Shown: in pieces, positions 1 through 55,723 of the stretch
Layout: each line of letters starts with the position of its first letter
Position numbering within the stretch: position 1 is the stretch's first letter
Virus record (IMG/VR): IMGVR_UViG_3300021197_001150
Location: 1 to 55,723 of that record
Strand: one strand, 5' to 3'
Length of the DNA: 55,723 nucleotides
Source: a virus
Notes under the pieces: model-generated
Seen by the model: the letters and a program-made list of their open reading frames with translations, nothing else
Told to the model about the DNA's origin: nothing
Database searches by the model: none
Program-made: the position numbers and the translations under genes

Positions 1-1
1 A

Positions 2-607
2 ATGATTAAAGGATTTAAAATCCCAAATACAACGTTCAAAGTTAGAACTGGCGATTCGGTCTTAGATGACGGTTGCAGTTTTGATGAAGGTATGTGGACG
101 ACAATGACAACAGATGACTACTTCAAAGGTAGACGTGTTGTGTTGTTTAGTTTACCGGGTGCGTTTACCCCAACATGTACGTCAACACAATTACCAAGTT
201 TTGAAGAAAACTATAATACTATTAAATCATTAGGTATTGATGAAGTATATTGTTGTTCAGTTAATGACACATTTGTAATGAATGCATGGGCTGAAATACT
301 CAAAGTTAATAATGTAAAAGTTATTCCAGATGGTAGTGGAAACTTTACACGTTACATGGGTATGCTTATTGGAAAGAATCATAGAGGCTTTGGAAACAGA
401 AGTTGGAGATACATGGCTGTTATTAATGACGGCGTTGTAGAACAATGGTGGCAAGAGCCTGGAATCAATAATAACGGTGAAGATGATGATCCGTATATTG
501 AAACAACTCCAGAAAATATGATGGCATACTTAAAAACGTCTTTTGAACCAAAGAACAGACTTGAGCAACAGGCTACATTAAGTTCAGAAGCAGTGGCTGT
601 AGAATAA
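2..607 (+). CDS. Peroxiredoxin (Prx5-like)
   Basis: Thiol peroxidase of the AhpC/TSA superfamily, closest by eye to the Prx5/glutaredoxin-linked type; it would reduce H2O2 or organic peroxides in the cytoplasm. The active-site signature PGAFTPTCT is at residues 52-60, with peroxidatic Cys59 and Thr56 of the TxxC motif. The family block SVNDTFVMNAW follows, and an Arg near residue 136 fits the active-site arginine. Cys84/Cys85 could be resolving cysteines. The 201-aa length exceeds a minimal Prx5 (about 160 aa) because of an acidic C-terminal tail. The gene begins at the second base of the window and its stop overlaps the next ATG. Together with the Cu/Zn SOD near 18.5 kb it suggests protection against oxidative stress during infection. 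Confidence 0.9.
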   Translation: MIKGFKIPNTTFKVRTGDSVLDDGCSFDEGMWTTMTTDDYFKGRRVVLFSLPGAFTPTCTSTQLPSFEENYNTIKSLGIDEVYCCSVNDTFVMNAWAEILKVNNVKVIPDGSGNFTRYMGMLIGKNHRGFGNRSWRYMAVINDGVVEQWWQEPGINNNGEDDDPYIETTPENMMAYLKTSFEPKNRLEQQATLSSEAVAVE

Positions 608-1185
608 TGCATCATCAAACAGACACATTACACCCGAGTGAATTTTTTAGTATCTTTCCTACTTGTGTAGGTATGTTTGATCTAACACAATTCCATCCGG
701 CAGAAGAACAAAAAGTATATAACCTAATTAATTTAGACAGTGTAGAAGAAAACGTATTAGAGACACTGCCTTTATTAAAGAAATCAATTAACGATTGTAT
801 CAAAGCATATACAAATGAGTATAGTGTTGAGTATCACGAATTAGCAGATTCAAAATATGAAACTATTGAGTCTGGTAAAGGTATTGAACCAAAAGCATAT
901 GATAACAGTCTGTTTGTTGGTCACTACTTTCCAACTGCACAGAAGGAGAGTATTGATTTGATTGTTGAAGCACCTTTTAACAATCCAATAGCGACTCCAG
1001 TGGACAAATCACTGAGTCTATATACAGCACCAAGCGAGAAGTTTATTATCGACAAAGGTCGATTAATTTTAACTCCTGCACATTTGGTAAGATATATTAC
1101 GCCAAATAAATTGGAACATGCTGTAAACATGATTACATTTACAACTAAGGTCGTAGAACAGGACAAGATTACTTACAATGACTAA
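607..1185 (+). CDS. Ligand-less relative of phage 2OG-Fe(II) oxygenases
   Basis: 192-aa protein with no intact catalytic motif. Its layout follows the TIGR02466-type oxygenase at 14635-15279: an early FP-C/T-x-V-x-x-F-D-L segment (residues 17-26), a GHYFP segment (105-109) where the oxygenase has GAFYP, and a K-G-R-L-I-L-x-P segment (150-157) where the oxygenase has its second sheet. The HxH pair, distal His and 2OG-binding Arg of the oxygenase fall on non-ligand residues here. I infer a pseudo-enzyme or structural relative; an unrelated conserved phage protein is possible. It overlaps the peroxiredoxin stop (TAATG), so the two are probably co-translated. Confidence 0.6.
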   Translation: MHHQTDTLHPSEFFSIFPTCVGMFDLTQFHPAEEQKVYNLINLDSVEENVLETLPLLKKSINDCIKAYTNEYSVEYHELADSKYETIESGKGIEPKAYDNSLFVGHYFPTAQKESIDLIVEAPFNNPIATPVDKSLSLYTAPSEKFIIDKGRLILTPAHLVRYITPNKLEHAVNMITFTTKVVEQDKITYND

Positions 1186-1254
1186 GAAAGAACAAAAGAT
1201 ACTGTTCGGCAGTGTTCTTAGGGTGACCTATACAACTTTTGGTTACATTAGTGT

Positions 1255-1283
1255 TTGACTTTGTTTGCAAATTAGTGTATAAT
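1255..1283 (+). promoter_or_regulatory. Sigma70-type promoter
   Basis: TTGACT at 1255-1260, a 17-base spacer and a perfect TATAAT at 1278-1283. It lies upstream of the winged-helix-like gene at 1356 and gives that gene a leader of about 65 bases. Confidence 0.85.
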
Positions 1284-1355
1284 GTAATAGTTGGTAGAGA
1301 TAGTATCTTTATCAAGACTTGAGTAAACTTTAATTATATATAAGGAGAAGTTATA

Positions 1356-1625
1356 ATGACTAAAACTACAATTCAAGAAAGAGTACTTACTGCACTCGAA
1401 AGCGGTAAAGCACTAACAAGTGCAGATATCAAGAATAGATTTAAGGCTGGTAACCCACAAGCGGTAATCCAAGCACTTAAATTTGCTGGACACCCAGTGT
1501 TCTTGAATTCAAGAAAAAACAGCAGAGGTACGAAAGTATCAAGATACGTAATGGGAACTAAGGCTCCTAAAGCAGTTATCGGTGCTGGTTACAAAGCAAT
1601 GGCAAAAGGTCTATTAGACAACTAA
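1356..1625 (+). CDS. Small basic winged-helix-like protein
   Basis: 89-aa lysine-rich protein. Residues 4-35 read like the first helices of a winged helix (ERVLTALESG, then SADIKNRF), followed by a likely recognition helix (QAVIQALKFAGH) and a basic beta-wing (FLNSRKNSRGTKVSRYVMG). This suggests nucleic-acid binding, perhaps a transcriptional regulator. It has its own sigma70 promoter, a strong AAGGAG ribosome-binding site and an intrinsic terminator immediately after, so it is a single-gene unit, probably expressed early. I do not recognise a named family. Confidence 0.7.
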   Translation: MTKTTIQERVLTALESGKALTSADIKNRFKAGNPQAVIQALKFAGHPVFLNSRKNSRGTKVSRYVMGTKAPKAVIGAGYKAMAKGLLDN

Positions 1626-1644
1626 TAGCATTTGTTATTTTCTT

Positions 1645-1675
1645 AAATAGGCGGCTTTATGTCGCCTATTTTTTT
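1645..1675 (+). terminator. Intrinsic terminator
   Basis: Inverted repeat AAATAGGCGGC / GTCGCCTATTT (one G-T pair) around a TTTAT loop, running into seven T. It closes the winged-helix-like gene. The last T residues are the start of the TTGACT -35 box of the next promoter. Confidence 0.85.
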
Positions 1676-1702
1676 GACTTTTTAAAACTACTCTAATAAA
1701 TA
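1674..1702 (+). promoter_or_regulatory. Promoter upstream of iscU, sigma70-like overlapping late octamer
   Basis: TTGACT (1674-1679), 17 bases, then TAAATA (1697-1702) in the -10 position. The -10 is also the core of the late-type octamer AATAAATA (1695-1702). The iscU ATG is 26 bases further on. The site may serve both the host-type and the late polymerase. Confidence 0.6.
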
Positions 1703-1728
1703 AGTGTAGTTAAACTACAGAGACTATT

Positions 1729-2106
1729 ATGGCATACTCCGAAAAAGTACTTGACCATTACGAAAATCCACGCAACGTAGGTTCTTTCGACCCAAAACAG
1801 CAAAACATAGGAACAGGTATGGTAGGTGCTCCTGCATGTGGTGATGTAATGAAATTACAAATCCAGGTTGAAGATGACGTTATTGTAGATGCTAAATTTA
1901 AAACTTATGGTTGCGGTAGTGCAATAGCAAGTTCAAGTTTAGTAACACAAATGGTAAAAGGCATGACATTAGATCAAGCATCAGAAGTTAAGAATATGGA
2001 CATTGTAGAAGAACTTGCTTTACCGCCAGTTAAGATACATTGCAGTGTACTTGCCGAAGATGCAATCAAATCAGCAATAAAAGACTACCAGACTAAGACT
2101 AAATAG
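1729..2106 (+). CDS. iscU: Fe-S cluster scaffold IscU
   Basis: Scaffold on which IscS-derived sulfur and iron are assembled into [2Fe-2S] clusters. At 125 aa it is almost the length of bacterial IscU (about 128). All key residues are present: Cys37 and Asp39 in the ACGD motif, Cys62 in YGCGSAIAS, and His104/Cys105 in KIHCS. The LPPVK motif (98-102), which HscA recognises, is intact, so the protein should engage the host HscA/HscB and IscS machinery. No IscS or HscA gene is visible here. It is expressed from the promoter at 1674-1702 and followed by a riboswitch-like leader. The only other assembly gene in the window is the A-type carrier at 19565. Confidence 0.95.
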   Translation: MAYSEKVLDHYENPRNVGSFDPKQQNIGTGMVGAPACGDVMKLQIQVEDDVIVDAKFKTYGCGSAIASSSLVTQMVKGMTLDQASEVKNMDIVEELALPPVKIHCSVLAEDAIKSAIKDYQTKTK

Positions 2107-2112
2107 ATATAC

Positions 2113-2163
2113 AACGTTCAGCCGAAAAAAGGCCGGAAGTAGGCGCAAAGCCGAAGGAACGCA
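2113..2163 (+). ncRNA. Glutamine-riboswitch-like RNA (glnA / Downstream-peptide class)
   Basis: The segment carries the conserved pieces of the glnA/Downstream-peptide aptamers in order: P1 5' strand CGTTC (2115-2119) pairing with GAACG (2157-2161); a GCC...GGC hairpin (2121-2133); the invariant-looking CGGAAGTAGG (2134-2143); a GGC-GCAAA-GCC hairpin (2142-2152); then GAAGGAACGC (2153-2162). A ribosome-binding site (AAAGGAG) follows 13 bases on and leads into a 63-codon gene, matching the known habit of this class of preceding short peptide genes. Recognised from memory of the consensus, not by a covariance search. Confidence 0.8.
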
Positions 2164-2187
2164 CTTAACTGTAAAAAGGAGAGTGTA

Positions 2188-2379
2188 ATGAACAGATACG
2201 ATTACCTACTTAAATCATACCGTGAGCAAAAAATGAGAGAACGCAAGGAGAAAATCCTTATGAAAACTCGCTCTGAAGTAAACGTGTATGGAAATGGTAC
2301 GACTGGGTATACTGTTACAACTGGACCAAATACTGGTAAAGTTTTGAAACATATATCGATTAACCATGATAACAAGTAA
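2188..2379 (+). CDS. Small peptide downstream of the glutamine-riboswitch-like RNA
   Basis: 63-aa protein with a very basic, charged N-terminal helix (Lys/Arg/Glu-rich, residues 9-28) and a Gly/Thr-rich C-terminal half (GNGTTGYTVTTGPNTGK). There are no cysteines or membrane segments. A strong AAAAGGAGAGTG ribosome-binding site supports the start. By position it is the 'downstream peptide' of the RNA at 2113-2163. Known relatives of such peptides in cyanobacteria inhibit glutamine synthetase; this one is only positionally similar and I cannot assign a function. Confidence 0.7.
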   Translation: MNRYDYLLKSYREQKMRERKEKILMKTRSEVNVYGNGTTGYTVTTGPNTGKVLKHISINHDNK

Positions 2380-2391
2380 CCAAAATAATAC

Positions 2392-2420
2392 TTGACAATA
2401 CGGGTGCAATCTTATATACT
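2392..2420 (+). promoter_or_regulatory. Sigma70-type promoter
   Basis: TTGACA (2392-2397), 17-base spacer, TATACT (2415-2420). It drives the 53-aa gene at 2442 and probably the tRNA-Arg behind it. Confidence 0.8.
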
Positions 2421-2441
2421 ATTCATAACAAAGGAGATGTT

Positions 2442-2603
2442 ATGGAAAATATAAAAAACTGGTTAGTTGCTGAGAAGGAAAGCATTATCGAGTACCAAAA
2501 GAATAGTTGGGAACAAGGTAAAGCACAGTTGGCAGAAAATGGCCAGAGTATATCAGAAGCAGTTGAAAAAGTTTCAAACTTTATTCAATCATCTTTGATG
2601 TAA
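2442..2603 (+). CDS. Hypothetical 53-aa protein
   Basis: Short helical, mildly acidic protein beginning MENIKNWLVAEKE, without cysteines or membrane segments. Support comes from a well-placed AAAGGAG ribosome-binding site eight bases upstream, a consensus promoter immediately before it and an end just seven bases before the tRNA-Arg. Family not recognised. Confidence 0.65.
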   Translation: MENIKNWLVAEKESIIEYQKNSWEQGKAQLAENGQSISEAVEKVSNFIQSSLM

Positions 2604-2610
2604 TTCGACT

Positions 2611-2687
2611 GCACCCGTAGCTCATCTGGATAGAGCGCCACTTTGCGGAAGTGGAGGTAATAGGTTCGAGTCCTGTCGGGTGCGCCA
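2611..2687 (+). tRNA. tRNA-Arg (anticodon GCG), CCA encoded
   Basis: Complete cloverleaf: acceptor GCACCCG/CGGGTGC, D-arm GCTC/GAGC, anticodon stem CCACT/AGTGG with loop TTGCGGA (anticodon GCG), T-arm with loop TTCGAGT, discriminator G and encoded CCA. A20 in the D-loop and C35 are arginine identity elements. Bacteria normally read CGN with A34 (inosine), so a G34 arginine tRNA is unusual. It would read CGU and CGC, and CGT is common in these genes. Confidence 0.9.
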
Positions 2688-2690
2688 AAT

Positions 2691-2698
2691 GATAAATA
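2691..2698 (+). promoter_or_regulatory. Late-type promoter octamer GATAAATA
   Basis: GATAAATA just after tRNA-Arg, identical to octamers in front of seven other transcription units here and close to T4 TATAAATA. It would start a transcript running through the hairpin at 2716-2743 into the synthetase-like gene. Confidence 0.55.
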
Positions 2699-2715
2699 AC
2701 GAGAAGGAAAATTAA

Positions 2716-2743
2716 GCTCAGAACACTGAGCAAGTTTTTTTTT
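2716..2743 (+). terminator. Intrinsic terminator / possible attenuator before the AsnRS-like gene
   Basis: GCTCAG (2716-2721), loop AACA, CTGAGC (2726-2731), then AAG and nine T. It separates tRNA-Arg from the class II synthetase-like gene. Because it also lies within the leader of any transcript from the late octamer at 2691, it could act as an attenuator. Confidence 0.8.
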
Positions 2744-2768
2744 GACAAATAACTCAGAAGGAAAAGAA

Positions 2769-3599
2769 ATGACGCAGTTAATATCCCCAAATAAATTTAC
2801 GAACACAGTTGGCCTTTTAAGGTCATTTTTTTTGGACAAAGGATTCTTAGAAGTCCATACCCAAAACAGACTAAGCATACTTGCCGCATGTGAAGATCCA
2901 TTCAATGTAGCAACATACCAATACGCAGGCAACACTTGGCCATTGCCGCAAACAGGCCAGATGTGGTTAGAACATGAATTATTAAGTAGCCCCGATAGTA
3001 AGGGGTTTTTTTGTGTCTCCACTTCCTATAGACAAGAGCCTAATGCAATACCAGGCAGACATGATATAATATTTCCAATGTTTGAATTTGAGATGCCAGG
3101 TAGCATTGATGATCTTAAAGCAATGGAGTATGAACTATGTGAATACTTAGGCTTTGGTAACATTACAGAAAAGACTTATAGAGACTGGCAAGAGCATTAC
3201 GGACTTGACTGGATCAAAGAGATGGACGCTGAACATGAATTAAAGATGGCGGCAGACTTTGGTCAAACAATGATTACAGACTTTCCAGAGATGACATCAC
3301 CGTTTTGGAATATGAGTAGAAACGATGGCGGCGGCACAAGTAAAAAGATTGACGTTATCTTAGGTGGTATGGAAACTATTGGGTCAGCAGAGCGTTCATG
3401 TGACGTTGACATGATGCGTAATACATTCCACACAATTACAGATGGTGCTTATAGTGAACTACTGTTTAAACTGTTTGGCAAAGAACGTGTAGTAGCAGAA
3501 CTTGAAAAGTTTTTAGAGTTTGACTTCTTTCAAAGAGTAGGCGGTGGTATAGGTATTACACGTATGATCCCGGCATTAGAAAAGATCAATAAGATATAA
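2769..3599 (+). CDS. Class II aminoacyl-tRNA synthetase-like core (AsnRS/AsnA-like)
   Basis: 276-aa protein with only the catalytic core of the Asp/Asn/Lys class II synthetases or asparagine synthetase A; no anticodon-binding OB domain. Motif 1 resembles LLRSFFLDKGFLEV near the N-terminus (the usual Pro after it is not evident). Motif 2 is SYRQE...RHDIIFPMFEFE (about residues 92-115). Motif 3 is GGGIGITRM near residue 262, closest to the GGGIG-x-x-R of AsnA. It could charge a tRNA, make asparagine, or modify another target. The ATG follows AGAAGGAAAAG; an upstream TTG in frame lies inside the terminator T-run. It ends six bases before an Asn-anticodon tRNA, suggesting a linked function. The coding sequence contains T-runs and a terminator-like hairpin at 2988-3012. 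Confidence 0.8.
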   Translation: MTQLISPNKFTNTVGLLRSFFLDKGFLEVHTQNRLSILAACEDPFNVATYQYAGNTWPLPQTGQMWLEHELLSSPDSKGFFCVSTSYRQEPNAIPGRHDIIFPMFEFEMPGSIDDLKAMEYELCEYLGFGNITEKTYRDWQEHYGLDWIKEMDAEHELKMAADFGQTMITDFPEMTSPFWNMSRNDGGGTSKKIDVILGGMETIGSAERSCDVDMMRNTFHTITDGAYSELLFKLFGKERVVAELEKFLEFDFFQRVGGGIGITRMIPALEKINKI

Positions 3600-3605
3600 A
3601 ACTAA

Positions 3606-3690
3606 TCTGGGGTGGTGAAATCGGTAAACACGCACGATTGTTTCTCGTGTGACGAAAGTCTTGGAGGTTCGAGTCCTTCCCCCAGAGCCA
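3606..3690 (+). tRNA. Asn-anticodon (GTT) tRNA with long variable arm, CCA encoded
   Basis: Folds cleanly: acceptor TCTGGGG/CCCCAGA (3606-3612, 3680-3686), discriminator G3687 plus CCA; D-stem GTG/CAC; anticodon stem CACGA/TCGTG with loop TTGTTTC, anticodon GTT at 3640-3642; T-arm GGAGG/CCTTC with loop TTCGAGT. Between anticodon and T arms is a 13-base variable arm containing GAC-GAAA-GTC, as in class II tRNAs (Leu, Ser, Tyr), and the D-arm resembles tRNA-Leu. U1-A72, G73 and the GUU anticodon are instead those of tRNA-Asn. U at position 37 is abnormal, because ANN-reading tRNAs carry modified A37. Confidence 0.85.
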
Positions 3691-3715
3691 ACTATTACCT
3701 AATAGATACACACTA

Positions 3716-3745
3716 TTAGACTTAGACATTTTTCTGTGCTATAAT
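3716..3745 (+). promoter_or_regulatory. Probable sigma70-type promoter
   Basis: TTAGAC (3716-3721), 18-base spacer, TATAAT (3740-3745), upstream of the Rieske-oxygenase-like gene. The -35 overlaps the right arm of a perfect 7-base inverted repeat, CTAATAG (3699-3705) / CTATTAG (3713-3719), which could be an operator or a weak hairpin behind the tRNA. Confidence 0.6.
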
Positions 3746-3772
3746 AATTTAAATATAGCATAAGGAGAAACC

Positions 3773-4837
3773 ATGCCACCACGTAATCATAAGAGTTGGT
3801 TAGCACAACCAAACGTAGAATCAATCAGCAGTTCAGCATATAACGATCCAGAAGTATTTGCACAAGAGCAAGAACGTATCTTTTCAAAGGTATGGGTACC
3901 TATGTGTCACAAATCGGAAATGCCTGAGCCAGGTAATTTTAGAACAACACAAATTGCAGGAGTTAATGTTATTGCAGTCAATAACGGTGACTCAATTAAG
4001 TCTTATTTGAATACAGGTAAGTTTAATACACCTTCAGGAACAATGACACGAGTAGAGTTTTTAATGGACGACTATACTCCGTTACCTACAGAAGTAAAAC
4101 ACGGAGGTATGGTATGGACAACACTTGATCCTAATCCTACGCAGAGTGTAGAAGAATGGACAGCAGGAGCATTTGATTGTATTGCAGATGCTATTGACAC
4201 AGAAGAAATGGAAGTGTTCCATTACCACAAAGCAATCATAGATACAAACTACAAACTATGGCATGATACTAACAGTGAATTCTATCATGACTTCATGCAC
4301 TACTTTAATCGTGTAAGTGGATTCAACGATGAATACTTTGCACGTAAGAATATACCTTTTGACAACGGTCATGTAAACGTAAGCAGTTTCACAGTAAACT
4401 ATGAGGAGTATGACGGCTTCGAAGATAGAGGTGAACTGTCCTTTCCTAATCTACCACCCAACCAATGGTATATGGTAGACTTGTTTCCCGGATTTAATTT
4501 TAATCTACGTGGAAGTGCATATCGTTCAGACTCAGTAACTCCATTAGGTCCTAACCGTGTACTGATTGAGTTTAGGGGATACGGACTAAAAAAAGATACT
4601 AAAGAAGAACGTTTGACACGAATCAAACATCACAACAGTATATGGGGACCATTTGGTCGCAACCTCCATGAGGATCTAATTGGAGTTGCTGGGCAAGGAA
4701 CAACTATGCGTGAAGGTACAGAGAACAGACGTGTACTGCATGGTAGACATGAGAACGGTACTATACATGATGAAGTTGGTATGCGCCATTACTATACCGA
4801 ATGGGGTAAGTATTTGGATATTAATCCTTATCAATAA
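3773..4837 (+). CDS. Rieske-type oxygenase alpha-subunit relative lacking the Rieske cluster site
   Basis: 354-aa protein laid out like ring-hydroxylating oxygenase large subunits. Residues 40-80 look like the start of the Rieske domain (W-x-P-M-C-H, then GNFRTTQIAGVNVIAVNNG), but the CxH and CxxH loops that bind [2Fe-2S] are absent: the sequence goes from SYLN at 77-80 to a GGMVWTTLDP-like end of the domain at 111-120, much shorter than normal. The mononuclear iron domain is recognisable: NYKLWHDTNSEFYHDFMH (159-176) supplies His172 and His176, and Asp301 in HEDLIGVAGQG fits the third ligand. It may be an iron enzyme with another electron source, or a binding protein. ATG follows TAAGGAGAAACC. 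Confidence 0.8.
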   Translation: MPPRNHKSWLAQPNVESISSSAYNDPEVFAQEQERIFSKVWVPMCHKSEMPEPGNFRTTQIAGVNVIAVNNGDSIKSYLNTGKFNTPSGTMTRVEFLMDDYTPLPTEVKHGGMVWTTLDPNPTQSVEEWTAGAFDCIADAIDTEEMEVFHYHKAIIDTNYKLWHDTNSEFYHDFMHYFNRVSGFNDEYFARKNIPFDNGHVNVSSFTVNYEEYDGFEDRGELSFPNLPPNQWYMVDLFPGFNFNLRGSAYRSDSVTPLGPNRVLIEFRGYGLKKDTKEERLTRIKHHNSIWGPFGRNLHEDLIGVAGQGTTMREGTENRRVLHGRHENGTIHDEVGMRHYYTEWGKYLDINPYQ

Positions 4838-4852
4838 TTGAACTAATTCCGG

Positions 4853-4881
4853 TTGACAACTGTATACTTTGACTGTATATT
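4853..4881 (+). promoter_or_regulatory. Sigma70-type promoter
   Basis: TTGACA (4853-4858), 17 bases, TATATT (4876-4881). It precedes the run of four small overlapping genes from 4910 to 5623. Confidence 0.75.
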
Positions 4882-4909
4882 AAATATAATAACAGTTAAG
4901 GACGACTCT

Positions 4910-5086
4910 ATGTGGAAAGACAAACATTTTGAAATGCCTCCAGAAGAGGATAGAGCAGACAAGTTCTCATTCTTTGTATCTATGGTCGGAATAACTATTA
5001 CTTGTATTATGACACAATCTCCTACATTAATGGTAATTGTAGGATTAGGATTGTATATCGGTATTAGGTGGTCAAGAGCATTATGA
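4910..5086 (+). CDS. Small membrane protein
   Basis: 58-aa protein with a charged N-terminal 18 residues and two hydrophobic stretches (FFVSMVGITITCIM and LMVIVGLGLYIGI), so probably two transmembrane segments. The ATG at 4910 is chosen because of AAGGA upstream; a longer reading frame would begin inside the -35 box. Its stop overlaps the next start (ATGA). Function unknown. Confidence 0.7.
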   Translation: MWKDKHFEMPPEEDRADKFSFFVSMVGITITCIMTQSPTLMVIVGLGLYIGIRWSRAL

Positions 5087-5340
5087 TAGATAAATCAAAT
5101 ATGACTCCACAAGAATTGTTTGAATACAAACTTAGATGGAAGCCTGGTGTAACTGTTGACGTACACAGTGATCTACATATACAATGTAAAGATTGGTGCA
5201 GACGTAACATGCAACGTTGGGAATGGGGTATGGACACATGGACATACGTATATTCGCACTCTTATCATTTTGAAACACAAGAGAAAGCGGATGAATTTAA
5301 AACTGAATTTAGAGAATGGGTTGACAAAGGTAAAACATGA
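5083..5340 (+). CDS. Hypothetical 85-aa protein
   Basis: Aromatic-rich small protein (many Trp, His and Tyr in the middle) ending in a charged helix with the pattern F-E-T-Q-E-K-A-D-E-F, common in small phage proteins. The ATG overlaps the previous stop by ATGA, and its own stop overlaps the next ATG, so it sits within a translationally coupled operon. Family not recognised. Confidence 0.65.
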   Translation: MIDKSNMTPQELFEYKLRWKPGVTVDVHSDLHIQCKDWCRRNMQRWEWGMDTWTYVYSHSYHFETQEKADEFKTEFREWVDKGKT

Positions 5341-5447
5341 AAATTAAATTAGAAGTTGAACTGGATACTGAAAAAGATCAAGACAACAACTTGTTAGAAG
5401 AGATATTAGATCTTATTGAACGTATTAGAGAAAATGAAGGGGATTAA
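5337..5447 (+). CDS. Hypothetical 36-aa acidic peptide
   Basis: Acidic helical peptide (MKIKLEVELDTEKD...LIERIRENEGD) starting in an ATGA overlap with the preceding gene and ending three bases before the TTG of the next. Supported only by coupling and lack of alternatives. Confidence 0.5.
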   Translation: MKIKLEVELDTEKDQDNNLLEEILDLIERIRENEGD

Positions 5448-5449
5448 TT

Positions 5450-5623
5450 TTGTGGGATATTTGGTGCAAGGCCATAGGAACAAAAGCATATGAAGATAAC
5501 AATAAGGCTGACAGAGTGGCAATTATACGCACCGCGTGGGTGTTGCTACACATTCTTACTTGCCTTGCTATTATCTTAAATGCAATAGCAAATCATGGTA
5601 CAAAGTTATTTGGATTTGGATAA
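5450..5623 (+). CDS. Small single-pass membrane protein, TTG start
   Basis: 57-aa reading frame beginning at TTG with a GAAGGGGA ribosome-binding site upstream. A charged N-terminal half is followed by one transmembrane segment (TAWVLLHILTCLAIILNAIA). Last gene of the small-gene operon before the ligase promoter. Function unknown. Confidence 0.5.
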   Translation: MWDIWCKAIGTKAYEDNNKADRVAIIRTAWVLLHILTCLAIILNAIANHGTKLFGFG

Positions 5624-5631
5624 AAAAGAGG

Positions 5632-5660
5632 TTGACTTTTTGGTATTTAGATCATATAAT
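5632..5660 (+). promoter_or_regulatory. Sigma70-type promoter for DNA ligase
   Basis: TTGACT (5632-5637), 17-base spacer and consensus TATAAT (5655-5660). DNA ligase starts 37 bases downstream. Confidence 0.85.
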
Positions 5661-5697
5661 AGTAACATAATTAGGCAAATGAACAGAGGCAAATAAT

Positions 5698-7038
5698 ATG
5701 AGAACACAACCACAGGACGTAATTTACAAACTTGAACAGCACAACGGTAGGTTAGACAAAGAAACTATCGTGTTCAGTGCTATGGGTGAAGGACTTGATG
5801 AGTTCTTCGAAGGTGTAACAATGGCACTTGACCCACTTGTAACATTTGGCGTTAAACAAGTTCCAGAGAAAGCAGAGAATGAAGTGCTATCAGCACAAGG
5901 TTGTGCTTGGCCAGTATTCAAAGAACTTGCAGATAAACTAATTGCAAGAGAACTTACAGGACATGCGGCACGTGATGCTATTGAACTTGTAATGAGTTCA
6001 GCAACGGCAGATCAGTGGAATGGTTTTTATCGTAGGATCCTTATTAAAGATTTACGTTGTGGAGTAAGTGAAAAGACAGTAAACAAAGTTGCTAAAAGAT
6101 TTAACATGAAGGGCGAAACAAAATATGTTATCCCTACATTCACTTGTGCATTAGCACACGACTCTGCCAATCATGAAAAGAAGATGTCAGGCAAGAAACA
6201 AATTGAAGTTAAACTTGATGGCGTAAGAGTTATTACAATTATACAAGGTGACAAAGTAGAAATGTTTAGTCGTAATGGTAAGCAGTTTCATAACTTTGAT
6301 CACATTATTGAAGAAATTAAAACAGTACTCAAAGATAAGCCTGCACCATATGACCTTGTGTTAGACGGTGAGGTAATGAGTGCTAACTTCCAAGACTTAA
6401 TGAAACAGGTACATAGAAAGAGTGGTGGTACAGCCAAAGATGCAGTATTGCATTTGTTTGACACTATCCCATTATCCGATTTCAAACAAGGTGGTTGGGA
6501 CAAACCACAGTCAACAAGAAGTGCAATTACTAAACATTGGGTAGAAAGCAACCAGGACGTTTTAAAGCACGTACAAGCACTTGAGTGGGAAGATGTAGAC
6601 TTAGACACTCCCGAAGGCCAAGAACGCTTTGTAGAGCTTAATAAGACGGCTGTAGACGGTGGTTATGAAGGTGTAATGATCAAAGACATTGATGCACCCT
6701 ACGAATGCAAACGTACACATGCTTGGTTAAAGGCAAAACCATTTATTGAGATTACACTAAAAGTCGTTGACGTCGAGGAAGGCACTGGACGTAATGCGGG
6801 AAGATTAGGTGCCGTAATAGTAGAAGGAGAAGATGATGGATACAATTATCACCTTAACTGTGGGAGCGGCTTCACTGATAGTCAACGTGATGAGTACTGG
6901 ACTGCACGTGATAGTCTCATTGGTCAGTTAATTGAAATTAGAGCAGACGCTCGAACTAAGTCGCAAGACTCGGAAACGTATAGTTTACGTTTCCCAAGAT
7001 TTAAGTCGTTTCGTGAGTATAAAGGAGAAAAAGCATGA
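5698..7038 (+). CDS. ATP-dependent DNA ligase (T4 gp30-like)
   Basis: Seals nicks in DNA during phage replication and repair. At 446 aa it is near T4 gp30 (487). The nucleotidyltransferase motif I is EVKLDGVR with Lys172 as the adenylated residue. Later motifs are visible: the FSRNGK block, LVLDGEV, the EGVMIKD motif and the K-A-K-P motif. The N-terminal helical region (1-145) and C-terminal OB-fold region (370-446) fit the family. The ATG has an AGAGG ribosome-binding site and its own strong early promoter. The stop overlaps the next start by ATGA. Confidence 0.95.
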   Translation: MRTQPQDVIYKLEQHNGRLDKETIVFSAMGEGLDEFFEGVTMALDPLVTFGVKQVPEKAENEVLSAQGCAWPVFKELADKLIARELTGHAARDAIELVMSSATADQWNGFYRRILIKDLRCGVSEKTVNKVAKRFNMKGETKYVIPTFTCALAHDSANHEKKMSGKKQIEVKLDGVRVITIIQGDKVEMFSRNGKQFHNFDHIIEEIKTVLKDKPAPYDLVLDGEVMSANFQDLMKQVHRKSGGTAKDAVLHLFDTIPLSDFKQGGWDKPQSTRSAITKHWVESNQDVLKHVQALEWEDVDLDTPEGQERFVELNKTAVDGGYEGVMIKDIDAPYECKRTHAWLKAKPFIEITLKVVDVEEGTGRNAGRLGAVIVEGEDDGYNYHLNCGSGFTDSQRDEYWTARDSLIGQLIEIRADARTKSQDSETYSLRFPRFKSFREYKGEKA

Positions 7039-7415
7039 GACAGTTTGTAGTAGATAGTTGGAACAGTGTTATGGATATGGAACACAATCCGTTAAAGAAC
7101 ATTCCTGACTTGATGGTTAGACACATGGTTATGCAGATTTTAGCATTCATGTGGTCAAGTGTATTTGCTATTATGGTTATTAATAGTATTACGGCATTTA
7201 TGTATAGTGCCATTGGACACGTAATTTTTGTTGCCGCAGTTGTTATTACTGTTGCTACATTTAAAGTTGCAGAAACCAACCCAGGTGCATTTAGGTTTAA
7301 GAATGGGTATCATTCACATGGTAGAGGTAGAAATTATACTATCTATCGTGACAAGAATGGTATTGCACATAAGGTGCCATTGGATCCAAATGATCCTGGT
7401 GGGGAACACGAATAG
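7035..7415 (+). CDS. Hypothetical membrane protein
   Basis: 126-aa protein with one or two hydrophobic segments between residues 33 and 85 (MQILAFMWSSVFAIMVI and VIFVAAVVITVATF) and a basic, Gly/His-rich C-terminal tail likely in the cytoplasm. It overlaps the ligase stop and is followed nine bases later by another membrane protein gene. Family not recognised. Confidence 0.7.
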   Translation: MRQFVVDSWNSVMDMEHNPLKNIPDLMVRHMVMQILAFMWSSVFAIMVINSITAFMYSAIGHVIFVAAVVITVATFKVAETNPGAFRFKNGYHSHGRGRNYTIYRDKNGIAHKVPLDPNDPGGEHE

Positions 7416-7423
7416 GAGTAAGT

Positions 7424-7654
7424 ATGAAAATAGTAAACAAAGATCCGGGTGATGGTCACTTTGCGGTCAGTATTGTAAAAAGTATTTTTAGATTTGTAGC
7501 ATCAGGTTTACTTGCCTGGGCAGGATATAACTTGTGGACAGGTGAAATGATGTATACAGATTTTTTTGTAACTGAAGTAGGGTTTCTAATGATGTTGTCA
7601 GGTATAATGTTATTCCTTGCTGAAGTACTTGGTATTGTAGAGGAGATAGTATAA
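7424..7654 (+). CDS. Hypothetical two-TM membrane protein
   Basis: 76-aa protein with two predicted transmembrane stretches (SIFRFVASGLLAWAGYNLW and EVGFLMMLSGIMLFLAEVLG). Ribosome-binding site AGGAG upstream; its stop overlaps the next ATG (TAATG). No recognisable family. Confidence 0.7.
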   Translation: MKIVNKDPGDGHFAVSIVKSIFRFVASGLLAWAGYNLWTGEMMYTDFFVTEVGFLMMLSGIMLFLAEVLGIVEEIV

Positions 7655-7842
7655 TGAAAGAAGGTCCAATGAAGCAACACGTTGAACGTGACACTGAAGG
7701 TATGGTAAAAGCAGAGTATACCACATACACAATGAAAGATGGTATGTTCATCAAAGAAACTTCAGTACGTAACTTCCAAAAGAATGGTGACTATCACGAT
7801 TCGTTTTATAGCGATCCATTAGTTAGCCTTAAACCAGAGTAG
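7654..7842 (+). CDS. Hypothetical 62-aa protein
   Basis: Soluble small protein with alternating charged and aromatic residues (AEYTTYTMKDGMFIKE), probably beta-rich. Start overlaps the previous stop; GGAGATAGT upstream is the ribosome-binding site. Function unknown. Confidence 0.65.
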   Translation: MKEGPMKQHVERDTEGMVKAEYTTYTMKDGMFIKETSVRNFQKNGDYHDSFYSDPLVSLKPE

Positions 7843-7846
7843 TCGT

Positions 7847-8071
7847 ATGAGAGTGGACGACAATACATGGCCCGACATCTCATTTGCCCCCAAAATCAAT
7901 CCTTGGAAATCCTTTGTTCAAGAGATTTGGATGAAGCATAAAGATGAGATCATGGAGTGGGAACAACGCCAAGTTGATTACACTTTACAAGATTATTATC
8001 TACAACATAAATGGTTTTTACGAAGACTGTTTAGAGCCGAAGGTGGTAAAGTAAACACCGAACAAGAATAG
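7847..8071 (+). CDS. Hypothetical 74-aa protein
   Basis: Trp-rich, largely helical small protein ending the ligase operon. There is no strong ribosome-binding site, but it starts four bases after the previous stop and the reading frame is closed just before the next promoter. Function unknown. Confidence 0.55.
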   Translation: MRVDDNTWPDISFAPKINPWKSFVQEIWMKHKDEIMEWEQRQVDYTLQDYYLQHKWFLRRLFRAEGGKVNTEQE

Positions 8072-8088
8072 TTATAAGCCATTTTTGC

Positions 8089-8116
8089 TTGACTTTTAAT
8101 TATTAGACTATATAAT
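8089..8116 (+). promoter_or_regulatory. Sigma70-type promoter
   Basis: TTGACT (8089-8094), 16-base spacer, TATAAT (8111-8116). The 434-aa gene follows with GTGAGGAG as ribosome-binding site. Confidence 0.8.
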
Positions 8117-8141
8117 ATACAAAACGTGAGGAGATTTACAA

Positions 8142-9446
8142 ATGGCATTGACCGCCCTAAAAGGAAAAACATCGAGAAGGAAGAAGCCTGTTCGCAGACA
8201 AAAGAGTGTTACAGGTGAGGTGTTGTGGACGGAAGAAGAACTAAAGGACTGCACTCCAGAGAACTTCGGCAGAAAGTCAACCAGAGCATTAGACTATTAT
8301 CGATTAGAATGTAAAGGAACAGACTTTAAACGTTGGACTCTTGAATACATGGAGAAGAGCGATAAGTGGCGTCAGTCTGTAGACAGTTTTAAAAAGGTTC
8401 CTGAAAACCGCTTTAACAGTACACTTGGTGGTATGTGTAGAATGATACAGTTAGGTAGACCTAACGTCAATGAAGCATACAATAAGTATTGGGAAAGTTT
8501 ACCAGGTACAATGGGTACTCCTAAACCATTGAATGTTAGTATTGATGTTTGGCTCGGTGAACTGCAATTTAAAGCACAAGCATTCGCAACTGAAGAAGCA
8601 GAAGCAAAAGCAGAAGAAGAAAAAAAGAAAAAAGCACACCAGCCTACTATACAAGAACGTATCTGGGCACAGATGTGTATTATGGACGACAAGCCACAGG
8701 GTTGGTTAGATGAATGGTCTGATGATCCATTGAAGTTTAACCCTAAAGGTTTTGACTTTAAAAAGCATTTTTATGAATTTAAAGTAACACAGGCTCATGC
8801 AAGAAAAATAAAAGAGTGTTACTTGCCTGAGATTAAAGAACTTAATGAAGTACTTGATCCACCTAAACTACCTGCAGACGCAACCGATCAAGAAAAGGAT
8901 TGGGCTTCGCAGTTAAAAGAAGGTTATGCAATCTTTACTAAGAATGATATTAAGAAGAAACTACAGGCACTGAATGCGTATATGGGTGCATTAGACGTAG
9001 TTATCGAAACTGCTAAGGCCACACGTAAGCCTCGTAAGAAACGTTCAATTAGCAAAGAGAAACTAATTGCTAAACTTAAATTTGCACTTAACGATAGTAA
9101 GTTTGCATTAGCAAGTATCAACCCTATTGAGATTCCAGGCTGTAACGAACTTTGGGTGTTTAATACTAAGACACGTAAACTTGGAAAATATATTGCTAAA
9201 ACTATTGACCCATTAGGACAAGAACGTGAAGGTACTGGCCTAAGTATAAAAGGAACTACTATTACACAGTTCAATGAAGAAACCAGCATACAAAAGACTT
9301 TACGTAAGCCAGACGAAAAACTAAAAGAGTTTAAAGACACTGGTAAACGTAAGTTACCTGAATTCTTAGATACTATTAATGCAGTGGATATTAAACTTAA
9401 TGGTAGGATTAATCCGGACACTATACTTCTAAAGGCAGTTAGATAA
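8142..9446 (+). CDS. Conserved-looking phage protein of unknown function
   Basis: 434-aa, strongly basic, mostly helical protein. The N-terminus is Lys/Arg-rich (KTSRRKKPVRRQK), a charged coiled-coil-like stretch lies near 150-165 (EEAEAKAEEEKKKKAH), and a second basic patch near 290 (KATRKPRKKRS) precedes a beta-rich C-terminal domain. These features suggest nucleic-acid binding. Cyanophage-like genomes carry similar large basic proteins, but I cannot name a family. It has its own early-type promoter. The stop codon forms part of the late octamer of the next gene. Confidence 0.75.
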   Translation: MALTALKGKTSRRKKPVRRQKSVTGEVLWTEEELKDCTPENFGRKSTRALDYYRLECKGTDFKRWTLEYMEKSDKWRQSVDSFKKVPENRFNSTLGGMCRMIQLGRPNVNEAYNKYWESLPGTMGTPKPLNVSIDVWLGELQFKAQAFATEEAEAKAEEEKKKKAHQPTIQERIWAQMCIMDDKPQGWLDEWSDDPLKFNPKGFDFKKHFYEFKVTQAHARKIKECYLPEIKELNEVLDPPKLPADATDQEKDWASQLKEGYAIFTKNDIKKKLQALNAYMGALDVVIETAKATRKPRKKRSISKEKLIAKLKFALNDSKFALASINPIEIPGCNELWVFNTKTRKLGKYIAKTIDPLGQEREGTGLSIKGTTITQFNEETSIQKTLRKPDEKLKEFKDTGKRKLPEFLDTINAVDIKLNGRINPDTILLKAVR

Positions 9447-9449
9447 ATA
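9442..9449 (+). promoter_or_regulatory. Late-type promoter octamer with leaderless geometry
   Basis: GATAAATA overlapping the previous stop codon, then five bases (CTATT) and the ATG of the fibre gene at 9455. There is no Shine-Dalgarno sequence. The predicted transcription start falls at or next to the A of ATG. Confidence 0.65.
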
Positions 9450-9454
9450 CTATT

Positions 9455-10582
9455 ATGCAATATAGTGACATAGATAATAACGAAATTACAAAGATAAAAC
9501 AGGGGCTAATCGAACTTGGCAATAGTATTGAGATCATTGCCGGTAGAGTTGTACCTGTTCAAAGAATTGAAGATCGCCAACTGACTGGTAATGCTATTCA
9601 GGGTGGTAAGATTACACAATTCAGAAGTACTGGTATTACTGACCAAGCAAACAAAACTGTTTTGCTTGTAGATAATACAGGTGTTACTACAGACACTATA
9701 TCTGTAAAGACACTTGAAGGTGACGTTGCACTTAATGGCAACATGAAAGTTGATGGACACCTTGAAGTAAACAGCCTACACGTAAATGAATTAACTGCTG
9801 ACGTTAGACAAGAGCGAAGCAGTTCATTAACATTTGATACACAAAATGGTAACTCACCAATAGGCAAAGGCTTAGTCTGGCAAGACGGCGACAATGCTAA
9901 ATCATTTATACTACAAACAAATCCAGATAGACTCTGGAGTAGTAACACTGTCGACTTGCATAGAGAAGCAAACTACTCAATTGATAACGTACCTGTAATT
10001 ACTGCAACATCATTAGGTGAAACAGTTCTAAGTTCTAAACTTAGATCAGTTGGCAGACTACAAGGATTAACTGTTGACGGAGACTTAAACATAGATGATT
10101 TTGTTTTCTGGGACAGTGGAGCAATGCGTATGTCAATTGGAACAGAATCACCGAACGGACAATTAAGTATTAGTAGTGAAGTTACAGAATTTATTGTTGA
10201 ACCAGAATATGAAACAGTAAAAGTTGGAACTTACAGTACAAGTGAATTAAAAATTATCACTGATAATACAACACGGATTGGAATATCACCATACGGACAT
10301 GTAACAATGGGTTCAGCAGAAAACACTGAAACTAAGATTAGCATGTTTGGTAAAGTAGGTATTGGCGTAGCAAATCCAAGTGCTAACTTTGAAGTAGCAG
10401 GTCCTATTAAGTTTGAAGGGAAGAAGTTTGCAACAGGTAATGACGCTCCACAAGACGGATTATGGAAAACAGGCGACATTATTTGGAACAATACACCAGA
10501 AGCGGGTGGTTGGATAGGCTGGATTTGTGTACGCGAAGGAACCCCAGGACTATGGAAACCATTCGGTAATATCGAAGGGTAG
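9455..10582 (+). CDS. Virion fibre-like structural protein
   Basis: 375-aa beta-rich, Asn/Thr/Gly-rich protein of the tail-fibre type. The first 60 residues look like an attachment domain, followed by repeated beta segments (VALNGNMKVDGHLEVNSLHV; GLTVDGDLNID), a VGIGVANPSANFEVAG segment typical of phage fibre shafts, and a C-terminal knob-like GGWIGWICVREGTPGLWKPFG motif frequent in marine myovirus structural proteins. It is expressed late from GATAAATA at 9442. Confidence 0.75.
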   Translation: MQYSDIDNNEITKIKQGLIELGNSIEIIAGRVVPVQRIEDRQLTGNAIQGGKITQFRSTGITDQANKTVLLVDNTGVTTDTISVKTLEGDVALNGNMKVDGHLEVNSLHVNELTADVRQERSSSLTFDTQNGNSPIGKGLVWQDGDNAKSFILQTNPDRLWSSNTVDLHREANYSIDNVPVITATSLGETVLSSKLRSVGRLQGLTVDGDLNIDDFVFWDSGAMRMSIGTESPNGQLSISSEVTEFIVEPEYETVKVGTYSTSELKIITDNTTRIGISPYGHVTMGSAENTETKISMFGKVGIGVANPSANFEVAGPIKFEGKKFATGNDAPQDGLWKTGDIIWNNTPEAGGWIGWICVREGTPGLWKPFGNIEG

Positions 10583-10585
10583 TCC

Positions 10586-10885
10586 ATGAAAAATAATAAA
10601 TTAAAAAGACAGGTTAAAGCCTGGAGTTGGATAGGTAAGGTTCTACCTTTAAGTACCCTGTTCGCAGTAGTATTAATAATTGTATTTGATTTTCAAACAG
10701 CATTAGAATGGACCATTGGTAGTATTGCTATAGCATTTGGCGTAGTAGCATTTACTTGGTGGTGGTGGGTAATTTACGCAGTTAAAGAACTTAACCAGTT
10801 ACTATCAACTACAACAGAACGTTTTGAGCAAGTGATGAAAGACATCAGAGATCTTAAAGACGACTTCCGTAAAAATAAAAAATAA
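10586..10885 (+). CDS. Membrane protein with C-terminal coiled coil
   Basis: 99-aa protein: basic N-terminus, two transmembrane segments (VLPLSTLFAVVLIIVF and IGSIAIAFGVVAFTWWWWVIY), then a charged helix (RFEQVMKDIRDLKDDFRKNKK). It follows the fibre gene by three bases and ends two bases before the convergent minus-strand fibre gene; no terminator hairpin is seen between them. Function unknown, possibly a holin-type or inner-membrane accessory. Confidence 0.7.
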   Translation: MKNNKLKRQVKAWSWIGKVLPLSTLFAVVLIIVFDFQTALEWTIGSIAIAFGVVAFTWWWWVIYAVKELNQLLSTTTERFEQVMKDIRDLKDDFRKNKK

Positions 10886-10887
10886 TA

Positions 10888-13800
10888 TTACGCTATTACT
10901 GCGTTTTGAACTGCAATTGGCAACCAACCGTTAGCACCGTATATCAATGTAACACTATCGTGTACAGCATCAAATGTAATAGTTGTTCCATTTGCAAGTG
11001 TAGTTGGAGTAACTGTTGCATCACCGCCATCTACTACCATACTAATAATTTTCATTTGTCCTAATGCGCCGTTTGCCAGTGTGTATGCATCTGCGCCAGT
11101 AGTTGTAATTTCTGTGTGTAGTGTTGTTAGGTTAATTACACCTGGTCCACTAATAGTTTGTCTACTACCAGTAAAGGCACCTGCCGCTGTTAACGGACCA
11201 GATATAATTACTTCACCTGAAATTGATCCAGGTTCAATAGTAATATCTCCAGCCGCTCCAGCACCCTGTTGTATCTTAGTTGTTGATACATAATGAGAAG
11301 TACTTACAGATATTGGTCTGTCAACTGAGATCCAATTTTGAGTGTCATCAAAGTAGAACATTCTCGTACCGTCTTCGTTGTTAAACTCTAATCTGTTATT
11401 GTTATTTGTAATGGTTCCTGCTAAAGTGGCACCATCATCACTGTAAAATGCTAAATCACCATTGATCTGAGTATCAACTAAACTTAATGATCCATCTACC
11501 TGTTGACGATAAATTTCCCAAGTATTAGTATGTGTTCTATAGAATGTGTATTCATATATGTTTAATGAACTTATTGCACTTGAAACAGCACCTAAATCTG
11601 TTGGTGTCTGTGTAACACCATTAACTTCTATCGTAGGAATATAAGCAGTACCACCTTGTAGGATATGTATTCTTACACGTCTTACTCTTTGTGTGCTTGT
11701 TTCAAGTCCTGTAAAGTTTGCAACAAGAGCACCACTTGGTGCGTTCCAATAAACGTTCGGTGTGTCAGTTGTATCAATTTCATATGTTCCAGTTGATACG
11801 TTTGTGTACAACATTTTTTCTTGGGCACCTGGACTTGAACGTAATTCTCTTTCAAGTGTTACTGGACTTGCTATTGCAAAAGGTTGTGCCGCATTGGCTA
11901 CATTAGAAAGTTTACCATTAACGTCTACACCCACACCACTATTAAATGCAATGCTTGTATCTGATACAATCGTTAATGCACCTGTTCTGTTTATGTTTGC
12001 ATTTACTTCACCAACTATCTGATTGGCCGTAGCATCAATTAACTGTGATGTACCGTTTGTTCCGTATGCATCACTCATCATCTTGAAGCCTGTGATGTTT
12101 CCGTTAGTAATAGTACCTATGGTGTCAGTAAAGTTACCTGCTTCAAGATTAGCAGTTGTAACCTGAGCATTATTAACTTCACCTATGACAGTTCCGTTGT
12201 TGTCAATTATAGTAGTTGAGTCTGGTCCATATACTGAACCTGTCAAGTCTCCTACAAACCCAGCAGTGCCTTGAATAACTGTGTTTACAGGACTGTTGAT
12301 GTTAATACCGTTTACTGCTGAGAGTGTTAAGGCTTCGCCAGCATCAATAAGTGTATTACCAAAATCACTGTAATAGTATGCGTCATTTCCTGAATTTACA
12401 GTTAGATCGTAAGGATTAGAAGACTCTATATTAAGAGTATTACCAGATACTATAGAAATAGTACCTGCACCTAATGTAAATGCATCAGTACCTCTGTTAA
12501 TGTTAGCATCAACAGTACCATATATAATTCCGTTAATAGCATCAACAAGTAATGTACTATCGTCTGAATAAAGTGAACCAGTTAAGTCGCCATCAAATGT
12601 TCCTTGTAGATGTCCGTGGAACGTATTAGCATAAACATTATCATATGGCTCACTGCCTCTACCAATGTCATTTACTCCTAAAGGAGCAAGGTCACGTGTT
12701 CTTACTGTACCAGTACCGCTTTCAGTTCTTAGTACAGGATTATCTGTAATCTCAATTATTTCATAGTATGCTTGAAGTTCAAGTGTAATAGTTCCTGTGT
12801 TACCTGAGATAGTGTACACAACTCTATATTGACCACCACTGTTATCTGCTTCATTGTATAGGTTTGAGAATTCGTATGGTACACCTGCTACACCTGAAAC
12901 TGTATCAAGTGTTGTCCAAGTAACACCGTTGAATCTTTGTATACTTGCCGATACTGCTGTTGCGGCTGTTCCACTATCTAATTGGTAACCTACTGTATAT
13001 TGCAGTACACCTTTAGATGGTTTACTGTTAAATGTAAATGTCTTTGTAATAGTGTTAGATGTAATTTCTTTTTGATCTATTGCAAGTCTAAGTGCATTGC
13101 CTACTGTACCAGTACCTAAAAATTCTGATGTTGGAGAAACAAATCCATCTTCAGTTGTATTACTTGTAATGTTTCCAACTTCAATATCTTGTATGTAAAG
13201 TTGATTAGTAGTAATAGCATTTCTTTTTGTTACAGTGTGTAATGTGTCTATTTCCGCTACTGCAAAAGAACCAATTTCAATTTCGTTTGCGTTCTTTCTT
13301 GTTAGTTGTATTCCGCCTGCCGCTGATAATTCAACATGAGTTGTTGCGGCATTTACATCTGTTAATTCTATCTTTGTTGTACCTGGTGGTACATCTAAAC
13401 TGTAGTTAACGTCAATCATCATAATGTCGTCGCCAGCAGTAGTTGTTATAGTACCGCCTTGTCCAACGTTGTCATGTGATCCGTAATAAAATGTTGTTGG
13501 TGATGAATCGTTTAATTCAATTTTTACTTGTCGAGTAGTTGCACTTGTAAATCCAAGTTTGTAATTGGCCTTAGTTACTGATACATCATCAAGCAAGTAA
13601 GTTACACCTGTTGTATATTCTTCTCCGCTAATAGCACCACTTACAGCACCGTCGGCTGTATTACTAAACACAAGTGGACTTAGGTATCCGCCATATGATG
13701 CATTAGTGGCATCACTTTGATCGAATGTATATGTACTACCTCTTGCTAAGGTAAGTGGTTTTTGTTCTACACCATCAAGGTAGTAAGCACCCATTGCCAA

Positions 13801-14001
13801 TCCGCCGCCTGTATCAAAACCTACTGTAACGGTTATAGTTGCACCTGGATTAACTGTTGGGACGTTCCAACTAACTCCATCACCTCTACGAATCGTTAAA
13901 CTATCATTAACATTGTCTGCTTCAAGTCGTTGTTCGAGAGTTGACCCATCGGGTGAATAAAGTTTGATGTATCTAAATATATCGTAAATTGCTGTCGGCA
14001 T
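10888..14001 (-). CDS. Large tail-fibre-like protein on the minus strand
   Basis: 1037-aa beta-rich structural protein. After an N-terminal virion-binding-like region, it contains repeats of the type GDLTGSVYGPDST-x-IID-x-NG-x-V-x-GEV near residues 475, 590 and 670, also found in the plus-strand 577-aa protein. Long low-complexity Thr/Val/Asn stretches fit a fibre. It is one of only three minus-strand genes, and the longest. The start at 14001 has AATAGGAACAA as ribosome-binding site and a minus-strand AATAAATA octamer 26 bases upstream, so it should be expressed late. It could be a host-range fibre in an independently swapped unit. Confidence 0.75.
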   Translation of the reverse strand: MPTAIYDIFRYIKLYSPDGSTLEQRLEADNVNDSLTIRRGDGVSWNVPTVNPGATITVTVGFDTGGGLAMGAYYLDGVEQKPLTLARGSTYTFDQSDATNASYGGYLSPLVFSNTADGAVSGAISGEEYTTGVTYLLDDVSVTKANYKLGFTSATTRQVKIELNDSSPTTFYYGSHDNVGQGGTITTTAGDDIMMIDVNYSLDVPPGTTKIELTDVNAATTHVELSAAGGIQLTRKNANEIEIGSFAVAEIDTLHTVTKRNAITTNQLYIQDIEVGNITSNTTEDGFVSPTSEFLGTGTVGNALRLAIDQKEITSNTITKTFTFNSKPSKGVLQYTVGYQLDSGTAATAVSASIQRFNGVTWTTLDTVSGVAGVPYEFSNLYNEADNSGGQYRVVYTISGNTGTITLELQAYYEIIEITDNPVLRTESGTGTVRTRDLAPLGVNDIGRGSEPYDNVYANTFHGHLQGTFDGDLTGSLYSDDSTLLVDAINGIIYGTVDANINRGTDAFTLGAGTISIVSGNTLNIESSNPYDLTVNSGNDAYYYSDFGNTLIDAGEALTLSAVNGININSPVNTVIQGTAGFVGDLTGSVYGPDSTTIIDNNGTVIGEVNNAQVTTANLEAGNFTDTIGTITNGNITGFKMMSDAYGTNGTSQLIDATANQIVGEVNANINRTGALTIVSDTSIAFNSGVGVDVNGKLSNVANAAQPFAIASPVTLERELRSSPGAQEKMLYTNVSTGTYEIDTTDTPNVYWNAPSGALVANFTGLETSTQRVRRVRIHILQGGTAYIPTIEVNGVTQTPTDLGAVSSAISSLNIYEYTFYRTHTNTWEIYRQQVDGSLSLVDTQINGDLAFYSDDGATLAGTITNNNNRLEFNNEDGTRMFYFDDTQNWISVDRPISVSTSHYVSTTKIQQGAGAAGDITIEPGSISGEVIISGPLTAAGAFTGSRQTISGPGVINLTTLHTEITTTGADAYTLANGALGQMKIISMVVDGGDATVTPTTLANGTTITFDAVHDSVTLIYGANGWLPIAVQNAVIA

Positions 14002-14027
14002 TTCAGTATTGTTCCTATTAACAGTAG

Positions 14028-14035
14028 TATTTATT
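14028..14035 (-). promoter_or_regulatory. Minus-strand late-type octamer
   Basis: AATAAATA read on the minus strand, 26 bases before the start of the 1037-aa fibre gene. It overlaps the plus-strand octamer at 14033-14040. Confidence 0.6.
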
Positions 14036-14040
14036 AAATA
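14033..14040 (+). promoter_or_regulatory. Plus-strand late-type octamer variant, leaderless geometry
   Basis: ATTAAATA, five bases (ATTGC), then the ATG at 14046. No Shine-Dalgarno sequence precedes this start. With the opposite octamer it forms a compact divergent late promoter. Confidence 0.5.
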
Positions 14041-14045
14041 ATTGC

Positions 14046-14645
14046 ATGTTAGTAGTAGGCAACGGAGAAAGCCGTAGAGGCATCGTATTAGACCACTTAA
14101 TGGTTCCTAAAGTAGGCTGTAATGCTATCTTTAGAGAAGCAAAAGTGCTTCATATTGTGTGTTGTGACCAACGCATGGCCCAAGAAGCAGTCAATAACTT
14201 TGTAAACTTAAAGTCGGGTATCTGGACACGCTTAGATTGGTTAGAACATTTTAGAGGAAAACACAATGTAAATTGTGTTCCTGGACTATGGTATGCAACT
14301 GATGAAAAACGTGATCAACCTTTCCATTGGGGAAGTGGATCGTATGCAGTATTAATTGCTTGTATGCAATCTGAACACAATGATACTGTTGACTTATTAG
14401 GTTTTGACTTGTATGGTATTGATAACAAAGTAAACAATATGTTCAAAGGCTCACGTAACTATGCAGATGCAGATTCAAAAGAAATTGACCCTTCTTTTTG
14501 GATACATCAAATAGGCAAAGTTATGGAACACTACTCTGCTAAGAAGTTTAGAGTATTCAATAAAGAAGGTTGGCAAATGCCTGATAAATGGAAACTTAAT
14601 AACGTAGAATTTTACAACATTGAGGAACTTGAGAATGTCCTATAA
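14046..14645 (+). CDS. Glycosyltransferase-like protein (GT42/DUF115-like)
   Basis: 199-aa protein opening with MLVVGNGESRRG, the glycine-rich nucleotide-sugar loop typical of GT42-like sialyltransferases and DUF115-type proteins (GNGPS). Around residue 97 it has SGSYAVLIACMQ, followed by DLLGFDLYG (residues 116-124), again matching the family pattern of a second Rossmann-like half. It would transfer a sugar to a glycan or protein. It is the first gene of an operon holding another glycosyltransferase and a phosphomannomutase-like HAD. Start chosen by the late octamer geometry; its stop lies inside the next gene. Confidence 0.65.
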   Translation: MLVVGNGESRRGIVLDHLMVPKVGCNAIFREAKVLHIVCCDQRMAQEAVNNFVNLKSGIWTRLDWLEHFRGKHNVNCVPGLWYATDEKRDQPFHWGSGSYAVLIACMQSEHNDTVDLLGFDLYGIDNKVNNMFKGSRNYADADSKEIDPSFWIHQIGKVMEHYSAKKFRVFNKEGWQMPDKWKLNNVEFYNIEELENVL

Positions 14646-15279
14646 TCAAGAAGACCTTGCACTATTTCCTACACTTGTAAGTGCATTTGATCTAAGCGGT
14701 CATTCACAGATACAAACATGTCTTGATATAATTGAAAAAGCCGAAACTGGCGACCATGCATTAATACTTGGTGGCAAAAGTAGTTTTATTAAAGGCGACG
14801 AAGAATTTTTATTTAACTCTGAACTTACAAAATTAAGAACTGATATCCAAAACTGTATTGACAGTTATGCAAAAACCGCAGGACTTGAACCAACTATTTT
14901 AGGAACAAGTTGGTTTAACATAATGGCCGAAGGTGGACAAGTTGATAAGCATAGACACGAAGGTAGTGTTGTTAGTGGAGCATTTTATCCACATGTTGAA
15001 GACGATAGTTGTCCATTAATTTTTGAATCGCCGTTAAGACCTTTGAGAATGAATGATGTATTTGATGCACAAAATTCATTCAGTAGTTACTTTGCAAGTT
15101 GCAAACCAAGATCGGGATTACTATTAATATTTCCAAGTTGGCTTGAACATAAGACTGATCCAAATACTTCAACAAAACGAATTACAGTAAGTTTCAATAC
15201 TATGCGTAAGAATTTGATTCCGCTTGTTGCCGCGAAGATGCACCATTATGGTAATTTTCCGGTTGACAAGGGTAATTAA
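14635..15279 (+). CDS. Putative 2OG-Fe(II) oxygenase (TIGR02466-like)
   Basis: 214-aa protein with the phage/marine-type 2-oxoglutarate dioxygenase pattern. HRH at 106-108 supplies the HxH/D iron ligands, followed by SGAFYP (114-119). The distal half has P-R-S-G-L-L-L-I-F-P-S-W-L-E-H (158-172) with His172 as third ligand, then KRITVSFN (181-188) with Arg182 for 2OG. The substrate cannot be told; such proteins hydroxylate small molecules, nucleobases or proteins. The ATG at 14635 (AGAAT-less leader, inside the previous gene) is preferred over an upstream TTG. A sigma70 promoter for the next unit begins inside its 3' end. Confidence 0.8.
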   Translation: MSYNQEDLALFPTLVSAFDLSGHSQIQTCLDIIEKAETGDHALILGGKSSFIKGDEEFLFNSELTKLRTDIQNCIDSYAKTAGLEPTILGTSWFNIMAEGGQVDKHRHEGSVVSGAFYPHVEDDSCPLIFESPLRPLRMNDVFDAQNSFSSYFASCKPRSGLLLIFPSWLEHKTDPNTSTKRITVSFNTMRKNLIPLVAAKMHHYGNFPVDKGN

Positions 15280-15291
15280 TTATTGTATAAT
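15263..15291 (+). promoter_or_regulatory. Consensus sigma70-type promoter
   Basis: TTGACA (15263-15268), 17-base spacer, TATAAT (15286-15291): both boxes perfect. The predicted start of transcription coincides with an ATG at 15298. It drives the QueD-to-SOD operon. Confidence 0.9.
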
Positions 15292-15297
15292 TAATAC

Positions 15298-15384
15298 ATG
15301 AATAAAGAGGACTTAAAGACGTCGACCCTCTCTAAATACTCCGCCGTTACACATATAGGAGAAGATAATGGGAAAACATTATAG
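15298..15384 (+). CDS. Possible leaderless leader peptide overlapping queD-like start
   Basis: 28-codon reading frame whose ATG lies six bases after the TATAAT box, exactly as in the leaderless genes at 37631, 39496 and 47979. It ends 17 bases inside the QueD-like gene. It may be a leader peptide whose translation affects queD expression, or simply the start of an untranslated leader. The same stretch contains AGAGG (15306-15310)/CCTCT (15327-15331) and CTCC (15339-15342) that could pair with the GGAG ribosome-binding site (15358-15361). Confidence 0.35.
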   Translation: MNKEDLKTSTLSKYSAVTHIGEDNGKTL

Positions 15385-15817
15385 CACAAAACATTACGGA
15401 CATAACATTGGGTTGAGTGCCGTCTTTAGACAACCAAACGCAGATCATTCACACTGTCATTTGTTACATGGATATTCATTAGCATTTACATTTACTTTTG
15501 GTTGCGATGAATTAGATAACAAAAATTGGGCAGTTGACTTTGGAGGATTAAAACCTTTGAAAGCATGGCTTGAAGACAGTTTTGATCATAAGACTTGTGT
15601 TGATATTAATGATCCGCACAAACAAGATTTTTATGATTTACAAGATAAAGACTTGTGTGAAGTAAGAGAGTTTGATGGTGTAGGTGCAGAGAAGTTTGCC
15701 GAACACGCCTTTAACTTTGCAGACAAACTTATAAGAGAAAAAACAGATAACAGATGTTATGTTATAAAAGTTGAGTGTGCAGAACACGGTGCCAATTCAG
15801 CAATCTACGAAGGATAA
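15368..15817 (+). CDS. QueD/6-pyruvoyl-tetrahydropterin synthase-like protein
   Basis: 149-aa member of the T-fold PTPS/QueD family, which makes 6-carboxy-tetrahydropterin on the way to queuosine/7-deazaguanine bases. Conserved parts are the C-x-x-x-HG segment (Cys30...His34), DFGGLK (53-58), the FDH catalytic segment near residue 76 and a C-terminal E-H-G-A-N-S-A-I-Y. Two of the usual three zinc histidines are changed: the AAH position reads AVF (Phe20) and HGH reads HGY (Tyr36); nearby His27 and His29 may substitute. No other queuosine gene is visible, so host enzymes or genes outside the window must complete the pathway. Good TAGGAGAA ribosome-binding site. Confidence 0.8.
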   Translation: MGKHYSTKHYGHNIGLSAVFRQPNADHSHCHLLHGYSLAFTFTFGCDELDNKNWAVDFGGLKPLKAWLEDSFDHKTCVDINDPHKQDFYDLQDKDLCEVREFDGVGAEKFAEHAFNFADKLIREKTDNRCYVIKVECAEHGANSAIYEG

Positions 15818-15820
15818 CTA

Positions 15821-16519
15821 ATGAAGAACTATGTTGTATGCCTAAAGTGGGGCGACAAGTATAGTGCAGATTATGTTAACGTGTTAGCCAATATGGTAGC
15901 ACGTAATACCACAGTACCTTACGAGTTTGTTTGCTTTACAGATAACAGTAATGGTATTCAAGCAGGTGTAAGAGTATTGCCACTACCTAACTTACCAATA
16001 ACAGGTTGGTGGTACAAACCTTACTTCTTTTGCCCACAACTTCCAATCAAAGGTAATTTACTTTACTTTGATCTTGATGTTATTATTTTTAATAACATTG
16101 ACAATCTCTTTACGTACAATCCAGATTATTTTTGTATTATAAGAGACTTCAATAGACACCTTAGACCAGACTGGAAGAAGATGAATAGCAGTGTGTTTAG
16201 ATTACGATCCGGAACACAAGAACATGTATGGACGCAGTTTGAAAAAGATAACTTTGTAGTTACTAAAAGATTACACGGAGACCAAGATTGGATTTTCAAT
16301 CAAGTACGTGATACTTTTTGTTTCTGGCCAGATGAATGGATACAAAGTTACAAATGGGAAATGCGTAACAAGCCGCCAATGAGTAGAATCAATGGTGTTC
16401 GAAACTTTAACGTACCTGGCGAACCTATTATAAAACCTGAAACAAGTGTAGCAGTGTTTCACGGAGAACCACACCCTCACAATAGTGTCGACCAATGGTG
16501 CAAGGACAACTGGAAATAA
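15821..16519 (+). CDS. Glycosyltransferase (DxD, GT-A/GT8-like)
   Basis: 232-aa protein of the GT-A fold: an N-terminal beta strand (YVVCLKWGDKYS), a PYEFVCFTDN segment near residue 33, and the metal-binding DLD (84-86) in LLYFDLDVIIF. Later HGDQDWIFNQ (about 149-158) and a C-terminal VAVFHGEPHPH resemble the acceptor and HxG motifs of GT8-like enzymes. It would transfer a sugar from a nucleotide donor, perhaps for virion or surface decoration. Stop and next start overlap (TAATG). Confidence 0.8.
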   Translation: MKNYVVCLKWGDKYSADYVNVLANMVARNTTVPYEFVCFTDNSNGIQAGVRVLPLPNLPITGWWYKPYFFCPQLPIKGNLLYFDLDVIIFNNIDNLFTYNPDYFCIIRDFNRHLRPDWKKMNSSVFRLRSGTQEHVWTQFEKDNFVVTKRLHGDQDWIFNQVRDTFCFWPDEWIQSYKWEMRNKPPMSRINGVRNFNVPGEPIIKPETSVAVFHGEPHPHNSVDQWCKDNWK

Positions 16520-17217
16520 TGAAATTTGTTTTTGACGTAGATGGAACTCTTACCCCCAGCCGCTCTCCTATTAATAAAGAATTTGAAGAATGGTTTTATA
16601 ACTTTACTAATAGACACAAAGTCTATCTTGTTACAGGTAGCGACTATGAAAAAACTATAGAGCAATTAGGCGAACGTATATGCGAGTCTGTTGATACTGT
16701 TTATAATTGTAGTGGTAGCAGTGTATGGAAACAAGGTAAAAATGTTTATAATAATGATTGGCATTTGCCAATAACTGAAAGATCATTTTTATTGCAGTGC
16801 TTATCTAAAAGTAAATTTGTATTGCGTACAGGATTACACATTGAAGAACGTAAAGGTATGATTAACTTTAGTGTTGTAGGTCGTAATGCTACATTAGGTG
16901 AACGTAAATTATACGTCAAGTGGGACACTGAACAGAAAGAGCGTAATCGAATTGCGTCAGAGTTTAATAGTATGTTTCCTAATTTGGTTGCAACCGTAGG
17001 AGGTGACACTGGTATAGACATTAGTCCTCGTGGCAGTGATAAAAGCCAAATACTAAGAGATTTTGATAAAGAAGAAATTGTATTTTTTGGAGATGCCATG
17101 TACGAAGGCGGTAACGACTATCCGTTGGCAAAAGCAATACTTGACAACTGTATAGGAAGATGTTATACTGTTAACAGTTGGAATAGAACATGGGATATAT
17201 TAAAAGATTATGATTAA
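16519..17217 (+). CDS. Phosphomannomutase-like HAD hydrolase
   Basis: 232-aa HAD-superfamily protein resembling eukaryotic-type phosphomannomutase. Motif I is FDVDGTLTPSR at the N-terminus (the PMM form), VTGSD near residue 38 is motif II, and GGDTGIDISPRGSDKSQ near 160 with FFGDAMYEGGNDYPL near 186 supply motifs III and IV. PMM would interconvert mannose-6-P and mannose-1-P to feed GDP-mannose, fitting the neighbouring glycosyltransferases. The ATG at 16519 overlaps the previous stop; a longer frame from 16495 is rejected because homology starts at KFVFDVDG. Confidence 0.8.
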   Translation: MKFVFDVDGTLTPSRSPINKEFEEWFYNFTNRHKVYLVTGSDYEKTIEQLGERICESVDTVYNCSGSSVWKQGKNVYNNDWHLPITERSFLLQCLSKSKFVLRTGLHIEERKGMINFSVVGRNATLGERKLYVKWDTEQKERNRIASEFNSMFPNLVATVGGDTGIDISPRGSDKSQILRDFDKEEIVFFGDAMYEGGNDYPLAKAILDNCIGRCYTVNSWNRTWDILKDYD

Positions 17218-18295
17218 ACGTATAGGTTTCGCATGTAAGTACATGCACCCTGATCAAACACAAAAGAAGAAGTTGTTAGAAGAAATACAACGACCTTTGA
17301 ATACACGTTCAACTACAGTACAATGGTTGAACAGACAAACACGTGAAGTTGCTGAAGAACGACTGTGGGACATTATGGTCCATAACATACAATCGTATTT
17401 TAATCTTATTAACTATGTAGGAGGACTACCGAATGAACGTAGAATGGTTAGGTTGGGAAGTGACGTCCTACCTGTTTATACTCAGTCTGATTGGTCTTAC
17501 TTCTGGCGCAAGCCTGATGTACGAAAATATTGCGAGACCAACTTCGCTCACGTCGGCGCAAAAGCTCGTGAACTTGATGTCAGGTTGTCTATGCATCCTG
17601 GTCAGTTTACTGTACTTGCGTCAGATAATCCTGACATCGTAAATAGAAGTATAGAGGAGTTTGAATATCATGTTGATTGCATCAGATGGATGGGCTACGG
17701 CCAATCATTCCAAGACTTTAAATGCAACGTCCATATATCAGGCAGGCAAGGTCCAGCCGGTATCATCAATGCTCTCCCAAGATTATCTCAAGAGGCGAGA
17801 AACGTTATTACGATCGAGAACGACGAGATGTCGTGGGGCATCGATGCGTCACTCGAACTTGAAAAACATGTCGCACTCGTACTTGACATACACCATCACT
17901 GGGTGCGTACAGGAGAATACATACAACCCTCCGACGATAGATATCATCGCGTAGTTGACAGTTGGCGTGGTGTACGTCCTACTATTCATTACAGTGTATC
18001 ACGTGAAGACTTACTTGTAGGACATGATCCTAACGTATTACCTAACATGGACGATTTACTTGAACAAGGCTTTAAGAAACAAAAACTACGAGCTCACAGC
18101 GATATGATGTGGAATCATGCTGTTAATGACTGGGCTCTACAGTTTAACGACTCTGCAGACATTATGGTAGAGTCTAAACATAAGAACCTTGCTTCACACA
18201 GACTGTTAGAACATAAGGTAAATACAGTATGCGATTTAAACAAATCAAATCCTGTGAACGAACCAAAGCAAGAACTTGTCAGTGCGAAAGCCTAA
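17210..18295 (+). CDS. UV damage endonuclease (UvdE/UvsE-like)
   Basis: 361-aa TIM-barrel endonuclease that nicks DNA 5' of UV photoproducts. Family blocks are IGFACKYM at the N-terminus, [13 protein letters not shown] near residue 125, NVHISGRQG near 178, IENDEMSW near 202 and LDIHHHWV near 224; these His, Glu and Asp residues bind the metals. Such repair suits a phage of sunlit water. It overlaps the preceding gene by eight bases, and its last 67 bases are also the start of the SOD gene in another frame. Confidence 0.9.
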
Positions 18296-18786
18296 GCAAG
18301 ATTACTGAAGCAGAAGACTCAAATGTTGTAGCCGTATGTGACTTAGTCCATTCGGACACTGTTAAAGGTACTATCTTCTTTATGCAAGGACCAGGCACTG
18401 CTACTCTTATAAAGGGTAAGATAACTGGGTTAACTGAAGGTGAACATGGATTTCATGTACACGAATTTGGCGATTTATCCAACGGATGCGAGAGTGCAGG
18501 CGGGCATTATAATCCAGACGGGGTAAAGCATGGAGATCTCAAAAATGGCCATGTCGGTGATTTAGGAAATATCACAGCCGGATCTGACGGGATATCAGAT
18601 TTTTCAATTAAGGCAGAACGTATTGACTTAATAGGCGAAAGAAGTATTATTGGTAGAGCAATAGTAGTTCACGAAAACACAGATGATTTGGGTAAAGGCG
18701 GAGACGCTGAATCGTTGAAAACCGGAAACGCAGGTGAGAGATTGGCTTGCGGGGTAATTACACTTACAAACGGAGAAAAGAAATGA
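18229..18786 (+). CDS. Cu/Zn superoxide dismutase
   Basis: Dismutates superoxide. All ligands are present: His76 and His78 (FHVHEFGD), His93 (GGHYNP), His101, His108 and Asp111 (HVGDLGN), and His148 (VVHEN); Cys87 and Cys174 fit the conserved disulfide. The 185-aa frame begins with about 25 polar, Cys-containing residues and no evident signal peptide, although bacterial SodC is usually periplasmic. The start at 18229 (AAGG upstream) lies inside the UvdE gene, and no better start codon occurs before the domain. The stop overlaps the next ATG. Confidence 0.93.
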
Positions 18787-19046
18787 TATCATTTATTAAA
18801 TCTCTCTTTGGTGCTGGAGAAAAGAAAACTTTGAAACTTTCAGATCACATTGCTAACAAGAAAGTTAAAGTTACAAAACAAGCACCTTTAATTTTGGTGC
18901 CATCTAAAGCAGACATGTCTAAGATGACAAAAGCAAAATTAGAAGAAATGGGTCGAACACACGGTATTGAGTTAGACAAACGTCTTACAAAAGATAAACT
19001 TGTAACTCAATTACGTAAACACATGAACGACAAAAACAAAGGGTAA
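18783..19046 (+). CDS. Small basic protein with SAP/HeH-like C-terminus
   Basis: 87-aa lysine-rich protein. Residues 1-10 ([10 protein letters not shown]) form a short amphipathic or membrane-binding helix. The C-terminal 40 residues ([20 protein letters not shown], then [13 protein letters not shown]) resemble a SAP/HeH helix-extension-helix, often DNA-binding. Ribosome-binding site GGAGAAAAG; ATGA overlap with the SOD gene. Function inferred only from this pattern. Confidence 0.65.
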
Positions 19047-19050
19047 ACAA

Positions 19051-19212
19051 ATGAAAAATTGGATTCAAAACAGACTTGATGAACGAACTTCTTGGGACGG
19101 CGCTATGCTTGTCGCAGTAGGAGTTATTGTCCTAATTGCAGGACCATTTGCTAAATTAGCGGCATACGCGGCAATTGGCTACGGTGCTTGGACTATTTGG
19201 AAGTCTGAATAA
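19051..19212 (+). CDS. Small membrane protein
   Basis: 53-aa protein with one long hydrophobic stretch (AMLVAVGVIVLIAGPFAKLAAYAAIGYG split by a Pro/Lys) and polar ends; starts four bases after the previous stop. Function unknown. It ends directly against the convergent zinc-ribbon gene. Confidence 0.6.
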   Translation: MKNWIQNRLDERTSWDGAMLVAVGVIVLIAGPFAKLAAYAAIGYGAWTIWKSE

Positions 19213-19500
19213 TTATAGTTGATCTATTGTAAGTAAACTATCCACAGTAGTGTTTAGTTTGCGCCTTTGCTCAGCACCTTTCTTTTGTGCAAAACGTTTA
19301 GGATCGCATTCTGGACACACGTGGTTATAAGCATTATCTAATCTTTTAGGATCTACTTGTCCTTTGTCGCGTTTAAATTCTTCGTGACAGTTATCACATT
19401 CAAATATTATTACAGTCTTAATACGCTTGTATGAATGTGGTTTGCCTTTTTTAGACTTCCTGCTGTACCACTTAACTTCTTGTTCTGTTCTATTAAACAT
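19213..19500 (-). CDS. Zinc-ribbon protein on the minus strand
   Basis: 95-aa basic protein with two CxxC pairs, Cys35/Cys38 (ECDNC) and Cys62/Cys65 (CPEC), separated by 23 residues, typical of a four-cysteine zinc ribbon. Flanking Lys/Arg clusters suggest nucleic-acid binding. Its start is preceded by GGTAAATA and five bases, the leaderless late geometry. It is a lone minus-strand gene between the SOD operon and the Fe-S carrier. Specific function unknown. Confidence 0.7.
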   Translation of the reverse strand: MFNRTEQEVKWYSRKSKKGKPHSYKRIKTVIIFECDNCHEEFKRDKGQVDPKRLDNAYNHVCPECDPKRFAQKKGAEQRRKLNTTVDSLLTIDQL

Positions 19501-19505
19501 ACAAG

Positions 19506-19513
19506 TATTTACC
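19506..19513 (-). promoter_or_regulatory. Minus-strand late octamer variant, leaderless geometry
   Basis: GGTAAATA on the minus strand, five bases (CTTGT), then the ATG of the zinc-ribbon gene. Confidence 0.5.
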
Positions 19514-19541
19514 TGTTTACATTCGGATTACAAAATATAAA

Positions 19542-19548
19542 CTAAATA
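19542..19548 (+). promoter_or_regulatory. Possible late promoter (CTAAATA)
   Basis: CTAAATA, 16 bases before the A-type carrier ATG, with TAAGGAA as ribosome-binding site between them. Weaker match than the GATAAATA sites. Confidence 0.4.
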
Positions 19549-19564
19549 ATAGTAAGGAAACAAA

Positions 19565-19891
19565 ATGACAGCAGTAGTGCAACTAACAGAAAATGCAGTA
19601 GAACGCATGACAAATATGTTAAATGAAAACGATCAGCAAGTGGTACGTTTATCAATCAAAGGCGGCGGCTGTGCTGGTTTCACGTACGACTGGGCATTAG
19701 ATACAGCATCACATAAAGGTGATGAAGTTATTAAACTGCCAAACGGAGAGTTTGCTATCGATGATACAAGTGTAATGTATTTGTTAGGTAGTACAATAGA
19801 TTATAAAAAAGAAGTATTTGGTTCTTACTTCACAATAGAAAACCCTGCTTCAACATCAAGTTGTGGTTGTGGTGAGTCAATAGGATTTTAA
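19565..19891 (+). CDS. A-type Fe-S cluster carrier (IscA/ErpA-like)
   Basis: 108-aa carrier that passes Fe-S clusters from the scaffold to client proteins. The three ligand cysteines are in place: Cys36 in GGGCAGF, and Cys100/Cys102 in SSCGCGESI at the C-terminus. Length and the ENPASTSSCGCGESIGF end are typical of the family. It pairs functionally with phage IscU at 1729, 18 kb away. It lies three bases ahead of the giant fibre gene and shares its transcription, implying late expression alongside virion genes. Confidence 0.93.
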   Translation: MTAVVQLTENAVERMTNMLNENDQQVVRLSIKGGGCAGFTYDWALDTASHKGDEVIKLPNGEFAIDDTSVMYLLGSTIDYKKEVFGSYFTIENPASTSSCGCGESIGF

Positions 19892-19894
19892 AGT

Positions 19895-22800
19895 ATGGCA
19901 AAACAAACAGTTAATATCGGTGTAGAAGGCAATGACGCTACCGGTGATAGTATTAGAGACGCCTTTAGTAAAGTAAACACAAACTTTAGTGAACTTTATG
20001 CAGTATTTGGACAAGGTGGTACTATTAGATTTACTGCACTTTCAGATACACCAGATGAATTAGGTGCTAACAAGATTCCGGTATCTAATGATACTGGTTC
20101 ATCGTTATTAATGAAAACAGTTGAAGGTGGAACTGGTATTTTAATTGATAATACTGATCCTACTAAACTTGTTATTACAAACAGTGGTGGTTCAATTAGT
20201 TCAGACTTACAACCAACCATTGGTGGTTACTTAAATGGTTCAGGTAATTATACACTTGGTAACATTGGACCGATTACAGATCAATCAGCAACAGATTTTA
20301 ACACAACACATTCAACACAAATTTCAATACATGATTTAGTTACTGATAAAAAATACAACGACAACAGATATCAAATTGAAGGCGCTCCAAATAGAATGAG
20401 AGCAGAGCCTGCTGATGGTACAGAGTATGCAAAAGTCATTGGTAGTTTTGTAAACAACAATGCTATTGTTTCATTACATGGTTACGACCATAGTATTAAC
20501 GGACAAGGTTTCAAATACACAGTATCATTAGGTGATGCGGCGGCGGCTAACTTAACAGACACTACTGTTTACTACTTAAGGTATGTAAATGCTAATCAGT
20601 TAAGTTTACACCCAACAGCGACAGATGCTGTAAACAACACAAACAAAATTTTAGCAAACGCAGGAGCGGCAGGTAACCCAGGTGGTACACATACGCTAAC
20701 TGACAACGAATACAATTCTGCATTATATGGATCATACTTAACAACAGAAGCATTACCAAGAAGTTCTACAGTACGTAGACAAGGTGATGACATGACCGGT
20801 CCACTTTACTTACATGACCATCCAGGTAACTTGGCAGGCAGTGGTACACCAAACGATGTAGATGATTTACAAGCGGCATCAAAGTTTTATGTTGATAATT
20901 CAAGTTTTACAAGTATTGTAGATTTATATGTTAGAACAAACGGAGATGATTCACAACAATTTTCACCAGTAGGTAAAGAAGGACGTAGTTTACAATTTGC
21001 TTACAAGTCAATTGGTAAAGCGGCTGAGAAAGCAGAAGAACTAATTGAAACATCACCGTTAGAGCCAGGTGCTTATGTACAAACAGTTACATATAACAAT
21101 GGTGCGTCTGATAGTAGTATTACTGCCCAAACAATTACATCTCCACATACTGCAGGTGTTCCAGCGGCAACATTGCTAAGAGAAAACTTATCATTTATTA
21201 AGAAAGAAATTGTAGCATACGTTAGTGCAACATATCCTACATTCCAATACAACGAAGCAACTTGTGAAAGAGACATGGGTCTTATTACACAAGGTTTGGC
21301 TATTGACATTGAACAAGGACTAAACGCTAACTCACAGGCAATACTTGCTGGTAAAAGATACTTTAGTTCTGTATCAGGACAAATTGCAAGAACAACACAA
21401 AAAACAGAAACACTTGCAGGTATTAACTACGGTAAAACAATTATCAATACTATTTTACAAAATGGTTCAGTTTCACCTATAAGAAATACAGATGGTGTTA
21501 CACAATTTACTGACGGATCACAAGTTGTTACATCATCAGTTAGAAATGCTGTGCTTGGTAAAATTGATATTATTACAAATATTATTGACAATGGGTTAAG
21601 TGTACTTGATACAACTACACTCATTGAAGGATCAACTGTAACACTAACAGTTGACAACGGCGGCCAAGGTTATGTTGACCAAGGTGCGGCATCAAACGTT
21701 GATATACTTCCAGGTAAAATTTTAAGAGGTAAGACAACAGGTGCATTAGGTAGAATTGTAAAATATACAAGAGGCGCGGCAACAGACGAGTTACGTGTAT
21801 TCTTAATTGAACCTAAACTGTTTAGCACACAAGAAAAATTTGAATACGGTAACTTTGCAATTAAAACACAAATTTGTATTCATATTGAATCAGGAATTTA
21901 CGAAGAAGATTATCCAATTAAACTTCCTGCTAACTGTTCTATTAAAGGTACAGACTTTAGACGTACAATTATTAGACCGAAGCCAAGAGGTTCACAATCT
22001 AAATGGATTAACACATACTTCTTTAGAGATGCAGAGTTTGATGGCTTAGATCTAATTCCTATACAGAATCTAAATGCTGTAGCAATTATCAAAGCAAACA
22101 AAGAATTTATTAAAGACGAAACTATTGCATTCATTGATGCACAAGTGGCAGGTAGTATTTCACCATTTGGAGGATCATTTGTATATAATAAAGCCAAGTG
22201 TGAAAGAGATACAGGATTAATTTTAGAAGGTATTGCACACGATATCAAGTACAATGGTAATGCTAAAACTTACTTAAACGCTGGAAAATATTATAACGGT
22301 ACAGTTAGTTTAGTTCCAGGACAAGAAGCACAAACAGCGGCGGCTCTTGCGTTTACAAGAGGCCTTGTAGTTAATAGTATTTTACCACAAGCGTCTTACA
22401 CACCATTACAATCTATTACATCACAAACAACAGGATTAAGTGTAACTGAAGCAGGACAAACTGCAAGAGTAACAACATTAATGCAGAGCATTGAGAATGT
22501 TATTACTAACGGTCTAAGTGTTATGCCTGACTTGGTTGATCCAAGATATGGTTATCATTATACAGCAAATCCAACGTTACCAGTTAACATTGGTTCAGAT
22601 GCTTCTACTAATCCAGGTAACTTCCCTAATGCGGCAGAGTTATTAGGACTAAACAAAGAGTTTATTATTGAAGAAGTCATTGCTTGGATTAATGCACAAG
22701 TTACAGGCGGCGTAGGTATATGGAGCGGCTTTACTTACAACGAAGTTAAATGTCGTAGAGATACAGGATTAATTTTAGATGCTCATGTTGCTGACTTAAA

Positions 22801-25800
22801 AAATCCAGCAGGTGGTAGAGTAGAAACACTTGCAATGCAGGCGGCATACTATTCAGGTGCAGTAGCAGGACAAGAACAACAGACTACAGCGGCAATTAAT
22901 ATTATTAAAACAATTACTCCAAGTGTATTTGCTAAAACAGCATTTGGGGCAAGTTTACAAAGTAACGTAACACAGAATACAAGTGCAACAGCAACTTCAG
23001 AAGCAGGAGTACAAACACATTCAGATGCATTGATTGCTTGTGTAGTATTTGCGTTTGATGGTAGTTACAATCCACCTAAGAACAACTTAGACATTGATGT
23101 GTTTATGATGAATGATTCAAACAGAATCATGAACACAAGTATGCAGGGACATGGTGGCTTTGCACAGGTACTTGATCCAGATGGACAGATTCTAATTAAA
23201 TCTCCTTACGTACAGGTTAACAGTTCATTTAGTAGATCCGCAAACAAACAAGCATTCCGCGGTGGTATGTACATTGACAACTTTGTTGGTAACTCAACAA
23301 TGACTGTTAATAGTAAAGACGATGCATACACACTTAACGTATCAAGTGGCGTAGGTAGTGGACTAAGACAACGACGTCCGCAAACACCTTGTCCATTCTT
23401 TATTGACGGTATACGTTATCAAGTTGATGCTGTTACAAATTATGACCAAGCGGCAGGTACAGCAACACTATTCCTAAATCCAACTTCAGGTATTGGCGGC
23501 GCTGGTTTCCAATTTTCAGATGGTACTGACATTGTATTACAAACTGCTGGTAACACTTCGATGTTGGCAAATGACTATACACAAGTTAATGACTTAGGTT
23601 ATGGTATTGTTGTTAACAACGGTGCATTAACAGAACAAGTTTCAACATTTTCATATTACTGTCATGCGGCATACATGGCAAACAACGGTTCACAGATTAG
23701 ATCACTAAACGGTTCTAACTCAAATGGTAACTATGGATTAGTTGCATCAGGATCAGATCCAAACGAAGTTATTGATCAAATTACACTTGAAGAGCCGATG
23801 GTTCAAACTGCTCGTGTTTTTGACAACGGAGTTGATGCTATTAACGAAGCAGGTAAAAATATTGTTTATGTCTATAACGTAGGCACAATTCCAACTAACG
23901 TTTCAGAACTTGAAATCGATCACGGTGGTTCAACTGATATTGCAAGATATGAAATATCAAGTATCCAAGCAGTAGATTCATCGGTATTACCTGATGTTGC
24001 AGGTGCTTCACGTGATGGTAAAATTTATAAACTTAGTATTTCAGGTAACGAAGGATTAGCGGCGGCACTAACAAATAATCAAAAGGTTATTATTAGAGCT
24101 TTACAAAACTTTATATTTGATGACTTAGAAACAACAGCAGTTATTAGACCGTCAACTGCTATTGTGTTTGACGAACAAGATACATTTACATATAGAACTA
24201 TTTCGTTTGGTGGTGCTAACTCAATTGGTACAGCACTTCCAGGTGCTAATCAACAGTTGGTTACATTTGATTCCAACTATGATTATATTAGAGCAGTTAT
24301 AAACCAAGACAATATTTCAGGTACAGCCTTTGCTGGTACAGGTACTACACATGGTGCCACAGTAGGTGATGTTGCTATTTCAATTGATACTATTACTGAA
24401 CAAGCAGAAATTGATAGACTTAACAACGGCGACATGATTTTTGGTTGGGACGGAAAAATTCACAGAGTATTAAGTTACGCACAAAAAACAGGCTATGCTA
24501 TTTTAAGTATTGAAGATGTTAACAACATCAATGATGCGGCATTAGGTGATTCTGTTGTATCCGCAGGTTTACAATCAGTGCTTACAAGTTCAAATGCAAG
24601 AACGATACGTGTTGGATTGAACAGCGGAGAGAATGCAGGACTAACAGTTAATATTTCCGTAGCAAGAGCAACAGGACACGACTTTAATGACATTGGAACA
24701 GGTGGATTTAATACTTCTAACTATCCAAGCAAAATTTATGGAGCACCACAAGAAGCAATTCAAGCAAACGAAGTTAGTGAACGTGGAAAAGGTAGAGTAT
24801 TCTATGTAAGTACAGACCAAGACGGATTCTTCCGTGTAGGTAGATTCTTTACAGTTGACCAAGGTACAGGTCGAGTTACGTTTGCGGCAAGTATTGCATT
24901 AAGTAACTTAGACGGTATTGGATTTAAACGTGGTGTTGTTATTACTGAATTCTCAAGTGATGATGGAATGACAGATAATGCTGTTGACTCGGCTCCAACT
25001 GAATCAGCAGTACGTGGTTACGTAAACAGACGTTTAGGAATAGACGAAGGTTCGTTAATTGTTAGTAACCCAATTGGCGCAGGATTTATTTCAAGAGATG
25101 GAACTATTGGTCCAAGTGCAAGTATTAACTTTAGTAACAATAATATTACAGGCTTGGGAGATCCAGGTGCAGATTTTGATGGTACTAACAAACGTTATGT
25201 AGATGGAAGAACACCGTTCGGTACTGAAGCAATCGGTTCTAATATTGCTAATAGAACAAATGGTGATATTTTATTATTTGATGGTACAACTTATGACAAT
25301 GCTACACCAGTAGGTGACATTGGAATTACATTTACATCTAATACTGCTGACTTCCAAATTACAGCAGGAGCAATTATTAATGCTGATGTAAACACAGCGG
25401 CACAAATTGCACAAAGTAAATTAAATTTAAACGCGGCGACTACAAGAGCCAATGCAACAGGTATTACACAAAATGATTTAGGTAGTGCGGCATTTGATAA
25501 TGTAGTGTTCAGCAGTGACAATGGCTTTATTAGTATTGACAATGGTCAACTGCCTATAGCGAAACTTGCAAATATTGCAGACGAACATGTAATTGGTAGA
25601 GCAACAGGTGATAGTTCCGACGGTGACGTTAGTGCTATTCCGTTCTCAACTATTGTTAACAGTGGTGGTACATTTACTACTATTGGTGCTCCAAGTGCGA
25701 TTGTTAAAACACATACAGATGGTTCGATCAATGTACAAGGATTAGACATTGACAGTGCAAGAATTATTGATACTTCAGGTACAACTGTTAACTTTACCAA

Positions 25801-26590
25801 TCCAGGTACAACATTATTCTTAAGTTCACAAACAACAGGCGCTGGCGTTACAAATAACGCAATGACTGGTAACTTAAACATTGGCGCAAGTAGAGCAACA
25901 CAAAGTAACTTCCAATCAAATAGTACATTTGCTGATGAAAACTTTGTTGCGGCGGACTGGGCATACCATTCATTTATTGAAGCACCAGGAGAAGCAGATG
26001 CTAACAGTACAGGTATTGGTATTGGTGCTGGAACAGGATTTAGTAATGCTGATCAAATTAGTTTTGTAACTGATGGTGATCAAAGATTAATAGTAGGCAC
26101 AGCAGAAATGTTACCAGGTACAACTTCGGTTTACAACTTAGGTAGTGCATCATTTAAATTTAATCAAATACATGCAGTTACGTTTGAAGGACAGGCTAAC
26201 ACAGCATTATACGCTGACTTGGCAGAGAACTATCTTGCAGACACTCATTACGAAACAGGTACAGTACTTGTATTCGGTGGAGAACAAGAACTTACAACAA
26301 CTGATAGCAAAGGCGACACAAGAGTTGCTGGAGTTGTTTCAGAAAATCCAGGCTACTTAATGAATGCAGGTGCAGAAGGCGATCATGTTACAGCGATTGC
26401 GTTACAGGGTAGAGTTCCTGTATTAGTACTTGGTGAAGTTAAGAAAGGCGACATGTTAGTAACAAGTGCAGTTCCAGGATATGCTATTGTTAATAATACC
26501 CCTGGCGTTGGACAAGTTATTGGTAAAGCAGTTAAAGACAAAGATGACCCCGGTCATGGAATTGTTGAAGCAGTGGTAGGGAGGGTCTAA
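19895..26590 (+). CDS. Giant tail-fibre / virion structural protein (2231 aa)
   Basis: Largest gene here. The N-terminus (VNIGVEGNDATGDSIRDAF, then KVNTNFSELY) is a module shared with the genes at 26590 and 33508, probably for docking to the virion. Three related segments follow, near residues 430, 735 and 930, each with an NK/SFI-x-x-E-x-(I/V)-A start, an F-x-YN-x-x-C-x-RD core and a GLI end. The middle is beta-rich. The C-terminus (from about 2110) has YADLAENYLAD, VLVFGGEQELT and VALQGRVPVLVLGEVKKGD, a chaperone-like or knob domain common in marine myovirus fibres. The stop overlaps the start of the next fibre gene. Confidence 0.85.
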   Translation: MAKQTVNIGVEGNDATGDSIRDAFSKVNTNFSELYAVFGQGGTIRFTALSDTPDELGANKIPVSNDTGSSLLMKTVEGGTGILIDNTDPTKLVITNSGGSISSDLQPTIGGYLNGSGNYTLGNIGPITDQSATDFNTTHSTQISIHDLVTDKKYNDNRYQIEGAPNRMRAEPADGTEYAKVIGSFVNNNAIVSLHGYDHSINGQGFKYTVSLGDAAAANLTDTTVYYLRYVNANQLSLHPTATDAVNNTNKILANAGAAGNPGGTHTLTDNEYNSALYGSYLTTEALPRSSTVRRQGDDMTGPLYLHDHPGNLAGSGTPNDVDDLQAASKFYVDNSSFTSIVDLYVRTNGDDSQQFSPVGKEGRSLQFAYKSIGKAAEKAEELIETSPLEPGAYVQTVTYNNGASDSSITAQTITSPHTAGVPAATLLRENLSFIKKEIVAYVSATYPTFQYNEATCERDMGLITQGLAIDIEQGLNANSQAILAGKRYFSSVSGQIARTTQKTETLAGINYGKTIINTILQNGSVSPIRNTDGVTQFTDGSQVVTSSVRNAVLGKIDIITNIIDNGLSVLDTTTLIEGSTVTLTVDNGGQGYVDQGAASNVDILPGKILRGKTTGALGRIVKYTRGAATDELRVFLIEPKLFSTQEKFEYGNFAIKTQICIHIESGIYEEDYPIKLPANCSIKGTDFRRTIIRPKPRGSQSKWINTYFFRDAEFDGLDLIPIQNLNAVAIIKANKEFIKDETIAFIDAQVAGSISPFGGSFVYNKAKCERDTGLILEGIAHDIKYNGNAKTYLNAGKYYNGTVSLVPGQEAQTAAALAFTRGLVVNSILPQASYTPLQSITSQTTGLSVTEAGQTARVTTLMQSIENVITNGLSVMPDLVDPRYGYHYTANPTLPVNIGSDASTNPGNFPNAAELLGLNKEFIIEEVIAWINAQVTGGVGIWSGFTYNEVKCRRDTGLILDAHVADLKNPAGGRVETLAMQAAYYSGAVAGQEQQTTAAINIIKTITPSVFAKTAFGASLQSNVTQNTSATATSEAGVQTHSDALIACVVFAFDGSYNPPKNNLDIDVFMMNDSNRIMNTSMQGHGGFAQVLDPDGQILIKSPYVQVNSSFSRSANKQAFRGGMYIDNFVGNSTMTVNSKDDAYTLNVSSGVGSGLRQRRPQTPCPFFIDGIRYQVDAVTNYDQAAGTATLFLNPTSGIGGAGFQFSDGTDIVLQTAGNTSMLANDYTQVNDLGYGIVVNNGALTEQVSTFSYYCHAAYMANNGSQIRSLNGSNSNGNYGLVASGSDPNEVIDQITLEEPMVQTARVFDNGVDAINEAGKNIVYVYNVGTIPTNVSELEIDHGGSTDIARYEISSIQAVDSSVLPDVAGASRDGKIYKLSISGNEGLAAALTNNQKVIIRALQNFIFDDLETTAVIRPSTAIVFDEQDTFTYRTISFGGANSIGTALPGANQQLVTFDSNYDYIRAVINQDNISGTAFAGTGTTHGATVGDVAISIDTITEQAEIDRLNNGDMIFGWDGKIHRVLSYAQKTGYAILSIEDVNNINDAALGDSVVSAGLQSVLTSSNARTIRVGLNSGENAGLTVNISVARATGHDFNDIGTGGFNTSNYPSKIYGAPQEAIQANEVSERGKGRVFYVSTDQDGFFRVGRFFTVDQGTGRVTFAASIALSNLDGIGFKRGVVITEFSSDDGMTDNAVDSAPTESAVRGYVNRRLGIDEGSLIVSNPIGAGFISRDGTIGPSASINFSNNNITGLGDPGADFDGTNKRYVDGRTPFGTEAIGSNIANRTNGDILLFDGTTYDNATPVGDIGITFTSNTADFQITAGAIINADVNTAAQIAQSKLNLNAATTRANATGITQNDLGSAAFDNVVFSSDNGFISIDNGQLPIAKLANIADEHVIGRATGDSSDGDVSAIPFSTIVNSGGTFTTIGAPSAIVKTHTDGSINVQGLDIDSARIIDTSGTTVNFTNPGTTLFLSSQTTGAGVTNNAMTGNLNIGASRATQSNFQSNSTFADENFVAADWAYHSFIEAPGEADANSTGIGIGAGTGFSNADQISFVTDGDQRLIVGTAEMLPGTTSVYNLGSASFKFNQIHAVTFEGQANTALYADLAENYLADTHYETGTVLVFGGEQELTTTDSKGDTRVAGVVSENPGYLMNAGAEGDHVTAIALQGRVPVLVLGEVKKGDMLVTSAVPGYAIVNNTPGVGQVIGKAVKDKDDPGHGIVEAVVGRV

Positions 26591-28323
26591 TGGCACAACA
26601 AAATATAAACATTGGATCAAGTGCAAACAAGGGCGACGGTGATCCGTTAAGAACGGCTTTTACAAAAATTAATTCTAACTTTACTGAACTGTATGGTAAA
26701 GTTATAGTACTTGAAGGTGGTGGCGTTGCAATACAACGTGATACACAGGGAAGTATATTTGGCGATGACAGTACTCTACTTGTAGATGCTGTTAACAGTT
26801 TAATACCAAGTTCGGTGTTATCTGGTAACTTACCAGCATTAGATGGTTCAGCATTAACAAACTTAACTATTCCGGCACAGACGTTTGCTTCACTTACAGG
26901 TACACCTACTACACTGGCAGGATACGGCATTACTGATGCACAAGTAGCAGGAGCATTAACTGACGGTGACATTAAAGGTAGTGTGTTTGGCGATGATTCA
27001 ACACTATTAGTAGATGGTAACAACAATAAGATTGTTGGCCCAGTAGACACAGCAAGTTTAAGAACAAGTGAAAACAAAATTGCATTAGGCTTTACCGCAG
27101 GCGAATCGAACCAAGGTACAAAAGCAATAGCAATTGGTGAGTTTGCAGGTATGACTGATCAAGGCACCAGTTCAATAGCAATTGGTAAACAAGCAGGTGA
27201 AACTACACAAAGTGCCGTTGCTGTAGCAATTGGTGATCAAGCAGGTATGACAACTCAAGGACTTCGTGCAATAGCAATTGGTCAAAATGCAGGTTTAACA
27301 ACCCAAAGCTCAAGTGCAGTAGCACTTGGTGATCAAGCAGGTTTAACAAATCAAGGCACAGAATCAGTTGCAATTGGTATGTTGGCTGGAAAACTAAACC
27401 AAGGTGCACAAACTATTGCTATAGGTAGTGAAGCGGGACGTGATGACCAAAGTGCAAATGGAATAGCACTTGGACACGAAGCAGGTAGAGCCGACCAGGC
27501 AGATTTTGGTATTGCTATTGGTGAAAAATCAGGTAATTCCAATCAAGGTATTAGAGGAATTGCAATTGGACGTAGTTCAGGAAAAACAGATCAAGGAACA
27601 AAGGCAGTAGCCATTGGTGATGCGGCCGGTTATGCAACTCAAGGTGCAGGTGCAATAGCCATCGGTGACCTTGCAGGTGAAACTAACCAAGCGGCAAACT
27701 CAATTGTAATTAATGCTTCAGGAACTGCTTTAAACAACACCACAGCAAGTAGTTTAGTAATTAAACCAATTAGAAATGCAGTTGGTACAACTATGTTGAT
27801 GTATGATGCTACGTCAGGCGAAGTAACACATAGTGGAAATGTTACATTAGGTGGAGATTTAGATGTAGGTGGTAACAGTATTGTTTCAGCAAGTAATGGT
27901 GCAATTAACATTGCTCCAGATGGTAGCGGCACTATTGACTTGTCAGGACAAGTAAAATTTGCTGAAGGCATGATAGAAAAATTTGCCACAGCCAACGGTG
28001 CAACAGGAGTTACAGCATTAGATTGTTCAACAGGAAATGTGCATTACCTTACAGCACCAGCAGGTGATATTACAGCAAACTTTACAAACTTAAATTTAAC
28101 AGCAGAATATGCAACCAATGTAACAGTAGTAATTGATCAAGGTGGTACAGAACGTGAAATTACCGCAGTACAAATTGGTGGCGTGGCACAAACAATAGTT
28201 TGGCAAGGCAATAGTGCGCCAACAGGAACAGCAAACGGAGTAGACAGTTTTTCATTCACAATATTAAACGATGGCGGAACATACGTTGTGCTTGGACAAA
28301 TGGTAGCATTTGGAGGAGTTTAA
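26590..28323 (+). CDS. Fibre protein with YadA-head-like repeats
   Basis: 577-aa structural protein. It opens with the shared NIGSSANKGDGDPLRTAF docking module, then has two GSVFGDDSTLLVD-type repeats (residues 53-67 and 130-143) also seen in the minus-strand fibre. Residues 161-368 are thirteen uninterrupted 16-residue repeats of the pattern x-x-x-I-A-I-G-x-x-A-G-x-x-x-Q-G, like the left-handed beta-roll of YadA-type trimeric adhesin heads. The C-terminal part from about 400 is a beta domain ending in hydrophobic strands. It probably forms a trimeric adhesive fibre. Good AGGGAGG ribosome-binding site. Confidence 0.85.
   Translation: MAQQNINIGSSANKGDGDPLRTAFTKINSNFTELYGKVIVLEGGGVAIQRDTQGSIFGDDSTLLVDAVNSLIPSSVLSGNLPALDGSALTNLTIPAQTFASLTGTPTTLAGYGITDAQVAGALTDGDIKGSVFGDDSTLLVDGNNNKIVGPVDTASLRTSENKIALGFTAGESNQGTKAIAIGEFAGMTDQGTSSIAIGKQAGETTQSAVAVAIGDQAGMTTQGLRAIAIGQNAGLTTQSSSAVALGDQAGLTNQGTESVAIGMLAGKLNQGAQTIAIGSEAGRDDQSANGIALGHEAGRADQADFGIAIGEKSGNSNQGIRGIAIGRSSGKTDQGTKAVAIGDAAGYATQGAGAIAIGDLAGETNQAANSIVINASGTALNNTTASSLVIKPIRNAVGTTMLMYDATSGEVTHSGNVTLGGDLDVGGNSIVSASNGAINIAPDGSGTIDLSGQVKFAEGMIEKFATANGATGVTALDCSTGNVHYLTAPAGDITANFTNLNLTAEYATNVTVVIDQGGTEREITAVQIGGVAQTIVWQGNSAPTGTANGVDSFSFTILNDGGTYVVLGQMVAFGGV
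27070..27693 (+). repeat. 13 tandem 48-base coding repeats
   Basis: Encodes thirteen consecutive 16-residue units (residues 161-368 of the 577-aa fibre). Each unit carries (I/V)A(I/L)G in the middle, an AG or SG four residues later and Q-G/S/A at the end. Units are diverged at DNA level but keep exact length. Confidence 0.9.
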
Positions 28324-28326
28324 TAG

Positions 28327-29178
28327 ATGCCTTTAATATCTACAGTGACAGGCAGTTTTACAGCAGGACGTAGATCAAATGCTTTTGGTAGTGCGCCTTG
28401 GTCACCTGCTTCAAGCATAACTGCCGCGGCTTGGTTTGATGCTTCAGACACTGGCAGTTATACACTAAGTGGATCTAACGTCACAGCAGTCACAGACAAA
28501 AAAGGCAATGCCACTGTTACAGTAAATGGCACGCCTAATGTATCAACCACACTTGACAGTAAGAATACATTTACATTCTCAGGCGTTGGCGAAGATTTTA
28601 CAACCGACGAGTTTGCACAAGCCAGCAGTGGTAATCACTGGGCAATAGGAGTTATGCAATGGAACACTCGCAACGACTCACAAGATAGTTTCTGGAGTAC
28701 TGAAAATAACAGCGGGTCAATAGCAAACAAAAGAGACTATGCTATCAGTGCTGGCACCAGTAACTTTAATGGTGAGTTAGATTTGGATGGACTGGTTACA
28801 GGTAGAATCTCGTCAACTATAGGAAATCTACAAGAATTTGATTCAGGTATAGCACAGAACACTTGGGTTATTATTGGTGCTATATTCAACAAGACAGGCA
28901 ACCAGATTGCTGTGAGAGTTGATGGTGATAACGCTTTTACACCGGTGAATGACTATGATAACTCATTAGACACAAACATGGACCTACGCATAATGCGTAA
29001 CAGAGCCAACGAACGAATGGGCGGCAGAATGGCAGAGTTTTTTACGGTAGCAGACGTTCCTGGCACAGGCGGCACAGACATAACAGATTTTGAAAAAGCA
29101 GAAGGTTACCTTGCCCACAAATGGGGATTAACAAGCAGTTTACCTGTGAGTCACCCATATAAGAGTGTAGCACCATAA
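28327..29178 (+). CDS. Concanavalin A/LamG-like virion protein
   Basis: 283-aa beta-sandwich-like protein. AAWFDASDTGSYTLSG near residue 36, VTDKKGN near 57 and the terminal EKAEGYLAHKWGLTSSLP followed by HPYK are the hallmarks of LamG/ConA-like lectin domains on marine phage structural proteins. It probably binds glycans as a tail-tip adhesin. Start supported by GGAGGAGTTTAATAG. Cotranscribed with the preceding fibre gene. Confidence 0.8.
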   Translation: MPLISTVTGSFTAGRRSNAFGSAPWSPASSITAAAWFDASDTGSYTLSGSNVTAVTDKKGNATVTVNGTPNVSTTLDSKNTFTFSGVGEDFTTDEFAQASSGNHWAIGVMQWNTRNDSQDSFWSTENNSGSIANKRDYAISAGTSNFNGELDLDGLVTGRISSTIGNLQEFDSGIAQNTWVIIGAIFNKTGNQIAVRVDGDNAFTPVNDYDNSLDTNMDLRIMRNRANERMGGRMAEFFTVADVPGTGGTDITDFEKAEGYLAHKWGLTSSLPVSHPYKSVAP

Positions 29179-29179
29179 A

Positions 29180-29187
29180 GATAAATA
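29180..29187 (+). promoter_or_regulatory. Late-type promoter octamer GATAAATA
   Basis: GATAAATA, 19 bases before the ATG of the 524-aa fibre gene, which has its own AGGAAAA ribosome-binding site. Confidence 0.65.
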
Positions 29188-29206
29188 TTACAAATAGGAA
29201 AACAAA

Positions 29207-30781
29207 ATGGCAGATAGAATACCACTTATAGTAGATACAGCAGACGGTAATAAGTTAAAAGAATTACCTATTGGTGATAATTTAAACTTAACAGGATCTG
29301 GTGTTATTGGTGCTGGTAATATTGCGGCAACAAGTTTAACCATTGCTGGAATACCTTATAATCCTTTTAGTGGTGCTTATGCAGACTTAACAGGTACGCC
29401 AACTATCCCAACTAACACAGATGATATTGCTGAAGGTACTAAACAGTATTTTTCAAACGAACGTGTAGATGATAGATTAAATAATTTTCTTGTAGCAGGA
29501 ACAGGTATTACTTTAACTTACGATGATGCGGCAAATACATTAACTGTCGGAGCAACTGGAGTTGGAAGTGGAGGCGGTGGTTCAACTAACTTACCAGGTT
29601 TAACTGATGTTACTATTACTGCTCCTGCAAACAATCAACTTTTAAAATATGATACTACTACAAGCAAGTGGATCAACAGTTTTGTATCTTATAATAATTT
29701 ACTTAACTTACCAACATATTCAACAGTAGCAACAAGTGGTAGTTATAATGATTTAAGCAACAAGCCTATTATTCCAAATGATATTGACGACATGTCAGAT
29801 GTTGATACATCAACAACACCTCCAACAAACGGACAAGTGTTAAAATGGTTAAACAACAAATGGTTACCAGCAGATGATATAACATCAGGTGGTGGCGGAT
29901 TAAATGCTGACACGCTTCAAGGCTTTGGAGGAAGTTATTACTTAGACTGGAACAATGTTACAAGCAAACCTGTTTATCAAGTATCTGATTTAGATGATAC
30001 AAGTGTAAGTGATGTTACAGCAGGTCAAATTATACAATGGACAGGATTAACTTGGGACGCAGTTGATTTTGAATTACCATTCACAAGCATTACAAGTAAA
30101 CCAACAACAATTTCAGGTTATGGAATTACAGACGCACCAAGCGTATTAACAGACTTAGGCATTTCAGATGGTGCGGCAAACACAGTATTGACAACAAATG
30201 GTTCTGGTACATTTACTTTTGCAACAAACTTATCTGGTGTAAGTTTAGTTAATGCAGGATCAGTTGGATTTGCGGCAGGCACTGTTGTTAACGAATTTAG
30301 TACAGATGGAACACTTGCTGGTAATAGTAATTCAGCAGTTCCAGTAGAAAGTGCTGTAAAAACTTATGTCGATACAGCAGTTGCAGGAGCAGGTGGATCA
30401 GAAGGACTTGCTACAAGAACAACAGCGGCAGTAACAACAAACAGTATTGGTAATGATGCAACTGAGAATGTTTCTATTACAGGTTTCAAATCATACATGC
30501 TAATGAGCATACAAACAACATCAGCGGCTTGGGTTAGATTATATACAAGTTCAGCGGCAAGAACAGCAGATGCAGGTAGAGGCGAAGGAGTTGACCCTGC
30601 ACCAGACGTAGGAGTAATTGCAGAAGTACTATCCAATGGTGCACAAACTATTGAATTTGGTCCAGCAGTGTTAGGTTGGAATAGTGCAAACGATACAACA
30701 ATATATGCGGCAGTAAAAAATAAAAGTGGCGGAACTGCAACAATAACAACTACACTTAACCTGCTTAAATTGGAGGGCTAA
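29207..30781 (+). CDS. Tail-fibre-like protein (524 aa)
   Basis: Beta-rich Thr/Asn/Gly protein. It contains the fibre-type segments TNTDDIAEG...YFSNERVDDR near residue 75-90, several YNDLSNKP / TSITSKPTTISGYGITDAP shaft repeats and a compact C-terminal beta domain (from about 405) with VRLYTSSAARTADAGRGEG. This composition is typical of trimeric phage fibres. Late promoter GATAAATA upstream. Confidence 0.8.
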   Translation: MADRIPLIVDTADGNKLKELPIGDNLNLTGSGVIGAGNIAATSLTIAGIPYNPFSGAYADLTGTPTIPTNTDDIAEGTKQYFSNERVDDRLNNFLVAGTGITLTYDDAANTLTVGATGVGSGGGGSTNLPGLTDVTITAPANNQLLKYDTTTSKWINSFVSYNNLLNLPTYSTVATSGSYNDLSNKPIIPNDIDDMSDVDTSTTPPTNGQVLKWLNNKWLPADDITSGGGGLNADTLQGFGGSYYLDWNNVTSKPVYQVSDLDDTSVSDVTAGQIIQWTGLTWDAVDFELPFTSITSKPTTISGYGITDAPSVLTDLGISDGAANTVLTTNGSGTFTFATNLSGVSLVNAGSVGFAAGTVVNEFSTDGTLAGNSNSAVPVESAVKTYVDTAVAGAGGSEGLATRTTAAVTTNSIGNDATENVSITGFKSYMLMSIQTTSAAWVRLYTSSAARTADAGRGEGVDPAPDVGVIAEVLSNGAQTIEFGPAVLGWNSANDTTIYAAVKNKSGGTATITTTLNLLKLEG

Positions 30782-30782
30782 C

Positions 30783-33494
30783 ATGTCTTTAAAGAAGCAT
30801 GTAGAAAAAAAGATCTACATGGTTACACTCAAAAAGGGTGTAGACAGTGTAGCATTTGCCAATGACATGGAAACACCAGGTGGTGCTTTACACATTCCAG
30901 ATAGATCAGTAGGTGTACACAATCCAAGACCAGAATCAAGAACAACAGAATATTGGCTTACAGAATCAGAAAAGAATTTAGTCAGCAATGACGAAAGAGT
31001 GTTAGCGGTTGAACTCAACCCTAAAGATGCAAACTTAGATGTCTCAGAAAATTCAATAATTGAACAGACAGGTTTGTTTGCACGTAATTCAACAAACACA
31101 CCCACAGACTTGAACTGGGGACTTCTACGTCTTGTAGAAGGATCGAATAGAACCAATTGGGGATATTTTACCACAGAAATTAACGACACAATATCATTTA
31201 ATGCAACTGGTCGGAATGTAGATTTAGTTATTTGCGATGGTGACGGTATATACACCGGACATCCTGAATACAAACAACCGTCAGGACAAGACACCGATGA
31301 TGGTTCTGCGGAACGCATCGTGCAATATAATTGGTATCAACACAATCCGGCTATCACAGGCGGGTCGGCGGGGAACTACAGTTATAGCAATCCTGGAAGT
31401 TACCACGCTAATCACGTAATGGGTACAGCGGGAGGAAACAGACAAGGATGGGCAAGAGATGCGAATTTATATAATCTTTTCTACTATGCTGGCGCTTCTG
31501 GTAATACTAATTTTCCTTACGTGTTCGATTACATTAGACAATTTCACGCGAACAAATCCGTCAACGGAAGTACAGGAATTAAAAATCCAACAGTCGTCAA
31601 CAACTCATGGGGAATGAGTATATTTGGATATCAATGGAGTTTTGATGCTATTGATGCTGTAACCTTTAGAGGTACAAGATTCACACCAACTGGTACTGCC
31701 ACTTATAATGGTACTTCAGGTGTGTTTACTTCTGACACAAGAATAGGAACTTTTACAGCAGATCCAGAAAACATTTCACAACGTATTACAACTTCAGGAA
31801 GTGAAGGAACGGTCGGTGGTGACTTTAATGCCATACCAACAGGCTTTGTAAGAACAGGTGGAGAAATTGAACTCAGTTTAGATGTTTTACCTAATGCAAG
31901 TTACACAGCAACTATACAAGGACCTGCAACTATTAACTATAAACACAATGTTAGTTCACAAGGAATTACAGGTATATCAGATATTGATCTTACAGTTACA
32001 GTTCAAGATTCAAGCAGTGCTACGGTTCAAACTGAATCAGATAGTGCAACATCAGTTGATGGTGGATTTGCTGAAGTTAATATTATAAGTGGAAATATTA
32101 GTTTACCTAACAACGAACAATACAGTATTACTTGGCAATCAACTGTTACAGAAGGTACTGATCCAACATCGGCGGCACTGTTAAGATGTACACTTATAGG
32201 TTATCAAGGTGGAAGTCCATCAGCAACGGTTACAAGTCTTGGTACAAATATACCTATTGCTTCTACAACAGGATTGACGGCAAGTGTTACACCTACAACT
32301 GGTGGTAATGATGACGGATACTGGACACTTACTGTACCGTTCAATGTAACATTTTTAAATCAAAGTTCACCAACTATCTATATGGGTACAAACAGTTATC
32401 TTACATTTGGTGGTGGAGCGACAACTTATTCTGGTATCGATGAGAATACTCCTAACTTTCCAAAGGTTATGGTAACAGCAGAAGACTGTAGTTGTCAAAG
32501 AATTTTTTATGGTACTTCAGGTACAGTTGGTAGTAGAATTTATAGATTAGTATGGGAAGGTAATGCAAGTACAAGTGGTACATTAGGTTCGCCTACTATA
32601 AGATATGAATATAAATTTTACGAAGCAACACCTACACAGATTGATTTAACAGTTGAACAAAATGGTAACAAACAATCAACTGGTTCTTTTTCAACAGCAC
32701 AACTTAATAGTTGGGGATTTATAGCAGGTCAACGTATTCCTGTAAGAGTTGCGGCACTTGATGCAGACATTGAAGATGCCATAGACGAAGGTGTTATTAC
32801 AATAGGTGCGGCTGGCAACGGTCAATGGAAACATGATGTGCCGGGTGGTCCTGATTGGGATAACACATTTGAAATGAGCGGCAATACATATTATTATATG
32901 CGTGGCACAAGTCCAACAGCAAATGATGATGCTGTAAACGGAACATACGATATACCTAATATTTGTGTTGGTGCTACTGACACAGGTCTTACATTAGATA
33001 CTGACAGTGTGAGAAAAGATAGAAAAGTATCATTTAGTGACTGTGGTCCTGGCGTTGATATTTACGCTCCTGGCACATCTATCATGTCAGTTTTGAATAC
33101 AAGTTATTCAGGTGGTGGAACAACAGATCCGAGAAGCGGCAGTTCGCCCAGTTATAAAATTGGAAAGATTTCAGGTACAAGTATGGCAAGTCCACAGGTA
33201 GCAGGATTGGTTGCATGTTTAATGGAAACATACCCACACTATAATCAAGAACAAGTAAAAGAATACTTGATTCAAAAATGGTCAGTAACAAGTCAACTGT
33301 ATGATGCTGTTTCAACAGACAATCCTACAGATACAGATGATTTGCAAGGTTCTCCAAATGAACATGCAAAGTATAATTTTGAAAGACCGATAGATGGTGC
33401 TATGCACCCTAAGAAAGACTATAATTTAAGGCCTACTACAGGAGCAATGTATCCAAGGCCGAGAACTACAGTACGTAAGAGACCACCAGAATAG
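30783..33494 (+). CDS. Virion-associated subtilisin-like serine protease (S8)
   Basis: 903-aa protein with an N-terminal inhibitor-like propeptide (about 1-110) and an S8 catalytic domain. The Asp region is VICDGDGI (about 149-156), catalytic His208 is in SYHANHVMGT, an Asn-bearing NNSWGMS is near 273, and Ser800 is in GTSMASPQVAG. Residues about 300-680 are a large beta-rich insertion, with AAGNG-type sequence after it, which might bind the host surface. It lies inside the fibre cluster and directly follows a fibre gene (GGAGGG ribosome-binding site), suggesting a structural protease for receptor cleavage or fibre maturation. Confidence 0.88.
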   Translation: MSLKKHVEKKIYMVTLKKGVDSVAFANDMETPGGALHIPDRSVGVHNPRPESRTTEYWLTESEKNLVSNDERVLAVELNPKDANLDVSENSIIEQTGLFARNSTNTPTDLNWGLLRLVEGSNRTNWGYFTTEINDTISFNATGRNVDLVICDGDGIYTGHPEYKQPSGQDTDDGSAERIVQYNWYQHNPAITGGSAGNYSYSNPGSYHANHVMGTAGGNRQGWARDANLYNLFYYAGASGNTNFPYVFDYIRQFHANKSVNGSTGIKNPTVVNNSWGMSIFGYQWSFDAIDAVTFRGTRFTPTGTATYNGTSGVFTSDTRIGTFTADPENISQRITTSGSEGTVGGDFNAIPTGFVRTGGEIELSLDVLPNASYTATIQGPATINYKHNVSSQGITGISDIDLTVTVQDSSSATVQTESDSATSVDGGFAEVNIISGNISLPNNEQYSITWQSTVTEGTDPTSAALLRCTLIGYQGGSPSATVTSLGTNIPIASTTGLTASVTPTTGGNDDGYWTLTVPFNVTFLNQSSPTIYMGTNSYLTFGGGATTYSGIDENTPNFPKVMVTAEDCSCQRIFYGTSGTVGSRIYRLVWEGNASTSGTLGSPTIRYEYKFYEATPTQIDLTVEQNGNKQSTGSFSTAQLNSWGFIAGQRIPVRVAALDADIEDAIDEGVITIGAAGNGQWKHDVPGGPDWDNTFEMSGNTYYYMRGTSPTANDDAVNGTYDIPNICVGATDTGLTLDTDSVRKDRKVSFSDCGPGVDIYAPGTSIMSVLNTSYSGGGTTDPRSGSSPSYKIGKISGTSMASPQVAGLVACLMETYPHYNQEQVKEYLIQKWSVTSQLYDAVSTDNPTDTDDLQGSPNEHAKYNFERPIDGAMHPKKDYNLRPTTGAMYPRPRTTVRKRPPE

Positions 33495-33502
33495 GATAAA
33501 TA
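33495..33502 (+). promoter_or_regulatory. Late-type octamer with leaderless geometry
   Basis: GATAAATA, five bases (TTAGT), then the ATG at 33508. No convincing ribosome-binding site at normal distance. Confidence 0.65.
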
Positions 33503-33507
33503 TTAGT

Positions 33508-34197
33508 ATGGCAATACAAACAGTTAATATCGGCGGCGTAGCAAATGACGGAACAGGTGATGATTTACGTGAAGCATTTGTAAAAGTTAATAATAACTTT
33601 ACAGAACTTGACAATCGTAATCCTGAGCAAACAACTGCATCTAATTTAGGTACAGAAGGACAAGGTGTCTTTGCACAAAAGACTGGATTTGATTTACAAT
33701 TTAAGAAAATCAAAGCAGGCGGTAATGTTACAGTTACATCAGATAGCAGTAACGTTATTATTGAAAGTGTTGGCGGTTTACAACAGTTAATTGTTGCTAC
33801 AGATAGCGGAAACATTACACTTGCTGAAGGCGATACATTTACCATCGCAGGCGGTACTAATACAACTACAGCACAAAATGGTGCGAATGGTATTACAATT
33901 AACTCTGTTACAGAATTAAGCACAGATGCTACTCCAGTATTAGGTGGCGATTTAGATGCTAATAACAAATTGCTGTACAATATAAGAGATGCTGAAACTA
34001 CCATATACGGTATTGACGTAAGAGATATCTACGGTTTTAACTTTGGAAGTATTACAGGCAGTGTTTCAAGTATTATTGAGTTTTTAGGATCAGCAACTAA
34101 CATTGACTTAGGTACACTTGATGATCCAGGGTTACAAGAAGACAGTACCGTTGCAGATATTACTATTGAGAACGGCACAATTACAAACCCGCTATAA
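33508..34197 (+). CDS. Short fibre protein with shared docking module
   Basis: 229-aa protein. The first 40 residues (VNIGGVANDGTGDDLREAF, then NNNFTEL) are the docking-like module also on the 2231-aa and 577-aa proteins. The rest is a beta-rich stretch (GGNVTVTSDSSNVIIESVGG) without a clear receptor domain. Probably a short fibre, collar or adaptor. Confidence 0.75.
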   Translation: MAIQTVNIGGVANDGTGDDLREAFVKVNNNFTELDNRNPEQTTASNLGTEGQGVFAQKTGFDLQFKKIKAGGNVTVTSDSSNVIIESVGGLQQLIVATDSGNITLAEGDTFTIAGGTNTTTAQNGANGITINSVTELSTDATPVLGGDLDANNKLLYNIRDAETTIYGIDVRDIYGFNFGSITGSVSSIIEFLGSATNIDLGTLDDPGLQEDSTVADITIENGTITNPL

Positions 34198-34215
34198 CCA
34201 TAGCCACAATATTCC

Positions 34216-34223
34216 GATAAATA
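34216..34223 (+). promoter_or_regulatory. Late-type promoter octamer GATAAATA
   Basis: GATAAATA, 20 bases before the 847-aa gene ATG; AATAAGGAAT is the ribosome-binding site between them. Confidence 0.65.
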
Positions 34224-34243
34224 CTATTGAATAAGGAATTAAA

Positions 34244-36787
34244 ATGGCAACCATCTGGACTTTAAAAACAGGATCTAATTTAGGTATATTTGCAGAAAAT
34301 GCAACTATAGGAATTGCACTCCCTGTAAACACAGTATCAAATACCATTAGTACAGTAAAAGTTATTAGTGGAAACTTACCCGGCGGACTTAGAATTGAAG
34401 GGTTATATATTGTAGGTACTCCGTTTGAAGTAGAAAGACTAACAGAATCAAAGTTTGTTCTTAGAGCAACAGATAGTTCAGGTGCTATTGAAGATAGAAC
34501 ATTTACAATATTAATTGACGGTGCTGACGAACCTGAATGGATTACAAAAGAAGGACTAATTGCTGTTGACCCGAATAGCAAATATTTTGTACTCGATAAC
34601 ACATTATTAGATTTCCAATTACAAGCAATAGATGCAGATTTACCTGCAGGTGATACACTTGAATATTTTATTGGCGATGACGACGGTGAACTTCCGCCAG
34701 GAACAAAACTTACAACAGACGGAAGAATTGTAGGATTAGTTGAACCTGTACTTGCTTTAGATAAGAAAGCAGGAAGCGGACACTATGATGCAAACGTATA
34801 CGGTACATTTCCTTTTGACTTTGGCGACCGAAGTGCTAACGGTTACGATAGTTTCTTTTATGACACACGTATATACGATGACAGAATTCCAACTAAACAA
34901 CCAAGAAAATTAAATAGGTTTTACGAGTTTATAGTTAGTGTTAGTGATGGCGATACTATTAAGAAACGTAAGTTCCAAATTTATCTTGTAGGTGATGACT
35001 TCTTAAGAGCAGACAACACTAAGATGCAAATCTCAAATGGTTTGTTTAGTGCTGACAATACATACTTAAGAACTCCACTATGGCTAACTCCTGCTAACTT
35101 AGGATTTAGAAGAGCAAATAATTACTTAACATTCTTCCTTGATATATTAGATACAGAAACAATCTTAGGAAGACTAACTTATACACTTGAAGCACTTAAC
35201 GATGATGGTAGTGCAAGTGCATTACCGCCAGGTATGCAAATAGATAGTAGTACAGGTGAAATTGCAGGTCGTGTACCGTACCAACCAGCAGTTACTAAAG
35301 AATATAAGTTTACAGTAAAAGCAACAAGACTTGGCGGTGTACCCGAAACTGTCCTTGCAACAAAATCAAAAACATTTACAGTTAAAATATTAGGTGAAGT
35401 TGATTCAACTATTACATTTACAACATTACCAAACTTAGGAAATATTAGTGCAAACTTTACTTCAACTAAAAGTATTAAAGCAACTACAACGGTTCCAGAC
35501 TCAAGATTATTATATAGCATTGTATCAGGTAATTTACCTTCAGGATTGCAGTTAGATATTAGTGGTGAGATAATTGGTAAAGTAAATCAATTTGGTACTA
35601 TAACAAATCCAGGACTTACAGTATTTGATAGTGGTCGAATGAACTTTGATGGTTCTAAAACTGTTATAGATAGAGAATTTAAGTTTACAGTAAAAGCAGA
35701 AGATCGTTTTGGATTTAGTGCAGTTGAACAAGAATTTACACTCGATGTACTTGACCCAGATGATAATTTGTATAGTAACTTATATATGAAACCTTTCTTA
35801 AAACAAACTGTTAGAAGTAGTTACGAAGCATTTGTATCTAATCCAAGTATATTTCCACCAGACCTTGTTTACAGAGCAGGTGACCCACAATTTGGTGTAC
35901 AGAAAGAAATTAAGATGTTAGCATACGCAGGTATACTTACACAAAATATTAGAAACTATGTGGCGGCAACAGCAAAGAATCATAAACGTAAAGTTTACAA
36001 AGTTGGCGAAGTTAAAAAAGCAGTAGCAAAAGAGGCTGGTAGTAATGATACTGTATACGAAGTTGTATATTTAGAAGTGTTTGATCCTGCAGAGCCAACT
36101 AAAGGAAAAACTGCAAAACAGTTTAAAAGTAGAAACAGTAATAGTATTACAGTAGACAGTGTTATGTTTGAAAGCCAAGATGACACAACTGCATTAGGTT
36201 CAGGTAAGAGCTCATTCGAACTTGGAGTTAGGGGTGTAGGAACTCCGACGATTGATGTACAAAGCATTGGTAATGATTTAGAGATTATTACAAGAAGTGG
36301 TCGTGTTGTATTTCCTACAGTAGGTAACATTACAATTACAACAAGAGTAGGTAGCACAGTTACAAGTGTACAAGAATTTGTAATTGAAAGAGCAGAGCCA
36401 TATAGATATAGACCAATTACTAACACATTAAAAGTTGACAGCAGTGCAGTCAAAGTAAGTCAAGATAACGATAATACCAAATATATCTCAAATTTACAAA
36501 ATATGAGAGATAGAATAGCAGAAACTGGAGTTACAGAACGTGACTTTTTACCACTATGGATGCGTACAACACAAACAAATAGTGTACAAGAATTAGGGTA
36601 TACAAGTGCTATACCTATTGCTTACTGCCAGGCAGGACAAGCAGATCAAGTAATGCTTAATATCAAAAACGCTAATTTCAATTTTAAAACAATTGATTTT
36701 GATATTGATAGATACATTATAGATAGCACTACGGGCAGTTCACAAGACCAATATATACTGTTCGCAAATTATGAACACAATATATAA
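34244..36787 (+). CDS. Large virion protein with cadherin/Ig-like (He_PIG-type) repeats
   Basis: 847-aa protein. Putative-Ig repeats are recognisable by the pattern SGNLPGGLRIEGLYIVGTP (about 46-64), GELPPGTKLTTDGRIVG (about 150-166), SALPPGMQIDSSTGEIAGR (about 326-344) and SGNLPSGLQLDISGEIIGK (about 428-446). Each ends with an EF/KF-T/V-V-x-A-T-like strand. The C-terminal 300 residues are a different, more charged domain (KEIKMLAYAGILTQNIRNYV near 552). Such proteins form baseplate or tail-surface structures in marine myoviruses. Exact T4 counterpart not identified. Confidence 0.8.
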   Translation: MATIWTLKTGSNLGIFAENATIGIALPVNTVSNTISTVKVISGNLPGGLRIEGLYIVGTPFEVERLTESKFVLRATDSSGAIEDRTFTILIDGADEPEWITKEGLIAVDPNSKYFVLDNTLLDFQLQAIDADLPAGDTLEYFIGDDDGELPPGTKLTTDGRIVGLVEPVLALDKKAGSGHYDANVYGTFPFDFGDRSANGYDSFFYDTRIYDDRIPTKQPRKLNRFYEFIVSVSDGDTIKKRKFQIYLVGDDFLRADNTKMQISNGLFSADNTYLRTPLWLTPANLGFRRANNYLTFFLDILDTETILGRLTYTLEALNDDGSASALPPGMQIDSSTGEIAGRVPYQPAVTKEYKFTVKATRLGGVPETVLATKSKTFTVKILGEVDSTITFTTLPNLGNISANFTSTKSIKATTTVPDSRLLYSIVSGNLPSGLQLDISGEIIGKVNQFGTITNPGLTVFDSGRMNFDGSKTVIDREFKFTVKAEDRFGFSAVEQEFTLDVLDPDDNLYSNLYMKPFLKQTVRSSYEAFVSNPSIFPPDLVYRAGDPQFGVQKEIKMLAYAGILTQNIRNYVAATAKNHKRKVYKVGEVKKAVAKEAGSNDTVYEVVYLEVFDPAEPTKGKTAKQFKSRNSNSITVDSVMFESQDDTTALGSGKSSFELGVRGVGTPTIDVQSIGNDLEIITRSGRVVFPTVGNITITTRVGSTVTSVQEFVIERAEPYRYRPITNTLKVDSSAVKVSQDNDNTKYISNLQNMRDRIAETGVTERDFLPLWMRTTQTNSVQELGYTSAIPIAYCQAGQADQVMLNIKNANFNFKTIDFDIDRYIIDSTTGSSQDQYILFANYEHNI

Positions 36788-36790
36788 ACA

Positions 36791-36798
36791 GATAAATA
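36791..36798 (+). promoter_or_regulatory. Late-type promoter octamer GATAAATA
   Basis: GATAAATA, 21 bases before the 191-aa gene, which has a GAGAGG ribosome-binding site. Confidence 0.65.
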
Positions 36799-36819
36799 AA
36801 AGCATAGAGAGGTAATATA

Positions 36820-37395
36820 ATGGCAAGTAATATTGATGATGTAAGCATTAACTCAGCATACCCTGTAGCAGGTCAGGACAATGACTCACAAGGGTTTAGA
36901 GATAATTTTGGTACAATCAAAAGCAATTTCGTAGCATCAAAAGCAGAAATTGAAGCACTACAAGACAACACAGCAAAGAAGAACGAAGCGAACAACTTCT
37001 TAGGTAATAACATTTCCAATGCAAATTTGGTTGATGTAAGCGAAGAACTAAACGCTGGCGGTACTGTTCAAGCCTCTCAGAACATTGACTTCCAATTTGG
37101 ACCAGTTCAAACTTTTATTATCAGTGGCGATGTTACACTTACAACAACTGGTTGGCCTGAGTCAGGTAAAGTTGGTAAGATTAGAGTAATTCTTGTTAAT
37201 GATGGTACAACACGTACTTTAACAATTGGTACTGAAGCAGGTTCAACATTGAAATATCATAACGATTGGCCATACAGCGGACCAAGTAATGAAATTTCTG
37301 TAACTAATGACAGCAATCCTATTGTAATCGATTTTTGGACTTACAATGCAGGTTCAACTATCTTTGTAAAATACGACGGCACATACGCGGCTTAG
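36820..37395 (+). CDS. Small virion protein
   Basis: 191-aa protein. Residues 1-45 (NSAYPVAGQDNDSQGFRDNF, then TIKSNF) are a diverged relative of the docking module at 33508. The rest is a single beta-sandwich-like domain (TFIISGDVTLTTTGWPESGK, later IDFWTYNAGSTIFVKYDG) common to fibre-associated proteins of marine phages. Probably a tail or fibre accessory. Confidence 0.7.
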   Translation: MASNIDDVSINSAYPVAGQDNDSQGFRDNFGTIKSNFVASKAEIEALQDNTAKKNEANNFLGNNISNANLVDVSEELNAGGTVQASQNIDFQFGPVQTFIISGDVTLTTTGWPESGKVGKIRVILVNDGTTRTLTIGTEAGSTLKYHNDWPYSGPSNEISVTNDSNPIVIDFWTYNAGSTIFVKYDGTYAA

Positions 37396-37396
37396 T

Positions 37397-37621
37397 ATGA
37401 TTCACCCGCACCACGAAGACTTAACCGAATTCACTACTCCGCAAATTGAAGCGAAGTTAACTGAACTATCCAAAAAGTACTTCATGACACGCAATCCAGA
37501 AGTCCAAATGCAAATGTCTATGATATTAGACGGCTATCGAGACGAGCTTCGTACACGCTACCGAAAAGAAATGGTAGAAAATGGCGATAAAGATCTTGAC
37601 AATCTGATTAATATCAGTTAA
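37397..37621 (+). CDS. Hypothetical helical protein
   Basis: 74-aa charged, helical protein (EAKLTELSKKYFMTRNPEVQ, later DELRTRYRKEM) starting one base after the preceding stop. Short proteins of this kind recur in T4-like marine phages, but I cannot name a function. The sigma70 promoter of the next gene starts within its 3' end. Confidence 0.65.
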   Translation: MIHPHHEDLTEFTTPQIEAKLTELSKKYFMTRNPEVQMQMSMILDGYRDELRTRYRKEMVENGDKDLDNLINIS

Positions 37622-37624
37622 AAT
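37596..37624 (+). promoter_or_regulatory. Sigma70-type promoter, leaderless geometry
   Basis: TTGACA (37596-37601), 17 bases, TAAAAT (37619-37624), six bases (ATATAC), then the ATG at 37631. There is no Shine-Dalgarno sequence. Confidence 0.7.
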
Positions 37625-37630
37625 ATATAC

Positions 37631-38179
37631 ATGCTGATAAAAACAGACTCTAACGGAGTTCCTACATTTACGAATCAAAACTTGATCGATATGATCTACA
37701 CAGGATCTATTGACAAGTGTCATATTGTCCTATGTGATAAAACTGATGAACTTACACAGTTTAACAAGTGGGCAAAAGAGTTTGGCAATCCTAAATTACA
37801 ATTTTACGTTCCATTAGATGTAGATCAAAAAACTTTTGACAATGTGTGTCAAAGTGAATGGTTTATGCCACAGAAGTATAAAGAGATTGACATACATAAA
37901 TGGATGTATGCTAAACTACAAGACGAACTTGACAAAGAACAAATTGGTGACACAGAAGAATGGATGCGTACAGAAGCAGAACTTGTTGAGTTTGATCAAC
38001 GAGGAATGTATCCGTTATTGCAGTATATGATATATTTGGTAGACTTCATGCGTGAAAACAATATAGTATGGGGTGTAGGTAGAGGTTCAAGTGTAGCAAG
38101 TTATGTGCTATACTTAATTGGAATACATAGAATAAACTCAATTCACTTTGACCTGGACTGGCATGAGTTCCTGAGATAA
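37631..38179 (+). CDS. DnaE-like fragment (DNA polymerase III alpha relative)
   Basis: 182-aa protein whose last 45 residues match the palm entry of bacterial DNA polymerase III alpha: WGVGRGSSVASYVLYLIGI and a following FDLDWHEFLR, where DnaE has GPGRGSGAGSLVAYALGI and DLLFERFLNPERVSMPD. It stops just before the catalytic Asp-x-Asp, so polymerase activity is not expected. Upstream residues 90-150 match the preceding DnaE helices only loosely. It could be a decoy or regulator of the host replisome, or a remnant. It has its own sigma70 promoter with leaderless geometry, so it is probably expressed and under selection. Confidence 0.65.
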   Translation: MLIKTDSNGVPTFTNQNLIDMIYTGSIDKCHIVLCDKTDELTQFNKWAKEFGNPKLQFYVPLDVDQKTFDNVCQSEWFMPQKYKEIDIHKWMYAKLQDELDKEQIGDTEEWMRTEAELVEFDQRGMYPLLQYMIYLVDFMRENNIVWGVGRGSSVASYVLYLIGIHRINSIHFDLDWHEFLR

Positions 38180-38203
38180 GTAAACATATAATAGGAGAAG
38201 AAT

Positions 38204-38581
38204 ATGGCGGCACAACAAAAAGGACGTAAAGTATACAAGTCAATGCAAGGTAAACAAGTTGACATGGATCTATTACGTCAAAAAAACGAACTTACTCCGG
38301 CTGTAGGAAATGCTCGTGTAAATGCACGTGGCGATGAATTAGGCCCAGGCGGTAAGATTATTAGAAGACGTGAAGATGTTATGGCTGACTTTTACAGAGA
38401 CAATCCTAATGTTGTTACAGACGAATTACCTGTTGCGGCAAAGGCTGAAGAACCTGTAAACAAAGTTGTAAACGAATCACCCGTTGCTAAAAAAGCAACT
38501 AAAAAAGTTGAAAAAGAAAGTGTTGTTGACGACGAATGGGTCGAAGACGACGATGGCAATTTTGTAAAAAAAGGTGACTAA
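38204..38581 (+). CDS. Conserved T4-like marine phage protein, unknown function
   Basis: 125-aa protein with a basic, conserved-looking N-terminal 65 residues (KVYKSMQGKQVDMDLLRQ, then ELTPAVGNARVNARGDELG) and a low-complexity Lys/Glu/Val/Asp tail. I recall closely similar N-termini in cyanomyoviruses beside structural or chaperonin genes. Strong TAGGAGAAG ribosome-binding site; stop overlaps the GroES-like start (TAATG). No activity can be assigned. Confidence 0.75.
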   Translation: MAAQQKGRKVYKSMQGKQVDMDLLRQKNELTPAVGNARVNARGDELGPGGKIIRRREDVMADFYRDNPNVVTDELPVAAKAEEPVNKVVNESPVAKKATKKVEKESVVDDEWVEDDDGNFVKKGD

Positions 38582-39027
38582 TGTCTGATTTAGATTACGA
38601 AGCAATGGCGGCTGGAAAGCCTGCTATACCAACTAAAGTTACAGGTAGTATTAGACCAATCCACGATCGTGTTATTGTAAAACATATGAACTTCGGCGAA
38701 CAAAAGACCGCTGGAGGAATTATTATTACAAGTGATGATGGTAAGGATAGAGGTATTAAGCCACGTTGGGGACAAGTTGTTTCCAAAGGTAACACAAATA
38801 AAGATCCATATGACGTAGGTGATTGGATTCTTGTTGCACATGGACGTTGGACACGTACTTTCCAAGTTGATGAAAACGACACTGGAAATTATGTAGACAT
38901 GCGTACAGTTGAAGCAGAAGGAATTCTTGCTTGGCAAGATGAACAACCAGAAGAAACTATGTTTGGTGCCTTTTCAGGTGCTGGTGATAATCAAGCACAC
39001 AGTCCAGAGGACTTTGGCGCTAACTAA
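38581..39027 (+). CDS. GroES-like co-chaperonin (T4 gp31 analogue)
   Basis: 148-aa co-chaperonin 10-type protein. After 17 residues comes a Cpn10 core: IRPIHDRVIVKHM (about 22-34), a mobile loop region ending TAGGIIIT (about 41-48), PRWGQVVSKG (about 60-70), YDVGDWILVAHGRW (about 76-89) and EAEGILAWQ near the C-terminus. It would cap host GroEL for folding phage proteins, as gp31 does for the T4 capsid protein gp23. Overlaps the previous gene (TAATG). Confidence 0.88.
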   Translation: MSDLDYEAMAAGKPAIPTKVTGSIRPIHDRVIVKHMNFGEQKTAGGIIITSDDGKDRGIKPRWGQVVSKGNTNKDPYDVGDWILVAHGRWTRTFQVDENDTGNYVDMRTVEAEGILAWQDEQPEETMFGAFSGAGDNQAHSPEDFGAN

Positions 39028-39042
39028 GAAGTGGAATAAAAA

Positions 39043-39453
39043 TTGGATACTGTAGATCTAAATAAGTACAAAAGTTTTGTACAAGAAGTAACATCATTAC
39101 AAAGTAATGAAACAGGTGCCTTAACAGCACAGTTAGAAAAACTTGAAAAAGACAGTAATGTTAACATGGCATTGCTACTAACTGGATCAATTGGGATGGC
39201 ATCAGAAGGAGGCGAATTTGCTGAAATTGTTAAAAAATGTATATTCCAAGGTAAACCTTTGGATGCAGACACAATATTTCATGCTAAACGAGAACTTGGC
39301 GACATCGCTTGGTATTGGATTAACAGTTGTCGTGCTTTGGGTCTTGACCCTAATGACGTCTTAGAAGAAAACGTAAACAAATTGAAGTCAAGATATCCGG
39401 GAGGTGAATTTGATGTACACTTTTCGGAGAATCGCAAAGACGGCGACCTCTAA
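39043..39453 (+). CDS. MazG-like nucleotide pyrophosphohydrolase, TTG start
   Basis: 136-aa all-alpha NTP pyrophosphohydrolase. MASEGGEFAEIVKK (about 53-66) and AKRELGDIAWYWI (about 84-96) supply the ExxE and ExxD metal-binding motifs. It may hydrolyse dNTPs or (p)ppGpp-related nucleotides, as proposed for cyanophage MazG. No ATG precedes the domain, so the TTG at 39043 is taken as start; GAAGTGGA is a weak ribosome-binding site. Confidence 0.85.
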   Translation: MDTVDLNKYKSFVQEVTSLQSNETGALTAQLEKLEKDSNVNMALLLTGSIGMASEGGEFAEIVKKCIFQGKPLDADTIFHAKRELGDIAWYWINSCRALGLDPNDVLEENVNKLKSRYPGGEFDVHFSENRKDGDL

Positions 39454-39460
39454 AAAACAC

Positions 39461-39489
39461 TTGACAAACGTCCTGTTTGTCTGTATAAT
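39461..39489 (+). promoter_or_regulatory. Consensus sigma70-type promoter, leaderless geometry
   Basis: TTGACA (39461-39466), 17 bases, TATAAT (39484-39489), six bases (AACACT), then ATG at 39496 without a Shine-Dalgarno sequence. Confidence 0.85.
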
Positions 39490-39495
39490 AACACT

Positions 39496-39903
39496 ATGAA
39501 TACAGGAATAACATTCTCATCATTTGATTTGTTCCATAGTGGACACGTTGCTATGCTTAAAGAAGCAAGACAAAACTGCGACTTTTTAATAGTAGGAGTA
39601 CAAACTGACCCTACTATTGATAGACCAGAAAAGAATCAACCGATACAGAGTGTGTTTGAAAGATATGTACAACTTGAAGGCTGTAAGTATGTTGATCAAA
39701 TTATTCCTTATGCTACAGAACAAGACTTAATTGATATCTTATTAACTTACCAAATTTGTACTCGTTTTATTGGTGAAGAATATCGTACAAAAGAGTATAC
39801 AGGTAAGCAATTATGTATTGACAACGGCATAGAAATATATTATAATAAAAGGCAACATTCATTTAGTACAAGTGAATTAAGAAAGAGGATAAAACAGGCA
39901 TGA
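39496..39903 (+). CDS. Cytidylyltransferase (glycerol-3-phosphate type)
   Basis: 135-aa nucleotidyltransferase of the TagD class. HxGH is HSGH at 14-17 (SSFDLFHSGHVAML), and the C-terminal STSELRKRI matches the ISTT-x-x-R motif. It would form a CDP-linked alcohol such as CDP-glycerol for a sugar or lipid-linked decoration. It starts a transcript that continues into the clamp loader, whose ATG overlaps its stop. Confidence 0.85.
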   Translation: MNTGITFSSFDLFHSGHVAMLKEARQNCDFLIVGVQTDPTIDRPEKNQPIQSVFERYVQLEGCKYVDQIIPYATEQDLIDILLTYQICTRFIGEEYRTKEYTGKQLCIDNGIEIYYNKRQHSFSTSELRKRIKQA

Positions 39904-40814
39904 AAGAATTATGGGTAGAAAAATATCGTCCTAATACAGTTGACGGTTATGTGTTCCGAGATGAACATCAAAAGAATCAAGTAAAACAATGGATCAAAGA
40001 AGGAACGATTCCACATTTACTTTTTAGCGGTAATGCAGGTATTGGTAAGACAACACTTGCAAAACTTTTATTCAATGAACTTGATCTTAACGATTTAGAC
40101 GTCTTAGAAATTAACGCATCAAGAACAAACTCCGTAGAAGATGTACGTGACAAGATTGTAAACTTTGTACAAATGATTCCATTTGGTGACTTTAAAGTTG
40201 TATTACTTGATGAGGCTGATTATCTAAGTCCAAACGCACAAGCGGCGTTGCGTGGTGTGATGGAAGAGTATCATACTACAAGCAGATTTATTTTAACCTG
40301 TAACTACCCTAACAGAATTATTCCTGCATTGCATAGTAGATGTCAAGGCTTTCATATTGAACGTATTGATCAAAATGAATTTACGGCTCGTGTAGCAAAG
40401 ATTCTAATTGATGAAGGTGTTACTCCAGACTTAGACACACTTGATACGTATGTAAAGGCAACATATCCAGACTTGCGTAAGTGTATCAACACAGTACAAA
40501 TGAATAGTGCAGACGGTGTGCTTAACAAACCTACTGATGGTGACACTGGCGAAGCAGATTATAAGATTGAGATGGTTGAACTGTTTAAAGCAGGTAAGAT
40601 TGGTCAAGCAAGGAAACTTGTTTGTAGTCAAGTACGTCCAGATGAAGTAGAAGATATTTACAAATGGATGTATGATAACATTGCATTGTTCGGTGATGAA
40701 GAAAAACAAGAGAGTGCAATACTTGTGATTAAACAAGGCTTGGTGGATCATACACTTGTTGCAGATCCTGAGATTAATTTAGCGGCGACCATGATTAGGT
40801 TAGCACGTTTATAA
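39900..40814 (+). CDS. Sliding-clamp loader ATPase (T4 gp44-like)
   Basis: 304-aa AAA+ clamp-loader subunit that opens and loads the replication/late-transcription clamp (gp45). It starts with [14 protein letters not shown], then Walker A GNAGIGKT at 44-51, Walker [10 protein letters not shown] near 100, sensor 1 [10 protein letters not shown] and the arginine-finger motif SRC near 150. The C-terminal third is a helical collar. Length and motifs match T4 gp44. The gp62 partner is not visible next to it. The start overlaps the cytidylyltransferase stop by four bases. Confidence 0.92.
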
Positions 40815-40818
40815 ACTT

Positions 40819-40826
40819 AATAAGTA
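40819..40826 (+). promoter_or_regulatory. Late-octamer variant with leaderless geometry
   Basis: AATAAGTA, five bases (GTAAT), then the ATG at 40832. An identical octamer at the same distance precedes the gene at 42754. No ribosome-binding site. Confidence 0.45.
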
Positions 40827-40831
40827 GTAAT

Positions 40832-41176
40832 ATGACATACCTTGTAAATGAAAATTGTGTAAAGTGTAAGCACATGGACTGCGTAGAAGTTTGTCCAGTA
40901 GATTGTTTTTACGAAGGTGAAAACATGCTTGTTATTAATCCTGATGAATGTATTGACTGTGGAGTATGTGTTCCCGAATGTCCTGTAGATGCAATTATTA
41001 CAGATACAGAAGATACAGACCAACGATGGTTTAAAATTAATCAAGAATACGCAGACATTTGGCCTAATATTACTGAGAAAGATGATAATGCTGTTCCGGA
41101 AGATGCAGAAGATTATGCCGGAGTTCCAGATAAGTTTAACAAATATTTCTCTCCGAAACCTGGGGCAGGGGAATGA
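40832..41176 (+). CDS. FdxA-type 7Fe ferredoxin
   Basis: 114-aa ferredoxin. Cys9, Cys17 and Cys50 fit a [3Fe-4S] site; Cys21, Cys40, Cys43 and Cys46 (in [12 protein letters not shown]) fit a [4Fe-4S] site. Two extra cysteines at 12 and 25 could allow a second [4Fe-4S]. The 45-residue C-terminal extension is typical of FdxA. It may supply electrons to the phage oxygenases or to host enzymes, and would need the Fe-S assembly helped by phage IscU and IscA. Stop overlaps the parvulin start. Confidence 0.93.
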
Positions 41177-41514
41177 GCATAAAAATACAAAAACTTAGAG
41201 CAAGTCATATTTTAATTAGTCATCAAGGTGCTACTGCACAAACAAGTAATCGTCCCAAGCCAGCGGCAGAACAAGAAGCAGGATTTATTATTCAAGATAT
41301 TATAGAAGGTGTACTAACTTTTGACCAAGCCGCAAAAGAACATAGTGCTTGTAGAAAAAGTGCAAAGAATGGTGGCGACTTAGGGTGGTTTGATTATCCA
41401 GGAGACATGGAATACGAGATTGCTAAACCTATAAGTGGAATAAACAAAGATGAAATGCTTACATTCCCAATTGAAACTGAATACGGGTATCACGTATTAT
41501 TAAGGACGGGATAG
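41173..41514 (+). CDS. Parvulin-type peptidyl-prolyl isomerase
   Basis: 113-aa PpiC-type rotamase without signal peptide. Family blocks: [10 protein letters not shown] at 8-17, [24 protein letters not shown] and [10 protein letters not shown] at the end. It would speed folding or maturation of phage proteins in the cytoplasm. Good GGCAGGGGA ribosome-binding site inside the ferredoxin gene. Confidence 0.9.
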
Positions 41515-42093
41515 TTGGAAGACTTTTTTCAAGTAACACCATTAATATCACAAGAAGAATTTGATGTAATACAAGTAAGTTACAACAAAGCCGATACACT
41601 TAATCCTATACTCGAAGAAAAAATACGTAGTATGGGTGACGAGATGGGTCATAGAAGCAACGTAAAAGCCGATATGACTGACTTTAGACTTTACGAAGAC
41701 CCTGACTTTAAAAAGATTTGCGACTTTGCTATATTACAATCTATTAATAGTATAGAAGGATTAAGTCAACGTGGCGCACAAATGATGCGTTGGAGTATTA
41801 TTGATTGTTGGGGAATGGTTTATAAAAATCAAGAAGGACATCACACTGTAGAACATGCACACTGGCCTGCTACATTTAGTTTTGTGTATTATGTAAATGC
41901 CTGTGAGAAATGTTCTCCATTACAATTTACAAGATCAAATTTCAAAGTAAAACCGAGAAGTGGTTTAATGGTTTTATTCCCTGGTAATACAAGTCACAAC
42001 GTACCACATCAAAATTGTGATCATGATAGAGTTGCAATATCAGGAAATATTAGTGCAACAATAAACAAAGAGGAACAGGAACATGCAAGTTAA
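41515..42093 (+). CDS. Putative 2OG-Fe(II) oxygenase, TTG start
   Basis: 192-aa protein. HAH at 114-116 (VEHAHWPATFSFVYYV) gives the HxH/D iron ligands. The distal half has KPRSGLMVLFPGNTSH with His161 as third ligand and Arg172 in DHDRVAISGN for 2OG. This is the third member of this superfamily in the window and differs from the one at 14635 by a longer helical N-terminus. Start is a TTG directly after the parvulin stop; no nearby ATG reaches the domain. It overlaps ThyX by eleven bases. Confidence 0.78.
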   Translation: MEDFFQVTPLISQEEFDVIQVSYNKADTLNPILEEKIRSMGDEMGHRSNVKADMTDFRLYEDPDFKKICDFAILQSINSIEGLSQRGAQMMRWSIIDCWGMVYKNQEGHHTVEHAHWPATFSFVYYVNACEKCSPLQFTRSNFKVKPRSGLMVLFPGNTSHNVPHQNCDHDRVAISGNISATINKEEQEHAS

Positions 42094-42745
42094 GTTAGTA
42101 AGTTATTCAAAGCCTACTGAAGATTATAAAGACGATTTACACAATGTACAAGACCTTATTGCGTTTTGTGCCAGAGTAAGTAACCCAAGCAATCAAATGA
42201 ATAAAGAAACTAATGAAAGACTTATCAAATATCTGATTAAACATCAACATTGGTCACCATTAGAGATGGTTAGTGCTTGTTTAGAAATACAAACTACAAG
42301 AGATATTGCACACCAGATTGTAAGACATAGAAGTTTTAGTTTCCAGGAGTTTAGTCAACGTTATGCTGATCCTAAAGAACAAGGCGACATGTTTGAATAC
42401 TCAGAAGCACGATTACAAGATCCAAAGAACAGGCAGAATTCAATCCAAACAGACGATGCGGCATTACAACTTGATTGGTTACATGCACAAATGCGTATTG
42501 CACACTTGGCTAAGAAAGAATACGATTGGGCAATTAAAAAAGGTATTGCTAAAGAACAAGCACGTAAAGTATTACCAGAAGGTATTACAAAAACTACATT
42601 GTACATGAATGGTTCTTTACGTAGTTGGGTGCATTATATTGAATTACGTGGCGCTAATGGCACACAAAAAGAACATATGGACATTGCACATGCCTGTGCC
42701 AAAGTAATAGCCACAATATTTCCGCTTGTTGAAAACCTCCAATAA
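42083..42745 (+). CDS. thyX: Flavin-dependent thymidylate synthase
   Basis: 220-aa ThyX, making dTMP from dUMP using FAD, NADPH and methylene-tetrahydrofolate. The signature RHRX7S is exact: RHR at 81-83 and Ser91 in RHRSFSFQEFSQRY. HWSPLEMV (56-63) and the C-terminal RGANGTQKEH segment also fit. Supplies dTTP for phage replication. ATG follows AGAGGAACAGGAAC inside the previous gene. Confidence 0.95.
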   Translation: MQVKLVSYSKPTEDYKDDLHNVQDLIAFCARVSNPSNQMNKETNERLIKYLIKHQHWSPLEMVSACLEIQTTRDIAHQIVRHRSFSFQEFSQRYADPKEQGDMFEYSEARLQDPKNRQNSIQTDDAALQLDWLHAQMRIAHLAKKEYDWAIKKGIAKEQARKVLPEGITKTTLYMNGSLRSWVHYIELRGANGTQKEHMDIAHACAKVIATIFPLVENLQ

Positions 42746-42748
42746 GTA
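42741..42748 (+). promoter_or_regulatory. Late-octamer variant with leaderless geometry
   Basis: AATAAGTA, five bases (GTTAT), then the ATG at 42754; no Shine-Dalgarno sequence. Confidence 0.45.
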
Positions 42749-42753
42749 GTTAT

Positions 42754-43524
42754 ATGTTCAAATTCATAAAAAGTCTCTTTGTTAAAGAAACACCTGTGAT
42801 CAATTTTGCTTGTGCAAATTGGGGAGTACGTAAGTATGCTCCAATACAACCAGCAGGCAAATTTTTTCCAGAAAAGTTTAAAGCAATGAGTCCTTACTAT
42901 GAAAAAGGACAACACAACATAGATCATCATAAAACTGTTAGATCATGTCCTGGTATTACAGATTATATGAGTATGGGATTTGTTATTCCTGCATTCTGTG
43001 ATATTGAGATTACTCCAACACCAGATGGAAAACATATAGAAACACGTTATAGTGAACCTACTTATAATGATGCTTATCATCCTCATGAACAGTTAGGTGA
43101 ATTTCTAAATAAAAAGTTTCCTGTTAGAGGTGCAATTAAATTAGACAATCCGTGGTTTACATGGAACAAAGTTGGGTACAGTACATTGTATCTTCCAATG
43201 TATTACCATGAAGGGAAGAACTGGGAAGCAGTTCCAGGAGTAATGGATCACGATACAGGTGCTCCACAAAGTCCTATTAATATTATGTTAAAAGAAAATA
43301 AACCCACTATGATTAAAATGGGTGAACCATTAGTGCAAGTTATACCTTTCAAACGTGAAACACAAGTTGCAAGAACATTTGAACTTGACGAAACTGTTAT
43401 TAAACGTCACCGTGCCATATCCAGCCTACATAATATTACATACGCAGGCTGGATTAAGTGGGTCAAGCAAAAGAAATATTATACTGTTGACGCTCACGAT
43501 ACCGATTTACCCGGCGATCAATAA
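42754..43524 (+). CDS. Hypothetical protein, possibly DUF6065-like
   Basis: 256-aa protein with an early conserved-looking W-G-V-R-K-Y-A-P stretch, a central CPGITDYMSMGFVIPAFCD and PQSPINIMLKENKPTMIKMG near residue 170-190, followed by GEPLVQVIPFKRE. This resembles the DUF6065 family as I remember it, of unknown function and seen in phages and proteobacteria. The last seven bases overlap the convergent PhoH gene. Confidence 0.55.
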   Translation: MFKFIKSLFVKETPVINFACANWGVRKYAPIQPAGKFFPEKFKAMSPYYEKGQHNIDHHKTVRSCPGITDYMSMGFVIPAFCDIEITPTPDGKHIETRYSEPTYNDAYHPHEQLGEFLNKKFPVRGAIKLDNPWFTWNKVGYSTLYLPMYYHEGKNWEAVPGVMDHDTGAPQSPINIMLKENKPTMIKMGEPLVQVIPFKRETQVARTFELDETVIKRHRAISSLHNITYAGWIKWVKQKKYYTVDAHDTDLPGDQ

Positions 43525-44249
43525 ACATCTCCATATATTTCAAGTACTTCTTTCACTGCCTCGTGTCTTTCAATATCCCCTCGTTGGAATTCGACAACTG
43601 TTAGTCGGTCTGTAGTACCTTTGTTTTCTACATGTCTACAAAAATCTATGAGTCCGTTATCAGCAAGTCTATCTGCTTGTGCAAGATCACCAGTAACTGC
43701 CATTTTACTTCCAGTACCTAATCTTGTTAATAACATTTTCATTTGATTTTGTGTAGCATTTTGCATTTCGTCAGCAACTATAAATGCTTTCTTAAATGTT
43801 CTACCACGCATGTAGGCTAAAGGTGCAATTTCAAGTACACCCTCTTGCGTCATACCTTCGAGATCTGTTGCTGTGAAGTATTCTTTTAGTACATCAAAGA
43901 TCGGCCGTGTCCATGGTGCCATTTTTTGCTCCATAGTACCCGGTAAAAATCCGAGATCTTCATCTGCACTTACAGCAGGCCTCGTTACGACTATCTTATC
44001 TACTGCCCCTTCTTTAAACTGTTTAACCGCGGTTTGTACTGCCAACAGAGTTTTGCCTGTTCCTGCCGGCCCTATGCCAAAGACTATGTCCTTCTTAGGG
44101 TCTAACAGTTTCAGTACGTATGTTTCTTGGTTAATGTTTCGGGGTAGTATTTTGACTTCTTTTTTCTTCTGTGGAAGAAAGTTGTTGATTGCAACAATGT
44201 TATTCTCGTTGCGTTGTTTACTCTTTCGAGCACTTCTTTTTGCACCCAT
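43518..44249 (-). CDS. phoH: PhoH-like ATPase
   Basis: 243-aa P-loop NTPase of the PhoH family, very common in marine phages. Walker A is GIGPAGTGKT (58-67), followed by VVTRPAVSADEDLGFLPG near 101 and Walker B FIVADEMQN near 155, plus GDLAQAD near 197. The N-terminus is basic. PhoH acts as an RNA-related ATPase; its role in phages is unknown. The minus-strand start has AAAGGAGAACTTA. The 138-base region to 44387 holds a CTAAATA motif (minus) and a short GTAGG/CCTAC hairpin, no gene. Confidence 0.92.
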   Translation of the reverse strand: MGAKRSARKSKQRNENNIVAINNFLPQKKKEVKILPRNINQETYVLKLLDPKKDIVFGIGPAGTGKTLLAVQTAVKQFKEGAVDKIVVTRPAVSADEDLGFLPGTMEQKMAPWTRPIFDVLKEYFTATDLEGMTQEGVLEIAPLAYMRGRTFKKAFIVADEMQNATQNQMKMLLTRLGTGSKMAVTGDLAQADRLADNGLIDFCRHVENKGTTDRLTVVEFQRGDIERHEAVKEVLEIYGDVY

Positions 44250-44355
44250 TAAGTTCTCCTTTTATGAAATACAAACTATTCGTAGGATCCCTTCCCTACA
44301 AAAATATTTAGCGATATATCTCGTGACAAAACCACATACTTATAATCCTAAACCT

Positions 44356-44363
44356 GATAAATA
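44356..44363 (+). promoter_or_regulatory. Late-type promoter octamer GATAAATA
   Basis: GATAAATA, 24 bases before the ATG at 44388. The following AAGTGTA matches the sequence after the iscU octamer. Confidence 0.65.
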
Positions 44364-44387
44364 AGTGTATAAGATTGGAAAGAGCAT

Positions 44388-44930
44388 ATGAAAGACGTAT
44401 TAGAAGTTATACAAAATATTCAAGGTATCTACGAAAGCGATACTGCATTTACGGTGCTTAAAGACTTTGAAAGAGTCTTAGACGAGTTAGATCTATATGT
44501 GTACGAGAACTGGGAAGATGGCGAATTAGTTGCTGGTCCTAAGATTGGTAGACATTGGGTTACTTGTGCATTTATGTGGCCAAGAGATACTATGCCTGAC
44601 CCAATGGGCGGTAAACGTCTATTAGATTACGACTGTAAAGTTTCGTACAAAAAAGACCATATACTGGAACCAAGAAGAATTCGTAAGCCAGAAGATATTC
44701 GTCCTGGCACTAAAAAAGGCAAACTTGACCGCAGAGAGATTTGGGTCGTAGAAATTAACATGCCTAAAAAACTTATTGTAGACATTTATAGCGGATATAA
44801 TGAGATGATTGATATTAATACTGAGCCCGGACAAGCACCAGGTGCCGCACCAGAGGCTGAGCCAGCAGAAGCAGGCGTTGAAGCAGGTACAGGTGCAGGA
44901 GCAGAAATGCCAGCAGAAGGTGCAGTATAA
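44388..44930 (+). CDS. Conserved T4-like marine phage protein (180 aa)
   Basis: Alpha/beta protein with a folded core (FERVLDELDLYVYENWEDGE, WVTCAFMWPRDTMPDP, REIWVVEINMPK) and an Ala/Glu/Gly/Pro-rich tail from about 145. Similar proteins occur beside structural genes in cyanomyoviruses, so a virion role is likely, but I cannot name it. Late promoter upstream; stop overlaps the next ATG (TAATG). Confidence 0.7.
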   Translation: MKDVLEVIQNIQGIYESDTAFTVLKDFERVLDELDLYVYENWEDGELVAGPKIGRHWVTCAFMWPRDTMPDPMGGKRLLDYDCKVSYKKDHILEPRRIRKPEDIRPGTKKGKLDRREIWVVEINMPKKLIVDIYSGYNEMIDINTEPGQAPGAAPEAEPAEAGVEAGTGAGAEMPAEGAV

Positions 44931-45640
44931 TGGGACTTCGCAAAGATGATTTAATCGACCTTGTTGATCGTATTTTTGAGATTGATAGTTTTAAATCTAA
45001 AATGGGCGACGATAAAGACATTTGTGTTTTAAGTTTCTCAACTAAGAACGAAGGTAGTGCAAAAGACTTAGAAAACTTTGTTGAAAAAGGATATCCATTT
45101 GTACTTGATGCTGATGCTACTAACGGTGAGCAACGTGATGGTATGTATAAAGTATTCATTGAAGTTGAAAGAAGTAAAGACACTCCAAGTCAGATACATG
45201 AAATAGTAGACGGAGTAACAAAGATTTCCGGTTTAGACGGTATGAAATTTAGATATTACAAAGGCTTTAAGAGTCAAGATTGTAATGAGGCTAACTTAGC
45301 CGAAATGGTCCCAACAGATCATAATGCATATGAAATCAAAGTTAATGAAAGTAATATGGATAACTATAAAAACTTCTTTAGCAAGAGCTATGCTGAAGAA
45401 ATTGATATTATAAACGAGAGCCAATTACGTATTAAGAATACATATATGGATCCAATTTATCTCAATATAGTGGAGTTTGGTCCCAATGAGAAGGTAAATA
45501 TCAATGAGTCATTAGATGTCAACGGCTTCGCTGAAGTCATCTACTTAACAAAGTACTTAGGTGATTATGACATCACAAAGTACGGTAAAAAATTGGTACT
45601 TGAAAACAATGGGTACTCACTAATTTGTAAAAGAGGATAA
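44930..45640 (+). CDS. Conserved T4-like marine phage protein (236 aa)
   Basis: Acidic alpha/beta protein (KGYPFVLDADATNGEQRDG near 60-76; later IYLTKYLGDYDITKYGKK). No catalytic motif is visible. It is translationally coupled to the previous gene and followed by the endolysin. Probably a structural or assembly protein; function unknown. Confidence 0.7.
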   Translation: MGLRKDDLIDLVDRIFEIDSFKSKMGDDKDICVLSFSTKNEGSAKDLENFVEKGYPFVLDADATNGEQRDGMYKVFIEVERSKDTPSQIHEIVDGVTKISGLDGMKFRYYKGFKSQDCNEANLAEMVPTDHNAYEIKVNESNMDNYKNFFSKSYAEEIDIINESQLRIKNTYMDPIYLNIVEFGPNEKVNINESLDVNGFAEVIYLTKYLGDYDITKYGKKLVLENNGYSLICKRG

Positions 45641-45646
45641 ACACAA

Positions 45647-46174
45647 ATGGCAAAAGACAATTTTAAAACATGTTTAGAAATTATTCTACATCATGAAGGC
45701 GGTTATGTTGATCACCCTAAAGATCCAGGTGGCGCAACTAACTTAGGCGTTACTAAACAAACTTACGAAGATTGGACGGGTAAGGTTGTTACTAAAGATA
45801 GAATTAAAGAATTAACTGTTGACGATGTTACTCCAATTTATAAGAAAAATTATTGGAAAGCAATCTTAGCAGATGATATTCCAGCAGGTTTAGACTTATG
45901 TGTATTTGACATGTGTGTAAACGGCGGACGTCACCGTGCAACTAAATTCTTACAGAAGATGGTTGGTTCTAAAATAGACGGGTGGATTGGCCCTAACACA
46001 ATCAAGATGACTCAAGGTTATTGCGAAGCGAAAGGCGTAACCCACGCTATCAAAGAATACCAGCAAATTAGACAAGACTTTTATGAGTCACTTAAAACTT
46101 TTGAAACGTTTGGTAGAGGATGGACACGCAGAGTAAACGAGACCAGAGAAACAGCGATCGCTCAAGCCAAGTAA
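45647..46174 (+). CDS. Endolysin, glycoside hydrolase family 108
   Basis: 175-aa GH108 muramidase that degrades peptidoglycan. Catalytic Glu17 is in LHHEGGYVDHPKDPGGATNLG, the family signature; the C-terminal half (DGWIGPNTIKM, later FGRGWTRRVNET) matches the peptidoglycan-binding part of GH108 proteins. There is no signal peptide, so release should depend on the holin. Ribosome-binding site AAGAGGATAA. Confidence 0.92.
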   Translation: MAKDNFKTCLEIILHHEGGYVDHPKDPGGATNLGVTKQTYEDWTGKVVTKDRIKELTVDDVTPIYKKNYWKAILADDIPAGLDLCVFDMCVNGGRHRATKFLQKMVGSKIDGWIGPNTIKMTQGYCEAKGVTHAIKEYQQIRQDFYESLKTFETFGRGWTRRVNETRETAIAQAK

Positions 46175-46281
46175 GTTGTAAAAACTGCGGCCACGAGTAT
46201 CACGAAGGACCTTTGTTTAAAGAAATGACAGATGGTGACAATAAAGTCATCACTATTAAAGTTTGTGACCAGGGAAGATAA
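46120..46281 (+). CDS. Small zinc-ribbon-like protein
   Basis: 53-aa frame starting inside the endolysin gene (GTAGAGG before ATG) and ending directly at the spanin-like start. It contains CKNCGHEYHEG and a final VCDQGR, resembling half of a zinc ribbon. The frame fills the otherwise empty 100 bases between the two genes and its composition is normal, so it may be real. Confidence 0.5.
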   Translation: MDTQSKRDQRNSDRSSQVSCKNCGHEYHEGPLFKEMTDGDNKVITIKVCDQGR

Positions 46282-46767
46282 ATGTTTAGTTCAATTAAAA
46301 TAGCAGTAGTACTAATGATGTTGGCAGGTGCCGGCGGTGGTGTTATGTATGTAAAGAATCTAAAAGCAGACTTGGCTACATCAGAAGCAAATAATCTTAA
46401 ATTAGAACAAAGTGTTGAAAGTCAAAAGGTTGTGATAGAACAACAGGCTAATGACTTCAAAGCAATTCTTATTGCTAATCAAGAACTTGAAAAAACAAAT
46501 AAAACACTTGCCGCAGAGTTTACTGCTTTAGATAAGCGTTTTAATAAAATTAATTCAAAAGGTGAAGTAAGAGATTTAGGCGACCTTGCTGTTAAAAGAA
46601 CAAAACCAATCGAACGTGTTCTTAATAATGCAACTAAGAAAGCATTGCGATGTGTAGAAATTGCAATGGGATCACCATTAACAGAAAAAGAGATTAACGC
46701 TACTAAGAAATCAGAAGCAAACACAGAGTGTCCAAGTATAGCGAACCCAAATTATGTACCATATTAA
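46282..46767 (+). CDS. i-spanin-like (Rz-type) protein
   Basis: 161-aa protein with an N-terminal transmembrane segment (IKIAVVLMMLAGAGGGVMYV) followed by a long coiled-coil helix (about 27-95) in the periplasm, the plan of an inner-membrane spanin. Position between endolysin and a lipoprotein gene supports this. It would link the inner membrane to an outer-membrane lipoprotein and fuse the membranes in the last step of lysis. Ribosome-binding site AGGGAAG. Confidence 0.7.
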   Translation: MFSSIKIAVVLMMLAGAGGGVMYVKNLKADLATSEANNLKLEQSVESQKVVIEQQANDFKAILIANQELEKTNKTLAAEFTALDKRFNKINSKGEVRDLGDLAVKRTKPIERVLNNATKKALRCVEIAMGSPLTEKEINATKKSEANTECPSIANPNYVPY

Positions 46768-47119
46768 AAATATATTAATCATTAGTTTACTTGCTATCAT
46801 AGTAAGTGGTTGTTCAAGTGTAAGAGAACTAAAAATCTTTGAAACGGAAGTTCCAAGAGCACCTCTTAATTTGCCACATCCAGAAGCGGCTAAGATGGAA
46901 CCACTACAATGGGTAATCATTACAAGTGAAAACGCAGAAGAAGTATTTGCTAAACTAAAAGAACAAGGCAAAGATCCTGTACTATTTGGTTTAAGCGACA
47001 AAGACTACGAATTCCTTTCTAAAAACTTTGCACAAATACGTGCATACATGATCAAGCAAAGACAAGTAATAAACGAATATAAAGAATATTACGAACCTGA
47101 AACTACTAAAGAAGAGTAG
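46754..47119 (+). CDS. Lipoprotein, o-spanin candidate
   Basis: 121-aa protein with a signal sequence and lipobox VSGC (cleavage before Cys near residue 20), then a helical periplasmic part. It overlaps the i-spanin-like gene by 14 bases in another frame, a common spanin arrangement. Probable outer-membrane spanin; it is longer than most Rz1 proteins. Stop overlaps the GTG of a second lipoprotein. Confidence 0.7.
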   Translation: MYHIKNILIISLLAIIVSGCSSVRELKIFETEVPRAPLNLPHPEAAKMEPLQWVIITSENAEEVFAKLKEQGKDPVLFGLSDKDYEFLSKNFAQIRAYMIKQRQVINEYKEYYEPETTKEE

Positions 47120-47286
47120 TGAAACTTACATTCATAGTGTTGGTATTCATAGTACTGACTGGGTGTTCAACTAAGTCGTGTAAAGTAAAACCCGGCGTTG
47201 ATATAGATGTTGAAAACATACAAACTATAGATGATCTTAAAAATCCTAACGTAACTCCTAAAGCAGAACTTGGGTGTTCTTTCTAA
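47119..47286 (+). CDS. Second small lipoprotein, GTG start
   Basis: 55-aa frame starting at GTG in TAGTG overlap with the previous stop. The signal peptide has lipobox VLTGC (Cys16), and the mature 40 residues contain two more cysteines (positions 21 and 53). It could be the true o-spanin, an accessory, or a disulfide-linked partner of the lipoprotein before it. Confidence 0.6.
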   Translation: MKLTFIVLVFIVLTGCSTKSCKVKPGVDIDVENIQTIDDLKNPNVTPKAELGCSF

Positions 47287-47292
47287 ATAATC

Positions 47293-47300
47293 GATAAATA
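47293..47300 (+). promoter_or_regulatory. Late-type promoter octamer GATAAATA
   Basis: GATAAATA, 25 bases before the ATG at 47326, with AAAGAGGG as ribosome-binding site. Confidence 0.65.
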
Positions 47301-47325
47301 CTAACATAATAAAGAGGGTATAATT

Positions 47326-47607
47326 ATGTGGGATTTAATAGAAAGAATGGCGAGCGATCGTCTGTGGATTTACACTGCACTCGTGGGGTCACTATTTGGT
47401 CTTGCATTTTCAACATACATCAAAGGCACACGAATTGGCCTATGGGCATATGCTAAATTTGATTTAGCAGTTGACTATTTGGTGCAAAGATGGGGGTGGA
47501 CTTGGTTACAACAACCTAAAGATGCTTGGCGTAAAAAGTATCCACACGTAACAAAGAAAATTGATGAGTTAGAGACTCGTCTTAAAAAATTAGAGGGTAA
47601 AAAATAA
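47326..47607 (+). CDS. Hypothetical membrane-anchored protein
   Basis: 93-aa protein with one N-terminal transmembrane segment (WIYTALVGSLFGLAFSTYI), a Trp-rich middle and a charged C-terminal coil (KKIDELETRLKKLEGKK). Coupled to the holin-like gene by a TAATG overlap. May modulate lysis (antiholin-like) but there is no direct evidence. Confidence 0.65.
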   Translation: MWDLIERMASDRLWIYTALVGSLFGLAFSTYIKGTRIGLWAYAKFDLAVDYLVQRWGWTWLQQPKDAWRKKYPHVTKKIDELETRLKKLEGKK

Positions 47608-47918
47608 TGGCTGATGATATAAAGGTTGCAGAACCTAAACAAAAAATTACAGTAGATTTAGAAGTAGACACAAGTATAAAAGACTTAGGCGTTAACCCAT
47701 ACGCAAAATTAATACATATGGCAAGAGCAGTTGATGCTTGGAGAATCTTTCCAAGATTATTCTTAACTGTTTACATTGTATTACTATACAAGTGCGTAAT
47801 TTGGTACATGAACTTACCTGCTCCTACTATGGAACAATCAGGTTTAATTAGTATCGTAGTTGGTGCTGGCGCGGCTTGGTTTGGTCTTTACACTGGTACA
47901 TCTAAAAGTAAAAAGTAA
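47607..47918 (+). CDS. Holin-like membrane protein
   Basis: 103-aa protein with an acidic N-terminal tail of about 45 residues and two transmembrane segments (FLTVYIVLLYKCVIWYM and GLISIVVGAGAAWFGLYTG), ending in a lysine-rich tail. Size, topology and position behind endolysin and spanins fit a pinhole or class II-type holin. Assignment by context. Confidence 0.65.
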   Translation: MADDIKVAEPKQKITVDLEVDTSIKDLGVNPYAKLIHMARAVDAWRIFPRLFLTVYIVLLYKCVIWYMNLPAPTMEQSGLISIVVGAGAAWFGLYTGTSKSKK

Positions 47919-47943
47919 GTAATACCTTCCAACAAAATACTTC

Positions 47944-47972
47944 TTGACTTTCGTCTAAAATAAGTATATAAT
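47944..47972 (+). promoter_or_regulatory. Sigma70-type promoter, leaderless geometry
   Basis: TTGACT (47944-47949), 17 bases, TATAAT (47967-47972), six bases (AGTGCT), then ATG at 47979. No Shine-Dalgarno sequence. Confidence 0.85.
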
Positions 47973-47978
47973 AGTGCT

Positions 47979-48794
47979 ATGGATTATTATGAAGTTTTAG
48001 GCGTTCCAAGAAACGCATCCGAAAAAGATTTAAAGTCAGCATACAAGAAATTGAGTATGCAACACCACCCTGACAGGACTGGTGGTGACGATTCACGATT
48101 CAAACAAATCAATGAAGCATATAGTACTTTAAAAGATCCACAAAAAAGACAGCAATACGATAATCCTCAACCACAATATTCACAAGGATTTGGTCCAGGT
48201 GGCTTTGAAGGAATGGGAGGGTTTGAAGATTTATTTACACAAGCATTTGGACAAGGCTTTCAACAGCAACAACGTAGACCGCAACGTAATTCAAATGTAA
48301 CTATAGCATGTGATATTACATTAGCAGAAGTATACTCAGGTAAAGGTGTAATTGCTACATTTAGAACAAGAAGTGGTAAAGAACAAACTGTTAACATTGA
48401 TATTCCTAAAGGATCAAGACACGGCGACATTATTAACTATAACGGCTTAGGTGATGATAGTATACAACAGTTACCAAAAGGTGACCTCCATGTAAAAGTT
48501 CGTATATTGCGTCATCCAAACTTTGATGTAAACGGATTTGACCTGCACACACAAACAGAAATTGGAGTATTTGATTTGATATTAGGTACTGCCACAAATT
48601 TAAGTTTGCCCAACGGACGTACTATAAGTATTAATGTTCCACAAGGCACACAACCAGGCACTACATTAAGCATACACGGACAAGGTCTCCCAAACTATAA
48701 TACAGGTCAAGCAGGAAACGTATATCTAAATATAAGAGGTATAGTTCCTAAGAACTTAACAGACGAACAAAAAGATATATTAAGGAAGTTATGA
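47979..48794 (+). CDS. DnaJ/CbpA-like co-chaperone
   Basis: 271-aa type II J-protein. The J domain (1-62) has HPD at 30-32, a Gly/Phe-rich linker follows (about 63-95, FGPGGFEGMGGFEDLF), and the C-terminal substrate-binding beta domains (100-271) lack the cysteine zinc finger of DnaJ. It would stimulate host DnaK on phage or host proteins. The stop overlaps the peptide deformylase start. Confidence 0.92.
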   Translation: MDYYEVLGVPRNASEKDLKSAYKKLSMQHHPDRTGGDDSRFKQINEAYSTLKDPQKRQQYDNPQPQYSQGFGPGGFEGMGGFEDLFTQAFGQGFQQQQRRPQRNSNVTIACDITLAEVYSGKGVIATFRTRSGKEQTVNIDIPKGSRHGDIINYNGLGDDSIQQLPKGDLHVKVRILRHPNFDVNGFDLHTQTEIGVFDLILGTATNLSLPNGRTISINVPQGTQPGTTLSIHGQGLPNYNTGQAGNVYLNIRGIVPKNLTDEQKDILRKL

Positions 48795-49315
48795 AATTAA
48801 AATTAGTATTACACCCAAATGAATGGTTAGAGAAACAAGTTAAGCCTTTTGATTTTAATAGTCTTGATGCCAAAGATGTTGAGAAACAAATGATTGATAT
48901 TATGGATAAGAATGCAGGAGTTGGTCTAAGTGCTAACCAAGTTGGTCTTGATGGACAAGTTTTTATTTTAAAGCCACACGAAATGGAAGGCTTTGATGAA
49001 CCGTTTGCACTATTCAATCCCGAAGTTGTTAAAATAGATGATAGGGTTATTGAAGGTGAAGAAGGCTGTTTAAGTTATCCAGGTTTATACTTTAAAGTTA
49101 AACGTGCAACTGCTTTGGTTGCCAAGTATCTTGACTCTAACGGCAAAGAGTGTACAATAGAGTTTGTAGGTTATAATGCAAGGATCTTTCAACATGAATA
49201 TGATCATTTACAAGGCATAAACTTTACAGATAGAGTAAGTAAACTTAGATTAGATATGGCTAAGAAGAAACAACAAAAATTATTTAAAAAATATAAGGTG
49301 GATGTTAAATGGTAG
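48791..49315 (+). CDS. def: Peptide deformylase
   Basis: 174-aa metallo-enzyme removing N-formyl groups from nascent proteins. Motif 1 is GVGLSANQVG (43-52, Ser where Ala is usual), motif 2 EGCLSYP with Cys93, motif 3 QHEYDHLQG with His135, Glu136 and His139. Marine phage deformylases typically lack the long C-terminal helix; this one keeps a short basic tail. Coupled to both neighbours by overlaps. Confidence 0.95.
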   Translation: MKLKLVLHPNEWLEKQVKPFDFNSLDAKDVEKQMIDIMDKNAGVGLSANQVGLDGQVFILKPHEMEGFDEPFALFNPEVVKIDDRVIEGEEGCLSYPGLYFKVKRATALVAKYLDSNGKECTIEFVGYNARIFQHEYDHLQGINFTDRVSKLRLDMAKKKQQKLFKKYKVDVKW

Positions 49316-51558
49316 AACCGAGCGACGAGTTACAAGCAGTATTCGATAAGTCAATTAATGACGCTAAGAAGTTAAGACACGAGTATGTTACTCTTGAACA
49401 CTTGTTATTCTCTATGCTATGCGTAGATAACTTTGTAAAAGTAGTTGAAGGTGCTGGTGCTGATCCTGAGTTCATTAAAAAGAACATTGAACATTATCTC
49501 AAAACAGAATTAAACGAAATTAAAGTCAAAGATGACATTAAAAAGTTTAAGCCAAAGAAAACTGCAACAGTAGAACGTGTATTAAATAGAGCATTTACAC
49601 AAGTATTGTTTAGTGGACGTAACAGTATTGAAGTTACTGATGTGTTCTTAAGTATTATGGGCGAAAAGAAAAGTTGGTCATACTATCATATTCAAAAGTC
49701 AGGTCTTACAAAAGAAGGCTTTTCAGATTACTTAAACACTGAATTAGATACTATCTATGAAGATGAAGAAATGCGTCAAGTTGCTGAAAAGGCTTTACGT
49801 GACTTTACAACTAACCTTAACAAAGAAGCAGGTAATCAAAAGATTGATCCTGTAATTGGTCGTGCAGAAGAACTTGAAGGCATTGCACTTGCATTAGGCA
49901 GGCGTTCAAAGAACAATGTACTACTTGTTGGTGATCCAGGTGTTGGTAAAACTGCTATTGCAGAAGGACTTGCATATAATATTGTTAATAAAGCAGTACC
50001 AGAGTTCTTACAAGAGTATTCAGTATATAACTTAGACATTAGTGCTATGTTGGCTGGATCAAAATACAGAGGTGACTTTGAAGAACGTTTTAAACTTGTA
50101 ATGAGTGCAATTAAAAAGCAAGGCAAAACGATTGTATTCATAGATGAAGCACACATGATGAATGGTGCTGGTAATGCAGGGTCAGGTGGGTCGAATGACT
50201 TGGCTAATATGTTAAAGCCTGCATTAGGTAAAGGTGATATTAAAGTTGTAGCATCAACTACTTGGGAGGAATACCGCAAATACTTTGAAAAGGATCGTGC
50301 ATTAATGCGTAGGTTCCAACGTCTTAGTGTTTCAGAACCTGATAAGAATGTAACTACAGAAATTTTACAAGGTATTAAAAAGTATTACGAGGAATTTCAT
50401 TCAGTTAACATCACTGATGATGCAATTGATGAAGCAATTAAGTTAAGTGTGAAGTATATGGCTGATAGAAAACTACCAGACAAAGCAATTGACTTATTAG
50501 ACTTGGCTTGTTCACGTTTTAACTTAAAAGAAGTAACAGTACGTGTTGTAGGCAAAGAAGAAATACAGTTTGAACTTGCAAAAGCAGTTAAACTACCGCC
50601 AGAACAAGTACAACAAAAAGAAACAAGTAACCTTGCTAACTTAGATAGCAATCTTAAGAAGCAAGTATACGGACAAGACACTGCAATAGATGAAATTGTA
50701 GATAAGATTCTTGTTGCACAGGCAGGACTTAAATCAGAAAACAAACCAATTGGATCGTTTGTGTTTATGGGTCCAACTGGTGTAGGTAAAACGGAAACAG
50801 CAAGACAACTTGCAAATGAATTAAGTGTTGAACTTGTAAGATTTGATATGTCAGAGTATCAAGAGAAACATAGTGTTGCAAAACTAATTGGATCACCTCC
50901 AGGATATGTAGGTTATGAAGATAGTGCAGGACTATTGATTACAAAATTACAAGAACACCCGAACTGTGTATTACTATTAGATGAGATTGAGAAAGCACAC
51001 CCAGATGTTTCACAAATCTTGCTACAGTTAATGGACAACGGAAAAGTTACAGGTAGCAACGGTAAAGAAGCCGATGCAAAAAATGCCATTCTGATTCTAA
51101 CAACCAACCTTGGTGCAGAACAGGCAGAGAAAAATGCAATCGGCTTCAATGAAGATATGGAAATGGATTACGAAGATACTGAACTTAAAAAGTTCTTTGC
51201 TCCAGAGTTCCGTAATAGACTTGATGGTGTTGTAGCATTTGGTAAACTTGAGAAGAATGTAATGATCAAGATTGTTGGCAAGTTCCTTGTTGAACTTAAA
51301 GACATGCTTACAGAGAAAAAAGTTACTGTTGATATTACAAATGAAGCCATTGATTACCTTGTTGATGTAGGCTTTGATAGTAAGATGGGTGCAAGACCTT
51401 TACAAAGAACTATTGATAAAGAGATCAAGAAGGATCTAAGTAAACTATTATTGTTTGGTGCTTTAAAGACAGGCGGACACGTAGTTATCGATGTTAAAGA
51501 CAATGCTATTGTACTTGTTACGGATAAAGCAACAAAACCCGTAACTGTTGATGCATAA
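49309..51558 (+). CDS. ClpA-like AAA+ unfoldase
   Basis: 749-aa Hsp100 protein, same architecture and length as ClpA (758). Clp N-domain at 1-140; D1 Walker A GDPGVGKT (208-215) and IVFIDEAHMM; D2 Walker A GPTGVGKT (about 488-495) and LLLDEIEKAHPD; C-terminal APEFRNRLD and KMGARPLQR. There is no ClpB-type coiled coil. An AIGF-N-E loop near residue 610 matches the IGL/IGF loop with which ClpA/ClpX dock on ClpP, so it probably feeds host ClpP. It might redirect proteolysis of host proteins. Start overlaps the deformylase stop. Confidence 0.92.
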   Translation: MVEPSDELQAVFDKSINDAKKLRHEYVTLEHLLFSMLCVDNFVKVVEGAGADPEFIKKNIEHYLKTELNEIKVKDDIKKFKPKKTATVERVLNRAFTQVLFSGRNSIEVTDVFLSIMGEKKSWSYYHIQKSGLTKEGFSDYLNTELDTIYEDEEMRQVAEKALRDFTTNLNKEAGNQKIDPVIGRAEELEGIALALGRRSKNNVLLVGDPGVGKTAIAEGLAYNIVNKAVPEFLQEYSVYNLDISAMLAGSKYRGDFEERFKLVMSAIKKQGKTIVFIDEAHMMNGAGNAGSGGSNDLANMLKPALGKGDIKVVASTTWEEYRKYFEKDRALMRRFQRLSVSEPDKNVTTEILQGIKKYYEEFHSVNITDDAIDEAIKLSVKYMADRKLPDKAIDLLDLACSRFNLKEVTVRVVGKEEIQFELAKAVKLPPEQVQQKETSNLANLDSNLKKQVYGQDTAIDEIVDKILVAQAGLKSENKPIGSFVFMGPTGVGKTETARQLANELSVELVRFDMSEYQEKHSVAKLIGSPPGYVGYEDSAGLLITKLQEHPNCVLLLDEIEKAHPDVSQILLQLMDNGKVTGSNGKEADAKNAILILTTNLGAEQAEKNAIGFNEDMEMDYEDTELKKFFAPEFRNRLDGVVAFGKLEKNVMIKIVGKFLVELKDMLTEKKVTVDITNEAIDYLVDVGFDSKMGARPLQRTIDKEIKKDLSKLLLFGALKTGGHVVIDVKDNAIVLVTDKATKPVTVDA

Positions 51559-51565
51559 GCCTTTA

Positions 51566-51573
51566 GATAAATA
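51566..51573 (+). promoter_or_regulatory. Late-type octamer with leaderless geometry
   Basis: GATAAATA, five bases (CATGT), then ATG at 51579; no Shine-Dalgarno sequence. Confidence 0.65.
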
Positions 51574-51578
51574 CATGT

Positions 51579-51920
51579 ATGCCAAGCAATAGCGAAACAA
51601 TTTTATCAGCAAATACACATCCAGGAGACAGTACTGTTACGACTGTAACAGGAACTGATTACAAAGGTGATGGGTATTACGGTCGTGCAGATGGTTTGCA
51701 CACTGTACAGTACAATTATGCAGGTCTAACGGGTACTATTAGTATCCAGGCTTCACTTGCTACTACACCTGCAGAAAGTGACTGGTTTGAAGTACACTCT
51801 TACACAGCCGCAAACGAAACTGATAATAAATTTGCTAACTTTACAGGCAACTATGTTTGGATTAGAGCAAAACTTGTGTACACTGATGGTACTGTAAACA
51901 GTATCATGCTGAATCATTAG
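51579..51920 (+). CDS. Small virion-type beta protein
   Basis: 113-aa beta-rich protein (YYGRADGLHTVQYNYAGLTG, later NKFANFTGNYVWIRAKLVY) of the kind found as capsid- or tail-decorating proteins in T4-like marine phages. Expressed from a late promoter. Function inferred from composition and context only. Confidence 0.65.
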   Translation: MPSNSETILSANTHPGDSTVTTVTGTDYKGDGYYGRADGLHTVQYNYAGLTGTISIQASLATTPAESDWFEVHSYTAANETDNKFANFTGNYVWIRAKLVYTDGTVNSIMLNH

Positions 51921-51928
51921 GAGTTATT

Positions 51929-52195
51929 ATGGAAAGTATTAGTATTATATGGCAAGGTAAACAAGACGATGTTGATGCTATTGTTGCAGAACAAGTACTA
52001 AACTGTACAGGTGAAGCACTTAATGAATCAGAAACACACTTCCAAGTATTTGAGTCTGACAAAGGCGAAACTATCCTTACTATTGACACCCACAACAAGT
52101 TAAACGAAGCACAAAGCAATGAAATTGCTGAAGATATAGCCAATACGTTATTCGATATGGGCTTCTCCAAGTTCGATATAGAGATCTCTGTATAA
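51929..52195 (+). CDS. Hypothetical 88-aa protein
   Basis: Acidic alpha/beta protein (SIIWQGKQDDVDAIVAEQVL; later NEIAEDIANTLFDMGFSKF). ATTAGGAGTTATT is the ribosome-binding site. No family recognised; likely co-transcribed with the virion-type protein before it. Confidence 0.65.
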   Translation: MESISIIWQGKQDDVDAIVAEQVLNCTGEALNESETHFQVFESDKGETILTIDTHNKLNEAQSNEIAEDIANTLFDMGFSKFDIEISV

Positions 52196-52203
52196 TCTTT
52201 TAG

Positions 52204-52232
52204 TTGACAAACTGTGATAAATACTTTATATT
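52204..52232 (+). promoter_or_regulatory. Overlapping sigma70-type promoter and late octamer
   Basis: TTGACA (52204-52209), 17 bases, TATATT (52227-52232), with the late octamer GATAAATA (52216-52223) inside the spacer. The gene at 52258 can therefore be read early and late. Confidence 0.7.
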
Positions 52233-52257
52233 AGCAATATAAAGGGTTATTATCATT

Positions 52258-53727
52258 ATGAAAACATTTCAAGAATATTTAAAAGAAGCGGGTTTCCGTG
52301 AAGGTAGTAACGGCATTATCTTCAAAGGTAAAGAAATAGATACAGACACTATCGAATACGATATGCAAGATTATAGTGATATGATCTTTGTTATAGATAT
52401 TGGTGTAAAATACACAGACGGCACAGAAGTTGACGATGAAGATATGGACGACTTACAGGAACTTCCTGGAATAGTTGATTGGGTCTCTGATGATTACAAT
52501 GACAGAATGGCCGACAAAGCAGACATGTATAGAGATGCACAAAGGCACGGTGATTTTGAATCAGCAAATGAAGAAACGGATCCAGAAGTTTCAAATGAAA
52601 TGTATGGAATGATTTCCGATTTGGTTGAAAAATTCTCTAAGTTCAGAGGCGGTAACGGAGACAGATTACCAGACGGTTACATACAGTGGGCATTGAACTC
52701 AGGCATTACTACAGACTTTGTTGAAGAAAATGAGGCTGAAGCAATGAGGGAAAAATACGGCGAAGAAGAATTTGAAAATAATCCGCTGGGACACGTTGAC
52801 GAAATGCCAATTACAAAAGCGTTTCTGGATGAAATTGAAAAAATTACAGGCGATGATGACATTGATACGAATGCAAGAATTATTGATAAAGTTCAGTCAG
52901 GTGACGCTGATGAATCAACTAACGAAGGTGCATTTGATAAGGCAGATAGAATTACAGATCCAGTAGAACTTAATTTGTATGGTCCAGAAGACATAGAAAA
53001 TAATAGTCAACTGAGTGCAGAAGAACTTAAAGACGAGTTAGAGGGTGATATCTATCATTTAATGGATAAAGCCAGTGATGATTTTACTGACAATGATCAT
53101 ATTGCGGATGAAATGGGAGACCACTTTGCCAACATGCATCTTAAAGCCGACGATAAAACATTAAGTTGTTATATAGCGATGAGAGATTTAATTGATGCAG
53201 ATCCAGCAGACGTTTATGAGACAGGTAAGAAATGTCTTAAAATATTAGGTGCTCAAGAACATCAAGATCAGGAGCAAGGTAACAAAGGACCAAAAGGTCG
53301 TCCAGCCGCAGATGCTTATGCTGGCGGGATGGAATCAACTAACGATGAATTAGCACGTATCAAAGAACTTGCTGGGGCAAGTATTGACGAAACATACGAT
53401 GACGATGATGCATTTTACGAAGCATACGGTGAGATGTGGTACAATGAAGATGATATTGTAGACGAAGCAGAGTACCAAGGACGTAAAGTTAAACTTGGTA
53501 AGCCTATGCAAGGTGACGTTAAGAAGTTTAAAGTATACGTAAAAGATCCTAAAACAGGTAATGTAAAAAAAGTAAACTTTGGACACGGCGGATCAAGTGT
53601 TAAAGGTAAAGCAATGAGCATTAAAAAGTCTAATCCTAAAAGACGTAAGAGCTTTAGAGCAAGACACAACTGTGATAATCCAGGACCACGTACAAAAGCA
53701 CGTTACTGGTCATGTAGGAAGTGGTAA
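52258..53727 (+). CDS. Putative packaged internal protein with DUF5872-like C-terminus
   Basis: 489-aa acidic protein. The N-terminus MKTFQEYLKEA is nearly identical to the T4 capsid-targeting sequence MKTYQEFIAEA of internal proteins, including an (L/I)-x-E cleavage point (LKE before Ala). Residues about 12-330 are very acidic and helical. An ELARIKELAG motif lies near 364. The last 90 residues (from EYQGRKVKLGKP to RYWSCRKW) are basic and resemble the DUF5872 domain widespread in T4-like phages. I infer a protein put into the prohead and trimmed by the prohead protease. Dual early/late promoter. Confidence 0.75.
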   Translation: MKTFQEYLKEAGFREGSNGIIFKGKEIDTDTIEYDMQDYSDMIFVIDIGVKYTDGTEVDDEDMDDLQELPGIVDWVSDDYNDRMADKADMYRDAQRHGDFESANEETDPEVSNEMYGMISDLVEKFSKFRGGNGDRLPDGYIQWALNSGITTDFVEENEAEAMREKYGEEEFENNPLGHVDEMPITKAFLDEIEKITGDDDIDTNARIIDKVQSGDADESTNEGAFDKADRITDPVELNLYGPEDIENNSQLSAEELKDELEGDIYHLMDKASDDFTDNDHIADEMGDHFANMHLKADDKTLSCYIAMRDLIDADPADVYETGKKCLKILGAQEHQDQEQGNKGPKGRPAADAYAGGMESTNDELARIKELAGASIDETYDDDDAFYEAYGEMWYNEDDIVDEAEYQGRKVKLGKPMQGDVKKFKVYVKDPKTGNVKKVNFGHGGSSVKGKAMSIKKSNPKRRKSFRARHNCDNPGPRTKARYWSCRKW

Positions 53728-53728
53728 T

Positions 53729-54070
53729 ATGAATATAGATGATTTAGGTATTGGTGCAAACGGATTTGATAAGAGTCCATCATATGATGTACCTACGGAT
53801 TTAATTGTGTTTATGAGAGATGATCCACAGTTTTACAGAAAGTCTTATTATCCAACAATGTGTGGATGCCAATCATCTTACAACAAAGGTGATAAAGATC
53901 AAAGCATGAAATTATTAATGCCTATGATTGATCAAGCAATTGGACAATATACTAAAAAATACGACTTACCATACGAAGCAAACGATCTTCTACCTATGGA
54001 AGAACGAAAGGAACTTGCTTCAGCAATCTACGAAATGGAAGTAGATGGGTTTAAAGAAGGCGAGTACTAA
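53729..54070 (+). CDS. Conserved T4-like marine phage protein
   Basis: 113-aa protein with MRDDPQFYRKSYYPTMCGCQ near residue 28 and an acidic helical C-terminus. The ATG at 53729 follows GGAAGTGGTAAT and the previous stop; a longer frame from 53672 is rejected because it lies inside the preceding gene. Short proteins of this type flank DUF5872 genes in related phages. Function unknown. Confidence 0.7.
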   Translation: MNIDDLGIGANGFDKSPSYDVPTDLIVFMRDDPQFYRKSYYPTMCGCQSSYNKGDKDQSMKLLMPMIDQAIGQYTKKYDLPYEANDLLPMEERKELASAIYEMEVDGFKEGEY

Positions 54071-54633
54071 TGTTTTTAAGGGAACTATTTGAAGGCCCGG
54101 GAAAAGAAGCAAGTTTTGCATTAGGCAGAATGAATCCCGCACACAGAGGACATGGTCTTCTTGTAGAGGCTATCAAACAAGGTCCCGGTGATGCATTTTT
54201 ATTTTTAACAGATCGTCCTGCTAAACTTCCAACAGATCCTTTAAGTCCACAAGAAAAATTAGATTGGGCACAAAAAAGTTTTCCAGATATTACTATAGCA
54301 CTTGCAAAAAATATTTTTCCTGTTGCTGTAGATTTACACAATAGAGGTTATACTGACATAACAATATTTGAAGGCGAAGATAAACTACGCCCATTGTTAG
54401 AAAAGTATAACGGCACAGAAGCCGCACATGGTTTCTTTGACTTTGCAAGTATCAATCAAAAGAAACTTTCACGTGATGCTGATGCAGATGATGCCAGTGG
54501 TGCAAGTGCAACAAAATTAAGACAAGCGGCAATGGACGGAGACTTTGAAACATTTGAAAGTAATGTTTCGGACGCGGCTAAACCATATGCTAAAAAAATG
54601 TTTGAAAAATTACAAGGCATATTAAATGTATAG
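54070..54633 (+). CDS. Nucleotidyltransferase-like protein with capsid-targeting-like N-terminus
   Basis: 187-aa protein of the HxGH nucleotidyltransferase superfamily: ALGRMNPAHRGHGLLVEAI (about 17-35) carries HRGH at 25-28, and SATKLRQAA near 145 replaces the ISSTxxR motif. The substrate is unclear (NMN-, phosphopantetheine- or cytidylyltransferase-like). It begins MFLRELFEGP, with an LFE/G point that fits the (L/I)-x-E cleavage rule of T4 prohead protease. TAATG overlap with the preceding gene. Confidence 0.75.
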   Translation: MFLRELFEGPGKEASFALGRMNPAHRGHGLLVEAIKQGPGDAFLFLTDRPAKLPTDPLSPQEKLDWAQKSFPDITIALAKNIFPVAVDLHNRGYTDITIFEGEDKLRPLLEKYNGTEAAHGFFDFASINQKKLSRDADADDASGASATKLRQAAMDGDFETFESNVSDAAKPYAKKMFEKLQGILNV

Positions 54634-54847
54634 CAGTATAGAAGAACTTAAGAAACTTGCAGGTGTAAATGAGTGGAGTGGTTACTCTGAATATAAACTT
54701 GACGAGAACCCAAGTGTTACTGCTACGGCATTAAAAGCAAAAGAAAAGAAATTAGGACTAAAGCCAGGTGATGCTGAATGGTTTAAACTTTGGTTTAGTC
54801 AACCTTTTTTAACAGGCACACCAACGTTTAGAGGACGTAAGAAATAA
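54626..54847 (+). CDS. Hypothetical 73-aa protein
   Basis: Basic small protein starting SSIEELKKLAGVNEW, a motif close to the ELARIKELAG segment of the 489-aa protein, then KAKEKKLGLKPGDAEWFKLW. It overlaps both neighbours. Probably another head-associated small protein; function unknown. Confidence 0.65.
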   Translation: MYSSIEELKKLAGVNEWSGYSEYKLDENPSVTATALKAKEKKLGLKPGDAEWFKLWFSQPFLTGTPTFRGRKK

Positions 54848-55723
54848 TGAGATTTGTTGATATAAAAGAAAACGGCGGTCGTGTTGTAAAAGGTGTTAAC
54901 ACTACACCTGATGTTGGCGTTGATGCTATCAAGAAACAAGCGGCCAAGTTTGGAAACACTGTAGACAAAGACGGTCGTCCACCTACACTATCTAAAAAAG
55001 TAAAAGGTTCTAAAACAAACGTATTGTTTAATTTAGGAATGGCTGAAAGTGTTGAAGAACGTTCATTATCTAAAGGCGAAGAAAAGAAAAAAGAAAAATA
55101 CGTTAAGGGTATGAAGAAGTCTAAAGGTGACTTTAAAGATCGTTATGGCAAAGATGCTGAAGCAGTTATGTATGCAACTGCTACTAAGATGGCAAAAGAA
55201 GGTCAAGTACACGAACTACAATCAGATGAATTATCAGAAGCAAGTGAAATATACATTGACATGGACGGTGTGCTTGTTGACTTCTTTGGTGAGTGGACTA
55301 AAATGCAAGGCGTTAAGGATTGGAAACAAATTAAAAACGTTGGCAAAGCATTACAAGACATTAGAGATACAGAAGATTTTTGGCTTAACTTAAAGCCTAC
55401 ACCTAACGCAGATAAACTGTTAGGATTAGTAAAAGAAATTAGAGGCGAGTACAATATTCTAAGTGCTCCTCTTGCAGATGATCCAAGAGCAGAACCACAC
55501 AAGCGTGAATGGATTGAAAAAAACCTAACTGCGTTTCCTCCTAAGAAAGTTATTATTACAACAGACAAAGCCAAGTATGCTACTTCAACAGGCGGCACAC
55601 CTAACATACTAATTGATGACTTTGGACAAAATGTTGCTAAATGGGAAAGTGCAGGCGGTGTTGGATTTAAACATAAGGATCACAAGTTTGAAAGAACTGC
55701 TAAAGAACTAAAAGCACATTTGA
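54847..55723 (+). CDS. HAD nucleotidase-like protein with phage N-terminal extension (cut by window end)
   Basis: Open frame of at least 292 codons with no stop before the window edge. It begins MRFVDIKENGG, where IKE is a possible prohead-protease point. Residues about 85-120 carry KGMKKSKGDFKDRYG, then MYATATKMAKEG, a module repeated in T4-like phage proteins. From about 137 comes a HAD domain: motif I IDMDGVLVDFF, then LSAPL and KVIITTDKAKY, and IDDFGQNV, as in 5'(3')-deoxyribonucleotidases. It would dephosphorylate nucleotides. TAATG overlap upstream. Complete C-terminus not visible. Confidence 0.75.
   Translation, partial: MRFVDIKENGGRVVKGVNTTPDVGVDAIKKQAAKFGNTVDKDGRPPTLSKKVKGSKTNVLFNLGMAESVEERSLSKGEEKKKEKYVKGMKKSKGDFKDRYGKDAEAVMYATATKMAKEGQVHELQSDELSEASEIYIDMDGVLVDFFGEWTKMQGVKDWKQIKNVGKALQDIRDTEDFWLNLKPTPNADKLLGLVKEIRGEYNILSAPLADDPRAEPHKREWIEKNLTAFPPKKVIITTDKAKYATSTGGTPNILIDDFGQNVAKWESAGGVGFKHKDHKFERTAKELKAHL

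Follow-up and report, generated by a model that had tools for sequence, protein, structure and literature searches.

A conserved phage gene pair of an AsnRS-fold enzyme and a class II tRNA-Asn, with a proposed role in pyrimidine synthesis

A stand-alone class II enzyme with the catalytic fold of AsnRS and a tRNA of asparagine identity form a real and widely conserved pair in marine phages. The surroundings of the cellular relatives of this enzyme point to pyrimidine synthesis, and we propose that an AsnRS-derived enzyme feeds this pathway, while the phage tRNA would act as a carrier of Asn and not as a decoder. Belief and doubt are evenly balanced for this combined reading; the pyrimidine link taken alone is held with greater confidence. 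Charging tRNA is probably not the main business of the enzyme. A shallow literature search, with little reach into subscription journals, brought up neither a description of the pair nor a link between the enzyme and pyrimidines.

The window, i.e., the whole stretch of DNA that was analyzed, comprises positions 1–55,723 of the 55,723-nt IMG/VR virus record IMGVR_UViG_3300021197_001150, a record with T4-like parts (a baseplate wedge match and a clamp-loader-like ATPase). The features under study are as follows:

2769–3599 (stop codon included), + strand: class II AsnRS-fold catalytic core of 276 aa, without anticodon-binding domain, phrog_29758
3606–3690, + strand: tRNA of Asn identity (GUU, U1-A72, G73, CCA encoded) with a class II (Leu-like) body and an extra arm
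3638–3644, + strand: anticodon loop UUGUUUC, with U33, G34-U35-U36 (3640–3642) and U37 (3643)
3650–3662, + strand: variable region of 13 nt, with the hairpin GAC-GAAA-GTC

Other features of the window include a peroxiredoxin-like gene at 2–607, a peptide deformylase (PF01327) at 48791–49315, and a glutamine riboswitch (RF01739, 56 bits) at 2113–2165, which lies upstream of a 53-aa ORF (2442–2603) with no Pfam or PHROG match; riboswitch and ORF stand between a NifU-like gene (1729–2106) and the tRNA/enzyme region. Starting 82 nt past the tRNA, a 354-aa gene (3773–4837) encodes a ring-hydroxylating oxygenase alpha-subunit domain (PF00848) and has no PHROG match at E 0.01.

Translation of 2769–3599 and a Pfam search bore out the claim of an earlier note on this DNA that the gene encodes a 276-aa class II core lacking an anticodon domain. 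The sole Pfam match at E 0.01 was tRNA-synt_2 (PF00152; 57.3 bits, residues 14–275); an OB-fold N-terminal anticodon-binding domain was not found at this threshold, and the fold alignment covered the catalytic part only. The motif 2 and motif 3 arginines are present, with R88, E90, and R265 invariant. We take the kept residues R88, E90, D195, E202, and R265 to match the adenylation set, and E42, T62, Q64, E68, and R209 to match the amino-acid pocket; the spacing of D195, E202, and R209 is presumably that of the AspRS residues. In PHROG, the protein was assigned to phrog_29758, "unknown function" (426 bits). The same note had called the enzyme "AsnRS/AsnA-like", which is true of the fold and not of the curated models. 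The AlphaFold model (mean pLDDT 92, pTM 0.90) had AsnRS as its top PDB match (2xti; Z 26.9, 2.6 Å, 21% identity over 251 residues), followed by AspRS, GenX (Z 23.5), and archaeal asparagine synthetase A (3rex; Z 23.5, 241 residues aligned). The protein nevertheless fell short of the curated cut-off in each of the six NCBIfam models that it touched, including AsnRS (NF003037; 29.8 bits vs. a cut-off of 414), AspRS, and asparagine synthetase A (NF005055; 13.8 bits vs. 389); curated models place it in none of these three groups.

In the printed alignments, the enzyme reads QTGQMWLE where AsnRS has QLYLE and AspRS has QLYKQ. Judged from these residues, the motif is of the AsnRS type, with Leu-Glu, and not of the AspRS type, with Lys; it speaks for a substrate that is Asn or an Asn-like carboxamide, and it also suits plain activation of Asn. 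A synthesis of free Asn from Asp and ammonia, as by an archaeal AsnRS-like asparagine synthetase, with the Asn then being used by the tRNA, would agree with the stand-alone class II core and with the fold match to asparagine synthetase A. We consider it very unlikely, however, given the low score against the asparagine synthetase A model, the AsnRS-type Leu-Glu in the motif, and an Asn_synthase-domain match over the cut-off already in 22 of the 30 carrier genomes described below (11 of 14 controls); it would also leave unexplained why ATCase is absent from carriers. Compared with AsnRS (class IIb), the enzyme shares the catalytic fold, the motif 2 and 3 arginines, and the Leu-Glu that follows its QTGQ motif; unlike AsnRS, it has no anticodon-binding domain, it possesses loops of its own ("SILAACEDP" and "EPNPIPGRH"), and its cellular relatives are found beside pyr genes. 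Archaeal asparagine synthetase A and EpmA/GenX are likewise stand-alone class II cores used outside tRNA charging, as is HisZ, a metabolic synthetase paralogue. The present enzyme differs from asparagine synthetase A and EpmA/GenX in standing outside the curated models, in its pyrimidine context, and in being linked to a tRNA in phages.

Each of three queries of the viral contigs gave at least 599 candidate stretches, of which the best 80 were kept per scan; the jumbo-phage query of the viral contigs returned two stretches. Together with database phages, the scan loci made up a phage set of 247 loci with the gene, representing 188 non-identical gene sequences. Within this set (best 80 per scan), 173 of the 181 testable non-identical gene sequences are followed by a class II tRNA, eight are not, and seven are cut by contig ends, the start of the tRNA being visible in three of the latter. 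The tRNA lies 4–172 nt downstream of the gene (12 nt or less in 166 of 173; exactly 6 nt past the stop codon in the window), and every one of the 173 has GUU, U1-A72, and G73. No tRNA was found near the gene in the ordinary phage copies L053, L058, L080, and L197 or in the jumbo-type copies L086–L089, with which a model search agreed; the L080 row was a false tRNA call and was excluded from the tRNA counts. The 187-kb phage record of L059 likewise yielded no class II tRNA-Asn. The most shared other ORF family near the gene was present in only 23 of 187 phage loci, indicating that there is no fixed phage operon.

The earlier note had proposed other marine phages as the place to look for the same gene pair, and it was found there, including in the Prochlorococcus phages P-SSM2, P-SSM5, and P-SSM7. 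In the accessible parts of Sullivan et al. (2010; PMC3037559), P-SSM2 is given a single tRNA, and the enzyme gene corresponds to the cyanophage T4-GC 194 "tRNA ligase", for which sizes are given in two of 16 cyanophages. In the P-SSM2 record (L083, AY939844.2), the tRNA-Asn is annotated about 2 kb off from its sequence position directly behind the "tRNA ligase" gene, and its coordinates look shifted between record versions.

The sequence and ARAGORN, which called a tRNA-Asn(gtt) at 3606–3690, confirmed the reading of a tRNA six bases past the stop codon with GUU, G73, U1-A72, a 13-nt variable region, and U37. The Rfam tRNA model scored 49.5 bits over the same interval, and RNA folding produced a cloverleaf with a fourth arm, at an energy z-score of only −1.0, which is usual for a single tRNA. 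By energy folding alone, the cloverleaf was obtained for the window and P-SSM7 tRNAs and not for the long-arm tRNA of L026. The linked tRNAs do not have a class I body with a short variable loop, as their variable region measures 13–37 nt and its stem covaries. Among 36 distinct sequences, 99.8% of 828 pair cells were standard pairs, as against 42–60% paired in slid controls, and both sides vary in 20 of 23 pairs, the three of the variable arm among them; a T-stem bulge was seen in five linked tRNAs. A normal Leu or Ser tRNA with another anticodon, the alternative that the earlier note had set against its own reading, was ruled out, since GUU lies in the loop of the parsed cloverleaf in 173 of 173 cases and the stems covary. 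Names such as Glu (ctc), Asp (atc), Gly (acc), and Stop (tta) that ARAGORN gave to long-arm relatives were dismissed as artefacts of the long arms: the program called gtt for 90 of 90 linked tRNAs with arms of up to 17 nt and for eight of 83 with longer arms, missing 43 and misnaming 32 of those 83 (L002, L004, L019, L026, L029, and others). GCAA is present in 69 of the 71 variable arms of at least 28 nt.

With U33 and U37, the tRNA of the window lacks the combination of U33 and a purine at 37 that we used as the criterion for an elongator. This combination was found in 14 of 113 distinct linked tRNAs vs. 84 of 84 other distinct tRNAs from the same phage loci (ARAGORN controls; Fisher 2.4e-41, the related sequences not being independent). 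Position 37 is a pyrimidine in 99 of the 113 (U in 95, C in four), and position 33 is C or G in 12. The U37 pointed out in the earlier note follows the rule among linked tRNAs, 153 of 173 having a pyrimidine there and 20 having U33 with A37. Among the 90 linked tRNAs with arms of up to 17 nt, all named gtt by ARAGORN, 88 have a pyrimidine at 37; ARAGORN therefore detects both kinds of loop, and the contrast with the controls is not a detection artefact. By this criterion, the loop of the linked tRNA is mostly not of the decoding type. The anticodon GUU is nevertheless constant, even though no anticodon domain is present in the enzyme; what maintains GUU is thus probably not this enzyme but, most simply, the host's AsnRS or an AspRS of the non-discriminating type. 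GUU, G73, and U1-A72 are the elements that AsnRS or AspRS/GatCAB of the host need, and the U1-A72 pair fits GatCAB.

The enzyme and the tRNA might also be two independent cargoes, the former supplying a pyrimidine precursor and the latter being a host-charged tRNA for translation that its altered loop and body protect from the anticodon nucleases of the host. Anticodon-loop mutations of phage tRNAs have been proposed, in the accessible part of the source, to evade host tRNases (PMC10264068), and class II tRNA-Asn does occur apart from the enzyme: the Brevundimonas phages Kikimora (L085) and Kabachok (L387) share GUU, U1-A72, and G73 on a class II body with the linked tRNAs, and no PF00152 protein was found in Kikimora, which was searched whole. 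Unlike the linked tRNAs, however, the two Brevundimonas tRNAs read have standard U33/A37 loops and are placed in tRNA clusters; the other tRNAs of the phage loci studied here all keep U33 and a purine at 37; and no other neighbor family comes near the conservation of the pair, which independent cargoes would leave unexplained. We regard this explanation as unlikely.

The cellular set consisted of the best 80 of 125 relatives from a genome scan, with members in CPR, Bacteroidota, Pseudomonadota, Dependentiae, DPANN, Myxococcota, and others. In the enzyme tree, whose root is unusable because the branch to AsnRS amounts to 8 changes per column, the genome contigs L255–L260 and L268 group within the phage clade or at its base; their removal left a set of 73 cellular loci. 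L326 (in-frame TGA; code 25 was used for the tree) was left out of alignment A2, and L068 (cut short) out of A5. A 46%-identical relative in the giant virus Pithovirus LCPAC304 (BFVD A0A481Z9R2) extends the family to that virus group.

A covariance model found no class II tRNA-Asn in the fetched flanks of 76 of the 80 cellular-contig loci (best 80 of 125), and the four that had one (L255, L256, L257, and L268; 84–91 bits) are phage-like contigs. Another 12 weaker matches (24–62 bits) lie at or near tRNAs that ARAGORN names Leu, Gln, Lys, or Gly. Class II tRNA-Asn was also not among the 30 matches read from seven whole cellular genomes, two jumbo phages, and the 187-kb phage record, all of which had Leu, Tyr, Ser, or Arg anticodons or were ordinary 74-nt tRNA-Asn. 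Behind the gene of L258, a Pacearchaeota MAG contig, the tRNA (3866–3885) is reduced to two acceptor halves joined almost directly, either by deletion or by assembly collapse.

When 28 phage proteins (the jumbo-type L086, L087, and L089 being left out) were aligned with 73 cell proteins, 78 positions were at least 95% conserved in both alike. Seven positions (1, 2, 9, 119, 140, 169, and 219) are phage-specific, none of them among the conserved catalytic residues; the chemistry is therefore probably shared between phage and cell. The mean net charge is −18.6 for phage copies vs. −9.9 for cell copies, and this lower charge does not favor a gain of tRNA binding by the former.

These data bear on the private aminoacylation module that the earlier note had envisaged. 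In one form of it, the phage enzyme would charge its own tRNA with Asn via the acceptor stem and the long variable arm and so provide a host-independent supply of Asn-tRNA. The presence of the tRNA behind 173 of 181 testable gene sequences, the invariant GUU, U1-A72, and G73, the AsnRS-type QTGQMWLE motif, and the covarying stem of the variable arm all agree with such a module, and the pair itself is real in phages. The data do not support a general role of the module, however: the tRNA is missing in 76 of the 80 cellular-contig loci, where the relatives are tied to pyrimidine genes; the seven phage-specific positions are outside the conserved catalytic ones; an enzyme without an anticodon domain gives no reason for keeping GUU; the loop is mostly of a non-decoding type; and phage copies without the tRNA exist. 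The earlier note had held that relatives consistently occurring without the tRNA would defeat the module idea; this is the situation in cells and not in phages. A private pair thus appears rather unlikely to us, and of the three options that the note offered, a non-translational aminoacyl donor best fits the anticodon-loop data. An orthogonal Asn supply is conceivable, and nothing observed speaks for a recoding of AAY codons.

The reading that we prefer, an enzyme feeding pyrimidine synthesis, draws on the neighbors of the cellular genes. Homologues of PyrE, PyrF, or dihydroorotate dehydrogenase occur in the short flanks of 24 of the 73 cellular loci, which belong to several phyla. The gene order is enzyme-pyrF-pyrE-pyrD-prs in Candidatus Bandiella (prs being named from sequence) and pyrD/enzyme/pyrF/pyrE in Pasteurella atlantica; in Aureispira and Chitinophagales, a pyrE-F fusion and pyrD are near the enzyme gene. 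In the Patescibacteria loci L262, L276, L277, L281, L290, and L307, the gene stands between tRNA-dihydrouridine synthase-like and DNA polymerase III subunit-like genes, likewise named from sequence, with a tRNA-Gln further on.

Pathway genes were counted in 30 of the 80 carrier genomes, one of them being the bin of the phage-like contig L268, and in 14 control genomes. PyrF was over the cut-off in 24 of the 30 carriers vs. 14 of 14 controls, six carriers lacking PyrF too. ATCase was over the cut-off in three of 30 carriers (one being the L268 bin) vs. 14 of 14 controls, the large chain of carbamoyl-phosphate synthetase (CarB) in five of 30 vs. 14 of 14, and pyrC_multi in one of 30 vs. 11 of 14. 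Among the 24 PyrF-positive carriers, 21 have no ATCase and 18 have neither ATCase nor the synthetase large chain; the carrier genomes are mostly MAGs with completeness not given, and many carriers are, we assume, episymbionts, parasites, or predators that may scavenge. Pasteurella atlantica, a complete chromosome by its record title, has PyrF and none of ATCase, the synthetase large chain, and pyrC_multi over the cut-off. Several carriers showed sub-threshold dihydroorotase matches of up to 264 bits against a cut-off of 279; given these and the three carriers with ATCase, the exact step replaced is unsure.

In the family of G007 (Saprospiraceae; 150 genomes), the enzyme was found in four genomes (E up to 1e-40), and ATCase was over the cut-off in none of these four vs. 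131 of the 146 others (Fisher p = 1.9e-4, the four including close relatives); no ATCase match of any level was found in the four carriers. With ATCase missing in carriers and kept in most of their kin, the gene acts as if it took over the opening steps of the pathway. A general role as the carriers' only AsnRS was ruled out, as a full AsnRS was over the cut-off in 12 of 30 carriers (7 of 14 controls); all 30 match the AsnRS model at some level, as AspRS does. Cellular relatives that lie in a pyr context and seem to replace the first genes of the pathway suggest that an asparagine-handling enzyme has a use apparently not described before.

Pyrimidine genes were also encountered near some phage copies. 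The six Prochlorococcus phage records with the enzyme are the same six named cyanophage records that have a matching pyrE (P-SSM2, P-SSM5, and P-SSM7). Among named cyanophages, the matching orotate phosphoribosyltransferase (51–58% identity) was confined to these phages, the background being 467 Synechococcus, Cyanophage, and Prochlorococcus records with a portal protein; in effect, this co-occurrence represents about two independent phages. Matches to the orotate phosphoribosyltransferase query were likewise obtained in six marine single-cell virus records. In L142, pyrE (TIGR00336, 142.8 bits) lies 288 nt upstream of the enzyme gene, and a DHO_dh-like gene was over the Pfam cut-off in L177, L180, and L256 and just below it in L268. 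In 17 of 184 phage loci, there is a compact phosphoribosyltransferase with a homologue in the Pasteurella atlantica and Bandiella operons. The three examples scanned stayed below the Pfam cut-off, but the model of this protein retrieved orotate phosphoribosyltransferases at Foldseek ranks 1–19 (best E 6e-6). No pyr homologue was found in the short flanks of 165 of the 184 phage loci, nor in the window, and the 19 pyr-positive loci include L029, whose weak "PyrEF" match resembles adenine phosphoribosyltransferase. The 595-kb uncultured phage LR756511.1 has a PyrE-like gene (35%) and a dihydroorotate-dehydrogenase-like gene (33%) at 211987–212514 and 248256–248942. An alternative pyrimidine pathway has been suggested, in the accessible part of the source, for a picocyanobacterial cluster of asnB, pyrB2, and pydC (PMC10119275), a gene set different from the pyr context of the enzyme.

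Carbamoyl phosphate and aspartate are commonly regarded as the starting materials of de novo pyrimidine synthesis. In cells, the enzyme would stand in for ATCase and, in most carriers, also for carbamoyl-phosphate synthetase and dihydroorotase, and its product would be dihydroorotate or a direct precursor that enters the PyrD, PyrE, and PyrF steps. When neither carbamoyl phosphate nor ATCase is at hand, the simplest route to dihydroorotate is from Asn and CO2. We infer that the enzyme would bind Asn, that ATP would activate the carboxyl made from Asn and CO2, and that the side-chain amide nitrogen of the activated N-carboxy-Asn would close the ring to yield dihydroorotate with loss of AMP. A chemical precedent is TsaC, which makes threonylcarbamoyl-AMP from Thr, bicarbonate, and ATP. 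Where ATCase exists, the enzyme may instead carry out an ATP-driven cyclisation of carbamoyl-aspartate.

In marine T4-like phages, the enzyme would serve as an auxiliary pyrimidine gene outside the feedback control of the host. Their linked tRNA keeps the charging identity (GUU, G73, U1-A72) but mostly lacks a decoding-type loop. An enzyme drawing on Asn beside a tRNA of Asn identity that is poorly built for decoding suggests that the tRNA stores or hands over Asn; most likely it serves this reaction and does not read codons. This is the weakest step of the proposal. In a tRNA-linked form of the pathway start, the enzyme would take Asn from Asn-tRNA and convert it with CO2 and ATP to dihydroorotate, one protein replacing CarAB, PyrB, and PyrC; in phages, Asn would come from a dedicated non-decoding tRNA that the host charges, and in cells from ordinary tRNA-Asn or free Asn. 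We judge this form distinctly unlikely.

The enzyme apparently occupies the same place in the pathway as CarAB-PyrB-PyrC, upstream of PyrD, PyrE, and PyrF. It differs from them in being one protein of an unrelated fold instead of several, and in that it would start from Asn, whereas they use carbamoyl phosphate and Asp. In PylRS/tRNA-Pyl, a synthetase gene adjoins a tRNA with an unusual body, and the phage pair is similar in having a synthetase-fold gene beside such a tRNA; unlike the PylRS system, it has the sense anticodon GUU, a mostly non-decoding loop, and stand-alone relatives in cells.

If the proposal is true, the enzyme would represent a second entry point to de novo pyrimidine synthesis, in a family that reaches across CPR, Bacteroidota, Pseudomonadota, DPANN archaea, phages, and a giant virus. 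It would account for steps that seem to be missing in host-associated and small-genome microbes, and marine phages would commonly carry it as an auxiliary pyrimidine gene. The linked tRNA would then clearly exemplify a phage tRNA retained for a non-decoding use.

Follow-up and report, generated by a model that had tools for sequence, protein, structure and literature searches.

How does a phage-encoded oxygenase subunit work when the iron-sulfur cluster that should supply its electrons is missing? The question is raised by a gene of a marine virus, at positions 3773-4837 of the IMG/VR record IMGVR_UViG_3300021197_001150, which we analysed over its whole stretch of 55,723 nucleotides (the window). 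Phage proteins of this kind are already in print. Henriques and De Marco (2015) defined the motif of MsmA, the alpha subunit of methanesulfonate (MSA) monooxygenase, as a long-spacer Rieske signature CxH-X26-CxxH, and reported that CXH-Xn-CXXH is lacking in the MsmA of phage HMO-2011, in one of the two MsmA of its host IMCC1322, and in many MsmA from GOS and viromes (PMC4433239). Surveys of SAR116 list msmA and are silent on the missing cluster (PMC8547437, PMC12262181), and viral msmA has been catalogued as a sulfur AMG (PMC10134843).

The reading frame is open throughout, begins with ATG and is preceded by a ribosome-binding site rated as good. The features of the gene are the following:

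3762-3767, + strand: ribosome-binding site AAGGAG (sequence)
3773-4837, + strand: msmA-like gene of the cluster-less kind, encoding 354 aa; the product is an iron-only alpha subunit of a Rieske oxygenase of the methanesulfonate monooxygenase type (ORF, Pfam, alignment, structure)
3773-4018, + strand: N-terminal Rieske-domain scaffold, residues 1-82, fold retained (matches to the N-terminus of Rieske oxygenase alpha subunits; structure)
4010-4090, + strand: residues 80-106, where the cluster loops have been lost (alignment against intact MsmA)
4091-4822, + strand: catalytic (helix-grip) domain, residues 107-350 (PF00848; retained invariants of intact MsmA)
4277-4279, + strand: E169, position of the carboxylate that bridges from the neighbour's Rieske cluster to the iron (invariant in at least 213 viral homologues; putative role by analogy with E205 of CntA, PMC7948474)
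4286-4288, + strand: H172, iron ligand (alignment, viral homologues)
4298-4300, + strand: H176, iron ligand, with Hx3H spacing as in intact MsmA (alignment, viral homologues)
4673-4675, + strand: D301, iron ligand within HEDL (alignment, viral homologues)

Pfam matched the catalytic domain PF00848 in residues 144-348 of the protein (E 2e-7) and returned no Rieske domain. Using NCBIfam and the PDB, we found that the first ~80 residues match Rieske oxygenase alpha subunits such as glycine-betaine monooxygenase, and that these matches end where the cluster loops would start. The PDB sequence match was naphthalene dioxygenase (2b1x, E 1.6e-10), and PHROGs gave no family at a significant E-value. 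The sequence-only reading of this gene had described a Rieske oxygenase relative with a recognisable N-terminal fold and deleted cluster loops, and had proposed superposing a predicted structure on the naphthalene dioxygenase alpha subunit. The fold agreed: AlphaFold predicted a complete alpha-subunit fold with mean pLDDT of 82 and pTM of 0.85 (alignment of 33 rows, plasmid-derived rows left out), and over residues 14-350 the model superposed on 2b1x_A with a Z of 32.4 (325 residues, 3.0 Å), far above what chance would give, and on NagG with a Z of 32.9. As the fold is complete, the scaffold of the Rieske domain has been retained and the cluster-binding loops alone are missing. The alignment to intact MsmA placed the loss at CPHRG, CMFHAW and about 45 surrounding residues, and showed E169, H172, H176 and D301 in place. 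These results confirm that the viral protein is a Rieske-oxygenase alpha subunit without a cluster but with a mononuclear iron site; it has the fold, the 2-His-1-carboxylate site and the bridging Glu of these subunits, but not the CxH...CxxH motif. It shares the full alpha fold (Z 30-33) with naphthalene dioxygenase, NagG and CntA, enzymes with an inter-subunit Asp/Glu relay, which, unlike the viral protein, bear both metal centres on every chain.

The family could be named as well, which goes beyond the earlier reading. By tblastn, the viral protein is 71 % identical to gp61 of Puniceispirillum phage HMO-2011, annotated as methanesulfonate monooxygenase and cluster-less in the same way, and 54 % identical to an oxygenase on a Methylobacterium nodulans plasmid, where the gene order (oxygenase, NTF2-like beta, Rieske ferredoxin, reductase, TauE) is that of msmABCD. 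On this sequence kinship, the viral protein is MsmA. With intact MsmA (M. nodulans plasmid, Filomicrobium; 54 % overall) it shares the catalytic domain, the Hx3H iron ligands and the bridging Glu, including most MsmA-specific catalytic residues, but it lacks CxH-X26-CxxH, and no MsmB, MsmC or MsmD was found in the window. The three-residue spacing between the histidines, noticed earlier as unusual, is real. However, it is neither an oddity nor a part of the cluster loss, since intact Rieske-bearing MsmA (EFYHDFMH) has the same Hx3H; this also disposes of the spacing as a sign of altered chemistry.

To collect relatives, we ran four IMG/VR scans, which yielded at least 213 distinct viral proteins and represent a sample, not a census. 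Among the matches listed, CxH...CxxH was absent, and E..H...H and HEDL were present, in 213 of 213 distinct homologues, which bears out the claim that His172, His176 and Asp301 are retained. Even the scan queried with the intact M. nodulans MsmA returned cluster-less proteins as its best matches. With so many distinct viral proteins in the same state, a deletion caused by sequencing or assembly is ruled out. The catalytic domain seems to be strongly constrained: 99 of the 112 positions invariant in intact MsmA are retained in at least 98 % of the viral proteins listed, as are 16 of the 19 positions that set MsmA apart from two related oxygenases. Median pairwise dN/dS was 0.085 for sequences close to the window gene and 0.10 for phages taken at random, values that are approximate because dS is near 1; at the sequence level they show purifying selection on the phage cluster-less MsmA. 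A lyase or isomerase, or a mere ligand-binder, had also been considered for this protein; the retention of the catalytic invariants and of the electron-bridging Glu speaks against both. The protein must obtain its electrons elsewhere, as had been argued, because the cluster loops are absent.

Regarding the phage itself, no close isolate was found. HMO-2011 infects SAR116. The window phage differs from it in type, having T4-like genes for replication and tail, and encodes a thymidylate synthase; SAR116 is its putative host, by gene kinship only. The window contains several genes related to iron and oxidative stress, namely a redoxin (peroxiredoxin, 2-607), an IscU/NifU_N scaffold (1729-2106), a Cu/Zn superoxide dismutase (18229-18786) and a ferredoxin (40832-41176). 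The ferredoxin is of the 4Fe-4S type and lies 36 kb from the msmA-like gene. A set of genes for repair and protein quality, rich for a single phage fragment, lies at 17210-18295, 38581-39027, 47979-48794 and 49309-51558 (UvdE-type UV endonuclease, GroES-like co-chaperonin, DnaJ-like and ClpA/B-like, the last two judged by sequence only). A short way upstream of the msmA-like gene, a protein with the class II synthetase fold (tRNA-synt_2, AsnA/AsnRS-like, 2775-3599) is encoded directly next to a tRNA-Asn(GTT) at 3606-3690, and a synthetase-like gene occurs near the msmA-like gene in at least 27 viral loci. In some phages, A-type Fe-S carriers or glutaredoxins are found near cluster-less msmA, which is not general; putative IscA/SufA-like A-type carrier genes, recognised from their sequences, adjoin it at L282 (5642-5989, 7451-7849) and L289 (2493-2798).

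We also searched bacterial genomes for the same protein. A GTDB scan returned 17 cluster-less relatives with 73-79 % identity; with few exceptions, they came from SAR116 or from bins with the same locus. Two cluster-less msmA genes, in bins labelled 'Hellea' (L098) and 'Rickettsiales' (L101), were rejected as bacterial, because by the look of their genes the contigs are phage-like, and both were counted as phage. Wherever a SAR116 locus had enough sequence, it encoded a second MsmA with a perfect CxH-X26-CxxH (CPHRG...CMFHAW). In this Rieske-only partner, two segments are deleted or substituted, one of ~16 residues with E-x2-H-x3-H and one of ~20 residues with the Asp; the protein is fused to an FAD ferredoxin reductase (Pyr_redox_2/Reductase_C), reaching 790-857 aa where fused. 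A motif scan found the Asp loop missing in all Rieske-only subunits. It also gave [D/E]xxHx3-5H matches in three of them, which we dismissed as iron sites, as they belong to a different conserved Gly-His region and are not family-wide. In the complete SAR116 genome G091 (2,753,527 bases) the partner is in an intermediate state: it shows the changes E to K, H to Q and H to K and has lost the Asp loop; its predicted structure is weaker (pLDDT 68), but still that of an alpha subunit (Z 28).

The usual order at the SAR116 locus is ABC transporter, fusion, MsmB, MsmC, an ORF of 274-281 aa, cluster-less MsmA and LysR, followed by TauE, a ketopantoate hydroxymethyltransferase-like gene, formate-THF ligase and FolD. 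The locus was annotated using Pfam (e.g. the TauE sulfite exporter), with the LysR regulator, formate-THF ligase and FolD assigned by sequence; this predicted gene content fits MSA methylotrophy. The 274-281 aa protein (L089 6921-7742, L193 13055-13882) has no Pfam match and is conserved between msmC and cluster-less msmA; it is possibly a chaperone or assembly factor. Two loci depart from the usual pattern. In G091 (L193 8412-12999), a cluster resembling dmsABC, judged from its sequence to encode a molybdoenzyme, is inserted between msmC and the 276-aa ORF, and in the single-cell genome G008 (L194 13189-15572) the fusion is interrupted into frames of 330 and 465 aa, either a natural split or a sequencing error.

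The two halves occur together. Among 136 genomes of the SAR116 order, the cluster-less subunit is present in 12 and the Rieske-only partner in 11, and every genome with the partner also holds the cluster-less subunit. The sole cluster-less genome with no partner (G012) has a contig that starts inside the fusion, and G135 carries an ordinary intact MsmA and neither half. Pairwise identity of the partners is 89.6 % in the Rieske part versus 44.2 % in the dead catalytic part, and dN/dS is 0.012 (5 usable pairs) versus 0.178 (4 usable pairs). For the SAR116 cluster-less subunits, identity is 92.5 % in the catalytic part versus 80 % in the empty N-terminal scaffold. At the level of sequence, constraint thus mirrors the division of labour predicted for the two subunits.

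On the phage side, the situation is different in that only the iron half was found. Queried with the partner, two viral scans gave two contigs each, matching in the reductase region only, and in 17 viral records of 48-316 kb the partner query matched nothing but each record's own cluster-less gene. Clustering of neighbours over at least 213 viral loci revealed no common ferredoxin or msm neighbour.

In Rieske oxygenases, the alpha subunits form a head-to-tail ring, and the iron of each receives its electrons from the cluster of its neighbour, across a bridging Asp or Glu. Cluster and iron are ~45 Å apart within a chain and ~12 Å apart between neighbouring chains (PMC12445004), and in CntA the transfer between subunits has been shown to run through a bridging Glu, which is essential (PMC7948474). 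Because it is the neighbour's cluster that feeds the iron, a cluster-less chain would be competent if its neighbour bears a cluster. By analogy, the invariant E169 suggests that the inter-subunit relay is still in use. As SAR116 carries exactly the complementary half, the viral protein most likely joins the host enzyme and borrows its electrons. We therefore regard it as likely that the phage iron-only subunit becomes part of the host oligomer and is supplied with electrons in trans by a host Rieske cluster, where the hetero-assembly, the transfer, the substrate and the benefit to the phage are what we infer. During infection, the phage subunit would join the host alpha (and beta) subunits and be reduced in trans. 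The donor in most msm-bearing SAR116 genomes would be the Rieske-only MsmA-reductase fusion, encoded at the same locus as the host cluster-less MsmA, and in gammaproteobacterial-type hosts it would be the ordinary intact MsmA. The phage would in this way add active sites and mature no new Fe-S clusters. To judge from conservation and from the genes at the locus (transporter, TauE, formate-THF ligase, FolD), MSA is the probable substrate, and the products would be formaldehyde, supplying one-carbon units and reducing power, and sulfite. As a speculation, the formaldehyde could serve one-carbon metabolism; the window does encode a thymidylate synthase. One difficulty is that a head-to-tail trimer mixing Rieske-only and iron-only chains would hold no more than one productive pair per ring, an inefficient arrangement unless the oligomer differs; the structure predictions are of single chains.

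A similar division is known from NdmCDE, the N7-demethylase of caffeine-degrading Pseudomonas, of which NdmE is a GST-like third protein. There, likewise, a cluster-less iron oxygenase with an intact iron site works with a Rieske domain that has been split off and fused to a reductase (PMC4408171). Such a reductase-fused Rieske partner is present in SAR116 and absent from the phage records examined. Unlike in NdmCDE, an entire alpha subunit whose iron site has decayed is the donor in SAR116, the fused reductase is of a different class (Pyr_redox_2), and the catalytic half also stands alone on phages.

The main alternative would be an autonomous iron enzyme that dispenses with a Rieske partner and draws on a ferredoxin, of the phage or of the host, or on a peroxide shunt. 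The window does encode a 4Fe-4S ferredoxin and a peroxiredoxin, and the phage records examined gave no partner genes. However, a Glu known as the relay from a neighbour's Rieske cluster would hardly be expected in all 213 of the homologues among the matches listed if no neighbour were involved, ferredoxin is no common neighbour across the viral loci, and the host form of the protein is accompanied by its Rieske-only partner. We consider such an enzyme unlikely, and as electron donor the reciprocal, iron-dead SAR116 partner is much better supported than the phage ferredoxin, which the sequence-only reading had put forward; that reading is, on the whole, partly supported.

Rather less probable still is a non-catalytic subunit that enters host MsmA rings as a decoy or regulator and inhibits or tunes MSA oxidation. 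It would account for the retained assembly scaffold, and mixed rings would have fewer relay pairs, but the strict retention of the iron ligands, the bridging Glu and 99 of 112 catalytic invariants would be unexpected, and in SAR116 the cluster-less form is the only iron-bearing alpha subunit. We attach an equally small probability to the same split architecture acting on another substrate, such as a small sulfonate or a methylated compound. The MsmA annotation of the phage and SAR116 proteins is indeed based on homology, yet the 16 MsmA-specific positions are kept in at least 98 % of the viral proteins listed, and the SAR116 locus includes TauE (from Pfam) and formate-THF ligase- and FolD-like genes. 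Assembly of the phage subunit with the host enzyme and oxidation of MSA remains the reading that we prefer.

To address the origin of the two halves, we inferred an IQ-TREE phylogeny of 83 rows, with the fast-evolving Rieske-only partners left out. The cluster-less proteins did not form one clade. Six viral proteins (L273, L274, L278; L276, L279, L282) were placed among MsmA of the intact, gammaproteobacterial kind. In the catalytic domain, L276 has 90 % identity to the MsmA of Candidatus Thioglobus and 64 % to the window protein, and the corresponding values for the N-terminus are 72 % and 46 %; both ends point the same way, which argues against a hybrid origin. A single clade of all cluster-less rows was rejected (AU p 0.003, a nominal value, as the tested groups were named after the first tree was seen), so that on this phylogeny at least two losses of the cluster in phages are shown. 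Within the alpha-type phages, the cluster-less subunits of SAR116 make up a single shallow clade, and the alpha-type phages as a group excluding SAR116 were rejected (AU p 0.024, likewise nominal). The Rieske-only partner groups with intact MsmA of Hyphomicrobiaceae and SAR116. This topology suggests a probable capture of the phage gene by SAR116. In the simplest history, phages would have captured the gene and lost the cluster, a host would then have captured the phage copy, and the iron site of the resident protein would have decayed; gene flow in the opposite direction, from unsampled hosts, is possible. The full account, in which phages repeatedly made msmA iron-only, an ancestor of SAR116 captured one such gene, and the resident MsmA lost its iron site and became fused to a reductase, has in our estimate an even chance of being correct. 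The reciprocal split, the repeated loss and the probable host capture appear to be undescribed in the searchable literature.

These results offer a candidate answer to the puzzle from 2015 of an 'MsmA' on abundant marine phages that is unable to accept electrons alone. The reciprocally deleted pair is a natural test of inter-subunit electron transfer and ring stoichiometry in Rieske oxygenases. For surveys of the sulfur cycle it means a caution, as matches to phage or SAR116 'msmA' do not equal complete MSA monooxygenases. A rule for phage metabolic genes may also be suggested, in which the phage brings a self-assembling active site and leaves the Fe-S cluster to the host. Perhaps the catalytic subunit of a host enzyme has been replaced by a viral one; if this is true, SAR116 would possess a bacterial methanesulfonate oxygenase with a catalytic subunit of viral descent, and its resident subunit would have been reduced to an electron relay.
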